Below, in pieces: positions 1 to 64,000 of a DNA stretch of 64,000 nucleotides. Made by a program: the position numbers and the translations under genes. The stretch is from the NCBI GenBank assembly GCA_964030785.1, contig OZ034971.1, positions 39,512,804 through 39,576,803 of the forward strand, given 5' to 3'. This DNA is from Siderastrea siderea (lineage: Eukaryota > Cnidaria > Anthozoa > Scleractinia > Rhizangiidae). The notes beneath the pieces were generated by a model. It was not told the origin of the DNA, made no database searches, and saw only the letters and a program-made list of their open reading frames with translations. The stretch's first letter is position 1. Every line of letters begins with the position of its first letter.

Positions 1-3000
1 ATCTGAATTCCTCATCAGTGGCCTCATGCTTTGGTTGGGGGGGTGGATACTTCCTTATATTAACTAGATACTCACACTATTTGCGGCCCCACTCTAACCT
101 GAAGTAGGGTACATTATGCATAGGCTCCTGTATAGATTTTGGCCATTTTGGTCTGAAATAGGGTGTGGTTTGTGATTCTGGTCTGGAACTGGGTGTTTTT
201 AGAAGTTACGTTTTATTATCATCTTCTCTTGAGAAGTGTGTTTGATTATCATCAGAACTTTGAAGCCCTTCTCAAATATCTACGCAAACTGAAGCAGTTC
301 CGAAATAGTCCGACCTTGAATTTTGGGTCAGGTCTGAAATAGGGTAGGGAAAGTAACATATTTTAATCTAAAATATGGTAAGCTAGGGTTTCAAGGAGTG
401 TGTCCCACACTCCCACCCAAATTTTAGGGAAGTACCTCTCCCCGGGCCCAAAACCGACGGGTCCCGCATCCCGTGTCTGATAGAATGCTCATCCCTACTC
501 GCTTGGCTTAGTGTGAATCCCAGAGCAGGGGGGTTGGGACACTTGACTAATGTTTGGCTATAGGGGTGCCACCGAAGATTTGAAACCCTGACCCTGTTCA
601 GGACAAAAAATGCCCTACAATACCTACCCTGTGAAGGACAACACCCTGCATTTCAGTTTAGGTCCCTAGGGCAAATGACAACACTCCCTTGTTTCACACA
701 ATTCTAAAGTGTTTCAAATACCAGCAAACATCCCTCATCTAGGATTGCTAAATACTGTATCAGCCATATTTAACGACGGCAATCATACTGACCATACCCT
801 GTTTAGGACAGGTTCCCACTCTGTTTAGGACAGACTCACATAAAAAAAATTATATTCCCTGGTTCCATGAAGGACAAAGAGGCTAAAACTATACCCTGTC
901 CAGCAGCACCTCCCTGTAGAGGCCATATTAGAGAGTATCCCCATCCCCCGGGGGTGTGAGTTGACTGAGGTCGTGATATTTGCTGGATTTAACCCCACTT
1001 TGGCCTAGTGTGAGTTGACTTTGCTGTATTCCTTTTACAAAAGAGAGCAAATCCTGCTCTAGCCAGGGTGCAAACAGATCTTCTTTCACAACATCCAGCA
1101 ACTGTCAGGCATCTTTAAACTCCATCTAGCACCCCACCCTCATAACTGTGATTCGAATTATATCAATTTCTTAAATAAATTTTTCAAAGACATCATACCA
1201 TTTAATGCAGAGTTTTTGCCCTTGAATTAAAACAACCATTTTTGTTGTCTAAAATATTTCATTATAATTTTTGTCCATTCAGAAAGACAAGGAAAATCAA
1301 GGAGACAAAATAAGGGGGAATTTTTAAGTTAAATGAAATACACTGTGACACGCAGTGAATGTAATCTAAAGCATTCCATTTTATTGGTCTATAACAAGAT
1401 TATACACAAAAAACTCGTGTACGTTCACAGTTAGCCTGATGAAAAACACACAAAAAGGTTTGGGAGAATTAGAAAGCTCAAGTGAACCAATAAAATGGAA
1501 AAAGCAGTATACTCTGATATTCTCCATCCCAAACTGTCTATTGTGTCTTAACTTTAGAGTACCAATTGAAAAATAAGAACGCAAATTAAAGTAGGGATAT
1601 GATAAGCCATAAAAGTTTTACCTAATGGCTAAATGTAAACATAAGTTAACAACAGTGTGTTTGTGACAAGTTCAATTGTTTGTATGTGAACCTTAAAAGG
1701 ACATATTCTCCCAGAACCTCTCACTGGGAGTTAATTAATCAGGTCCCAGAGGTTGTAAACACAGATTCGTGAAGAACAAAATCTAACAAGTTCTTAACAA
1801 TGTTTAACATACACTGCAATGTTTACACCTGACTCACTCACGCAGTGTAATCTCAAACTTATACTAACAAAGAAGGAGAACAATAAATTTATTGTCTGTA
1901 ATAACAGTTTTTTGCACAGATTGGTGCATTAATGTACAATTGCAGTGTTTGAGAGAACTTGAATGATTCTGTGACCTTTCACATTTATTCTCCCTTAACT
2001 CTCTCCACTGTATAAACTGACAATGGACTAAGAAACTAAGAATTAAGACAATTTAACATGACATAATATACTGCAACAGTTTAAGGAGGCTTGAAAGGGT
2101 CTTTAGTTCTGTGCACATAGCCTACACATGACATGGCAAGAATGCACATGTCAACCAAGTGAATCAAAATTTCTAGTAAAAGTCCCACCTGAAAGTACTG
2201 GAAGTGAAAATATGGCATAAAGTCTTACAAACCACAAATATAACATGCACGAAACATTTGTTTTTATTAACAAATTTTGCTCGGCGACCCAGCCTGACTT
2301 TTCGCATGCATGTAGCCTTAAGTGTGCCAATTCAAATAGAAATGTTTGGAGGACAGTTTTTCAGTGGAACTTTTTGTAATTCAAGAAAACAACTTTTTCA
2401 ATATAATTTAAGTTCTACTGAATAAATTTTTGTCAAATCACCAGAGAAGTTAAAGAATTTAGGGTGCTTTCTAAAAATACAAGAAAAAGGGTAGGTCACC
2501 AACTTAGTTTTTCAGATAATTGGCAAAAACTGAAATTTGGAGGTTCTTTTTGTGGGCCTTGGTGTTGCCATGGTAATGGCTATGACGTCACAATCCGCCT
2601 TAAAATATTGCCCGTCAAAAGAGGTGTCAGGAGATGCATGGTTTGCCTACATTGTCAGAAATACTTTTTTGTACCCGTTCCGCGTTTCAAAAGGATTAAA
2701 ACAATAATTAAAAACCCTTTTGAGCCACCTTAAAACATATGCCCGATACAAATATGACAATGAATTTGCAAGAAATTCAGTGTTTGCGTAAACCAAAGCC
2801 AATACATCACACTTATTATAAAAAACATAAATTACGGTAAGCAAGAAATAAATAACCGTATTTACTAGGCTAATGTATAAACACAGGAGAGGGACTCTCA
2901 TTTAAAAGTGACAGAGATACTTGTTGGAGAATGAATACTAAGGAAAAAACAAGAAAGAAAGAAACCCCTCAATGCACCAGAACCATGTTTTGAGCATATG

Positions 3001-4068
3001 ATACCAGTTTGTTTTTACTCAGCAAGTAATAAAACAAAACATTAACTGAAAATTGTCTAACTTTTTACATTGGCAATCAAATCAACTCAATTATGTAATT
3101 TTAGATGGCACTGTTTTAGTATTTACACACAAGGTAAAATACCACAACACACTGTAATTAGGTCTGACTCAGTAAATGTAGAAACTAAACAACCTTATAG
3201 TGGTACCAAAATCGTATTTTAAATCCTGAACGTACAATGTGCAATCACTACGGTCACTTTAAATAAGAGACTGCAGTGACCTCCCTGACTGCTAATCTAG
3301 GATGCCAGTTATACAGGGTGTGTTTAGCTTAATCACTCCTGTCACTTTCAAACAAATAGTTCCCCACACCCCTCCTTCCAAAAAAACATATTATTAAACA
3401 ATTATTCTACAAGGAACTACTTCATTGGATAATTAGTGAAAAATAAACAACTCCTATCAAACAGGTGCAATTATTATTGTTTTATTAAATTGTTGTTGAT
3501 TTTTTGTCTTTAAATTTTTTGGACAAATGTTTGTTTTACGGATAAGCTTTTGAATGCTGTGGCACCTGACATAGCATTCATTGAGGCAAAAAGCAAGGTT
3601 ATTCACAGAATGATAAAGTGTGTGCAGCGTTCCAATGATAGACTGCTTTCAACCCTTTCAGGATAGTCGAGAGCGAGACTGTAGCGAGGAGGAAAGACAA
3701 CAAGAGACTGAACCCCCCTCGGCTCTTGGATCCAGGTTTTACTTTCTTTGCTTTTTTTTTTCTCACTTTCAGCTATCCAGAAAGGGACTACTAGTAGTTT
3801 AATCAAATGAGAAAACTAGATTCAGAGTTTTTAAACAACACATAATTTAAAAACTTGTGACTTACGGTAAATAAGCTAAGACAGCAATCTATTATTTATA
3901 AAAAAGACTGGTGTTTAAACTTCAGTAATACTATAAACTGCCTAAAATATAAGTAATGTTCACGCAAAAGTGAATTAAATGTTTGTCATGGTCTCAATGA
4001 GTTCTTTTGGCCAAAAAGCCACAGTTCACATGCATCTACATGTAATAATTCTCTTACTACAGCTATAC

Positions 4069-4443
4069 CCCGGGGGGGGGGGGGACTCCCATATGAAAAT
4101 GACGGGGATGCTCCTCGGAAAATTAGAATTATACCCCTAAAGGAGACCAATCTGGGCATGGTTCAGGTGTTATTTGACCCCTAAACGAGACCATGCTAAA
4201 ACAGACAACCAAATAAGAGCTTCAGTGATTTAAATGCGCTAAAGATTGACGCTAAAGATTGACGTCGTTTGGTTTTTCATATAGATATTTCCTTACGCAC
4301 ACCCTAAGCGATACCTGAATGGGTAAAAATATTGGCTTTCCTTCCTAAAAACCCTAAGCAAGACCAAAATCTGCAAATTACAACCCTATAAGCGAGACGA
4401 CGAGCATCCCCGTCACTTTGATATGGGAGTCCCTCCCCCCGGG
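4069..4443. mobile_element. Short non-autonomous DNA transposon (MITE), 8 bp target duplication
   Basis: The ends are inverted copies: CCCGGGGGG followed by a G run, then GACTCCCATAT and GACGGGGATGCTC, on the left; the same words reverse-complemented on the right. Both sides are flanked by AGCTATAC (4061-4068 and 4444-4451). The aligned place in duplication copy 2 (about 32738) has a single AGCTATAC and no insert, so this is a real insertion after the duplication, or a clean loss in the other copy. An 8 bp duplication is usual for hAT elements, but the terminus is not a typical hAT end, so the superfamily is uncertain. No coding capacity. Confidence 0.8.
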
Positions 4444-6010
4444 AGCTATACAAACTATATAAAGTGTCAGTAACTTAAGTGATACTGTATTGCCAACTAA
4501 TTACACTGTAATTGTGAAGGAAAATGAGTGATAATATTCTTTTCTGAATCATTGTTAACAAGAAGTCGAAATAGACTGGTAACAGCCAGGCCACTTTCAA
4601 TCCCCTATGATGTGCTCCCCTTCCCCATGGCCAGTCAGCCCCCAAGGAAAAAACATAGATTATCCACATTATGTTGGACAGGCCACATAACTAGTTTTTC
4701 CTTAACAGCATATTTTAGGAGGAATTGTTGACACCCCTCGCTGATCTTACAAAAATATTAGAGCATGACAAAGTTTAATGTTATGTATGAATCCAAACAT
4801 TTTTTAGCCTGGATGTCAAAAACAGACTGTAAAAGTCAATCTACATAATGTGCATATCCAGTATTTCGAATATTTCAAATCCATTCTCCAAAATCACATG
4901 ACAGACCGAATGAACTCTTCAAAATGACAATTAAAGAAGAACTTGACAATTCCTGCAAGATTTTGAATTCCCACAGAAATTTATAGAAATTGAATCAGGC
5001 TAGTATTTCAAATCGATTGTAAATTTATTTTTTATTTTAAGTTTGCCACAACCAGTTGAAACCATAGTTTGTATGTTGATGTCAAAGCAGCATAAAAGAA
5101 GACAGTACAAAAATGACTTCTTAATTTACAATGCCTAAGTCAGTGACCTGAAAGCGGAGATTTCTCACGCAATTCTGTCTAGGCAGGATAAAGAGAAATA
5201 GGAGAAATTAATTTTAAAAAACGACATATACAAGCTTTAGAGCTAAATAGTACGGTATTACACCTTTATATAGATAATAAGCACGAGAAAAAATTATCTA
5301 TCATAGAAATCTACCATGGCAAACAATTTACATTAATAAACAACACAAAATTGGCTGCTCTGACAAGGGTCTAATTTGTTTTGGCTCCTGCATGCTTTCT
5401 CACTTGAACACAAAAGCAGTTCAGGACGAAACTTTTCTTTTTGAAAAACACAGGGAGCATTTTGATTTTTAACACTCTGTGGGCAGTGAAGCATAAGAAA
5501 GAACAACAAACCTGAAAGTGGAGAAGCTGAAAGTTTTAATTGACTTCATTTGAAAAGTAAATGTGTATCATGTTTTTAACCTCTCCAAAATAGACAATTG
5601 CCAGTAAAAGTACAATTCAAAATGACAAATAAACTGAGCACTAGCTGAGGAAATCTTTTACAAATTCATTTAAAGCTTGATATCAAATTATTTTTACCCA
5701 AACAATAAACAGTCGGTCAGAAGTCTGTAAGGTTATATTAAGGCTAGTTCATTATAACAACACTTGCAAAAAACATGACAGAAGATTTTTAAAGGGTGCA
5801 CTTAATTTGTTCGGTCTTTTATAATATGAGTTTTAGACACAAAACTGCAAATACTTAAACTTCTGTGTTTTTTTTTGTTTTTGTTTTATAGTGTATTCCA
5901 ACAGCAATGATTGTGATATGCAACTGCTGTAAAAATACATTTATTTTACTGTGATGTTATTTAACTTATTGTCTTCTTGTTCTTGCGCTATAAAAAACAC
6001 ATGATGAGTT

Positions 6011-7753
6011 TTAAATAACAATTACCTTGCGATTGTCATGCTCATCTTCAACAGCTACAGTAATGTGACCCTCCATGGTCACTGTAATCCCGTAAAGCCA
6101 CTGAATCCTTTCTTCATCGAGTGCAACGGTTCGCACAAACTCGCCATCTTTAGTGTATATATCCACTCGCGGGCGGTATGTTCCTCGTTCTGCACAAGCG
6201 ATGACGACATGTTCACCTGCAGGGTGGGAAGCCACGCGATAGAAATCTCCTTTGGTGTTAATGTTGAACTTGTTCAGCTGTGTTCCATCCTCGGTGAATA
6301 CGTGAACACAGTAATCACCTCCGTCAAGCACCATCACACTGCCGTCAGGGACCGTGGTAATGTCCCATGCTTCCTTCAATATTCCTTCTCCAAAGCTACA
6401 GACATATCCTCCGTCATGGTTGAACACATCAACAACATGTTTGCCCTCATCAGTCCACCCCAATACCAGCACTTTGTTGCTGCTAACTGTCAGTCTGCCC
6501 AAGCCCCCTCTCCTCACAGGAAACTTGTTCAGCCGGTCACCACTGTTCTGGTACACATGCATTTCCAGCTCCCATCTCTCAGTCCCAGGCTTCTTCAGGT
6601 CGACCAGTACATAGATGTTACTGGTGTTCCTGTTAGTGGCGACATCAAGAATATTTAACAGTGTATCGGCGTCATCAGTTTGAGGTTTAAAACTGTGAAG
6701 AAACTTTCCGCTGCTACTAAACACCTTGACTGTTTCATCCCCATTGTCTGCTATGATAAACTGTCCGTCGGTGTTTGTAGCGATACCGCGCGGACGTATC
6801 AGCTTGTGCTCCTCTTCACCCTCCTGACCAAATGACCATGGTGTAACACAGCAGTGTTCCATGTCAACTTTCTGCAATACTTTTTTCACTCTGCTGTCAC
6901 GCAGAGGGTCAATTTTGTCTTCCCCAGTATCAACAGAAGGCCAGAGCCAGACATGCACGTCTTTATTGGCTATTTGCGCAGCATCATAGATGGCGCGATT
7001 TACCTGACAGACGGTGGAAATTATTTCCCTCCGTTCGTCTTTGCCAAAGCGGCCCTTGATATTGAGGACGCTTTTTTCAAGCCCGATTCTAAAGTTCCTC
7101 TGAACGTCTGGCAGAGAGTGGAGTTTCACAAGGCATTGTTCGCACTCTGGTAATGCATTTTCCATTGCAGTCTTCACAGACAAAGACGACAAGTCGCCCG
7201 CGGTAAGCACAGTGCCTACTGCCGACTCTAATATTGTCCCCATGGCACGATATCGAATAGCTGTGATGCGGTCAAACGTACTTAGAGCTTCATTGTTGAA
7301 GGCTCTTGTTGCTTCTTCACGAGCCATTTTGAATCTCTCTTTTGCTTCAGAAAGCGACTTCTTAGTTGTTTCACTGAACTCAGTCAGTTCCATGTTTGTC
7401 ATTTCTGCGGCGAGGGCAATTGTTTTCACAGTAGCTGTTGTTGAAGGTGAGCTAGGCTTTTCAAGATTCTCTTTTCTTTTTCTGGCACCAATGGTTGCTG
7501 CCGCAGCTTCTGCGTCGATTGCCTGATAAAGGTATTTGAGACCAACTTCATAGGCATCAATCGCTGACAGAAGGTCCTTTCTCGCTAATCCATCCAACTT
7601 TGACTTGATATCGTCGATTTCACGTACGATCAAATCTCGGATTTTTTGGTCAGTCACATCGCCTTCTTTCAGTTTTTCGGCGGCTTTATCTCTGCCTTTA
7701 TTCACGAGCAAGCCAATAGTGGCTTTAAACGTGGCTGTGATAATCGAAGTCAT
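6011..7753 (-). CDS. NHL-repeat protein with long N-terminal helical domain
   Basis: Single open exon of 580 codons if translation starts at the methionine at 7753. That start is preferred because the paralogue at 49235 begins at the matching residue (MTSIIT against MSSIVT) and similarity stops just before it; the frame itself runs open to 7825. Residues 1 to about 270 are mostly helical and charged, beginning with an amphipathic stretch (TSIITATFKATIGLLVNK). Residues about 320-580 form NHL-type beta-propeller blades, recognisable from repeats such as PRGIATNTDGQFIIADNG, DVFNHDGGYVCSFGEG and CVHVFTEDGTQLNKFNIN. NHL propellers usually bind proteins or RNA; no RING, B-box or protease domain is visible. 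The last residues, RKVIVI, look like a closing propeller strand, though AAG|GTAATT just before the stop could also act as a splice donor. I infer a cytoplasmic scaffold or sensor, without proof. Confidence 0.85.
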   Translation of the reverse strand: MTSIITATFKATIGLLVNKGRDKAAEKLKEGDVTDQKIRDLIVREIDDIKSKLDGLARKDLLSAIDAYEVGLKYLYQAIDAEAAAATIGARKRKENLEKPSSPSTTATVKTIALAAEMTNMELTEFSETTKKSLSEAKERFKMAREEATRAFNNEALSTFDRITAIRYRAMGTILESAVGTVLTAGDLSSLSVKTAMENALPECEQCLVKLHSLPDVQRNFRIGLEKSVLNIKGRFGKDERREIISTVCQVNRAIYDAAQIANKDVHVWLWPSVDTGEDKIDPLRDSRVKKVLQKVDMEHCCVTPWSFGQEGEEEHKLIRPRGIATNTDGQFIIADNGDETVKVFSSSGKFLHSFKPQTDDADTLLNILDVATNRNTSNIYVLVDLKKPGTERWELEMHVYQNSGDRLNKFPVRRGGLGRLTVSSNKVLVLGWTDEGKHVVDVFNHDGGYVCSFGEGILKEAWDITTVPDGSVMVLDGGDYCVHVFTEDGTQLNKFNINTKGDFYRVASHPAGEHVVIACAERGTYRPRVDIYTKDGEFVRTVALDEERIQWLYGITVTMEGHITVAVEDEHDNRKVIVI

Positions 7754-9222
7754 ACTTTCTTGAAAATTTAAAATGAATGTATCAAAGCTTCCTGATCTTC
7801 TATGTTCTGTCCTGCTATGGTGCAATTTTACAGATTGAATTTCAGATCACAAGACCAAGGCTTGTGTACGTGTACGTGATGCAATCCGGATGTGAAAGAA
7901 GTAGGTCGCTAATTGAAACCAAAAAGGTCGCGACAAATTGACATCCTCCTCCGGAAGGCCATCTTCGGAGATCATCTTCGTAAACAATCTTCGTTTAGAG
8001 TCGAGTACTGCGAAACACCAAAAAAGGTAACATACCTGTAAAACATAACATGACATGAAGTGACATTTTTTTTCCGCTTTGACAAAGTAATAAAGTCAGT
8101 GCGTAACTGTGAAACGATATAACTTGGCAGAAAAAGTCGAAAAAGACAAATGAAAGTAACAAAGGATTCCACAAATAAACGTTACTTGGAGCGACGCAAT
8201 CTTACGTCTTACAAAAATCCAGACAAAACCGGACGTTCGAAAGGGACTAGAGACCAATAGAGTAAAAAAAACGTAAGGACGGCTCGTCAAAAAGGTCTAG
8301 TTATGTACTGAGCCTTGAAGGTATAAATTGAACATGTCCTAATGAGTATGGTAAGACGGATAAGTGACACAAATGTCTAACCAGTTGAGGCGCGGTAAAA
8401 AAGGTACATCATCATCTCAACCAACCCCACTCTTCCGAATCTCATCTCCTTCAGCTTAGCAAAGTTGCTGATTTAACATCCACTCTCTCTAAAGCGGACA
8501 CCCTCGGGACCAGCTCTAGATATCCGCCTTATATTAAAGAGGTGCCCACCTTACTTTTTGAGAGAGTTAAGTTAGAGACAAACCAAAGAAACTCGCTTGG
8601 GACCAGCCATATATGTCCGTCCGCTTAGAGAGATGTCCGCCTTGCAGTGGTGTCCGCTTACAGAGAGTTGACTGTAGTTGACCTCTTGCACTGGCACTTG
8701 ATACATCTAATATACAACCCGCTACGGTTACTTTCTCAGGGGTTATCAAACAGCTTGCACGGAAATCTCTCGTGCAGATGTTCAATGTTTGTTTTTTGTT
8801 TGTGAACCCGGGTTGTAAACTATCTATTTGTCATCACCAGGATCAGGAAAAATGTTGAAGGAAAAGAAACAGCTATTGGCCACTAGTTTATATGTGCTTT
8901 CTGTGAGTTTTTGCATTTCATGCGTGGTTTCACGTTCGAGAAAGCTTATTTCCTTCGCAGATCAGCAAGTGCTTGATTGACGTCAGATTTAAAAGGTAAA
9001 CCGTTGTGGAAGGAGCCCCGTTAATGAACTCCTTATGATTCATCAACAGGATGGGTTGGCAGTTGGAGTCTTGAGATATGGGGCACTGCTATAAGATACC
9101 ACTGAAATGTTCCGCAAGAAACCGCTGCTTGGTAACGCTGACTACCTAAAATACTGCAAAATGGGACGCCTCTACTTATCCACAAAAACTAAAGCTCCAA
9201 GAAAAGTAAAAAAAGACGATTA
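7754..9222. other. Upstream of the NHL gene; no gene seen
   Basis: No convincing coding sequence on either strand. It presumably contains the 5' UTR and promoter of the NHL gene, but no TATA or other site stands out. Between about 8480 and 8680 a degenerate motif around GTCCGCTTAGAGAG occurs several times in both orientations, suggesting an old, decayed repeat. Confidence 0.5.
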
Positions 9223-10149
9223 GGGAAGGTACGTTTTTTCTTGGGGGGGGGGGGGAGGGCTGGGGAATTTTGGTATTTTTTCCCAAAAAAAGTGTTGGCC
9301 CTCCCTTGCGTTTTAATGCAAAAACTCCTGACCCCCCACCTTCAGGTGACTGACAAAAGTGCGACCCTCCACTCACTACTACATGGTATGTTCCATGCTG
9401 TAGAAACCTCAGAACATTTCGCTTGTGAACGCAAAGTGTTTGAATATGAATATCTCGATATTGAATGTGTGGGCGCTGAAACAAGGAAAATGCGAACAGT
9501 CAGTGTGGGATATTTACCTTTTATAGCTGAAGTTTGAATATGGAAGTATTTGAGTATTATAAGAGTTTTGAACATAAAATGTCTAAGGGAAAATACACGC
9601 GCTTCTTTCTCCGACTAACCAGCATTGCTGTTGGTTATTTTAACAGAAAGGTTTATTTGTTTAGCATGCGAAATCTGCCTCTCAAAAACAAATATTTCCT
9701 ACATTTCCGACAGGGTAGATCGCATTGTTGGATCTACTAGTAACTCTTCAGAACTAAACGACTCAGGAGATCAGGCAGCGGATAGCCAACAGCAAGAAGC
9801 TGAAGAAACGATACTCGAGTCAAGTACTTCTCGATACGGACGGAAAAGGACACGAGTCCTCCGAGAAAAACTATGTGCCATGGCATAATATACATGTAGA
9901 AATGTAACCTAGTACCTATAACAAAACACCAAATTAAATCAAAGAAGGTGAAAAGAAAACCTTAATCTCTAAGAAAAATGGAAAGCAACATCACAAAAAT
10001 TCACATTAAAAAAATCTGGAAAAGATGTGTGACCCTCCCTTGAATAGCTCACATGAGGTATGGCCCTCCCCTTTTGGTGCTCACTTTCACTGATGACCCT
10101 CCCCTCTGAGGCCCCAGCCCTCCCCCTCCAAGAAAAAACGTACCTTCCC
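9223..10149. mobile_element. PIF/Harbinger-like non-autonomous element, 927 bp, TTA target duplication
   Basis: The terminal inverted repeat GGGAAGGTACGTTTTTTCTT is present at both ends, and each end continues into a G-rich stretch. Flanks are TTA at 9220-9222 and 10150-10152; a 3 bp TWA duplication is characteristic of PIF/Harbinger. The subterminal regions carry repeats of a GACCCTCCC-like word. No transposase is present. The interior holds exon-like open stretches on the plus strand, one ending at 9537 (residues such as RKVFEYEYLDIECVGAETRK) and one ending at 9888 (residues such as SRYGRKRTRVLREKL). I do not recognise either. They could be captured host exons or leftovers of the parent element's second protein. 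Confidence 0.75.
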
Positions 10150-10398
10150 TTACTGTGATTCCTAGTCACTAAACTCTCATTGCGGGAAGAGCCCGGCTAC
10201 ATGTATTTGTGATAAAAAGCAGTGAGAAAGCGCATTACTCCCATATCAGCAATTGTGGCCCTAAAAAATTCGCTACATTTCATTTTGGATGTGGTTTCCA
10301 TTTATAATAGCTCAATGTAAGGGAGCAAAACAGAATGAATAAACGTTAACGTATTTTTATTGTAAACTACTTATGGAAAACAGTGCTACATCTGCTAA
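10150..10398. other. Spacer; nothing recognised
   Basis: AT-rich sequence between two small mobile elements. No open frame, repeat or site that I can support. Confidence 0.4.
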
Positions 10399-10665
10399 GG
10401 GGGCGCGTTGGTGTATTGGTTAGCGCGTTGGACTTCAGATCTGAAATTCCGTGGTTCGACAAGAAACCTTACCCCCCATTTTATACACCCAGGTGTATAA
10501 ATGGGTACCAGCAACATCTGCACTGCTGGGGGTAACCCTGCGATGGACTACCATCCCATCCAGGAGGGAGTAGCAATACTCTCAGTTGCTTCATGCTACA
10601 GAAACCGGGATAAGCTCCAGCTGTGTGGAGCTCCTTGGCTCGTGTGCTACTTTACCTTACCTTTA
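10399..10665 (+). mobile_element. tRNA-derived SINE
   Basis: The head resembles a tRNA: an A-box-like GGTGTATTGGTTAGCGCG near 10410 and a B-box-like GTGGTTCGACAA near 10451. It is followed by a body with CCCAGGTGTATAAATGGGTA and CAGAAACCGGGATAAGCTCC, and a pyrimidine-rich tail with CTTTAC-type repeats around 10648-10665. A related head occurs at about 63722. Such elements are transcribed by RNA polymerase III and moved by LINE machinery. The tRNA fold is degenerate, so this is not a functional tRNA gene. Confidence 0.75.
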
Positions 10666-11083
10666 CCAATGCTACAAAGCTAGCTTTTGGTGGAAAGCTA
10701 CAATTACTGACACAAGTCGTTGAAACGCCCTCTACTCCTACCCCTATTCAATGTTGCATAGTGTTGTGAGCGCTTGTCTTCATCTATTTGGTTTAAACTT
10801 TTTTACAACATTTCCATGTGGGAGAGGGAGGGAGACACAATTGTACCGACAGTGCTTCAACAAAGTGACACTGCATGGTTGTAGCTAGCCAAAGATGACA
10901 ACACTTTTACTTCGCAATAATTCTTTAACAGACATTTCCGAAGACTTATGGTAGTAAATTCGAGGGACGAGGGGTGTAGGCAGGCTCTGACACCCGCAAT
11001 AGTAACAATAGTGGATGTCAAAAAATTTAGAAAGGAACCTATACTTGCCTCAAGTCGACTTCTTAAGCCAAGACGTAGAACAT
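10666..11083. other. Spacer; nothing recognised
   Basis: No supported gene. A minus-strand open frame covers 10857-11177 but its codon content looks random and it overlaps the flavoprotein pseudogene in antisense. Confidence 0.4.
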
Positions 11084-11330
11084 AACCGACGCACCAGACA
11101 CCCAAATTCAGCTCATTATTAGTCGAATAGATTTCGAAAAAGTTCTCAAGTCCGCCAACAAAAATTCTCGATGTCATTTTGTAGGGAGACCGGCGATTGC
11201 CGAAAACGTGGAAAACATACGCAACAGAAAAGGAATGAGGTTAGTGAAGGATTACACTAACGGACGGGGAAGCGAAGAAGACCGCCGTTTGTTGATAAAG
11301 TGTCTTAAGATAAGCCATTTGCATTGTAGC
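11084..11330 (+). pseudogene. Truncated C-terminal copy of the flavoprotein gene
   Basis: The sequence from about 11084 matches the last third of the gene at 14002-14982, beginning at the segment encoding DTQIQLINGRIDFEKV and running past VKDYTNGR. There is no upstream part of the gene, and a TAG interrupts the frame at the point that corresponds to the asparagine of the INGR motif in the intact gene. Beyond NGR this copy continues into a longer tail (encoding GSEEDRRLLIKCLK) that the intact copy lacks, so the ancestral C-terminus may have been longer. Homology with the other unit continues through non-coding DNA to about 12488. Confidence 0.7.
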
Positions 11331-12488
11331 CGGTCTTGTTAAAACGCATGGCTTGAATGCGACAAAGTATTTCATAGCCGAAAGACTAGCTGTATAAAAA
11401 CGCGTTTAAAACACATTGCCGCAGAATACGCTTAGGATTTTCGCCAGGAAGTAATTGTTTTATGATTCTTAACTGATTAAAATTCAGACTATATTTACTG
11501 CATGCTCTTTTGTCTCAAGTATGTTCTGAATAACGCCTTCGAAGCAATGGATAGTCGAACAAAAAAAAAACGTACACACAAACGTAGCTACGATAAATGT
11601 TTCGAAATTTTTTTAAATAGAAATGCCAACCTTTAGAGTCGCACAGGTGAAAACCAAGTGAAAGAACTTGAGCGACGTGAATACATCTTGTAATAGAAAA
11701 CATATTCATTATTAGATTTACCTACGTATGAGAATTCCATTATAACTGGTTTGTTTTATGTAGTACACGCTCAACTCGGCTGAAAGATAGCGATGAGACG
11801 GCGCGGCATTCCGAATAGTAGGCTAAAAATCTGTAGCCGGAGTATTCGCCGTTAGGCTTCCTTAACTTCCACAGAAAATGGACATATTTTATAGTTTGTT
11901 ATTTAAGATATACTAATCCACCCGGCAAAGAGTTAGTGTAGTTTTTGCTTCGTTGTCATTGTCGCTTTTCTGTATATTTTTACGGACTTTGGACGGCGAA
12001 AGGAGTACTCTACCGCACGGTGGTTACAGATAGCACATGAACTAACTAAATATGCTAAAGGAAATGCGTAAGCGAAATTACGCCGTCAAACAGGGAAAAT
12101 ATTTGCTGACGTCAAGACCCGGGCATCAAACGTGTACCTCATTGGATTAAAGACGGTTCTACAGCAGCTATACTTTGCATAACAACTGCTTTAGTTAATA
12201 GAGCGTGTATTCAATATAATTGACGTGGCCATCTTAGTCCGATCCGTGTCTGTGTGAGTTGGTAGGCGAGTTTCCTTGCTTTTTACAGGGTGCTCAGTCA
12301 CTCCGACTGATACTTTATAAGCGCTTGCTGACATAAAATATCTAGAATATAATTAATATTCTAGTGTTGTACCTCTCAAGTAGTAATCAGTGAATTAAAT
12401 CAGTATATAATATAGTAAAAGGGACCTTAAATTTGTCAGTAGTCAAAGGTGTTCTAAACGATTCCAATTTGTATCTTGATCATGCTTA
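11084..12488. repeat. Tandem locus duplication, unit A
   Basis: Matches unit B at about 14803-18266 in order. Shared words include GTACACGCTCAAC, TTTGCTGACGTCA, CATTGGATTAAAGACGGTTC and CTTGATCATGCTTAGTGTCA. Unit A is shorter because unit B holds extra blocks at about 15800-16050, 16443-17158 and 17234-18149. Outside the gene remnant no coding sequence is evident. Confidence 0.8.
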
Positions 12489-12535
12489 GTGTCAATATCT
12501 CATAGATTTTTGTTTGTTATTATAAACTAAGTAAG

Positions 12536-12675
12536 GGTTAGACAATGAACGCGAGTGTTCTACGGGATATAGTGTCCCGAGCAAAGATAGAATGCCACGA
12601 GGCCGCAGGCCGAGTGGCATTCTATCTTGCGAGGGACGCTATATCCCATAGGACACGAGCGTTCATTGTCTAACC
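12536..12675. repeat. 140 bp near-perfect hairpin (foldback repeat)
   Basis: Arms begin GGTTAGACAATGAACG and end with its complement CGTTCATTGTCTAACC. The middle pairs GATAGAATGCCACGAGG with its inverse around a GGCCGCAGGCC centre. It sits where unit A and unit B stop matching, and unit B has a different hairpin there. It probably represents a MITE or the end of a larger inverted structure. Confidence 0.75.
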
Positions 12676-13861
12676 GTCTTAGAACATGGTCACACCCACG
12701 AAGAATTTCGTTTTTGCGTGCAGATTGTATTTTTGCATTTTAATTTTTTAGTTCTCACCTTGAAATCACGTTGCTATTTTGTTTACGATATTTTCGCTAT
12801 TGTACGCATGCCTTTGAGGTGCAATGTTTTAGAGTGCTTCACCGCGCGGTTTATCGCAGTTGGTGTGTAAACAGCCATGAGCGAATACACGGAAATTTGG
12901 AACTCGAGGCAGTGTCGCCGCCAAAGATTTTCTAGATTTACACTGGTGAAAGCAGTCTTCGAGGCGCCACAACCACCGACACCAGCAAGTAGGGAATCCG
13001 CAGGAAACTCCAAGAGGCCAAATTAAGTCAAGTTCAAATACAACACTCGTAGTCTGGCAAACACGGAGAAACAAGTCTATCCTTCTGTTTCAAATAAGGT
13101 CTGAACAGTTCGTATTTCATGTAAAATAATTGTTTTTCTTTCGATTTGCTTTTTGCTATGCTATTATACCGTAAGATTGCATTTTTTTGTTAAAACGCAA
13201 AAAATAATGAGTGTTTCTAGCCGTTGAAGCTGTTGATTTTGTCGATTTAGTTGTAAATATTCACAGAGAATTTGTGCATCATTAGTAGTTTCTACTTAGT
13301 CATTAGTATGCTCTATATAGAGCATACTAATGAGGCTTCCAAACAAAGGAAAACAATGCCTCATTAGTATGCTCTATATAGAACCACTAATGAATGCAGA
13401 AATTCTCTGTAAATTTACCCCGCAATTTCTCTGTGCTTCAAAGCCCCCGCCACTTTACATAATTTAAGACAGTTTATGGAATATAGAGCATCGAAATGCT
13501 GGACACTGATTGGCTGAGTGGGTACTGTGACCATGTTCTAAGCCAAAACGGCTAAACTGTTCAAAGTCCGTTTGCCAATTTGCCCTGTGAAAATGGTATG
13601 AGCACGCTATGAGTAACAGAAAATAAAAAAAAAGTTATGAAAAATTGAAGAATATAAAAATAAATTCCAGTTGAGCGGTAGACACTGTGGGTGATCCGGC
13701 TGGTGGCGTTAAATTCGGGGATTCCCTTAAAGCCCTCAGATGACGTAACACGATAACAAGTGTTTCCGCCGCTTTTCTAGAAAAAGACTCTTACATACGT
13801 TCTGTGAAGTCCGCTAGCGCAACACACATTTTCGCAAGAAATTAATTCTAATGATTTCCAT
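12676..13861. repeat. Inverted-repeat region with palindromes; no gene
   Basis: TTAGAACATGGTCACA at about 12682 is repeated in inverse orientation at about 13530 (TGTGACCATGTTCTAA), so 12682-13545 may be one element. Inside it, 13301-13332 is a perfect 32 bp palindrome (CATTAGTATGCTCTAT and its complement), and one arm recurs at about 13359-13380. Short open frames near 12783-13074 on the minus strand lack support. Confidence 0.5.
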
Positions 13862-14117
13862 TTCACCCGTCCAACAGAAATAAGACAATCTTTCAAGGGA
13901 GATGCCTTTAGTTGTACTTGAACTGGACCATCTTGTTGTTGTTGTTGCGTGACCTGGTCGCGAGCTCATCTCCCGACGAACATTGCTGATTCCTAGAAAC
14001 CATGTTCACCTTTCCGAGAATTAGCTTTGCAGTATTGGAAATAATGTTGTATGAAACGAACAGTAAATTGCGGTTTCATTCGTCTCTACTCCATCTGAAT
14101 TCCTCATCTGTGGCCTT
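13862..14117. repeat. Repeat shared with 19021-19277 and the left edge of the window
   Basis: The segment from ACAATCTTTCAAGGGAGATG to CATCTGAATTCCTCATC recurs at 19033-19277, and its last bases recur at position 1. At 14118 this copy runs into the flavoprotein gene, while the others run into the segmental duplication. It therefore marks an old duplication breakpoint, and may include the promoter region of the flavoprotein gene. Confidence 0.75.
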
Positions 14118-14982
14118 ATGCTGCAGGCTTTATCGACATCATCGAGGTCGCATTGTGCGGAAGAAAGTCCTTGGGAACAACGAATACGTCGTCTTGTACG
14201 TCAAACTCAACAAGGGCGTGAAATATGCCGTTGGCGATGTTTACTATCTTCATCATCAATTTATAGAAAGTACGGGAATGCTACCCCAGCGATCTCATCC
14301 CTCCACGACCTTTGCAAATTTATCACAGGATTCGACATGGGACATTGGTTTTGTGATATCGATCATGGAAGACGAAGAGCCAGTGTTTTTGCCATGGACA
14401 AACTGGCTAGCAAATGATGACCGTAGTTTGCACACATGGGGCCCTTATCGTTCTTTTGTCAGTCAGCTGTCCACCCAACTCATACAAGAGGCAGAGGGGA
14501 TGCAGTCGCCGTCCCACTACCTTCTGTTCGCAACTGGATCTGGATGCGGCTATCTTCTAGATGTCCTAAGCTGCCTCGCCTACAGAACACAACCATCGTT
14601 TCAATGTGAAAGCCAGAGAAACAAGCACACTAAAATCGACATTTTCTACTCTGTCGGATGCAAGGCATTTTACAACTTTCTGCGTAAGCCAATCGACGAG
14701 CTCCTGAGAAAGATCAGCGACAAGAACACTGCCACTGTAACTTTTAAATTCTACGTCACCGATCCAGAGCAAGAACAAAATGATTCCGATGCAACAGACA
14801 CCCAAATTCAGCTCATAAATGGTCGAATAGATTTCGAAAAAGTTATCAAGTCCACCAATAAAAATTCTCGATGTTATTTTGTAGGGAGGCCTGCGATAGC
14901 CGAAAACGTGGAAAACATATGCAAGAGAAAAGGGATGAGGTTAGTGAAGGATTACACTAACGGACGAAGTATCTTAAGATAA
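14002..14982 (+). CDS. FNR-like flavin/NAD(P)-binding oxidoreductase domain protein (partial or short)
   Basis: Open frame of 326 codons. The FAD-binding beta-barrel is suggested by residues about 44-80 (RGRIVRKKVLGNNEYVVLYV, then KYAVGDVYYLH). The NAD(P)-binding fold is suggested by LLFATGSGCGYLL at about 173-185, IDIFYSVGCKAF at about 212-223, and a closing RCYFVGRPAIAENVENICKR near the C-terminus, matching the CGPP-like end of ferredoxin-reductase folds. The real first exon may begin near 14124, after the acceptor-like TGCTGCAG, because the first 40 residues are encoded by DNA shared with non-coding repeats. That would make this the last exon of a larger enzyme such as a reductase with an upstream catalytic domain. 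Specific substrate unknown. The gene ends at NGRSILR. Confidence 0.6.
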   Translation: MFTFPRISFAVLEIMLYETNSKLRFHSSLLHLNSSSVALCCRLYRHHRGRIVRKKVLGNNEYVVLYVKLNKGVKYAVGDVYYLHHQFIESTGMLPQRSHPSTTFANLSQDSTWDIGFVISIMEDEEPVFLPWTNWLANDDRSLHTWGPYRSFVSQLSTQLIQEAEGMQSPSHYLLFATGSGCGYLLDVLSCLAYRTQPSFQCESQRNKHTKIDIFYSVGCKAFYNFLRKPIDELLRKISDKNTATVTFKFYVTDPEQEQNDSDATDTQIQLINGRIDFEKVIKSTNKNSRCYFVGRPAIAENVENICKRKGMRLVKDYTNGRSILR

Positions 14983-17900
14983 GCTTCTGGGTTTTATTTT
15001 TCATTATTGCCAGTTGCATTGTAGCCGGTCTTGTTATAGATGTTAGGAGCATCAAAAATTCGCTTAATACGCATGGCTTGGATGCGGCAAAGTATTAATA
15101 GCCAAAGGACTAGCTGTATTAGAAGCTTTTAAAACACATTGTCGAATAATACGCTTAGGATTTTCGCCAGGAAGTAATTGTCTTATGATTCTTTCCTGAT
15201 TAAAATTCAGGCTATATTTACTGCATGCTCATTTGTCTCAAGTTTGCTCTGAATAACGCCTTCGAAGCAATGGAAAGTCGAACAAAAAAACGCACACACA
15301 AACTTAGCTACGAAAAATGTTTCGAAATTTTTTTAATAGAAATGTCAAACCCGTTTCGGGGCCTTACAGGTGAAAACCAAGTGAAAGGACTTGAGCGACG
15401 TGAATATATCTTGTGAGAGGAAACATAATCACCCTCTTAGTCGTCTGAAGACTTTTTAGATTTACCTATACGTAGGATTATTCCATAATAAGGTTTGATG
15501 ATGATGACATACTTGTCGAAAACGTTTGGTTCCTTTTAATTGTTTACACTCCCGTTTTTATCTTTTTTAGCCTTGTATATACATCGTTTCGTATTAAATA
15601 ATCGCCTTTCTATGTAGTACACGCTCAACACGGCTGAAAGATTGCGATGAGACGGCGTCGCGTTTCCAACTGATAGTAGGTGAAAAATCTGTAGCTATTC
15701 GCCGTTAGTCTTTCTACTTCCACAACAAAATGGAAATATTTTATAGTTTGTTATTTAAGATATACTAATCCACCCAGCAAAGAGTAGGTGTGGCAGTTTT
15801 CTACTTGTTCCTATACACTCAGGCCACAGACTCAGTCACAATCAGTGAGAACACAAGCCAACGCTGTTTTTTTCCTCTTTCGCGCTCCTCTTGTCCCTCA
15901 CAGTCTAGACAGACATTCTTGTAAACCAACATTGAAAGGACAGGGAGACAGATTGTGTCCCACCTAATGTGTTTAATACTGCAGTTTATACCCCAGCAAC
16001 GTTTTAATCACGTGTTCTTAGCGAGGTTAAGGTCAACGTAGCTCGGCGCTTAAATAGTTTTTGCTTCGCTGTCACTGTCGCTTTTCTGTGCACTTTTTAC
16101 GGACTTTAGACGGCAAAAGGAACACTCTACGACGCAGTGGCTAATGACGGATAACACATGGAACTAACCAAAGAAACTGCGTAAACGAAATTACTGACTG
16201 TGGTACAAATGTACTTCACGCTGCAAACAGGGAAAGTATTTGCTGACGTCATGACCCGGGCATCAAATGTGTACCTCATTGGATTAAAGACGGTTCTACA
16301 GTAGCAATACTTTGCATAACAACTGCTTTAGTTAATAGAGTGTGTATTCTATAAAATAAACGTCTGCCATCTTAACCCAATCCGTATCTGTGTGAGTTGG
16401 TCGGCAAGTTTCCTTGCTTTGCGTGGGCCAGTCAGTCCGACTGCAAGCTCAAGAACTCTGATAGAAGGTAAGCGATTGAAAACGCTCCGAAAATGGGGAT
16501 TTTGGAAACGCAGTCCAAAATAAAGATTTCGTCGTTTATAAGTGCCCAGCAGAATTTAAAGATTTGTTGAGATTCAACCTTCCATTCTCGCGTTAACGAT
16601 CGAAAACAGAGGGTTTTGGAAAACGATGACATTGAACAGTAAACAAGTCAGTACAAAGTAGTCAAAGTAGCTTTTTCGAATGGAAGAAAAAGAACCGATT
16701 CACAGCGGAAAGAGGTGGATGGGCCTTCATTTGTGATAAAATCCCAGGGTGTGCCTTTTCAGACGGTCCGAGGTCCGCCTGATCAGAATCAGGCTAAAGG
16801 TGTGCCATGAATTGAACTGAACTGAAAGCTATCAGTTTTAATTGCCCAGCCATTTACTTTTTTTCATACTACAGCTCGTTTCCATGACTTCACAAAATAA
16901 TGTTTCCTTGAACCTTTGCTAATTTTTGAGCTTAAACACTCCAACGTGTGTTAGCGGACCGTTGACTTAACGCACCTTCTCCTGTATGTATTAACCCTAT
17001 CCACACGTTCTTCTCTTCTAATGCCGAGTTGACTCATTCTCGCTTTCATCACCACCTTCTCCCCACCCCCAGTTGGTTTTACTTTCCAATTCCAATCGCG
17101 TGCAACTGAATTCTGAACTAAGAATACGTTATTAAAATACGAGTCCACTGTTACATGTGATACTTAAACGCTTGCTGACATAAGATATCTAGAATACATT
17201 TGATATTCTAGTATTGTATCTCTCGCGTAGTAATGCATCAGTCAATTCCAGCTGCGCCCATCCCCCCCCCGGGCAACTGCGGGGCATTTGCGTGCCTTGT
17301 CAGTCCCAGGGGTGGGGCATTAGCAAATTTGGTACGGCCCGGGGGTCGGGCATTTGCCTACTCCCGGGCTTTTGACGCACATGTGGTTTCCGAGCTCGAA
17401 ATCCAAACATGGAGGATTTTATCGCAAAGGACCAGCAGTTCGTCGCAGATTGTATAGTCTGCCAAGGACTGGACAAACTTGTGGAGGTTTTCTCGATTTT
17501 ATGCATTTCTTCATTGCTCATCAAGGCACAACTATCACTTAATATAGCGAGATCGGGAACAATCAACGTGAATCGACGTACGCATTCTTCCTAAGGATTT
17601 AAATAAAATTTAGTCGCGATGATTCTTAAATTCTAAACATGTGTATAGGGATCGTCGTTTTATACTTTTGCATATTATTAAAATATTCACAACAGATGAC
17701 GTTACAACAGACTTTTATAATGTCAAGATTTTTGTTTACTAGCGAACTGTTTAAAACAAAACATTAAAGTAACAATCAACTATGATGCAGTATTGTTGTC
17801 TGTGAAGTATTCAAATATCATCACTTGGCATTTATACTAACTTTATTAACATCGGATAGTGCCTTTACAAACAATAGAAGACGGAAGGGTAGGCCTACAG

Positions 17901-18266
17901 AAATGAAAAGTCGCACATAAAAATACTGAAAGTGGTATTATTGGGCAATGAATGAAAACTGCGGCAGTGTTGATTGGGGACGTACCATCCCGGGGGGGGG
18001 GGGGCATTTGCCATCTTCCTTCGTCCACACCGCGGGGCATTTGGCAGTGTCCCCACCCCCGGGGATTTGCCATCCGAGAGAAAAAATGCTAATGCCCGGG
18101 GGTTAGCCCGGGGGGGGGGGCATGGGCGCAGCTGGAATTGACTGATGCATAATCAGTGAACTAAATCAGTACATAATATAGTTAAAGGTGCCTTAAATTT
18201 TCCAGTAGTCAAAGGTGTTCTAAACGATTCCAATTTGTATCTTGATCATGCTTAGTGTCAATATCT
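14803..18266. repeat. Tandem locus duplication, unit B, with extra inserts
   Basis: Same locus as unit A (11084-12488). Unit B contains three blocks absent from unit A: about 15800-16050, about 16443-17158, and the TAA-flanked element 17234-18149. Apart from the end of the flavoprotein gene no coding sequence is supported; the first two inserted blocks show no clear terminal repeats. Confidence 0.75.
17234..18149. mobile_element. TAA-flanked non-autonomous element, 916 bp (PIF/Harbinger-like)
   Basis: Ends are inverted copies starting TGCATCAGTCAATTCCAGCT. TAA flanks it at 17231-17233 and 18150-18152, and unit A has the uninterrupted site GTAGTAATCAGTGAA near 12381. Subterminal regions repeat the word GGGGCATTTGCC in both orientations, with long C or G runs. 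There is no transposase. A plus-strand open frame at 17409-17594 starts MEDFIAKDQQFVADCIVCQ and looks exon-like, possibly a captured first exon. Confidence 0.75.
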
Positions 18267-18325
18267 GTGTATTAGTACATGTATAATACATTGACAAGGT
18301 CAATGTATTATACACGTACTAACAC
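18267..18325. repeat. Hairpin, 59 bp
   Basis: GTGTATTAGTACATGTATAA pairs with TTATACACGTACTAACAC across a short centre (TACATTGAC / GTCAATGTA). It lies exactly where unit B stops matching unit A, like the different hairpin at 12536. Confidence 0.65.
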
Positions 18326-19245
18326 AGTTAAGTAAATGGACCTAAAATTGCTCAAAATGCTTTGTAAGGATAGCAAACAACACCATGTAATATTTCATGA
18401 ATTTTATTCAATTAGTTCGTTGTTATGTATTGCTCAAAATGTTCGCTTCGAAATCCCATACAAAGTCTTATATTTTGAAACGCCATTTTTAATGATATTC
18501 AAATATTATGCTTGGGCTTCCTATGGCCAAACGAGCCACCAAATCTAAATGCCTTTAAAAATGGCCCTGTATCCTGTAGTTGCTCCCTTTTTATTTAACC
18601 TCTCCCTTACAAGAAAACATGTGTGATGCACATCATCATGCCTGTAAGAATATTTAATAGACAATGAAAACAAATTTAAACTGGAACTTTTTAATGGAAC
18701 TTTTAATGTGACGATAGATCACTATCATAAAAAGTGCGGCTACACTCGAGACTATGAATCTTTCACACTTGATTTCAAGAGACAACTGGACTTTTAAAAG
18801 CCAAGAAAGAAGATGCCATGTAACCATGCTTAATCTTGGTCCCAGTTTCTCTGTCGAAAAAATCAAATGTCCCGACCCCCGAGCAAACGTACTCGATCAA
18901 ACCTCCCACTGAGGGGATGGACTTCGCCGTCAAATCCCCACCCATTGCCCGCACTCCCCCCCCCTGACGGGGTTTACATTGATAGGTACATTATTTCCAT
19001 TCACCCATCCTGTTTCCCCAAAAGAAATACGATTATCTTTCAAGGGAGATGCCTTAAGTTGTATTTAAAATGGACAATCTTGTTGTTGTTGTTGTTGTTT
19101 TTACGTGACCTAGTCGCAAACTCATCACCCGATGAACATTGCTGATTCCTAGAAACCAGGTTCACCTTTCCGAGAATTAGTTTTGCAGTATTGAAAATAA
19201 AGTTGTGGGAAATGAATAGTAAATTGCGGTTTCATTCGTCTCACT
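18326..19245. other. Spacer; no gene supported
   Basis: AT-rich region with short unsupported open frames. From about 19021 it is the repeat described at 13862-14117, including a GTT trinucleotide run near 19081. Confidence 0.5.
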
Positions 19246-19555
19246 CCATCTGAATTCCTTATCAGTGGCCTCATGCTTTGATATAAAAAAGGCTAATCGC
19301 CAATTCGGCATCAAATCAAAGACCCCTAAAACCGGTTGGGGGGGGGGGTGGATACTTCCTTATATTAACCACACTATTTGCGACCCCACTTTATCCTGAA
19401 GTAGTGTATATTATGCATAGGCTCCTGTATAGATTTTGACCATTTGGTCTGAAATAGGATGTGGTTTGTGACTGGTCTGGAACTGGGTGGTTTTAGAAGT
19501 TACGTTTTATTATCATCTTCTCTTGAGAAGTGTGTTTTGATTATCATCAGAACTT
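19246..19555. repeat. Segmental duplication, copy 2, first piece
   Basis: Matches positions 1-260. It has about 49 bp extra near 19280-19335 and ends at the 9 bp target duplication TCAGAACTT (19547-19555) of the large transposon. The duplication resumes at 28963. Confidence 0.85.
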
Positions 19556-19639
19556 TAGCCTGCAGAGCAGGCGTTTTTTACGAAATCAACGCTTGTTTAA
19601 CGATCGTTTGCTTAGGCCGCCATTTTGAAAGCAAGTAGA

Positions 19640-19710
19640 AAATGGACTAGGGGAGGAGGGGAGGGGAAGGCGGGGGAGGGGAGGGGAAGAGAAAGGGAAA
19701 AACGCCTGCC
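19640..19710 (+). repeat. Left subterminal G-rich tract and inner repeat
   Basis: Runs of three to five G separated by one or two bases (about 19649-19686), followed by GGGAAAAACGCCTGC. The other end of the element has the same order on the opposite strand. Such tracts can in principle form G-quadruplexes. Confidence 0.7.
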
Positions 19711-19911
19711 GGCGAAGGTTATGAAATCACCGAACGCCCCCTAATTAGTTGCGCTTGATCGCTTTTCCGGAAATGCATAAACAGCCAATGAAAATCGAGA
19801 TCTTTTTTACCGGAAGACGAAATTTTACTTCCGACAAAAACATTGACACGTGCATTTGACAAGTCTTGAAAAATCTAGCCTGCAAATAGCCGGCGATGCG
19901 CGAGCAAAGTT

Positions 19912-22900
19912 ATGTCGGAAACACGTCCTTGTGACAGCTGCCGGATTTGTAGATGTTCTTTTAAAGTGAAGTTTGGAAGCCTCACTGGTAAACAATTTTA
20001 CTCCTCATCACAAAATCTGTTTAAACCGTCGCAGCGGAAAGATTCCTTTGGAACTGTGCTTGCAGACGTTTGTCGTCGAGTGGGATTGGTTTTGTTGCAG
20101 GATCCAGGAGTTTACTCGGATCGTGTATGCAACCCCTGTGGTCGCAAAATTCTCAGTCTTGGTAATTTGTTCGAGATTGTCAAAGTCGCAACTTCTCCGA
20201 CAGTAAGTGGTACATCGATAAAAAGTACCAAACGTGCACTTGCAACTCCGGATAAAGCGAGTCCTTCATGGAGAACAACGAAGCTTGTGCGGGTTAATTC
20301 GCCACAAGCGAAGACGCCATCGCAGGTGAGATCAGCTAAGAAATCGCGAAAGTCTCTCGCATTTACCGGAGAAAGTAGTTGTACGTCAACTCCGTCGGAA
20401 AAGGAAGATGACATGTTGAGAAGACTGAACGTGGATGACTTGCCGCAGACAGGACTTCAGGTTAAAGTCGTGTACGTGAACCCTTCAGGAAATGTTACTG
20501 TGAGAATCCCGCGAGACGAGCAAACCAAAACATTGGTGAAAAACCTCGCATGCGAAAACTGGCGTGAAGTGTCCAATGCCATCCTGAAGCACGGAGAACT
20601 TGCTCCTGAATTAAACAATAGCATCCGCAAAGTTTTATCCAAGGAATTTAGCGATTATCTGAAGTCGGAAACAATGCTTTGCGCCAGAAACCCAGATGAA
20701 TTGGCCGGTTTCTCTAACAAATTGTTTATGGAGGAGGTAAGAATTTACTGCCCTTTGTGGTTTCATTGTGTGCTCGGAGCAAGTGGTCTCTCGACTCAGG
20801 AAGAAGTGAAGGTTGTTGGAAGAGACCTGAATTCACTCGCTTTTGCCACTGCAACACTGGCCCGTGTTCGAAATCATCAAGCATCAGCACTCCATTACAG
20901 GATTTCAACCATATTATTTCACAGTGGTGTCAAACATGATGACCTCAATCGCCTTAATCGTTTGGGGGTGTGCATGTCTCCAGATTCCATTGTTCGGCTT
21001 CAAAGCAAAATGAATGAGCAATTGGAAGGCAAAGTGAAGATATGGAAGGCTTCGATTGAAGAGAATCGTGGTGCTCTCAAGTTAGCCCAGGAGGTGGTCC
21101 AGAAACAAGTTGCCTTGCCACAACTGGATGTCAGTCAACAGTGCCTCGAAACTTACAATTTTTTCTCGACAAAAGGACAGGAGTATTTAAAAAAGCTCTT
21201 GGATGAGGAGAAAGCGAAAGAAAGTCTTGAATCATACACTCTAGATTGTATGCAAACTGTCATCAGAAGATTGGAGAGTACCAAACTTCCCTTGTACAAG
21301 TAAGCGTTTTTATGCCATGGCAGCTGATTAAATTTCACTGTCAATAATTTTTTTTAGGCAGTCTATAAGATGCATGTTTTTTGAATTCAACAGATCCTGA
21401 AAGTTGTTTATTGCTTTTTGGCCACGTTTCCCCTAGTTTCTTTATTTCACTAATATTATGACAAATTTTTAAGACTATGAGAGCACCCTGGAGCACTATA
21501 TAATATCACAGAAAATTTTAACCTGTAAGTTAAGAATTCAGCCATTCAGTAGAGAGATCCACTCTTATTTGGCTTGTTAAGTGCTGTACTAATGCAATAT
21601 TTTTACAAATTATTAAAATAATAATTATTAAACACTGTAGAATGTTTAACTTTCTTTTAAAAAAGGTTGGTGGGAGACAACATTGATTATGAAATTCATG
21701 CCAGAGTTCAGTCCCAAAAGCATCGCAACCGCTCCATTCACTGGACACACCAGTTTGCTGTACTAGATCGAGTTCAAGATCCTCTACTGGACAGCTATCG
21801 CAGCCAGAAGGCAGTCAGTGAGATCCAGTTTGCAGAACTCTTGCCAGATAAAGATGTTATGGAAAACCTTGTCAAGAATTGGGCTGTTATTGTCAGCCGG
21901 GTGGTAACAAAGTATCTCCCGCCTTTTCAATCATTTAGAGATGTGGTTGTGAGACACATACCACATGAGTACTCAAAGGAGATGTCTCAGAAATCCAACT
22001 CAGTGAGTAGAAACTCTTAAATGTTAAATTGTTACCCTACTCTTAACATACCCTATTTAGACTTAAAAGTTATGCAATCAATGATTTTAATAGTTTAAAA
22101 ACTGCATCCGTGATTGATTGCATATCTATTTTTGAAGAGGTTTTGGTTGGACTGTCTTGTAATCTACTCTAAATACATTTCCATTATCTAGTGCTTTCTT
22201 AGTATGCAGTTCCTGAATCCCAATGTTTCTGGAGAGATGGCTCAACTCCTTCAGCACAACCAAGAAAAGTATGTGCCTTGTTTGACCGAGGGAACCAACA
22301 AGACCATTCTTGAACAGATACCTCTCCATGGTGACCAGCTTTTTGAAGAACGTGCGAGAAATGTCATCTGGACGTACAGGGATGGGGTGAATGAATATGA
22401 GAGGCTTCAAGGCATTGACACAGAGTTCGCAGACTGGCATGCTAAATACACTCTATACAAGGTAATGAGAGCTTGGTTACTCTGTAACTGAGGCATTATA
22501 CACAACTCTTAATTGAAACTTTCCTTGGGTTTTTTTTTTTGGGGGGGGGCAGGGGGCTGAAAATAAATAACTGCATTTGGGCCAAGATAGTTCAAGAGAT
22601 TCATAGCTTGATTCATAGCACCTTCACCAGGAGCAAAAGTCGGAGGAGTACCTCTGCAGTCCCCCCACTCACCTCAAAAAATATATATATATTTCTCCTA
22701 TCTTTACATTTGCTCTTAAAACAGACAGAGTTCAAGATGTTTGTAAATCACTCTTCTGCTGCTGAAGTGGGCACTTCCAGAGCAAGCATCAATAGGACCG
22801 GCAAAACCAATGCAGCAAAGGGTGTGGAAAACCACTACAACGAGTATAGCGAGTTCCACGCTAGGGAGACAGAGGCCCACATATGCGCTTCATTTATGGG

Positions 22901-25238
22901 AATGACAGGAATGGATAAAATCAGTGGTAAGAACACATGTAATTTAGCAATCAATAGCTCATAACAACCCAGTTACAAATGAGAAATTGTACAATTTTGA
23001 CCTGAGGGAACCATTTTTCTACCAATATATAAAGGAAATTTGATTTCTTGGGAGTGAGGAGAGGACATAGGTTGATTAAAAGTTGCAAGGGATATATTAT
23101 TTAACATATTGTAGACAACTGTCATTTTGACAAGAAAGAAAAATTAAACATTCAATGAAAACATACACACTATACACATGGATATCATTTCATGTACCAT
23201 AACATTATTTTCTTGAATTATGGCCCACCCTGTATATTTGCTCTCCCCCTCCACCCAAATGATCACTTCCATTTTGGGGCAACTCTTCAGAATCAGTACC
23301 CTTAAAACAGTAAACAGTAATAACAATCTTCATTTGCACTCCTAAGATTAAGTGGGGTTAGAGTACCGACTGCCTGGATTATAACCTTATGGGCTAGCAG
23401 AGCCACTGGTAGTCAATATCTTACCAGGGTATAAATAAATAAATAAATAAATGAATAAATAAATAAATAAAAAAATAAAAAAACAGTCTTCAAACTATAA
23501 GGTAATAACAGGAAACTCAAAATGGTTACTTGATTTCCTTGCATAGATAAGCCAGAGATAGCCATGCCCGATGAAACTGTCTCCAAGCAGACAAGAGCCA
23601 TGTGGTTGTTGGAAGTTTGTGAAGAACATGTGAAGAAATTTGTGTTCAACAAAGATGGCTTGACGTCATTGGTCGCTCAGACCACAGAGCTCGAAGCAGT
23701 CAATCAACAGTCGAGGTGGACATGTCGTGCAGATGACTGTGTTATGAGTTATGCATATCACTCTGGACGAGTAAGGTAAATTCAATTTTATAGAAAGTGT
23801 TTTCCACTGGCAGTCAATCTATGTAGAATTTCTGTTGAAGAAATGTGCTCTCTGTCTGGACGTATCAAAACAAACTAAATAATCAGCATTAACATCTGAG
23901 AACTTTGATTTTGATATCATAGGCATGAAGTTGAGGTACACAACTTATCATTTGATGGTGGCCATGACGTCAGAGATCCTTATGGTTACTACTATTGTAG
24001 GATGCGTTGTGGACTGGTGTTCAAGACCAAGGCTACAAGAAACAGGTGTGGTTCTTTCCATCGTTATCACTCCCCCGAAAAATTGTTTATCTACCTGGGC
24101 CTCACTACCGACATAAGGTATGTCCAAGATGTAAAATCAACCCCCCCCCCCACACACACACACACACACCAAGCCCAATGTCATTTGTGAATTTTTAGTT
24201 GCTTGTTCTGATGGCCTCCATAACAATCAAACATCACAAAGTGACAATTAAAGTGCACAATAGACAGAATGACTTTCACAAACTTATGTCACTGGTGTTC
24301 GTTGTAACAGGACATATTCTATTTGGCAATGCAACGTAGAAATACGTGTATTTATCAATCCCCTCCCCCTTCCCTTAATTTAACCCTCCTCCTAATACAC
24401 CCCTTCATGCTATTTTAGGCCTAAAATGAACAATCGTTCCCCAGGGAAGGGGGGACTAAATAGAGGAAATACAAAAACTGATACCACCCATGACTTTTTA
24501 TTTTGTCAAAACAGACATGAAGAACAAAAACATGGAGAAACCCTTCCTGAAGACAGCATCACACAAGAGGAAAGTCAAGAAGACTACAAGTTTAATTATC
24601 ATAGTGCCAAGCTAACATTTGGATTAGTATTGCTTGAATTTAATGATGCTGTTAAAGAAGGGGACGGGGGTAGGCTATTTGACTTGTACAAACTAGCTTT
24701 ACTCCTGTACAAGACTCATGGACACTACAAGTATGCATATGCTGTCCTTTTGTATTTGGTCAAGTGCACTGCAATCCTTCCACCGTCGCAGGCACTTAGG
24801 TTAAAGTGGAACAGGACTTTTAATGGGAGTGGTCTTCCTGGTCGAAACATTCCACTTGACCTACAGAAAGAACATGACAATAAAGCTATCAAGTGTATGT
24901 GGCGCAACTTAGGTGCAAACCTTGATGAACACAATGCTGAAAGAACAGCAGGAACTTTGGAATCAAGGCAACTTGTTTACCAGTCTGTTGACCGAGACTG
25001 TGACCTGAAGGAACAACATTTCTCCAGGGGCAACCCCAAAGAGGAAGAGGCTGTTGTCCAAATAATCAGTGACCTTCAGAGCAGCAAGGTGTTTACTAAG
25101 ACACCAGGCCGTGAGGGGTACGCTTCATTCCCAAAGTTCAAAAGGGACCTTCTACATGGCCTTGACTACAGAGACTTGCATAAATGGCTAAGAGAGCATA
25201 TTGACCTCTGGGGATCAATTTATCAACAACAACGATAG
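19912..25238 (+). CDS. DUF6589-type protein, candidate transposase of the 9.4 kb element
   Basis: Seven exons join in phase: 19912-21299, 21666-22002, 22192-22461, 22725-22926, 23547-23775, 23923-24117, 24515-25238, giving 1114 residues. Every junction has GT and AG. The N-terminus holds a four-cysteine module (CDSCRICRC, then CRRVG and CNPCGRK), resembling a ZAD or similar zinc-binding fold, followed by a basic Ser/Thr-rich linker (about 95-165). The middle (VGDNIDYEIHARV, SIHWTHQFAVLDRV) and the C-terminal third (LLYKTHGHYKYAYAVLLYL, RNIPLDLQKEHDNKAIK) fit what I know as DUF6589, common in cnidarian genomes. A second Cys/His cluster lies in exon 6 (YYYCRMRCG, RNRCGSFHRYH). As the only candidate for DNA cleavage in the element it is inferred to be the transposase; I cannot name a DDE triad with confidence. 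The reading frame is intact. Confidence 0.8.
23434..23483. repeat. AAAT-type microsatellite in intron
   Basis: About a dozen tandem ATAA units with one variant, inside intron 4 of the DUF6589-type gene. A short CA run lies at about 24152-24170 in intron 6. Confidence 0.85.
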
Positions 25239-26192
25239 CCTGCATGTAATAGCCACATGAATGTATGACTGGAAGAAATTATGTAGGCATACTTAAATAT
25301 TATAACATGCATGTAAGCACTTTTCTATGAATGCTATTAAGAAAAAATTAGAATGACCATAGATTAAAGGTATCTACTTTTTTTCCCAAGAGCATACCAA
25401 GCAAACAAATGTGGAAAAAGATCAGGCAAAGAAGACTTGTATCATCTCAAGTCATTCCTGATAGGTAAATAAAACAATGGCCACTGTTTCTCTTCAACTG
25501 AGAACAGGGAGTGTACCCTGACATAAAGAACTTTCTTAGAAAATATTGCGATCCATTTAACTGCAGAGTGAAAATTTCTAGTTATTTCTTGCAAGCAGTC
25601 AAATTTCTTGGTTTGAGTCAGTAATAAAATTATAAGGATTGTAATGCTAGGCTATTTTACATCATATGTGTAGATAGATCCTTATGTCACATGGTGTGGT
25701 GGACATACAAGTAAGCACTCTTCTGTGGCAAAGTCATTGAATAGACTAAAAAAACGTGAGACATATTATGTGTAAATAAATGTTTAAATTTTAATATTTT
25801 AAAGTATTTGATATTTACAAAGTATGAACATGTATTAGCAGTAGAGTTGGAGGGGTGAGTCACTTTCATCTTGTTTTTGGCTTGTTTTACACATATACAA
25901 GTTTTTTCCTGTCTGATCTGGCCTCTGCTATGATAATTAATGCTTGCTTAGGTGTCACTTTGAAAATATAAACTGCTCCTATCAAAAGCTGCCTTTGCCA
26001 TTACCATTTCCAAAGTTCCTCATTAACAGATAAAGCATTTGGAAGCCAAAAATTTACCAACATGCAACTGCTGGCTTGATGGTCATGGGAAAAAATAATT
26101 ATCTCAAAATGTGACAAAAAATGGCTGTAAAAATCAGAAATGGTGATGTAAGAAATACATTTAATTGTAATTTCAACAGGAAGTGAAACTCT
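25239..26192. other. Gap between the two converging transposon genes
   Basis: AT-rich, presumably both 3' UTRs. Open frames are short and unsupported. The segment around 25393-25450 could encode a short Lys-rich peptide but has no start or clear splice context. Confidence 0.5.
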
Positions 26193-28605
26193 TTAAAGTT
26201 CTAACAGTTCATGATCACTGTCACTATCAATACCCAACTCAAGGCAATTAAAATCAAACCACTTACTAACACTTGACTCCCTTTGCAAATTAGAGTGGAA
26301 GTTGTACAGAGCTAATGTTTCCTCAAAGTTTGGTATGTCCATGAACACTTCTTGAACAACTTCCAACACTCTCAGAGCATTTGTTAAGGAAAAGACAGGA
26401 AAATTGTTCAGCAGGCCTTCGACAGTAAAAATTTGTTGGCAATTTTTGACAATATCCTCTATCAGCTCTTTTGAAAAGCCATGACTCGAACTTTGATTCA
26501 GCGATAGCCCTTCATGACTCATGTCGGCCAGAACCTCATGTAGTGCTTCCTTCAGTGTGTCGCGATCATCCTCTGTTACATTCCTCTTCGTAGCATTAGT
26601 ACCTGTAGCACTTTCATCATCTCGTTGCGTGGTAGCCTCAAATGGCAAAACAGCTGCATTGCAAGCTGTACCAGCACACTTGCAGATCTTTGTGCAATGA
26701 GTGCAACAGTCATGCAAAGGTTCCACAGGTTTAATTGTTGCATCCAAAGAATTGTATGCCGCAACACGAAGACAGCCTTTAGCATTTACAAAGTCTTTTA
26801 CCTCTTGCTCACAATGTCCAGCTTGTTGTCCATGATACAGAACAATAATGTGGGATTTCTCTCCATCCCTCCCGGCCCTTCCAGCCTCCTGGTGTTGGTC
26901 AAGAATAGACCTTGCTGGTCCCCAGTTAATTACAAATCTGACATCAGGGAAGTTCACCCCCATACATAGGGCAGTTGTTGCTATAAGGACACGTTTCAAT
27001 CCTTCAGCTGTCTTAAACTCCTTTAACACTCTATCCTTACTGCTCTGCCATGAATTTGAATGAAATATTCCAATTAAGCAATTATCTTGCTTTGCTGAAC
27101 AATCAGGCAAGAAAACATCCTTTCCTAGTTCACAAATTAAATAGTTCACAACAAGTGCGATCTCATTCATAGTATTACAAAACACTATTGTCTTTGGACA
27201 ATTGCTCTTTTGCTCTCGTATTAAATCCACCAGCCATTTAAGCTCCTTCAGCTGCACATCTTTCTTGACCTTTTTAACGCAAAACCTCAAGTTCAATCGG
27301 TTTGGACTCACATATATTTTGGTGACATCCGACCGCAAGCAGAGCACTTTCTTGATAGTTTCCTGTGTTGTAGCATCAGCAGTACCAGTTAGAGCCCCAA
27401 CAGGTGTGCCTTGGGGTTAAAACAGAAATTATTTAGTTCCTTGTTGAAACAGTATCATATGTTCTCATTAAATGGCAGTTCATCACTCTGACAACCTGAG
27501 CTACCAAATCCATACTGGTTGCATACAAGTCAGTTCTGAGTATGTTTGATACTTCTGTAAAAATGTGCCAATCAAATCGAAACTACATATCCCTGATTTT
27601 GACAGTCACCACAAAAAAACATTTATTGAAACATATAATTTGAACGTTAAAGATACATGTTGAAATGGGAATCAAGACATCTCAGCATCGCACTTTTGAG
27701 AGAATTCAAGAACAACACTCAAATAATCCAAAATTTTGCAATAAAATATTGTGAGCTGGAGAACCTGCACTAAGACAACAGAAAAAGCTCGCTATATATT
27801 AAGCATGTTCCGGCTGGTAATAATTTAAAGAAGACATTAATGATATGGTAAGCTTAAATGTATTCTTTGCTAAATATGTGACGAAGAAAAATACTCAAAT
27901 TCGTTACCTTGTTTGCAAAAAGATCGTAGTTCTCCTAGCTTTGCAAACGATTCACGGAAAGCAACGGTGCCGGTTTGTTTGGTTTTCTTTGTTGTTGACC
28001 TGTTGAATACAAATAATAATCCAAACTTGTGTTAGACTCCTCGTGTTTGTAGCAAAAATCGTAGATGTTATGGGATCTGGTTCTTAAAAGATTATGAAAA
28101 AAGAGAAGAAAAACAAACCTTTGACCCGTCCATGTTTCCACAGTGTGAGATTCGTCAACGATTAGGGCAGCAAGGTTCTGGTGCAAAGGTGTGCTGCTCT
28201 TTTTGAGCCGATCGAGAAACGGCTTTTCCAAAATTTCCTCTGCAGACGCAAAGATGAGTTGGTACTTGCCGTTCTCTACGTCTTCTAAACTGGCGTCCGA
28301 AAGCGATGTACAGTTAAACCCATCGAGGATGCTTCGGATAACTGATCTTGCACAATACTTTTCAGCGGGCAAACAACGATCACGCATGCAGGTTTACTCG
28401 ACAAAATTTCCTTGACTCGAACCAACAGCTGAAAGATAAGGCTTTTTCCAAAGCCTGTTGGTAGAATTGCCAATAAATCTCGACTCGACAATAGCGTCAT
28501 AACAGCTTGCTTCTGTTCTGATCGCAATTCAAGCGATAATCCCAGTCCAGATAGAGATGAAAGAGCTTCTTCGAGGGCAAGATCGTGACTTCGCAAATCC
28601 GCCAT
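26193..28605 (-). CDS. RecQ-like DEAH/DExH DNA helicase with one apparent frameshift
   Basis: Three exons: 28605-28119, 27999-27908, 27409-26193. Exon 1 has the start MADLRSHDLA, motif I LAILPTGFGKSLIF, motif Ia VVCPLKSIVQDQ and motif II LIVDESHTVETW. Exon 3 opens with motif III ALTGTADATTQET, then ATTALCMGVNFPDVRFVINW and motif VI HQEAGRAGRDG, and a Cys-rich zinc module (CCTHCTKICKCAGTAC). This order is that of RecQ helicases, which unwind DNA 3' to 5'. The C-terminal 150 residues are acidic and unrecognised; no RQC or HRDC domain is seen. Exon 1 needs one extra base between about 28305 and 28320: the frame ending SSMGLT must pass to the one reading TSLSDASLEDVENGKYQ. This is either a one-base deletion that breaks the gene or a sequence error. 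The gene lies inside the transposon and converges on the DUF6589-type gene. Confidence 0.85.
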
Positions 28606-28962
28606 ATTTCCTCCTTTCAATGAATCAGAGTGAATTCTTCCCGCGGAGGACCGGGAGAAATATGTGCTTTTGATTGGCAGGTAGCAATCAATATGCAACC
28701 AACCGCACCAATCAGAGCCCCCGTCCATTCAGTGAACGGGTTCGGCAAACGAACAACGGCTGCGTGCAGGCGTATTTTTCCCCTCCCCTCCCCCTCCCCC
28801 TCCTCAATTTTAAACCCATCGTCCTCTCCCTTGCAATAATTTTTTGCCTCGCCCCAACCCTCTGTCAGTTTCATTATTCAAGATGGCGGCATATCGGATT
28901 ATTCATCGCTCGCCCAGGATATTCATCGCTCGCCCAGCAAAATACGCCTGCTCTGCAGGCTA
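28606..28962. promoter_or_regulatory. Right end of the transposon, likely including the helicase promoter
   Basis: Contains the inner repeat (about 28766-28777), a C-rich tract at 28780-28804 (G-rich on the minus strand), the shared GCCGCCATCTTGAA word at about 28880-28893 (as its complement), a 19 bp tandem repeat (TATTCATCGCTCGCCCAG type, about 28902-28938) and the terminal repeat. The helicase start is about 360 bp from the end. No core promoter motif is clear. Confidence 0.5.
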
Positions 28963-31900
28963 TCAGAACTTTGAAGCCCTTCTCAAATATCCAGGCAAAC
29001 CGAAGCAGTTCCGAAATAGGGACGTCGAAATTTGGGTCAGGTCTGAAATAGGGTAGGGAAAGTAACATATTTTAATCTAAAATAATTATGGTAAGCTAGG
29101 GTTTCAAGGAGTGTGTCCCACACTCCCACCCAAATTTTAGGGGAGTACCTCTCCCCGGGCCCAAAACCGACGGGTCCCGCATCCCGTGTCTGATAGAATG
29201 CTCATCCCTACTCGTTTGGCTTAGTGTGAATCCCAGAGCGGAGGGTGGGGGGGGGGGGGGGGGGGTGACACTTGACTAATGTTTGGCTATAGGGATGCCA
29301 CTGAGGGTTTGAAACCCTGACCATGTTCAGGACAAAAAATGCCCTACAATACCTACCCTGTGAAGGACAACACCCTGCATTTCAGTTTGGGTCCCTAGGG
29401 CAAACGACAACACTCCCTTGTTTTACACAATTCTAAAGTGTTTCAAGTACCAGCAAACGTCCTCATCTAGGATTGCCAAATACTGTATCAGCCATATTTA
29501 ATGACGGCAATCATACTGACCATACCCTGTTTAGGACAGGTTCCCACTCTGTTTAGGACAGACTCACATAAAAAAAATTATATTTCCTGGTTCCATGAAG
29601 GACAAAGAGGCTAAAACTATACCCTGTCCAGCAGCACCTCCCTGTATAGGCCATATTAGAGAGTATCCCCACCCCCTGGGGGTGTGAGTTGACTGAGGTC
29701 GTGATATTTGCTGGATTTAACCCCACTTTGGCCTAGTGTGAGTTGACTGGGAAATTTGCTGGTACAGATTTCAATACTTTGCTGTATTCCTTTTACAAAA
29801 GAAAGCAAATCCCGCTCTAGCCAGGGTGCAAACAGATCTTTTTTCACAATATCCAGCAACTGCCAGGCGTCTTTAAACTCCATTTAGCACCCCACCCTAA
29901 TAACTGTGATTCAAATTATATCAATTTCTTAAATAAATTTTTCAAAGACATTTGCCCTTGAATTAAAACAACCATTTTTGTTGTCTAAAATATTTCATTG
30001 TAATTTTTGTCCATTCAGAAAGACAAGGAAAATCAAGGAGACACAACAAGGGGGAATTTTTAAGTTAAATGAAATACACTGTGACACGCAGTGAATGTAA
30101 TCTAAAGCATTCCATTTTATTGGTCTAATAACAAGATTATACACAAAACACTCGTGTATGTTCACAATTAGCCTGATGAAAAACACACAAAAAGGTTTGG
30201 GAGAATCAGAAAGCTCAGGTGAACCAATAAAATGGAAAAAGCAGTATACTCTGATATTCTCCATCCCAAACTGTCTATTGTGTCTTAACTTTAGACTACC
30301 AATTGAAAAATAAGAACGCAAATTAAGGTAGGGATATGATAAGCCATAAAAGCCTTAAAAGGACACATTCTCTCAGAACCTCTCACTGGGAGTTTTAATC
30401 AGGTCCCAGAGGTTGTAAACACAGATTCGTGAAGAACAAAATCTAACAAGTTCTTAACAATGTTTAACTGATACACTGCAATGTTTACACCTGACTCACT
30501 CACTCAGTGTAATCTCAAACTAATATACTAACAAAGAAGGAGAACAATAAATTTATTGTCTGTAATAACAGTTTTTTGCACAGATTGGTGCATTAATGTA
30601 CAATTGCAGTGAGTTTGAGAGAACTTGAATGATTCTGTGACCTTTCACATTTATTCTCCCTTAACTCCCTCCACTGTATAAATTGACAATGCACTAAGAA
30701 ACTAAAAATTAAGACAATTTAACATGACATAATATTACTGCAACAGTTTAAGGAGGCTTGAAAGGGTCTTTAGTGCTGTGCACATAGCCCACACATGACA
30801 TGGCAAGAATGCACACGTCAACCAAGTGAATCGAAATTTCTAGTAAAAGTCCCGCCTGCAAAGTACTGGAAGTGAAAATATGGCGTAAAGTCTTACAAAC
30901 CAGAAATAAAACATGCACGAAACATTTGTTTTTATTAACAAATTTTGCTCGGCGACCCAGCCTGACTTTTCGCATGCATGTAGCCTTAAGTGTGCCAATT
31001 CAAATAGAAACGTTTGGAGGATAGTTATTCAGTGGAACTTTTTGTAATTCAAGAAAACAACTTTTTCAATATAATTTAAGTTCCACTGAATAAATTTTTG
31101 TCAAATCACCAGAGAAGTTAAAGAATTTAGGGCGCTTTCTAAAAATACAATAAAAAGGGTAGGTCACCAACTTAGTTTTTCAGATAATTGGCAAAAACTG
31201 AAATTTGCAGGTTCTTTTTGTGGGCCTTCGTGTGGCCATGGTAATGGCTATCACGTCACAATCAGCCTTAAAATATTGCCCGTCAAAAGAGGTGTTAGGA
31301 GATGCATGGTTTGCCTACATTGTCAGAAATACTTTTTTGTACCCGTTCCTCGTTTCAAAAGGATTAAAACAATAATTAAAACCCTTTTGAGCCACCTTAA
31401 AACACATGCCCGATACAAATATGACAATGAATTTGCAAGAAATTCAGTGTTTGCGTAAACCAAAGCCAATACATCACACTTGTTAGAAAAAACATAAATT
31501 ACGGTAAGCAAGAAATAATAACTGTATTTACTAGGCTAATGTATAAACACAGGAGAGGGACTCTCATTTAAAAGTGACAGAGATACTTGTTGGAGAATGA
31601 ATACTAAGGAAAAAACAAGAAAGAAAGAAACCCCTCAATGCACCAGAACCACGTTTTGAGCATATGATACCAGTTTGTTTTTACCCAGCAAATAATAATA
31701 CAAAACATTAACTGACAGTTGTCTAACTTTTTACATTGGCAATCAAATCAACTGAATTATGTAATTTTAGATGGCACTGTTTTAGTACTTACACACAAGG
31801 TAAAATACCACAACACACTGTAATTCTAAGGTCTGACACAGTAAACGTTGAAACTAAACAACCTTATAGTGGTACCAAAATTGTAGTTTAAATCCTGAAC

Positions 31901-33080
31901 GTACAATGTGCAATCACTACGGTTACTTTAAATAATAGACCACCCCCCTCCCCCCCAATTGCTAATCTAGGATGTCAGTTATACAGGGTGTGTTTAGCTT
32001 AATCACTCCTGTCACTTTTAAACAAATAGTTCCCCACACCCCTCCTTCCAAAAAAAGATATTATTAAACAATTATTCTACAAGGAACTACTTCATTGGAT
32101 AATTAGTGAAAAATAAACAACTCCTATCAAACAGGTGCAATACAAATAATTATTGTTTTATTAAATTGTTGTTGATTTTTTGTCTTTAAATTTTTTGGAC
32201 AAATGTTTGTTTTACAGATAAGCTTTTGAATGCTGTGGCACCTGACATAGCATTTATTGAGGCAAAAAGCAAGGTTATTCACAGAATGATAAAGTGTGTG
32301 CAGCGTTCCAATGATAGACTGCTTTCAACCCTTTCAGGGTAGTCGAGAGCGAGACTGTAGCGAGGAGAAAAGACAACAAGAGACTGTTTCCCCCTCGGCT
32401 CTTGGATCCAGGTTTTACTTTCTTCGCTTTGTTTTTTCTCGCTTTCAGCTATCCAGAAAGGGACTGCTAGTAGTTTAATCAAATGAGAAAACTAGATTCA
32501 GAGTTGTTAAACAACATATAATTTAAAAACTTGTGACTTACGCTAAATAAGCTAAGACAGTAATCTATTATTTATAAAAAAGACCGGTGTTTAAACTTCA
32601 GTAATACTATAAACTGCCTAAAATATAAGTAATGTTCATGCAAAACTGAATTAAATGTTTAATGTCATGGTCTCAATGAGTTCTTTTCGCCAAAAAGCCA
32701 CAGTTCACATGCATCTAATAATTCTCTTACTACAGCTATACAAGTGATACTGTATTGCCAACTAATTACACTGTAATTGAAAAGGAAAATAAGTGATGAT
32801 ATTCTTTTCTGAATCATTGTTAACAAGAAGTCGAAATAGACTGGTAACAGCCAGGCCACTTTCAATCCCCTATGATGCTCCCCTTCCCCATGGCCAGTCA
32901 GCCCCCAAGGAAAAAACATAGATTATCCACATTATGTTGGACAGGTCACATAACTAGTTTTTCCTAAATAACAGCATATTTTAGAAGGAATTGTTGACAC
33001 CCCTCACTGATCTTACAAAAATATTACTGAGAGCATGACAAAGTTTAATGTTATGTATGAATCCAAACATTTTTAGCCTT

Positions 33081-33268
33081 TTGTCAAAAACAGACTGTAA
33101 AAGTCAATCTACGTAATGTGTATATCCAGTATTTCGAATACTTCAAATCCATTCTCCAAAATCACATGAGAGACTTGTCAAAAACAGACTGTAAAAGTCA
33201 ATCTACGTAATGTGTATATCCAGTATTTCGAATACTTCAAATCCATTCTCCAAAATCACATGAGAGAC
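33081..33268. repeat. 94 bp tandem duplication, two units
   Basis: The units 33081-33174 and 33175-33268 both start TTGTCAAAAACAGACTGTAA and appear identical. Copy 1 has one unit (about 4815-4910). It arose after the segmental duplication. Confidence 0.85.
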
Positions 33269-34012
33269 CGAGTGAACTCTTCAAAATGACAAAGAAGAAC
33301 TTGACAATTCCTGCAAGATTTTGAATTCCCACAGAAATTTATAGAAATTGAATCAGGCTAGTATTTCAAATCGATTGCAAATTTATTTTTTATTTTAAGT
33401 TTGCCACAACCAGTTGAAAAACACAGGGAGCATTTTGATTTTTAACACTCTGTGGGCAGTGAAGCATAAGAAAGAACAACAAATCTGAAAGTGGAGAAGC
33501 TGAAAGTTTTAATTGACTTCATTTGAAAAGTAAATGTGTATCATGTTTTTCACCTCTCCAAAATAGACAATTGTCAGTTAAAGTACAATTCAAAATGACA
33601 AATAAAGAACACAAGCTGAGGAAATCTTTTACAAATTCATTTAAAGCTTGATATCAAATTATTTTTACCCAAACAATAACAGTCTGTCAGAAGTCTGTAA
33701 GGTTATATTAAGGCTAGTTCATTATAACAACACTTGCAAAAAACATGGCAGACGATTTTTAAAGGGTGCACTTAATTTGTTCGGTCTTTTATAATATGAG
33801 TTTTAGACACAAAACTGCAATATTTAAACTGACAAGGAAAGTACTGTATGAATTTCTGTGATCTTTTTTTGTTTTTGTTTTATAGTGTATTCCAGCAGCA
33901 ATGATTGTGATATGCAACTGCTGTAAAAGTATAAATTACTTTACTGTGATGTTATTTAACTTATTGTCTTCTTGTCTTCTTGTTCTTGCACTATAAAAAC
34001 ACATGATGAGTT

Positions 34013-34647
34013 TTAAATAACAATTACCTTGCCATCGCCATACACATTTTGACCAGCTACAGCCATGTGACCCTCCATGGTCACTGTAATCCCTCCAGAC
34101 CGGACAATCCCTTCTTCATCGAGTGCAATGGCTCGCACAAAGTCGCCATCTTTAGTGTATATATTTACTTGCGGGCGGTCTGTTTCTCGTTCTTTACAAG
34201 CGATGACGACATGTTCACCTGCAGGGTGGCAAGCCATTACATAGAAATATCCTTTGATGTTAATGTTGAACTTGTTCAGCTGTGTTCCATCCTCGGTGAA
34301 TACGTGAACACAGGAATCACCTCTGTCAAGCACCATCACACTGCCGTCAGGGACCGTCGTAATGTCCCTTGCACTCTTCAATATTCCTTCTCCAAAGCTA
34401 CAGACATATCCTCCGTCATGGTTGAACACATCAACAACATATTTGCCCTCATCAGTCTCCGTCAATACCAGCATTTTGTTGCGGCTAACTGTCAGTCTGC
34501 CGCCCCAGACCCCTTTCCTCACATGAAACTTGTTCAGCCGGTCACCACTGTTCTGGTACACATGCACTCCTTGGTCCAATCTCTTAGCCCCAGGCTTCGG
34601 CAGTCTGACCAGTACATAGATGTTACTGCTGTTCAGGTTAGTGGCGA
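34013..34647 (-). pseudogene. 3' half of the second NHL gene, split by the Ginger element
   Basis: Encodes the C-terminal half of the propeller, from the segment LNSSNIYVLVRL to the end GDGKVIVI. It is collinear with residues about 370-580 of the intact gene and has no stop or frameshift within this half. The frame enters the terminal repeat of the Ginger element at 34648. The N-terminal half is at 48130-49235, 13.5 kb away. Because the break is inside coding sequence and the insert carries its own genes, the full-length product is probably lost. The substitutions look mostly conservative, so the gene may have been functional until recently. Confidence 0.8.
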
Positions 34648-34949
34648 TGTCACAGTGATTTGGGTATCCCCGTGTTTTGGGTATCCCCATACCCAAATCC
34701 CTAGTGAAATGGGCATCCCGGGTGGGGATACCCAAAACACTGAATCCCTTTGCGCGTGAAGAGACTGTGGCGAGTTGGTATATATGATCGAAATGAGTTT
34801 TCATTTTATTTTGTGTTTAGGACTTATTATTCCCGTCAAAGTATTACAAAGCAAAGTGTTGATCAAAGTAGATTGACGACGAACGACTTGTCAATCGAGT
34901 CAGTCGAGCGCGATCGCAAATAGCTAGTGGGGTTGAAACTCGCTGCAAA

Positions 34950-35142
34950 ATGGCTGCGTGGCTTCGCAACCGTGGAGTCAAAATTGTTATGTAAGTAATC
35001 TGTTCTGTGTTTAATTTCACTGCACAGTACAGTGAAGACGACAAACCTTTACCCGATCTTCTTCAGGTTTTGCACAGCCATCAAAGCGTATGTAGAAGTG
35101 TTGTTAAATGGAAATACAAATTTACTGAGAGCATTAAGCTAA
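34950..35142 (+). CDS. Possible small two-exon gene in the left arm
   Basis: Exon 34950-34990 starts ATGGCTGCGTGG and ends at a strong donor (GTAAGT). A 76 bp candidate intron ends at CTTCAG (35066), and the frame continues in phase to a TAA at 35142, giving 38 residues. It may be a captured host first exon. Weak: no homology recognised. Confidence 0.2.
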
Positions 35143-37410
35143 AGTGATAACGTCATCGGTTTAAACCTTATTTAGCTGTTGCCTTTACTTCTTTTACAGT
35201 GAGTTTCCAATACTCATTTGTTGCTGATTTATGTTCAGAAATAAAGTGTAATAGAAACAAAGTATTCAACGCGATCTCGCTTCAATCAGTTGACGACTAC
35301 TATTTAGCTGTAATTGCCATGGCCACCAGTCCTCGTATATTTTTTAATAGGCTAGGGAAAACAACAACAACAATAACAACTTATTTTCATTGAGGTACTT
35401 CTATTGCTATACATAACGCAACCCATCTGCTGTGAAATACATTATTTGCAGAAACAAAAGAAAGAGACTGGTATATTCATATATTAGATGTAATAATATA
35501 TTGTGTTATGTTACATGTAATGCAGCAACTGATCTACACAATAGACGATGATCTGACAACTCTATTAAGACATCTGTGAAGAGGAACCTAATTTTTGAAC
35601 TGCTATCGATTTCTTTAAAAATAATGTAATTTAAGTTCTTACATTAAATAGTATGTTTAAACTGGCAGGCAATTCACACAAGAAAAAAAATCCATATTTT
35701 TCAATTTCAATCATCTAAAGAAAAATTATAATAATTTTGAGCTTTCAGGAGTCGTTGTTGGAAACAGCAAAGGTGCAAACCTTTGCTAGTTTGTTTATTG
35801 GTAGCCTTTTTTATAAACCATCTCATTATGTTAGTAGATGAGAAAAGTAATAATGTTTAGGTCCAGAAAAACTCCATAGTCTCCTCCCATGGAAGGTTTT
35901 GCACCTCACCCCCTAAGAAATTCCAGTTTCGGTTCAAACTTTGCTTCTAAAATTCTGGCTTTTAAAACCTCCATCCCATGACCATCCACAGGGCTGGGTA
36001 TGGATTTATTCCTGGAACTACACAATTGTGTGAGGATATTGAGTACTGTGGCCAAAAAGGGTACAATGCATTAATTTTTTATTCAATGTCCAATACCGTA
36101 TCATTCACAATCATAACTGTAACAAAACTCTGCAATCTGGCTCGCTATCTTCAGCCCTGATTAGGGCATTAATACGACAGTGTAACTGGACAGTGTATGC
36201 ATCATGCCTGAGCAAAACAATTCCACTATGTTGGTGTGTTTCCACGTTTCTCCCAATTATTAAAATGGTGCCTTTTCTCCCTTTTCTTTTTCAGAGTTTG
36301 TGATAGATATGTTTAATTTGTAACAGGACTTGTGATTTAACAAATCAGACTCCCTCTGCACAGTCATCCGATTTTGTTAATCACTTATATGATTACAATC
36401 CGAAATGGACTCTACTCAGTCTTATTGCCTTTATTATTGATCCCAAAGCTTTAACAGTCCTAAAGCATGTTCTTTTCCATATTTACTGTTACTGGGCTTG
36501 GGGTTTTATTTTATTGGGATTCCAAAAAGAAAGAAAAAACGGTTGTGCTTTTTGTTTTGTAAGTTCAGACATTGTGTGTTGTGCTCTTTAAGGACTTTAT
36601 TTTCCATACTGGCCAGTGTTACAGCTACAAGGTACATTGAGCCCAGCTGCCTGGCTACAAAGCCATGTTAGCTGGCCAGCCTGTTCAGTAGGCCAGGGGC
36701 TGGGAAAAGAAGGGAGTCCCCCAAACATGGATAAGGGAGGGGTGGGAAGCATGCCTCAGGCTAGCCCCCAAATGGCCCTGAATTGCATGGAAATACAACA
36801 ACAAGTTTATTCAGTATTACCATTTCTATGCACGGTGTTACCGATTGAAATACAATATTGAAATACAATATTGATTGAAATACAATTATTGATTGATATA
36901 TATGATATGTTTTTTGTAAGTTTGGTCAGATAGCAGGGGGAAATGAGCCTGATAATTTAGCCTCAGCCTATTGCATTAAGGGATCAATTGTATAACGAGA
37001 ATAAAGGCATTTGTAGTGCATGCAAGCTCAAAGTTCAAAATTTTCCAGTGCTATGTGACTAATAAAAAGACATAATTATGGGAGCTTGCGTTGGTCGTCA
37101 ACATCCTTTGGCTACAGGGAATTGAAAGGGGACAAGGTTAAAAGAGGTGTCAGGGTGTTGGCTAGTTACTGGGCTTTGAGACTCTTAGTATCACTGGGCT
37201 GAGAGTAGTGACCTAGCGGGGGTCGGTAGGTGTAAAAATTTAGCCCATCTGTGGCAAAATTTAGCCCCTTGATTTAGCTAAATTCAGCCAATATCATTAG
37301 AATTGATTTTGCAGTGGTAGAGCTGCATACATTGAGCCTTGCTGGGTGGTTCCCCTAAGGGGGAGGTTGAGTGCTCCAAAGGGCTAATAATAATAATAAT
37401 AATAATAATA

Positions 37411-37459
<49 letters not shown>

Positions 37460-37748
37460 ATTAGTAATAATATTATTAAAACTATTATAATTTACAATTA
37501 TTATTATTAAATTTTATTGTTATTGATTAAAATATGGCAAAATATATTAACAAAATGATAAACAGGTGTTTAAAAAATGGATGGTAACGTGAAAATGGCT
37601 TTATTCTTCAATTATATCCTCCGTAAAAGAGCAGCATTTCACAAAAGGTGGTTGAAGTCAATAAATTCTCAACAGTTAAAGGTAATGATATGTGCCTTTG
37701 GTCAATTATCGCGGCTTTTTTGGCAGTCATCTCTTAACAAGAGGCGGC
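35143..37748. other. Left arm of the Ginger element, no gene recognised
   Basis: AT-rich sequence without a supported gene. A TAA/TTA microsatellite that forms a palindrome lies at about 37384-37456. The arm lies between the outer terminus (34648) and the inner terminus (37749). Confidence 0.5.
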
Positions 37749-37842
37749 TGTCACAATGATTTGGGCATCACCGTGTTTTGGGGTGCCCCCGGTACCGAAA
37801 TCCCTAGTGTTTTGGGTATCCCCTTCCAATATGGCTACCTTG
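37749..37842. repeat. Inner, diverged copy of the Ginger left terminus
   Basis: Begins TGTCACAATGATTTGGGCAT and continues with CGTGTTTTGG, AAATCCCTAGTG and CCCCTTCCAATATGGCTACC. The last words also occur inside the right end (about 48043-48063) but not at the outer left end. So 37749 and 48129 probably are the original partner ends. Confidence 0.7.
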
Positions 37843-38381
37843 TTTCTTATTTTAACTTTTGGCCAATATAGTGGCTTTTATTCTTTTACAATCAACAACC
37901 AAACTTTTCTTGTGCCTTTTACACTGCAACTTTCCTTAAGTTTCCTTACGTTTTACGGAGGTGTCCGTGTTAATCATAGAGGTGGCGTTTACACGGATTT
38001 TCCAAGTGAACCGTAACCATCTCTATTCACTACAATTGAAATTAATTCGCGAAAGTTATACAACATAGAAATTTCGGGAAAGAAGGCACCGTAGTATTTG
38101 TGTATTTACTCGCGTGTAGCGGGCGCCGATTTCCTTTTTAAGATGCAATTTTCCGTAGTCCTTCCCCTTTCGCTCTCGCATCCTCAAAATTGCCCCTCTA
38201 AATAAACCCCATGACTTCTCCTACCTTTAACTTCACAGTAATTCTCCGGTGTTCTAAGGAAACCAAAACTAACCAAAGAGGCAGCGGATTTGGGTGGTGT
38301 GTAAAGCGATTTACTGAGCCCAAATTCCTTTTTCTTTGGCTTTTTGAGATAGCTAAATGAAGTAAAATTGCCATCGGCGCG

Positions 38382-38809
38382 TTAATCTTCTAACTTATCA
38401 AACGGGTGTACATATGTGCCCGAGTTTATAGCGCAATACTCGGAACAATACCCAGGGTGACCTGTATCAGCAAAATTCGAGTAAAATCTCAATGCGCCGC
38501 GCCCAATCCCCATGAACCCAGGCACATCCTTGTACTTTCTTCTGCATTCCAAGCACTCTCGAATATCGTACATCACGTAGTACGTTGATTTAAAGTCGTC
38601 TGATGCCTTTTCCCAGTCGTACACGGTGGAGAGCCAGCTGAAGTGCACGCGTCTTCGAAAGATGTCATCCCTAACCAGCCTTTCCCATCTATGACAAACT
38701 AGGCTTAGTTTCAAAATCGCTGTATCCCCTTCACTTTGGCACACGTGTAGAAAGATCTCCTGCAGTAACTCGTTTGGGAGATAGTCGATGTGCACACGAT
38801 TTCCCCGTC
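38382..38809 (-). CDS. F-box protein exon inside the Ginger element
   Basis: Terminal exon of an open frame preceded by an acceptor (TTGGATAG). It encodes RVHIDYLPNELLQEIFLHV, then LKLSLVCHRWERLVRDD, a classic F-box pattern (LP.E...I......L....LVC..W). The remainder has a cysteine-rich part (IRECLECRRKYKD, then GYCSEYC) that may bind zinc. F-box proteins link substrates to Skp1-Cul1 ubiquitin ligases. The upstream exon was not found with confidence, so this is partial. It lies between the inner left terminus and the Ulp1-like gene, same strand as the other element genes. Confidence 0.65.
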
Positions 38810-38894
38810 CTATCCAATATAATAAACACGAGATGTGTGGTTATTGGTCAGTTAACTTTATTTTTAAAATAAAATATGGCTCGCCTGCGAGCAG

Positions 38895-39006
38895 GCTCAC
38901 TTAGTGTGTTATGCGGGCGAGAATCTGTGCCGCCAAAATACTCGCGCGAATAACACACGAAGTGCTCCATTGCCAAGATACTCGGGCGAATAACACACTA
39001 AGTAAG
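38895..39006. repeat. Short foldback repeat with GCCTGC-type neighbour
   Basis: ACTTAGTGTGTTAT on the left pairs with ATAACACACTAAGT on the right, and GCGGGCGAGAAT with ATACTCGGGCG. Directly to its left (about 38881-38898) lies CGCCTGCGAGCAGGCTC, a word similar to the terminus of the 9.4 kb transposon. Confidence 0.6.
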
Positions 39007-39301
39007 CCTGGTCACGAGTTGGAGGAATCGTGCTATTTCTCAGTCTAAGATACTCTAACCTTGAGTATTCTGCTTGGATAGAACGCTGCCATCGTCTGAC
39101 ATTGTCTTTGGGCTGACAAGAAATAAAAGTATGATTATTGATGGACACAATGCCATTTCTACAGGCGTCACCAGGCGTCACAAAGAAAATTCTAATACCT
39201 CCGTAGAAATCTCTGTCGAAACTGTCTCGCGGCCTCTGCTCTAGTAAGTTGCCGTTTCTGTAGTGAAGCAAAATTAATATTATTACACCTAAGTAAATCA
39301 T
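38909..39301 (-). CDS. Unknown small protein with hydrophobic N-terminus
   Basis: Frame of 130 codons from ATG at 39301. The first 12 residues are hydrophobic (MIYLGVIILILL), a possible signal or anchor. A middle with FFVTPGDACRNGIVSINN and a charged stretch follow. The last 30 or so residues are encoded by the foldback repeat, so the natural C-terminus or splice site is uncertain. Not recognised. Confidence 0.3.
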   Translation of the reverse strand: MIYLGVIILILLHYRNGNLLEQRPRDSFDRDFYGGIRIFFVTPGDACRNGIVSINNHTFISCQPKDNVRRWQRSIQAEYSRLEYLRLRNSTIPPTRDQAYLVCYSPEYLGNGALRVLFARVFWRHRFSPA

Positions 39302-39799
39302 GTTAACGCTCTAAAAAGCTGATTACTCTCCATTCCTTTTCTATTCGCAGCCCGATCTCATCTTACGACCACATCCACTTGGCCCCCAAAATAGAAGTCA
39401 TTTATCATTCTACAGATAATAGACTTGGTCCCCGTCCCTTTGGTGTCGGCAGTAAAAAGATGCGACTGTGTATCCTTCGTAGTGAGTGTACGTCTGCCTG
39501 TCACGTGACAGTACGAGTTGGTGTGTGTTCCTATCAGTCTTTTTCTTTTTTTTTTTTTTTTCATTTATGCAAAATTACCTTTTTGTTACCAGCTGAGAAC
39601 TTGTTTACTTTCTTTGTCGTCTTCGTTTGTGGCCTGAAATTCACCAGAGAACAATTTAGATCGACACTGTTAAATAAATGACCTAGCAATTAGAACAGTT
39701 TTGTCATCACAGGCATGGAATTAGTCTGCTACTACGACTACTACATCCTCCGCTGCTTCTTAATTGAAATAATACCTATCACGGTAGATTACTTACTCT

Positions 39800-40022
39800 G
39801 CCTGATTCTCCCGCTTCCTTTTAACGATTGGGGGTATCAACCACTCCTCTGATCGATATTTTCTCTGGCAAATGAATAGATCAACAATTTAGTTACCGTT
39901 TTCTTGTGAAAACAGCAGCACTGTGCAAACAGAACATTTCTAACCTTGATCTTAGATCGACGGCGTAACTGACAGTCCAGATTCTTGACACCACTTGCCT
40001 GAAGGGTCCTACGAAAACACAT
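39800..40022 (-). pseudogene. Duplicate of two exons of the Ulp1-like gene
   Basis: Exons at about 40018-39945 (encoding LRRRSKIK at the end) and about 39879-39800 (RKYRSEEWLIPP, then a stop) resemble exons 3-4 of the Ulp1-like gene (LRRKSTLK then RKYRSGEWVL). The splice point falls at the same place. Their link to the gene end near 40331 is out of phase, so they look like a leftover module copy; alternatively they are true last exons. Confidence 0.4.
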
Positions 40023-40330
40023 CTCAACTGTAAGTAGCCAAAAACACCGTGTGAACAGTAATATTTAGGCAGGGAATTTTTTTTTGTATTTTACCGGCAG
40101 TTATGTAGGATCTTGTCACATTTCAGCATGTTCCGCATCATCCGATTCCTCAGCGTTTTCACAGTCATCTAAAAAAAAAAACGGATAACTAACTGGTATT
40201 TTATTCCTTTTGTTTTTTTTCATTTTTTCTTTCTTGAAGAGAAACTTCTCCCGATCAATATATATATATGCAAATTTAAAGTCCAGTTTCCCTCGTGTGG
40301 GGTTGCGTTTTGAATGAGGCTGATGTCCGT

Positions 40331-43300
40331 TTACCCTAGGGTGGGTCGGGTGGGGTGCGGCGGCCACATTTCGTACTCCTCTGGGTTAATGGTTGGTATT
40401 TTGTCCGTTTCGCTATGCATAGTCTCTAGAAAGCAAACAATACGTGATTATATTTACGTAGCCGACCATATACTCAAAACATTCCCATAGATGTGACTTG
40501 AAAACAAAAATTTTTCCGTTGATGCCATGTTTTGAAGTTACTAACCTTGTTAAACTGGAGAAAATGCCTGTCAGAAAAACACTGCGCCATCTGTGAGAAA
40601 AACCAAGAAGAGACTGCAAGTTGTCGAGGGTATTTTCAGTTAGCATTCAATATAACACAGTTTTGCGAACGGAACTAAAAGAAAGGCCAATAAGTTTCAT
40701 TTGCAAAGTTACCATACAAACAAAAACACCACAGCTATTGTTGTCGGGCTGTGGGGGATTTCCCAGGAACTCCTCTTGCCAACAGTCCACGGAGTTTCCA
40801 TCCCAACCTTCAGCTGCAGCCTTTGCTTTAAGGTAAACTCTGGATCAACAAAGAAAAACAACAACAATAAGTACCACTATTGCCGTTTTGTCTTGTCCAG
40901 ACCAGCACTACCACTGCCATTTTCTCTACCACTACCACCACTATCAACACTACCACTGCCGCTGCCTCTACCACTGCTACTACTATTGCAAATTCTACCA
41001 CTGTTGGTCCTTGTAGGTACCCACCTAACATTTTTGAAGAACTCATTAGGTTCATTTCGTGCATTGTCTTCTTTAGGATCATAAAAAATGATCTTCTTGG
41101 CTCCGAACATAATCACCTAAACAAGACAAAGCAAAAGTAAGCATGTTTGAATTCCTACAATAGGTCGCCTGATAGGTGTGGGTAAAATTCGTTGTTCGTT
41201 TATGTTTGTACTTCAGTTTCCATTTAAGATAAGCTTACCCCTAGGCACCAGTGATTATTCTGAACATGAACTGGGAAGACAATTTTCTCTGTTTCTGAAA
41301 CTTTTATCTGAAGACGAAAAAAGTTATTGTACGTAAGTTCTACTACATTTAGTGTGCTCGCATTTACTGCAGTTAGTGTGTGTATACTGCAATTAGTGCC
41401 TATGGCTCTTGCGTCGACAATCCACCTGTATGCATGTGTTCGCTAAATGTAACAATCCCTGTGAGAAAAAGAAAAAAAAACTCTTTCTATACTAATAATC
41501 CCAATCCATGCAGTATCAATTTCATCTTTTTAAAATTGACAATGACTTTACCTCTTTTCTCCAACGCAAGGTGTCTTGAATCTTTCCTTCCCGTAGCTTT
41601 TTGTAGAAGAAAGATGAAAAGTGGACAAAAGCGTCTCCCTGTTTGGTTCAAAAAAAGCCTCGATTACAATAGACGTAGGCTTCCCATATAGTCTACAGTT
41701 GCCCAAGTCGTTTTCACAGACTACTATTCATGATTAATAAATGATTTACCGCTAAGGCTGCTCTTTGTTCGAGAAACGCGAAGTAAAAGTTCACAACCTT
41801 AAAGAAAAAAAAAAGATTATATTATTAATTCTTAGGATTGTGATTGTACATCAAAAAACCTTGTTACCAAACCATTGTTTAACTTTTTTCAAAGTTACCG
41901 CATCATTGAGCCAGCCAGGTATGAACTTTGTGTCCCCTGAAGTAATGGCATTGTCGATAAGGCGTTTATCGTCAGCAGGTACTGGCCATTGCACACGTTT
42001 CAAATCAAGCCACGTGAGGGAGATGTTAAAACGATCAATAACTACATCTCGCATGTTTGTGTCTTCTTTTGCCATTTTCCACGTTTCTTCAACCTATTTG
42101 GAAAGATAATTAAAGGTTGATTTACGTTAACTCCTTAATTATACAGTTTCGAAGTGTAGAAATGTCAATTTACAGTTACTGACCATTTGATTTTCGTGAA
42201 ACGAAGTAGGTTCCCACAGTGGTGATGTGTCGCATCCGTCGTCACTACAGTCCTTGGTTTCTGAAAGCGTAATATGAATTTTTTTTTTTAACCGAGAGAG
42301 TCGCCTTGCCTTACATGTGTCATATTAAAGTGCAATTTTCTCATGCTTCAGAAATGTATTACTTTCTCGTTTCTTCGAGGGCATTTTTGATAATCTCCAC
42401 CTTCCTGTGAATTACTCGCCGGCGAATCCTGTTGTGCGCGGCTTACATGAGATTCACAAGACTTTGCTTCCCGTCATTAGACAGGAAACCAGTTCCCAGT
42501 TATGAGCCTGACTGATAATAGGCTCACTAGAGCACATTTTAAACAAAGAGATTATACAAGTTGTATCCCATACGCGTCCTTAATATATAAGCATACCCCA
42601 GCTTATGAACGGCAACCCTGAGCATAAAGTTACGTTACGTTAAATTGACCAAAACAACGCTTCACTATCGCCACTGACAATATTATTGTCATGCGAGCCC
42701 AAATAGATTTTAGTGGGGATTCCACTGTAGCAAAAAAACAGTTGGCGTTATTGGACAGCTCACCTTTGTTGTGCCTTTGTTGTTCTTTTGGCACTGCATG
42801 GACGTCGTATTTTCCGGGACTCTTTGTCTAACAAAAATATAACAGAATTTTGGCTATAGAAGCAGCTCAAACACAACCTATAGAATTCCCAGTAACCGGC
42901 ATAGAATTTCTCCTATGCCGCATGTGCATTTTTATGCGCTCGAAACGTGTTTTGGCTACTTACAAGCTTCGTTTTTTGTGCTTTGTTTAACACCCATTCT
43001 CCTGATCTGTATTTCCTCTGCAAAAAGGAAAAAAAATTAGCTTGTTGAGGGATTGAGTCTTTGATATCATATTCGACTAACAATTTGACGTACTTTTAAT
43101 GTCGATTTTCGTCTGAGTTTGTTCTTATACTGCGCGGAGGCGTAAGGGTCTTGTTTCTGTACCACTCTGCTAGCTTCAGTATTCCTTCCAGAGACTGTGG
43201 TCTCGCCAGTGGAGAAGTCCCTGAAAATAAACCGATTTAAATAGTTGTTATTACTGTTTTTTTCTTTAATAAAAAAAGTGTGACCACCCCGCGGACACGT

Positions 43301-43869
43301 ACCGGTCTGTGAGGATAATGCATTCCCCGTTGTTGCCTCTCTCCGTTTCTCTAATGGTACACGTCGCCAAAACCTAAACTCAAAAGAATTGTGATGTAAT
43401 CATTAAATTGAAAAATGTAAAGAAAGGACGACGACATCAGTAAACATAGACAAAAAAGTTCAGAGAAAACAAAAATGAATCAATCGGAAATTGATGCGAA
43501 TAGCAGTATTAAGTAAAAACGCGAGCGAGCAAGTAACGATTGGTTTAGGTGTAACCGGCTAAGAAGGTGCTTTTCTAGCCAATCAGAGAGCGTAGTGAAA
43601 CAAATCCAATGCAAACACCACAGTACTTTCCACACGTTACTGTGGAAAACTGCTCTATAGTGAGCCCGACGTTGCTTTACAAATTCGCTGTTGCTAATTA
43701 CCTCACTTTCGCAGTTTGCTTGCATTGACGCATCTTTCATGGGAGTGGATTCTTGGACTGCAATCAGTTTACTTTCTATGAAAATATTATTAAAGTTAGT
43801 AACTTCGGGAGCAAGCACACCCTCAGATTTTGACAGTCCATTTACTATCCCATACCACGTTGCGGTCAT
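40331..43869 (-). CDS. Ulp1/SENP-like cysteine protease gene of the Ginger element
   Basis: Fourteen short exons join in phase: 43869-43702, 43373-43303, 43220-43094, 43017-42964, 42827-42764, 42260-42184, 42093-41860, 41797-41750, 41638-41552, 41307-41239, 41116-41025, 40839-40713, 40590-40546, 40423-40331, giving about 451 residues; the last acceptor is the least sure. A stop precedes the first ATG in frame. The C-terminal half is a C48 domain: WLNDAV and VVNFYFAFLE, FVHFSSFFYKKL, then catalytic His in VHVQNNHWCLG, Asp in IIFYDPKED, Gln in NPPQPDNNS and Cys in NSCGVFVCM. All key residues are present. Such proteases cleave SUMO or related modifiers. The N-terminal half is unrecognised. The gene starts 85 bp after the OTU stop, on the same strand. 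Confidence 0.8.
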
Positions 43870-43953
43870 CTAAACCCGTCTGAATGGGCAAAAATGGCCT
43901 GACGATATATGCACACTCAAGTGTTTGCAGTAATGGAGTACTGGCATGTCCCC

Positions 43954-46900
43954 TTATTGCAACATTGATATTAAAAGCTCTTGTCGCATTTTTAATGCAC
44001 TTTTGGAGTCAGATAATAACAGCTCACCTGTCACGAGCCCCTGCTGTTGCTCTTCCAGGATCCATTTTTTGGGCACGGCAAGGTAATAGTGATTACCATT
44101 GCAGATGCCCACAAGATAATCCATGTCAAACTTTGAGTATTTCGACTGCGGATAAAGCTCACAGTGACCGGGGAGATAGATAGCCAAGGGGGCACCGAGC
44201 ATTAGACTAAATGTCTCCAACTCGGCGGCTTCTGCAAAGACTTCTTTCCCCCCGGTCCTTACAAGTGTGGAGTGGAGCGCGATAGACTGGTCCGATTGGA
44301 GCCAGTCCATTTCCGGTACTGCAGCAGGCCGATCTTTCAGTGCAGCTGCTACTTCGCTGTTCCTCCCTCCATTCTCTAAGGGGCTGCGCCACCAATCAAA
44401 CATGCTTTGCCCTATCATGGTCCGTAAGCCGGCATTGCACTTTTGTAGTGTCTGGCGCTCCTGCTCTTCCGCTATGGCTTGGCGCATCGCATAAACTTCA
44501 TCGGCCGGAACAGCTTCATCTATCAACTGTCTTGGGACTCCACCCCCACGTGACCGAACAGCGTGGACTGCCTTCCACCTGCACATGAGCTCGTACCCAC
44601 AATCCCCGTTTGGTTCCATACTTTTCACCAAGTAATCCTTTGACAAAACGTTTCTAAGGGTCTCTTCGTCATGCGCTTGTTTAGCCGCGGAAATTATCCT
44701 TTTGTCTTTGGAAAAAGTGTCAAAGTCCTGTAAGAGAAAATATGGTGATAACCATAGTTATATGATAACTAGAAATATTATATTAATCATTATACATTAT
44801 GGGGAAGTAACCCAGGACGTTTAAAACTTATGAACTTTACGTGCCATGAAAGAGGCGTTTGATCGGGCATTTTTTAAAGAACTGTCAGTACTATTTAGTG
44901 AAAAAAATTATCGATACGTAAAGGACGGTGGCTTTGGTGCCTTTCACTGTGCATACGTTATTCACATTTTGGGATGATTCGAGATGCTCGGGTACCTACA
45001 GATACAAAGGTTTTTTTACTGCGTTTATGACTATGAGCAAAAGCAGATCTCAGCAAAAGTTGTTGCCATCCAAAAAGGAAATTGGGGAACCTGGTTACCT
45101 ACAATTTTCTTTTTGGGTTTCAATACCCAATGAGAACTGCTTGTTTGCCCGGTCACACATTATACAAAAAAAACCTCTGTATTAGGGGACCCTCGATATA
45201 TTTTCAAACGTCTCGTCTTAACAATCTCCGGAATTTTAGGTAGTCTTTTTGGAATGGAATATTACGGAAAACGTCCGTTACAAGTTAGTTGTACTCACTG
45301 CACTGCCACAAAGGCCAGATGCCTGTGGTTTGGGTTGCTGTTCTGACGGCACAATATTCACACGATTAGCAGGACCTTTGTTCCTCGGTTCAGGCACGGG
45401 AGATGTTCTTGTTCCAAGTTTTGTCCTCGGTTTGGGCACAGGAGGAGCCTGAGATGAAGTGTGAGCTCGCGGGATGGTCGATGACGACGGGGATTGACCG
45501 TTGGAGTCCCCTGATTCGTGTTTGCGTGGAAATCGATACGGCTTTAGATTGCTGAAAGACATTTGCTTCGCAATTTTTTTCCCACATTTTTTGGCAAGCC
45601 TGCAGGTACCTTTTTCGGCATTGATTTCTGTTATTTGGTACGGTCCAAGCCATTGGTCTTGATATTTATAGCCTGCTTTGGTCTTTTGAAGCATGTTCCT
45701 TTGCAGTACTAGGTCACCGACTTTGAATGGGCACCCGTTCTGTTTGGCTCTCTTCTTTTGATACTGCTGCTGTTGCTTCGCTTGTGCTCTCTTAATGTTT
45801 TCATTCACCTGTGGGAACAGGCTGTCCCTCATTTGCGACATTTCATTGACATGCGCCGTGATCGCCTCTTCACTTCCCAGATCATCCATTACCTGTGCCA
45901 CATCGCCTGATGTTGTGAAGGACGACTGCTCAGTCTTCTCCACTTCAAATGGAAGCCTAGGATTTCTTCCAAACATTAAAAAAAATGGAGAATACTTAGT
46001 GGTAGCTGACTTGTTTGTATTTAACGTGAAAAGAGTCCCTTCTATGTAGTCGTCCCACTTGTCTTCCTTGTCTTCCATGACTTTCCTAAGAGTTCTTGAA
46101 AAGAATAAAGAGGAAATAATTCAATTATCACGTGCGAACACGTGTTATTTAAATTAAGGGGGATTGCAGAAGGTATGTAGGGTACGCGGTATGCTGTTTC
46201 CAGATCCCAGTCAAATTAAAAAAGGCCAAAGGAACCTTTTGGTACATTTTTGGTGTTGCAAGTTTATTACTCAGCGATTCCTTTCTGATTACCACTGAAA
46301 AGCAAGTTACCTTTTTATTGACTGATTGGTTCTTTCATCTAAGCCGTTGGACTGGGGATGATAGGCGGAAGTGATGCGATGCTTGACGTCAAACTTTGAA
46401 AGCAACCTCTGTGATACCTGAAACAATCAAAACGGTCATTTACCTCAGTTAGCTTTTCCCTCACGAACTGTCAAACACCATTCAAACACACTGGTGCTCT
46501 TAGCTACTAAGCAGAATGCAACCAAAGGTTTCAAAATACAATTTTTTGTGGAACAATACACAGTCACTAAACAGTGCACAATTACCTGATTCACAAATTC
46601 CCTTCCTTGATCCGAAATGATGTGTACGGGTGCGCCATGTCTGCAGTAGGTGGAGTATAGGCCTCTTGCTACACTGTCTGCATTTTTATCAGATAGTGCC
46701 ACGGCTTCAACATACTTAGTAAAATAATCTGTTTGTGTCAGCAGATATCGGTTCCCGCTTTGCGATGTCGTGGGGGCTTCAAGTAAATCAATGCCGACCA
46801 GGTACCACACCTTTGGAACAACCTTCACTGGGTGTAGAACATCGAACGCTTTTGTTTCAGGTGCATTTCGCTGGCATCGGTCGCAGTGCTTTATCTAAGG

Positions 46901-47920
46901 GCACAAATTGCCAACAATAATATTATTAGCAAAACAGAAATTGACTTGTCCACATTTCCCTAACTTTTTTTGAATCTGCTTACTATTTCACAATGATATC
47001 TTTGGCGCCTACACTGGAATGACGGAATTAAGTCGACCTCACTGACTCGACTTTAAGCAAGACTGGGAAAAGGTAGGAAAAAAGGAGTGGATGGTAGGGG
47101 GCTGGATGTCGGAGAACCGTCCACAATGCTCTATAATATACCGATGTTTTGGTCTTTTTAAATTTAGTGTTCGGTATTAAAGCGTATAGTTTTTACTGTT
47201 GTTTTGTCCAAATTTCCCAATCCAAATTATCCCTTTTTGTAATAGCCATGTGTGCGTTACATGAGACACTTTGACTTGTTGACAGAAGGGAAAGGTCAAA
47301 AGCGATGTTATCTCCGCTAGTCTTTGTATCAGCATATTCGATTTTATAATATCACGTCTGTTTTAAACAAGGCATAAGCATATACTCTGAGCTTGATATG
47401 GGGCATTTCCCCCGGAGGGAAGATCTCATAGCAAAACTCTACCTGTTGTCTGTAGTGAGACGGCGAGATTCTTCAGTAAAAGGCACTGAAAGCGAGCCCA
47501 AATAAGAATTCAAATTCGCCGCCGTGTAGCTCCACGGAGATGACAAATCGGTGAGGTTTAATAAACTACTGCAATATTTTAAAAATATCTTACCATTTCG
47601 GCTGTATCCGTGTAATAATTTGGCCAGTAGTAACGCTGTTTAATTTTCTGGAGCGTATTGTCCCTGCCCGCATGGCCAGAGAAATTAGCCGAGTGGCATT
47701 CCGCAAAAACCCTCGCTTTCTCGTCCTCTTGCACTACAAGGCGCTTAAGCGTCGTGCCATTCCGCTGCTTGCTCAAATAAAATAACGAGTCCGATTTCGG
47801 GTCCAATTCGAACTTTTTGGCATGTTTTCGTAAAACTGTCTTATCCTGTTTCGAAAAGCCGGTTGGATACTCGTTATTTTTCTTATATTCCAAAAGGGTT
47901 CTATATTTTTCAGCATCCAT
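43954..47920 (-). CDS. Ginger1 transposase: gypsy-type integrase fused to OTU protease
   Basis: Five exons join in phase: 47920-47594, 46894-46586, 46417-46311, 46085-45299, 44727-43954, giving 767 residues. The HHCC zinc finger spans the first splice (CHSANFSGHAG, then HCDRCQ). The catalytic triad is visible: Asp in YLVGIDLLEAP, Asp in HIISDQGREF, Glu in SNGLDERTNQ. The integrase tail has the GPY/F module (QWLGPYQITEI). A Pro/Ser-rich linker follows. The last exon is an OTU cysteine protease: catalytic Asp-Cys in PNGDCGYELMC and His in GNHYYLAVPKKW. This domain order is that described for Ginger1. Excision and integration at the TGT ends is the expected role; the OTU part would remove ubiquitin. 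No frame break was found, so the gene may be active. A GTGAGC donor lies near the end (44037) but no in-phase acceptor follows. Confidence 0.88.
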
Positions 47921-48129
47921 TTCTACAAAGAATGACCTATTTCAGATTTCCCGCGAAATTTAACTCGCATGTCAAAGGGGATACCAAATTCACTAGGGTT
48001 CTGGGTATCCCGGGAGGGTACCGGGGGATACCAAAAACACGGCAGCCATATTGGAAGGGGATGCCCATTTCACTAGGGATTTGGGTATGGGGATACCCAA
48101 AACACGGGGATACCCAAATCACTGTGACA
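47921..48129. promoter_or_regulatory. Right end of the Ginger element with terminal repeat
   Basis: About 210 bp between the transposase start and the end of the element. It holds the 73 bp terminal repeat plus a second inverted module (GGTATCCC and CCGGGGGATACC words). The transposase promoter must lie here, but no TATA-like site stands out. Confidence 0.5.
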
Positions 48130-49235
48130 GCGACATCAAGAATATCTAACTCTGTATCGGCCTCATCAGTTTGAGGTTTAAAACTGTGAAGAAACTTTCC
48201 GCTGCTACTAAACACCTTGACTGTTTTATCCCCATTGTCTGCTATGATAAACTGTCCGTCGGTGTTTGTAGCGATACCCCACGGATTCTTCAGCTTGTGC
48301 TCCTCTTCTCCCTCCTGTCCAAATGGCCATGGTACACAGCAGTGTTCCATGTCAACTTTTCGCAGTACTTTAGTCACTCTCCCGTCACGCAGAGGGTCAA
48401 TTTTGTCTTCCCCAATATCAACAGAAGGCCAGATCAAGACGTTTTTACCGGCTGTTTGCGAAGCATCATAAATGGCGCGATTTACCTGACAGACGGCGGA
48501 AATTATTTCCCTCCGTTCGTCTCTGCCAAAGCGGCCCTTGATATTGAGGACGCTTTTCTCGAGCTCGACTTTAAAGTTCTTCTGAACTTCTGGCAGAGAG
48601 TGGAGTTTCTGAAGGCATTGTTCGCACTCTGGTGATGCAGTTTCCATTGCGCTCTTCACAGACAAAGACGACAAGTCGCCCGCGGTAAGCACAGTGCCTA
48701 CTGCCGACTCTAATATTGTCCCCATGGCACGATATCGAATAGCTGTGATGCGGTCAAACGTGCTTAGAGCTTCATTGTTGAAGGCTCTTGTTGCTTCTTC
48801 ACGAGCCATTTTGAATCTTTCTTTTGCTTCAGAAAGCGACTTCTTAGTTGTTTCACTGAACTCAGTCAGTTCCATGTTTGTCATTTCTGCGGCGAGGGCA
48901 ATTGTTTTCACAGTAGCTGTTGTTGAAGGTGAGCTAGGCTCTTCAAGATTCTCGTTTCTTTTTCTGGCACCAATGGTTGCTGCCGCAGCTTCTGCGTCGA
49001 TTGCCTGATAAAGGTATTTGAGACCGGCTTCATAGGCGTCAATCGCTGACAGAAGGTCCTTTCTCGCTAATCCATCCAACTTTGACTTGATATCGTCGAT
49101 TTCACGTACGATCAAATCTCGGATTTTTTTGTCAGTCACATCGCCTTCTTTCAGTTTTTCGGCGGCTTTATCTCTGCCTTTATTCACGAGCAAGCCAATA
49201 GTGGCTTTAAACGCGGCTGTTACTATCGAGGACAT
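48130..49235 (-). pseudogene. 5' half of the second NHL gene
   Basis: Starts MSSIVTAAFKATIGLL and is collinear with residues 1 to about 370 of the intact gene at 6011-7753, ending at TELDILDVA where the Ginger element begins. The helical domain is open and very similar to copy 1. If transcribed, it would end in the transposon terminal repeat after some 60 foreign residues. Homology with copy 1 stops at the start codon, so the 5' flank differs between the two genes. Confidence 0.8.
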
Positions 49236-49804
49236 TGCTGCTAAGGAGTTATTCGGTGTTAAAGAGTGCTGTAGCTGACGGACTAATGAACAATTAAGCT
49301 GTTTGCTACGCTATACGGTATAGGGGCGTTGATTGATACCCAGAAAAAAAAGTCCACAAATTTCTGCCCACAAATTAGGTTTCGAAACAAAGAACAAAAT
49401 GTTATAATCGACTACTTCACAAAAGACAGGAAATTGTGCTTTGCTAAGCATTTGTTTTGAGCAACGAATTGAATGCGAGCGGAAACTTTGTCTCAAGAGC
49501 GCAAAACAAGGGACGTCAAAAGGTTGATTTATTGGTGCTTTATCTTTTAGCTAACTGAGTTCATTAATTATCAAATACCAATATGACAAAATAGGATAAC
49601 TTAGGAAATTTTCAGACTATGTCATTTAGCGATGAAACTTTGGAAAAAGAAAAACTTTCCCACATGCGTTTTTGGCTTATTTCAGACGGTTTTGTTGATC
49701 GCCGCAAAAAACAAAACAAAAGAAACAAAGACAGCCTGTATAATATTACAAATGAGCGATTCATGGCTGTATGATTGTATAAACTTTGTCTACCTATGTT
49801 GCAC
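49236..49804. other. 5' flank of the split NHL gene; nothing recognised
   Basis: No similarity to the flank of the intact NHL gene at 7754 onward and no supported open frame. It may hold the promoter. Confidence 0.45.
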
Positions 49805-49875
49805 TAGCCTCCCACGCAGTCGTTTTTAGGGGAGTCGTATTACGACTCCCCTAAAAACGACTGCGTGGGAGGCTA
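49805..49875. mobile_element. 71 bp perfect-palindrome foldback element, 9 bp target duplication
   Basis: Two 35 bp arms around one central T: TAGCCTCCCACGCAGTCG... and its exact complement. It is flanked by ATGTTGCAC at 49796-49804 and 49876-49884. The terminus TAGCCTnCnnnGCAGnCGTTTTT agrees with that of the 9.4 kb DUF6589-helicase transposon, and both make 9 bp duplications. A minimal substrate of that transposase family is inferred. Confidence 0.8.
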
Positions 49876-49884
49876 ATGTTGCAC

Positions 49885-50119
49885 ATACCCACTATAAAAC
49901 TAACAGACATTCAACTGGATGAGCGTTTAGTCGTTCAGTGAAATAGTTTCCAGACTAAACAATAGGAAGAGTTATAAATGGTTCAGAAATTGAATAATGT
50001 GACGTTAACAATTTCGATAGGAATTTGCAGTATTTATCGTTTTATTGATGTGGTGTTTAATGTTTACTTAATCCCAGTGGAAAAAAGCCTCTGTTGAAAA
50101 AGTTCGGATGCATTATAAT
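49885..50119. other. Spacer before the BEL element
   Basis: Unique AT-rich sequence. It ends with TAAT (50116-50119), one half of the 4 bp target duplication of the retrotransposon. Confidence 0.5.
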
Positions 50120-50799
50120 TGACCGGAAATGTCGTGACAGTGTTTACATTCGAAACCGGACGAGACGTTTTATGTGTTCTGTTTGATTGACATTTGTGAT
50201 TACAGGGAGTCGAATTCCATTGTAGTCGAGAAGAATTATTATTCATTGTAAATCGGAGAGAGGTTCGTTGCGAAAGACACAATAAAAGCGTAAGGGGCCA
50301 ACCATTTAACTTCTGAGGGGAGGGGGGGGTTGGGTGATTTTGAAAAAAAATATCCTGCAAGTGCATGTGCGTAAGAAAAAATTTCCTGCACAAGACTAGT
50401 ACTATTGTCCAAAAAAAATTCACGCACGTACAGTGGGCTGGAAAAAAATTCTGGCAAGATGTTTCCTGGGTTGACACATCGAACTTTATCAGCAGACTGT
50501 TAAAAGATTTTATCATCTGGACTTGGGTAAGAGGGATTCTTTGCACAATGATGTTTTCCCCTCAGATGGCCTTTTCTTTACATTTATAGCACCTGTGGTT
50601 ACCAGTCTTGATACATGTTTTCTGAACTTCAAGATCACGGCTGGTGTTGAGATTTGAAGAACAATGTATTCAGTGCACTCTAAATCAAGAATGCCAGAAT
50701 AGCTGTTGGAACATGAAGTAAACTTTATTAACTATCTATTTGACACAAAACTGGAATGAGCTCTCCTGTAACATTTGCCTGAACGCTTGTCAAGTAAAC

Positions 50800-51418
50800 G
50801 TGTAGGGATAGGAGGTGTGTCTTTTAATATAGAAAGTGTCGTATGCCTTGCATACTGTATGTATTCCCTCTCTTGTGGAATATTAGTATACAATGCTCGT
50901 TACGTCCATAGATACAAGGATTGTGTTCTCTGGAACTTTAGTCCTGTCAATGAAATTAATGGAGTCAGTTGACTGTATCAGTCTTTGAGATACGACTTCT
51001 GTTGTTGTGCTAACGGCTGGAGTAGTATGGCAACAAATGCTGATAACTTCTCTGTTAGACCTGAAACTCCCAAGGTCTCCCAAGTCGGTTTGTGGATTTT
51101 CGTAAGGGTATAAAATACTAGAATTCGAGGCGGGTTTGGTGTTTGACAAAGCCATTTTTCAGTCATTTCGTTAATGTGGTGTTCATTGTGAAGTACTGTA
51201 ATCAATTGTTGTGCTTTACGGGATGTATCTTCAGCCATAGGTACTGCAAGAGGCCTCAGTAGTTTTCCATGTTCGTGCATGTTGTCTAATTGAATTTGCC
51301 CCTCGTTTTTGTCCCAAGAAGGTCTGGGATGAAGCCCAAATAAAGTTTGCAAGTGAGGAAAATGATGAGAAATCGTCCAGTTTTGGCATGGATGTGATCT
51401 GGGGATATCAGTCATCAT
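50800..51418 (-). pseudogene. Penelope-like reverse transcriptase fragment
   Basis: Two minus-strand frames together read like a Penelope-type RT core: PRILVFYTLTKIHKP, then SGLTEKLSAFVAILLQPLAQ, then NTILVSMDVTSIVYTNIPQE. A frameshift lies near 50980-51150, where the two frames overlap, and both termini are missing. Carried inside the 2.3 kb Harbinger-like element. Confidence 0.65.
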
Positions 51419-51723
51419 TGAAGCTAGGGAATGGTACCCATAAATTTGGTAAGATAAATGACGTGTCCAAAACAGTTCTTATTCTACCACATTCAAATGC
51501 CAGTGAAGAGAGAGTTGTGTCTCTTATTAGGAAAAACAAAACAGCTATCAGCAGCATCTCTCCAGGTGGACGGTACGTTGGCCTTTTTGCTTACTATCAA
51601 AATGGCCTACAAAGAGTCATCTTTTTAACCACCTGCAGATTTTTTGGCTACTGTAAAGAAAGCTACTTGGAACTACAACAAAGAGCATCATCAACGCTGT
51701 TTTTAAGCGTTATGGCATGTTAA
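51388..51723 (+). pseudogene. Fragment resembling a hAT-type C-terminal dimerisation segment
   Basis: The frame reads DVIWGYQSSLKLGNGTHKFG and VLILPHSNASEERVVSLIRK, the pattern of the C-terminal part of hAT-like proteins (LP.SNA..ERV.S). Downstream the continuing similarity shifts frame twice, ending in ATVKKATWNYNKEHHQ and a stop, so it is decayed. Confidence 0.45.
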
Positions 51724-52771
51724 TTTGACTTCTGGATAACTCAGAATGTCAAGAAAGATCGAGTTGATATTAGTCCAATTTAAAGAAAAATCTGGGATCT
51801 AAATAGTTACTTTCGAAGGGTCACATTTCTTCTCAGAATAAAGGAAAACACGTCTTGGCTACTTTAATTTTTCAAAATTTTCTGGGGGAGCATGCCCCCA
51901 GACCCCCCCTACAAAGATGACGCCGTCACAAATCTCACTCTTTGGCAACAAAGCAACTTAAGAGCTCTGTGCAGATTATTTTCAATTTGGGGCCTTGTAA
52001 TGTGCACTTCAGCTGCGAGTTGGATTTAACCCTTTCTAGATAGCTCTCTAAAGCAACTTATTGCTGCCAGTTTGATTTAACAAGGAAAGGATGTGGCTCA
52101 TTATCTTTCCGTAAAATATGTACTGAAGACGCATTCGCGCCATGCACTGTACTGTTCTGTAGCTCTATGCACGCACTATGTACTGTACTGTAGGCGCATT
52201 CACCTTGCAAAATGATCAAAGTCCGGGAACAGGTCTGACTCCTTTTATCAGTGGGAAGGGGTCACCTCAATGTTTTATATTTGGTGTTAAAGGTATTGTA
52301 CCGTATTATAAAAGTCACTCAAAAACTCAGATAAAAATTAATATATTTGTCCAAAGTTTCTTTCACAGATCCTTAACTTTTTATAATTTGATTTATAATG
52401 AAGGCCTACTTTAAACCCCATCCACGCACCAAAAAAAAAATTCATGCAGAACGTTGGAGGGAGAAAAAAATATCTTGCAAGCACATACCCCGAGAAAAAA
52501 AATTCACGGGGAATTAAGGGGTCGAAAAAAAAATTCATGCCTATACCAAATCACCCACCCCCCCCCCCCCCCTCAGAAGTTAAATGGTTGGCCCCTAAAT
52601 TGGTTGTTGCAAGTGAGTGAGTTATTTTGTACCCCACAAGTTCGGTACAAAAAGTGGTGCCGGGACCAGGATCTCGACCGTGGAACGGCGGAAACAGGGA
52701 CTCAAGAGGAACATTTCAGGAACAGAGGAATTGAGGCGTCGTTTATTGCGTGGTCGAAGCGTTGAGTAAAC

Positions 52772-53752
52772 ATGAAAGACGCTGAAGCAGAAGCGGAGGG
52801 TCTCAGCGAGGACGAGAAAAAATTCGAAAAAGATATCAAAAAAGAAATCGAAAAGCTTGATTACTATTTGGGAGATACAGAAGAATTAATCGAAAGCGGC
52901 GATTTTAAAGAAATGGCACTGGTGTGCAAGAGAACCGATGAAATACTGGATCGGGTTAATGACCTCCTGTCCCAAATGTAAGAACTGAAATTGGAACGGG
53001 ATGTTTACACACCAAGAGACGTGCGACAATGGAAAAAGGATACAAAGGCGAAATATTCTCCTTTCATCGACAAAAGAGAGAGCTGGTTGAAGATACTGGA
53101 GAAGAGGGAAAAACAGCACGCTCAACAGACCGAGAGAGAAAATTTGGAGTTAAAATATGAGAAAGAAAGGCGATATCAAGAAGAAATGCACGAAAGACAA
53201 AGACAGATGTGGGAGGAAAAACTTGACGCAGAGCTTGAACATACGCAAAAGAAATTGGAATTGGAAAATAACGTTCGCGCTACGACAGCGAAGTTACCGA
53301 AGCTGAGGATCACTCCTTTTAAAGGAACACCTACTGACTGGGTGAGATTTGAAAACATGTTCGTGACGCAAGTTCACAACAAACCGATATCAGATGAAGA
53401 GAAATTTGGATGTCTTTTGGAGATGGTCTCGCCGAAGGTAAGAGAAGGCATTTCAAATCTAAAACCTAGTACAGTGGGATATAAGACGGCGTGGGAGAGA
53501 TTGGAAAAGGAATTTGGTCAAACAAAACTCGTAGTTAACGCTCACATGGACGAGATCATTAATCTACCTGTCATAAAGGGCACAAATTACGACAGAGTGA
53601 AGGAATTCTATGAGAGTCTAAGTAAAAACCATGACGCCCTACAGACTCTGGGGGAGGCAGAGATGCTAAGAGGGTTCGTTATGACCACAATCAAAAAGTT
53701 GCCCCACGTAAAGGCTGATCTAGTGACAACAGACGATGACTGGGAGAAATGA
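52772..53752 (+). pseudogene. BEL/Pao gag region, interrupted by stops
   Basis: One frame with a TAA at 52979-52981 and a TGA at 53750-53752. It begins with a charged coiled-coil stretch and continues with a DUF1759-like part: KLRITPFKGTPTDWVRFENM, then ISDEEKFGCLLEMVSPKV and LEKEFGQTKLVVNAHM. This is the structural protein of BEL elements. The stops fall between recognisable parts, consistent with decay. Confidence 0.85.
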
Positions 53753-53755
53753 CCC

Positions 53756-56700
53756 ATGACCGATTTGATCGACAATCTACAACAGTGGTTAAGAAGGCAT
53801 AAAGTAAACGATTCGCCTGGAAACAGTGGGGAAGTGCGACAGAAAAAGGAGAAGCATTGGTACCACAGAGAAAAAGGAGACCCCATCTGTATCTATTGTG
53901 AGGGAAAACATTGGGGAGATGCATGCGAGGTCGTGAAAACAGTGGAGGCAAGAAGGCAGTTCTTCCAAGAGAAGAAATTGTGTGTTAACTGTGGCCTCCC
54001 AGGACACTGGGGGAAACATTGTCGGAGCCGAGGGTGTTTTAGATGTAAGTCCAGGCATCACACAAGTCTTTGTGACAACGTTCAAGATGGAGCACCAGGT
54101 GAAAGCGGAACAGTGTTAACAAGCTATTCCCCTTCAGTGGAAGAATGGTCATTGCCTGCCATAATACCTGTGAAGATAAAAGGAGAAATTTTCTGGGCCT
54201 ATCTCGATACAGGAGCAGGAAGAAATTTCATTACAAGCGAAGCAATCAAAAGGTTGAACCTCAAACCTGAACATCACGAAGTGCGACAGATTCTCACGGT
54301 GAATGGTACAAAGAGACAATCTATGCCCATCTTTAACCTCTCCATAGAGTCGCTGGATAGAAAAACAAGTGAGGAAATTGAGGTGACTGGAACGAAGTTG
54401 CGGGACTTCACAACCGTAAGAAGACCAGACATGAGCAAGCTGAAGGAGCAGTATGAACACACCAAAGACAAGAGATTCTACAAACAGATTGGAGACGAAT
54501 ATCCCATACACGTGATCATAGGAGACAGTACTTATTGTCGAATAAAAACCGAAGAAGTGTACAAGGGACAGCCAGGAGAACCAATTGTGGAAGGAACGAC
54601 CTTTGGCTGGGTGATCCATGGTGGAAACTTTTCAGACAGCCAGAGCTTCTTCAGCAGGGAGTCAAGTGACTATGAGCGACTTTACAGCTTAGATGTCTTG
54701 GGGGTCAGGGACAGAGGTGAAGATAACGAATTTGATGTCCACAAGGAATTCAAGGAGAGCGTAGTAAGGAAGCCTGACGGGAGGTACGAGGTAAACATTC
54801 CGTGGATACCGGGAGCCAGGCTGGATGAAACCAATGAAGAACAAAGCCGGAGACGCTTACAAAACATGGAGAGGAAACTAGGACGAAACAAACAATTGAA
54901 GGCTGACTACACACAGATAGTCGAAGAACAATTAGAAGAAGGAATAGTCGAAAGAATCCCAACCAAACAAACGGGGGAACGGGTGTTCTATCTGCCACAC
55001 AAAGCTGTCGTTCGAACGGAAGCTGTTACAACAAAAATAAGAATGGTGTTCGACGCCAGTGCCAAACCTCACCCTCTAGCCGCAAGCATAAACGAATGTA
55101 TGTACACTGGCCCGTCCCTTCAACCCCTTCTTTGGGACATAATGATCAGATCAAGGATGTCTGAGAACCTTCTGCTGGGAGACATCAAGAAGGCATTCCT
55201 ACAAATCGGGATAAAAGAGGAAGACAGAGACGCTTTCCGGTTTCTCTTCAACCTTAACGGAAAGGAAGAACATTTGCGATTTGCAAGAGTACCATTCGGT
55301 GCAGAAGCCAGTCCCTTCATTTTAGGAGCTACTCTGCGACACCACCTCGAGCAACAGCCGGAAGAGTTCGCGGAGACGGTGCAAGAGTTGAGAAGCAACA
55401 CTTATGTAGACAACCTTATGAAGACAGGAGGACAGGTCGAGGAAATGGAAAAGTTTAAAGAAGAAACTACTCACATACTGGAAGATGCTAAATTCACAGT
55501 ACACAAGTGGGAGTCGACTGATAAAGGAGTTGGAAGATCAGAACATGCCGAACCCCAGCAAGATACTAGGACAGGTTTGGGACAAAGAGGACGACACCCT
55601 AGAAATCAAAATTCCACCATTCAGCAAGGATACACCCGTTACAAAGAAAAGCATCCTTAGTCAACTGGGGAAAGTGTATGATCCACTAGGTATCCTGTCC
55701 CCCACCATGGCCGAGGGCAAACACATTTACAGAGAAGCTTGTGACGAAAAAATGGGATGGAATGCAGTGGTATCTGAAAGTTTAGCTTATGGTTGAAATG
55801 GATAGCTCAACTCCGAAGTGTGAAGGTTCCTAGAAGCCTTGTGAGACAGTCTAATGAGGTCAAATCTATCACTCTCCATCTTTTTGCCGACGCAAGCAGC
55901 CTGGCCTGTTCCGCAGCAACGATAGCTGTTGTCAAGCAAGATACTGGCACAGTGCAAGGACTTCTGACCTCGAAGTCAAGAATCTCCAAAAGGAATACTA
56001 CGATGCCCAGGCTGGAACTGGTGGCAGGTCAAATGGCAGCAAACATGGCAAAAAATGTTCGACAAGCTCTCAACAGGTGGCCTGTTTCATCCATTACCAT
56101 ATGGATGGACAGTACAGTGGCCCTTTATTGGCTGACGAGTCCTGGGAGGAATTGGAAAGTGTTCGTGGCAAATCGTGTGCGGGAAACCGCGAAGATGACA
56201 GAAGAGCTCAATATTTCCTGGAAATATTGCCCGACAGACAAGAACATAGCAGATCTAGGAAGTAGAGGCGCGTCGTTGGACAAGACGGAGAAGAGCAACT
56301 GGTTCATTGGACCTGAGTGGTTGCAGCATGAAGACGAATGGCCAGAACAACCAATATTAGCACGTTCAACTGAGGCGAGCAAGGAAGAAAAGCCATTGAG
56401 CGAGGTCGTAGCGTGCGCGAATGAACACAAGCCTGACGAATGGGACCAGCTGCTGGAACGCAAACCGTACTTGGAGTGTACTGAGAATCACCGCCTGGGC
56501 CGTAAGATTAAAAGGTAACGCCCTGTCAGAGAAACAGAAGGGAAGGAAGCAAAAGGGGGCGTTGTGTACTGACGAAATCAGACGAGCTAAAGAGCTCTGG
56601 ATGAGAAGAGCGCAGAGAGGAATTTCAAAGGATACGGAGACACCTGGCTGGAGACTGGTAGAAGATGAAGACACTGGCGTGTTTAAGTGCATTGGAAGAA

Positions 56701-57969
56701 TTCCTGGACACAGACCAACTTACCTCGAAGATTCTCTGCTGACTCAGAAGCTAATCCGACATGTTCACTCAGAAATCAAACACCTGGGAGTGGCTAATAC
56801 CATGGCCGAATTAAGGAAAGAAAAGGTGGATCCCGAAACTGAGATCCAAAGTGAAGAAAATGGTCAACACGTGCAACGTATGCAAGGTATTCAGCACGAA
56901 ACCTTATGGGCCCACCGCAACAGCAGACATGCCACACTTCCGGGTAGAAGCCAGCAGACCCTTTGAGACCACCGGAGTAGACTTTGCCGGACCTATCACC
57001 TTCAAGATCACTAAGAAGGAGCAAGGAAAATGTTACATTCTGCCGTTTACTTGCGCCACGTCGAGGGCAGTACACTTGGAATTGACGAAAACGCAGACGG
57101 CAGAAGAATTTCAGAGGAGGCTGAACGTGTTCATCGCCAGGAGAACAAGACCCAAGCTCATTGTATCAGATAAAGCCTCAGTATTCAAATCAACAGCCAC
57201 CTGGATTAAGAACATAAGGAAGAGCGAAAGGCTGCAGGACTACCTGGCCAAGCAAGACATTAGCTGGCGATTCAACTTATCCAGATCCCCTTGGTGGGGA
57301 GGCATGTATGAACGTTTGATCAAGGACGTGAAGAAAACTCTTCACAAGACACTGGGCCGAACGAACCTCAGTTTTGAGCACCTGGAGGCCGTGATCATCG
57401 ACATTGAGAAGAATCTGAACAACCGGCCCTTGACATACCTTGGCAGCGATGGTGGAGAGGAGCAAGGTTTGACCCCAAACACGCTGATGTGGGGGCAGAA
57501 TGCCCACCCCCTAGAGGGAGAAGAGGATGAAGATGGAACAAGTGCACTAAACAAGCGATTGAAGGAGACCAAAAATCATGCCTGGAAGAGATGGAGGCAT
57601 GAATATGTCCACAGCCTGTTGGAGAGTCACCGAATCAATCGCAAGACAGCAAAGGTACCAGACATCGGAGAAATAGTGCTGGTAGTCGGAGACGAGAAAA
57701 ACCGAGGAGAGTGGAAAAAGGGAAAGGTTGTGCAGCATATTCGAGGGAAAGACGGAATTGTCCGAGGAGTATCGTTGCTTCACAAGGGTCACCACATTGA
57801 TAGACCACTTAACCCAGTGTGCCCATTGGAGATTAAAGGAACGGTGGCGAGCGTCAGAGAAGTACCAAAAGCACCAAACCAACCGGCAGAACGGACCAGA
57901 GTTAGAAGACAAGCAGCTGAGACAGCTAGAGAGATCCGTCGAGTCGTTGCGGACGAGGATGATTACTGA
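53756..57969 (+). pseudogene. BEL/Pao pol region, with frameshifts
   Basis: In order: zinc knuckles (CVNCGLPGHWGKHC), DUF1758 protease (FWAYLDTGAGRNFITSEAIK), reverse transcriptase (GDIKKAFLQIGIKEEDRDAF, then [11 protein letters not shown]), RNase H ([34 protein letters not shown]) and integrase (VDFAGPITFK, LIVSDKASVFKS, WWGGMYERLIKDV). The frame changes near 55535, near 55790, near 56470 and near 56850. The usual YVDD at the polymerase active site reads YVDN. Together these show a dead copy. Confidence 0.88.
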
Positions 57970-58037
57970 ACTTTGTTTAGTTGTAGCGAAACACAGACAG
58001 TGTAAAAATTAAGCGCCGCTCAATTTTTAGGGGAGCG

Positions 58038-58265
58038 TGACCAGAAATGTCGTGACAGTGTTTGCATTCGAAACCGGACGAGACGTTTTATGTGTTCTGT
58101 TTGATTGACATTTGTGATTATAAGGAGTCGAATTCCATTGTAGTCGAGAAGAATTATTTATAGTCATTGTAAATCGGAGAGAGGTTCGTTGCGAAAGACA
58201 CAATAAAAGCGTAAATTGGTTGTTACAAGTGAGTGAGTTATTTTGTACCCCACAAGTTCGGTTCA
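58038..58265 (+). repeat. 3' LTR of the BEL element
   Basis: 228 bp, from TGACCAGAAATGTCGTGAC to CAAGTTCGGTTCA, with AATAAA at about 58202, which may serve as polyadenylation signal. A purine-rich GGGGAG stretch precedes it (about 58030-58035), probably part of the plus-strand primer. Confidence 0.9.
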
Positions 58266-58269
58266 TAAT

Positions 58270-59299
58270 GTTTGGACCCTTTATTTGTTCGAAAATTTTT
58301 GAAATTAAAATTGCACACAGTTACATGTATTAACACATTTTCACTGATAATTCATTGCGAACAGTTCGGAATGGCCCGCGTCACTCTGTTGGGGGCAGGC
58401 TCGATATAAAAATTCATCGAGGGTTACTGAGTCCTTTAAGTAGAAATATTTTTTACAAAAATAATTTTTATTTTCATCAAAGACCCTGTTAGGGGTCCAG
58501 ACTAAAAGGCGCCGTCAGTTTCTCCTTGAGTGAACGCACGGTTGTTGCTTTTATGCATCTTGATTATATTTGAAATCAAATGAGTTGAAATTCACGCCCC
58601 ATAACTTGAATAAATTTGGCTTGTAGACGCCGTAAACTCTTAGCTGTCCTTCTTAATTCTCCGTGAAGAATAATAACGTTGTGTCTCTGTGACTCCCAGC
58701 TCAAGTGTGCTACTTCAAAGGGCGAGTATTTCTTTTAATGACGAACTCTCTGGTTTGCTTTGCGCCCACTTCTGCAACACAGTGAAATAACAAAGAGAAA
58801 TTCCTTGCAGACTAGTGTAGAACTGAAACAATGGCTTCTCTTTTACCACGCTAGTTTGTTTCTTTCTAGAAAGAATATTTGAGCGTTGTTTGTTTCAAAA
58901 AGAAAAGAATGACGTACGAGCTATGATTAAAAATCCATTTGTGAACTAACACAGGAAAGTCTTCTGACCCATAACAGAGTATGGCGTCAAACATTTTGCT
59001 TGTTCTCCTACAGAAAAATTCCTGACAAATAATGCTTCCACAAGGTTTTTTTGGCAAATTCCTTTCAAAAGAAACAGTAATTTAATTTTTTTTTATTGCA
59101 ACACAAAGAACACTACTTACAAAACAAGACATGTACTACTTACAATACTACTTACAATACATTACTTAATATACTACACTACTTACTATACAATACTTCC
59201 TTAGACTACGATTTTAACACTACTTTTATAAAGTTTGTTTTCCGGTTACACACCTATGTACCTAGCAAACTGCAATTCGAAACGGGTTTCCACTTAGCC
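58270..59299. other. Spacer with a short AC-rich minisatellite
   Basis: No supported gene. Between about 59112 and 59200 a degenerate TACTTACAATAC unit repeats several times; on the minus strand it lies just after the 3' end of the LINE fragment. Confidence 0.5.
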
Positions 59300-60600
59300 T
59301 CTAGCATCTTCACATTATTATACTTAGCAGCAATGTGACAAACAGGGAGAGGCCTCTCCAATTCCACAAGCGTATTTGAGATTTGATTCCTCTGAGCTTG
59401 TCATAGAAATTCTTCTGCACTGATTCTTCATTATTGTAGCTAAAGTGAACCCCTAATGCTTTTACAGTTTTACACCATTTCAATGCTAGAGGTGTTTCGG
59501 TGCTACTATGGGAGGAGCCAATCCACATTGCTTCGGTTTTTGTATAATTCACCTTTAGCCCAGAACATTTTTCGAATTGATCAAGTAACTTAAAAGAGGT
59601 ATTGAGCAGACCTGATATCTGACACAAAAGCTGTTAAGTCATCTGCATATTGCACCATTTTGAATTCTTTTGAATCTATTTTGATTCCTTTTATTTCTGA
59701 GCATGAGCGAATAGCGACTGCTATAAATAGTTCCACAGCAATGATAAACAAGTAAGGGGAAAAGGGGTCCCCCTCCTTACACCTCGATTTATTTCAAAAC
59801 TAGCTGAAAGTGTTCCATTGTTGATAATACTTGTTATGTTACTGTAAAAGGTTTCTATCCATCTTGTAAGACTGGGTCCAAATCCAAAGACTTCTAAGCA
59901 TTTGAACATAAAATTCTACTCCAGACTGTCAAAAGCTTTCTCAAAATCTATAAAAAGTAGCAATCCAGGAATATCATGTTTTTGTGTAATCCATTATGTC
60001 TAGAATTGTTCTTGCGGCTTCCCTTAAACGTACCCAGTTTGATTGCTATGAATAATTTCCGGTAAAACTTTAACAATACGGGTCGCTATAACTTTGGACG
60101 CGATTTTGGCGTCGACGTTAGTTAAGGAGATTGGCCTCCAATTTTCTAAGTAACTCCTATCCTTATCCTGTTTCTCAATAAGAGTAATGACTGCTTGTCT
60201 CTGGGATGGGGGCATTTCCTTCTTCATAAAAGCTTCATTAAAGGAATTAATCAAAGTATCACTAAGTAACGGCCAAAAGGTGTTATAAAATTCAATGGGT
60301 ATCCCGTCGTTGCCTGGCGTTTTTCCAGTTGGAAAAGTTTTGAGAACGTTCTGCCACTCTTCCGCAGGCATTCTACCTTTACATTTTATTCTTGACTCAT
60401 ATGAAATACTGGGTATTAAAATTTGGACTATCAAAGAAAATCGATGATTCTGCATTATCTAGATTAACATTTCTACTGCAATATAAATTCCTATAAAATT
60501 GGCGTTGTGAATCCATAATCATAAAGGGGTCAGTAGAAATTACACCGCTAATGTGCAGCTTTCTTACGTGCTTTTTAACATGGTTAAGAAACAGTAATTT
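59300..60600 (-). pseudogene. Truncated LINE, L1-like reverse transcriptase
   Basis: Minus-strand frames in order: TGKTPGNDGIPIEFY with LENWRPISLTNVDAKIASK and SNQTGYV; then INNGTLSASFEINRGVRRG; then QYADDLTAF, the RT active site, at about 59640-59660; then FEKCSGLKVNYTKTEAMWIG. These are RT motifs of a non-LTR retrotransposon of L1 type. Several frame shifts separate the parts, and the endonuclease and ORF1 regions are absent, as expected of a 5'-truncated dead copy. Confidence 0.8.
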
Positions 60601-61972
60601 AACATTCTGTGCAGTCTGAATGTTCAGGGCACATCAAAACATATGAACAACATCGCGAACAACATTGTGACCAACATTGCCCACTACAATATGCGCAACT
60701 CTAAGCTCAACATTGCGCTTTATGTCTAAATTGCATTATATGCTCACTCCTGTAAATGAAATAATATGATGATAAGGAATCGGGAGAGAACATTCGCTAC
60801 GATTTTCATTGGGCGCAACATTGCACTGTATGCTCTGGCTCAGTCAGACTCAAGCATGATCTCTGACAAACATTCGTGGATCATTACAACGGAAATTTGC
60901 TTCCAACAAAAACTAATGAACTTTTGAGTGTGCTAATTTAAGATATTTTAATCCTCCATCGCACTTTTCAATTTTCTCTCAGGATATTTCATTCTGTAAG
61001 AGAGGAATACGTCGGAGAAACAAGAAAATAATTTTTTCCAACATAACCGTGTAGCGCTAAATTTTTGCGGGAGTCTAATTTTCCGGATGACCGATTTTTT
61101 GTGTTTTGCGGTAACTAAATTTTGGGATTGGGAAAGACTGATTTTTCTTGCTGGGAGTTAATTGGATCTGCAGGAAGGGCGAGTTGAACTGGAATTATAA
61201 CATTTTCGCTTTTTATTTGAGTACATGCAACAGAAATACCTCTATATGAATAAAAAACACTATTAGCAAAAATGAATGAAAGAAATGCGGAATACAGATG
61301 TTGTTCTCTATGGAGTACCTTCAGACGATCCTTTTCTGCAAAGCTTTTAGCAACTAAACACTTGTAGTGTACCGACTGGAAAATCGACGTTTTATTTCTG
61401 ATATGTTTGTTTATTATTAATTTTTTTTTGGTGGGACTTTTTTGGCAGATCGTGAAGTAAACCACAAAAAAATTAGAACCAGCAAAAATTTAGTGCCGCA
61501 CAGTAGTTGATCATCACACTTGGCCAGTCATTACTAAATACAATACTATACAAAAACTTTATTTAACCGCGATAGGTTTTCAAGTGGTATCGCTTCTGGG
61601 GTCCCCTAAAAATATATTCTGTTGTGCGTAATCTAAAACAACTGAAGACACTATAAACTAATATTGGAAAAGGATTGCTCGGAAGGAAAATGTCTAGTTT
61701 GGATATTAAAAGTGAAATTACAGTTGATCTGTCTTATTGAACAACTGTTCAAAAAACATCCCGAAATACTTTTAGTGTTTCGGAAAACGAAATTGGGAGA
61801 CATGTCAATGTATGTGTACCGTGTGTCTTAAAAAAAATTCCAAAGACATTTTTACTTTTTCTTTTAAGGAATTCAGCAAACGGATACGTTCACTGTTTAT
61901 GGTGTTTCTACGATGAAATGCTCAAGAAGTCCTCATTTATGTTTCACTTAGTGGTTTATCAAACAGTTCGAA
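60601..61972. other. Spacer; no gene supported
   Basis: AT-rich. A degenerate series of AACATTGCG-like words occurs around 60645-60715. It may include the 3' UTR of the Ser/Arg-rich gene on the minus strand near 61700-61972. Confidence 0.45.
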
Positions 61973-63451
61973 TTAGTTGCTTGAACTATCCCTACTGCTA
62001 TGTCTCACAGCTCTTCTGTCTGATGATGTGGAGTTTCTTTTGTGATGATGGCGATGATGACGATGATGGTGACGATGATGATGATGACGCGACTTCCGGT
62101 TCCTCTGACCATCACGGGAAGCACTTCTGTCGCTATCAGTACTCCTACTGCGGCTGCGCTCTCGCAAGTCACTTTTACCAAGGGGGCTCCCCTGACGTTT
62201 CACCCCACCCTGCTTCTCAAGGGCTGCATGCTGTTCATTTTGTTCGCTGTCAGAGCTATCACTGTTAGTATTCTGTTGATCGTCTTCGTGTTTCTGTGAA
62301 CCCTGGGTTTTCCAATCTTTTCGTCGTACATCATATTCTTTGTTGGCATCCCTTTCTCGAGATCCGGAAGTTCTATGGCCTTCTTCACACTCGTAATCAC
62401 GAGTAACATTCCTTGAAGTCCGTTCATCTCCATTTGAATGTAACCATGCATTTCTCAACGTGTCATCTTCTTCGAGAAGATGACTTCCCTTTCCCTCTCG
62501 GTGTAAAATATTTTTACCTTCTTCTTGATCTTCGCTATCACTGCTACTGCTAGTCCGTCGCCTTCTTTGTACGTTTCTTCTGTTTTTATCAATATCATTA
62601 TCACCTGCAAGCTTAACTTGTTTAAGGTTTGTATCATTTGCTCTAAGCTTTTGGTTATCTTCACTGTCACTAGAGAAAGCATTTCTATCTTTTTCAGTTT
62701 CTCTTTCAACAAAGCGCTGTTTAGTGTTGGGTGACGATTCATACTCGTTCTTCTCACCTTTAGTTATTTCCCCTTTTTCTCCTTTACCCTGTTTTCTTTC
62801 AATTGATTGAGGTGACTCGGAACGTCTTTGAGGAGATTCACGACTCCTTTGTGCAAATTTGGACAAATATGGGTGTTTCCGCGGAGACTCTGATTGTCGT
62901 TGTGGAGACTTCAAGTGTCTCCTTGGTGATTTGGAAGGTCTTCGTGGAGAAAGCGAGCTCTGTCGAGGAGACTTCGAGCGTCTTCGTGGAGACTTCGACT
63001 GTCTCCTTGGTGATATAGGATGTCTTCGTGAAGACACCGAGCGCTGTCGAGGAGACTTCGAACGTCTTCGTGGAGACTTTGAATGTCTCCTTGGCGATTT
63101 GGAATGTCTTCGTGGAGACACCGAGCGCTGTCGAAGAGACTTCAAACGTTTCCTTGGAGACAATGAATGTCTTGGTGACTACACTAAGGGCCTTTGTGGA
63201 GACTGTGGTTGTCTTGTTGCAGACTTTAAATGTTTCTCTTGAGACACTGAACGCTTTGTTCGAAAAGATTCTACTCGTCTGTGGGGAGACTGGGAGCGTT
63301 TACGAGGGGACCTTGATCGTACGCCTGGAGACCTGGCACGTCTCAGAGGGGACCTGGACCGCCTTGGAGGAAAACGGCGCGGTGGAGTAAATCGCCCCGC
63401 GAAGCTTCGTGGTTCATTTGGAGACGAGGATGGTGGAGGGGTACGATATCG
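61973..63451 (-). CDS. Ser/Arg-rich protein, last exon, with one in-frame stop
   Basis: The exon begins at an acceptor (polypyrimidine, TTTTAAG) at 63451 and reads RYRTPPPSSSPNEPR, then repeated SPRR and SPRK units, a long acidic-basic middle and a C-terminus with RERSRSRSTDSDRS and a His-rich run (RHHHHRHHHRH). This is typical of nuclear splicing-associated SR proteins. The opening KRYRTPP-like motif recalls the tail of SR-type cyclophilins (PPIG/NKTR), a tentative link since no isomerase domain is in the window. A TAG at 63179-63181 interrupts the frame between PQRPLV and SPRHSLSPRK. It could be a sequence error, a polymorphism, an unrecognised intron, or true decay. Confidence 0.6.
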
Positions 63452-63719
63452 CTTAAAACGGATTAAAAAAGAAGGATATTAAACAACTTTGTGAGAATGA
63501 TTAAACAGGTTAAATACCAGACTACGATTACTCTCTCTTTTTCCGAAAAGAACGCGCGAGCGAGCGCGCAAATCGCCTGCCGCACGGAAATGTGACGCGC
63601 GCGTGGTGTGCCGCTAGTGTACGCTATGCACCAGCGGTACATCTCGCGCATGTCATGTTTCCATGCCGCAAGCGATTTTTACACTCGCTTGTGGTTTTCT
63701 GAGCCGACAGGGAGAGTGG
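63452..63719. other. Intron or upstream of the Ser/Arg-rich exon
   Basis: No gene. A GC-rich stretch with GCGCGAGCGAGCGCGC lies at about 63551-63568. Confidence 0.5.
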
Positions 63720-63862
63720 GAACGCGGTGGTGTAGTGGTTAGTGCGTTGGACTTCAGAGCTAAAGGTCGGTGGTTCGAGGCCCTCTCCCTGCCATCGTGT
63801 TGTTTCCTTAGACAAGAAACTTTACCGCATATTGTCTCTCTTCACCCGGGTGTGTAAAATGG
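63720..63862 (+). mobile_element. tRNA-derived SINE fragment
   Basis: The head GGTGTAGTGGTTAGTGCG (A box) and GTGGTTCGAGGCC (B box), then ACAAGAAACTTTACC and GTGTGTAAAATGGGTACC, match the SINE at 10399 in layout. The 3' part found there is missing here. Confidence 0.7.
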
Positions 63863-63882
63863 GTACCGGTGTCCTAGTAGAT

Positions 63883-64000
63883 TTGGACCCCCCCCCCCCA
63901 AATTTGGACCCCCCGGTCCAAATTCGCTAGCGGATTTGGACCCCTCGGTCCAAATCCGCTAGCGAATATGGACCCCCTTCGCGGATTTGGACCCCCTATG
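63883..64000. repeat. Palindromic repeat array with TTTGGACC units
   Basis: The unit GGATTTGGACCCC and its inverse GGTCCAAATCCGCTAGCG recur about four times with small changes up to the right edge of the window. It may be the end of a transposon that continues outside. Confidence 0.7.

Follow-up and report, generated by a model that had tools for sequence, protein, structure and literature searches.

A probably AcademH-type DNA transposon of Siderastrea siderea encodes a DUF6589 protein, its likely transposase, tail to tail with a RecQ-like helicase

The window, a stretch of 64,000 nucleotides of contig OZ034971.1 in the Siderastrea siderea assembly GCA_964030785.1 (forward strand, positions 39,512,804 to 39,576,803), contains a DNA transposon of 9407 bp (~9.4 kb) at positions 19556-28962. 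The features that mark its limits are, in window coordinates:

19547..19555, no strand, left copy of the target site duplication, TCAGAACTT
19556..19579, + strand, left terminal inverted repeat, 24 nt, 96% complementary to the right end
19558-19572, left-end hairpin predicted by single-strand folding, 6-bp stem and 3-nt loop
28946-28960, right-end hairpin predicted by single-strand folding, same 6-bp stem and 3-nt loop as the left end
28939..28962, - strand, right terminal inverted repeat, 24 nt, 96% complementary to the left end
28963..28971, no strand, right copy of the target site duplication, TCAGAACTT
252..260, no strand, paralogous target site without the element, within a duplicated stretch

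The flanking repeats agree at 9/9 bases on both sides of the element. Self-alignment of the window pairs positions 31-261 with 19336-19556 and positions 251-1615 with 28962-30352, and the overlap of both alignments consists of 11 bases, 251-261, which take in positions 252-260. We consider this empty site real because the paralogous copy runs unbroken where the element sits; its source is a collinear duplicated stretch (251-6642 and 28962-34647) with pieces that are 89-96% identical. A chance origin of the element structure is excluded because other sites carry the same ends and 9-bp duplications: a perfect 9-bp duplication is expected by chance at about 4e-6 per copy, and was found in 12 of the 15 copies that have both ends. 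Elsewhere in the window are a perfect 94-bp tandem duplication (33081-33174 and 33175-33268), a 1.1-kb direct repeat of 94% identity (6639-7753 and 48130-49235) that is perhaps another mobile element, and a segment of ~140 bp (12536-12675) that pairs with its own reverse complement at 84%.

Two genes converge inside the element. The DUF6589 gene lies on the + strand and comprises seven exons with 3255 nt of open frame including the stop (1084 amino acids), and a RecQ-like helicase gene with DEAD and Helicase_C domains occupies the - strand in three exons:

19912..21299, + strand, transposase exon 1, Cys-rich N-terminal part that may be zf-AD-like
21666..22002, + strand, transposase exon 2, GDN motif with proposed catalytic D467 (codon 21676-21678)
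22210..22461, + strand, transposase exon 3, GDQL motif with proposed catalytic D617 (codon 22333-22335), and DWH motif
22725..22926, + strand, transposase exon 4
23547..23775, + strand, transposase exon 5, start of the first C2H2 finger (read from the sequence)
23923..24045, + strand, transposase exon 6, second C2H2 finger spans the splice
24515..25238, + strand, transposase exon 7, site of the main Pfam DUF6589 match, E963 (codon 24870-24872) as proposed catalytic residue, stop
28119..28605, - strand, helicase exon 1, DEAD domain, one base fewer than in copy L009, broken frame in the window
27908..27999, - strand, helicase exon 2
26193..27409, - strand, helicase exon 3, Helicase_C, stop

The initial annotation had described the inverted ends, the 9-bp flanking duplication, the empty paralogous site and a DUF6589-type frame intact over seven exons, all of which stand. 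It had also described two converging spliced genes, and both are indeed present, but it did not mention that the helicase frame is broken by one base. In L009, this frame is open to its own stop over 595 codons, and in the other four copies with both genes it is either broken or not evidently open. For the transposase, an alternative end of exon 6 at 24117 was rejected, as the donor at 24045 restores the second C2H2 finger and fits the alignment of relatives. A search of the 1084-residue protein against Pfam with E values up to 1 returned DUF6589 as the sole match (E 2.8e-29). The N-terminus may be zf-AD-like, given weak similarity found on relatives only (Pfam E 0.32 for P0002, and PDB 1pzw at E 0.082 for the alignment), and the two C2H2 fingers sit within the proposed catalytic region. 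The Pfam DUF6589 profile gave at least 103 matches above the cut-off in the Siderastrea siderea genome (102 of 418 candidates scored) and no match in any of the 14 control genomes.

The left 201 bp of the element have at least 41 matches in the 831-Mb genome (40 of 112 candidates scored). We examined a set of 21 copies, namely the window and the 20 best left-end places, each as a 10-kb stretch, two near-repeats on C6 being left out of these 20. Five of the 21 contain both genes (the window, L009, L010, L011 and L012), with pairwise identities of 95.6-99.0%; the transposase frame is open in three of them (the window, L009 and L010), and L009 has both gene frames open. Both ends were found in 15 copies, flanked by 12 perfect 9-bp duplications, one 9-bp duplication with one mismatch (L027) and two 8-bp duplications (L013 and L028). 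No right end was found within 10 kb in the other six: both genes are present in L010; L015 contains a damaged transposase and, in its 10-kb stretch, no helicase match; L019 has a 41% helicase-like piece as its sole gene trace; and L014, L020 and L025 have no match to either gene in their 10-kb stretches. Eleven short copies of 287-1161 bp with common ends (L013, L016-L018, L021-L024 and L026-L028), three of which retain gene remnants (transposase in L013, helicase in L023 and L028), fit non-autonomous derivatives and are probably a MITE-like set moved by the same transposase. The near-identity of the larger copies suggests recent activity. A further near-identical DUF6589-helicase pair lies on C9, outside the 21 examined copies. 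The left-end matches G000:C6:7745758, 7811822 and 7877895 have equal scores and a spacing of ~66 kb, which suggests a tandem segmental duplication.

Both genes appear to be under stronger constraint than expected of drifting copies. For the transposase, Ka/Ks amounts to 0.12-0.19 between the three open-frame copies and to 0.23-0.60 wherever a broken copy is part of the pair, and Ka/Ks of helicase exon 3 is 0.11-0.36 over all ten pairs, values that are based on few differences and on pairs that are not independent. This signature of purifying selection supports, short of proof, a need for the helicase in the spread of the element.

Genome searches with exon 7 (150 matches listed of 322 candidates, 25-100% identity) and helicase exon 3 (102 matches listed of 519 candidates) revealed dozens of related DUF6589-helicase pairs elsewhere in the same genome, where matches are not equivalent to elements and some are fragments of one copy. 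Among the helicase matches listed, 72/102 lie within 4 kb of a listed DUF6589 match, all 72 tail to tail; within 10 kb the count is 77, of which 74 are tail to tail, compared with an expectation of ~0.4% per match. Conversely, 72 of the 150 DUF6589 matches listed have a listed helicase match within 4 kb, a proportion that is 2/45 below 33% identity. These genome-wide counts are a lower bound because the C10 32%, C6 29% and C2 37% DUF6589 loci, which have no listed helicase match, each carry a helicase on reading (3/3); the shortfall thus reflects, at least in part, which matches were listed. All four divergent loci that we opened carry both genes in converging orientation, and three of them are bounded by inverted repeats of 75-165 nt and flanked by perfect 9-bp duplications (aacaaagag, attttgctc and aggaaacaa); the C2 37% locus has 30-nt inverted ends, and no target duplication was found there. 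Over the 72 pairs, divergence of DUF6589 and divergence of the helicase are correlated with a Spearman coefficient of 0.95, and the two genes are co-inherited. The proposal of the initial annotation that a transposase of the DUF6589 type and a RecQ-like helicase form one mobile system is thus borne out by shared ends, selection and pairing: in this genome, copies share their end points, and most of the helicase matches listed have a DUF6589 match within 4 kb. The DUF6589 expansion in this genome is large (150 matches listed). Multi-copy groups and open frames are frequent in it, so activity may have extended to many related families.

The structure predicted for a DUF6589 relative is similar, with moderate Z scores, to those of DDE transposases and retroviral integrases. 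In the VIA-align comparison of this model, the top ranks are occupied by Hermes, the P element and retroviral integrases, with an identity of only 6-7% for Hermes and the P element. The model displays an RNase H-like core, interrupted by a helical insertion ahead of the last acidic residue, the fold for which the initial annotation had advised a search. Foldseek returned no significant match, and comparison of an alignment of 59 DUF6589 sequences with solved structures yielded no transposase at E values up to 10; the matches were mostly zinc-finger chains, the best being an RNA-editing protein in the finger region (E 7.9e-5), together with the weak zf-AD match mentioned above and a few unrelated chains above E 0.3. 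The DUF6589 protein is predicted, on the basis of modeling, to have an RNase H-like fold, Pfam DUF6589 likely represents the transposase of the element, and D467, D617 and E963 are the putative catalytic triad.

Together, these observations make it very likely that the element is an AcademH-type transposon in which DUF6589 is the DDE transposase and requires the RecQ-like helicase as its partner. We infer a cut-and-paste mechanism in which the transposase would bind both inverted ends via its zinc fingers, and its RNase H-like DDE core would cut and join the DNA, with target cuts staggered by 9 bp. The helicase, encoded tail to tail with the transposase, would most likely unwind the transposon ends or the strand-transfer joint, acting in end opening or in the processing of a transposition intermediate. 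The predicted end hairpins, each with a folding energy of -6.6 kcal/mol that 0 and 1 of 200 shuffles equalled, suggest that opened ends may fold and be recognized in that form. In the window family the hairpin stands out clearly, and in the C2 59% family it can be made out by inspection; the C6 29% family has a weak one or none, so the hairpin is not universal. We consider it doubtful that helicase and hairpins cooperate, with the ends opened by the helicase, each 24-nt repeat folding into a single-strand hairpin and the DUF6589 transposase reading these instead of plain duplex; if true, this would be a DDE transposon with ends read as folded single strands.

Other explanations of the locus have to account for the same observations. 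That host DUF6589 and helicase genes came by accident to lie between unrelated repeats would agree with the names “hypothetical” or “uncharacterized” under which such proteins are found in their sources; this is hardly credible given copies with both genes on different contigs, exact end points, site-specific 9-bp duplications and the empty site. Kolobok transposons generate TTAA duplications, whereas those observed here are varied in sequence and are perfect 9-bp repeats in 12 of the 15 two-ended copies, and we regard a KolobokH-like element as highly improbable. Such an element would nonetheless share with ours the RecQ helicase and probably the DDD/E transposase, a combination that an excerpt of PMC9587614 describes for KolobokH, there only from fungi, and for one red-algal Kolobok (Kolobok-1_CCri). 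The presence of RecQ helicases in these Kolobok lineages is also compatible with a superfamily distinct from Academ that independently joined a DDE transposase to a RecQ-like helicase, its 9-bp duplications being coincidental. The likeness to AcademH is drawn from descriptions and not from Academ sequence, and no XPG-linked DUF6589 relative was found among the 150 DUF6589 matches listed, two points that fit a separate origin; we nevertheless judge it unlikely, given that both marks setting AcademH apart in an excerpt of PMC10045372, a helicase and duplications of 9 or 10 bp, are found here.

If DUF6589, a Pfam family of unknown function, is likely a transposase, then animal DUF6589 genes recorded as “uncharacterised” may be re-examined as mobile. 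The family also offers near-identical copies, including one in which neither frame is interrupted, and its helicase shows purifying selection, which makes it directly testable why such a transposon would need a helicase of its own.

Determination of the gene content, ends and duplications of the element allows its comparison with known DNA transposons. The hAT superfamily and the P element generate 8-bp duplications and are not known to encode a helicase, and Helitrons combine an HUH nuclease with a helicase and are not known to have inverted ends or duplications. Our element resembles Hermes (hAT) and the P element in the predicted RNase H-like core and its helical insertion ahead of the final acidic residue, but it differs from them by its helicase and by the low identity of the fold alignment; with duplications of 9 bp in 13/15 and of 8 bp in 2/15 two-ended copies, and Pfam returning DUF6589 alone, assignment to either was rejected. 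A Helitron was likewise rejected given the inverted ends, the duplications and the Pfam result. AcademX transposons encode a nuclease of the XPG type, and terminal inverted repeats are general for AcademH-like transposons. No XPG match was found in the scanned reading frames of the element, none of 23 XPG matches in the genome lies within 16 kb of the 150 listed DUF6589 matches, and the open frames of one XPG locus (L041, 6 kb), read by eye, include no DUF6589-like gene. AcademX, the other lineage of the Academ superfamily, is set apart in the excerpt of PMC10045372 by a nuclease and by duplications of 3 or 4 bp, in contrast to the 8- or 9-bp duplications found here, and AcademX identity was rejected.

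The excerpt ties the duplications of 9 or 10 bp in AcademH to the encoded helicase, and Academ is counted among the DDD/E superfamilies in part of PMC9587614. AcademH is known from animals and fungi according to the title of Kojima 2020 (Mob DNA 11:15), and fungal DEAD and Helicase_C domains are attributed to AcademH, KolobokH or Helitron in an excerpt of PMC10799480. Our element matches AcademH in encoding a helicase beside the transposase, in its duplications (9 bp long in 13 of the 15 two-ended copies, including one with a single mismatch) and in the inverted ends of the element, its copies and the divergent loci, with no difference in these three features when compared by description. The element is probably a new family of AcademH-type transposon, a name that rests on the helicase and the duplication length as described in a citing paper rather than on a reference transposase of Academ, and the view of the initial annotation that no named superfamily has this pair, which might then be undescribed, is probably wrong. 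We did not find DUF6589 (PF20231) proposed as such a transposase in the literature searched, and it may be in print elsewhere. To the description of AcademH, our results add DUF6589 as the likely transposase, the co-inheritance of the pair and a predicted hairpin in each end.
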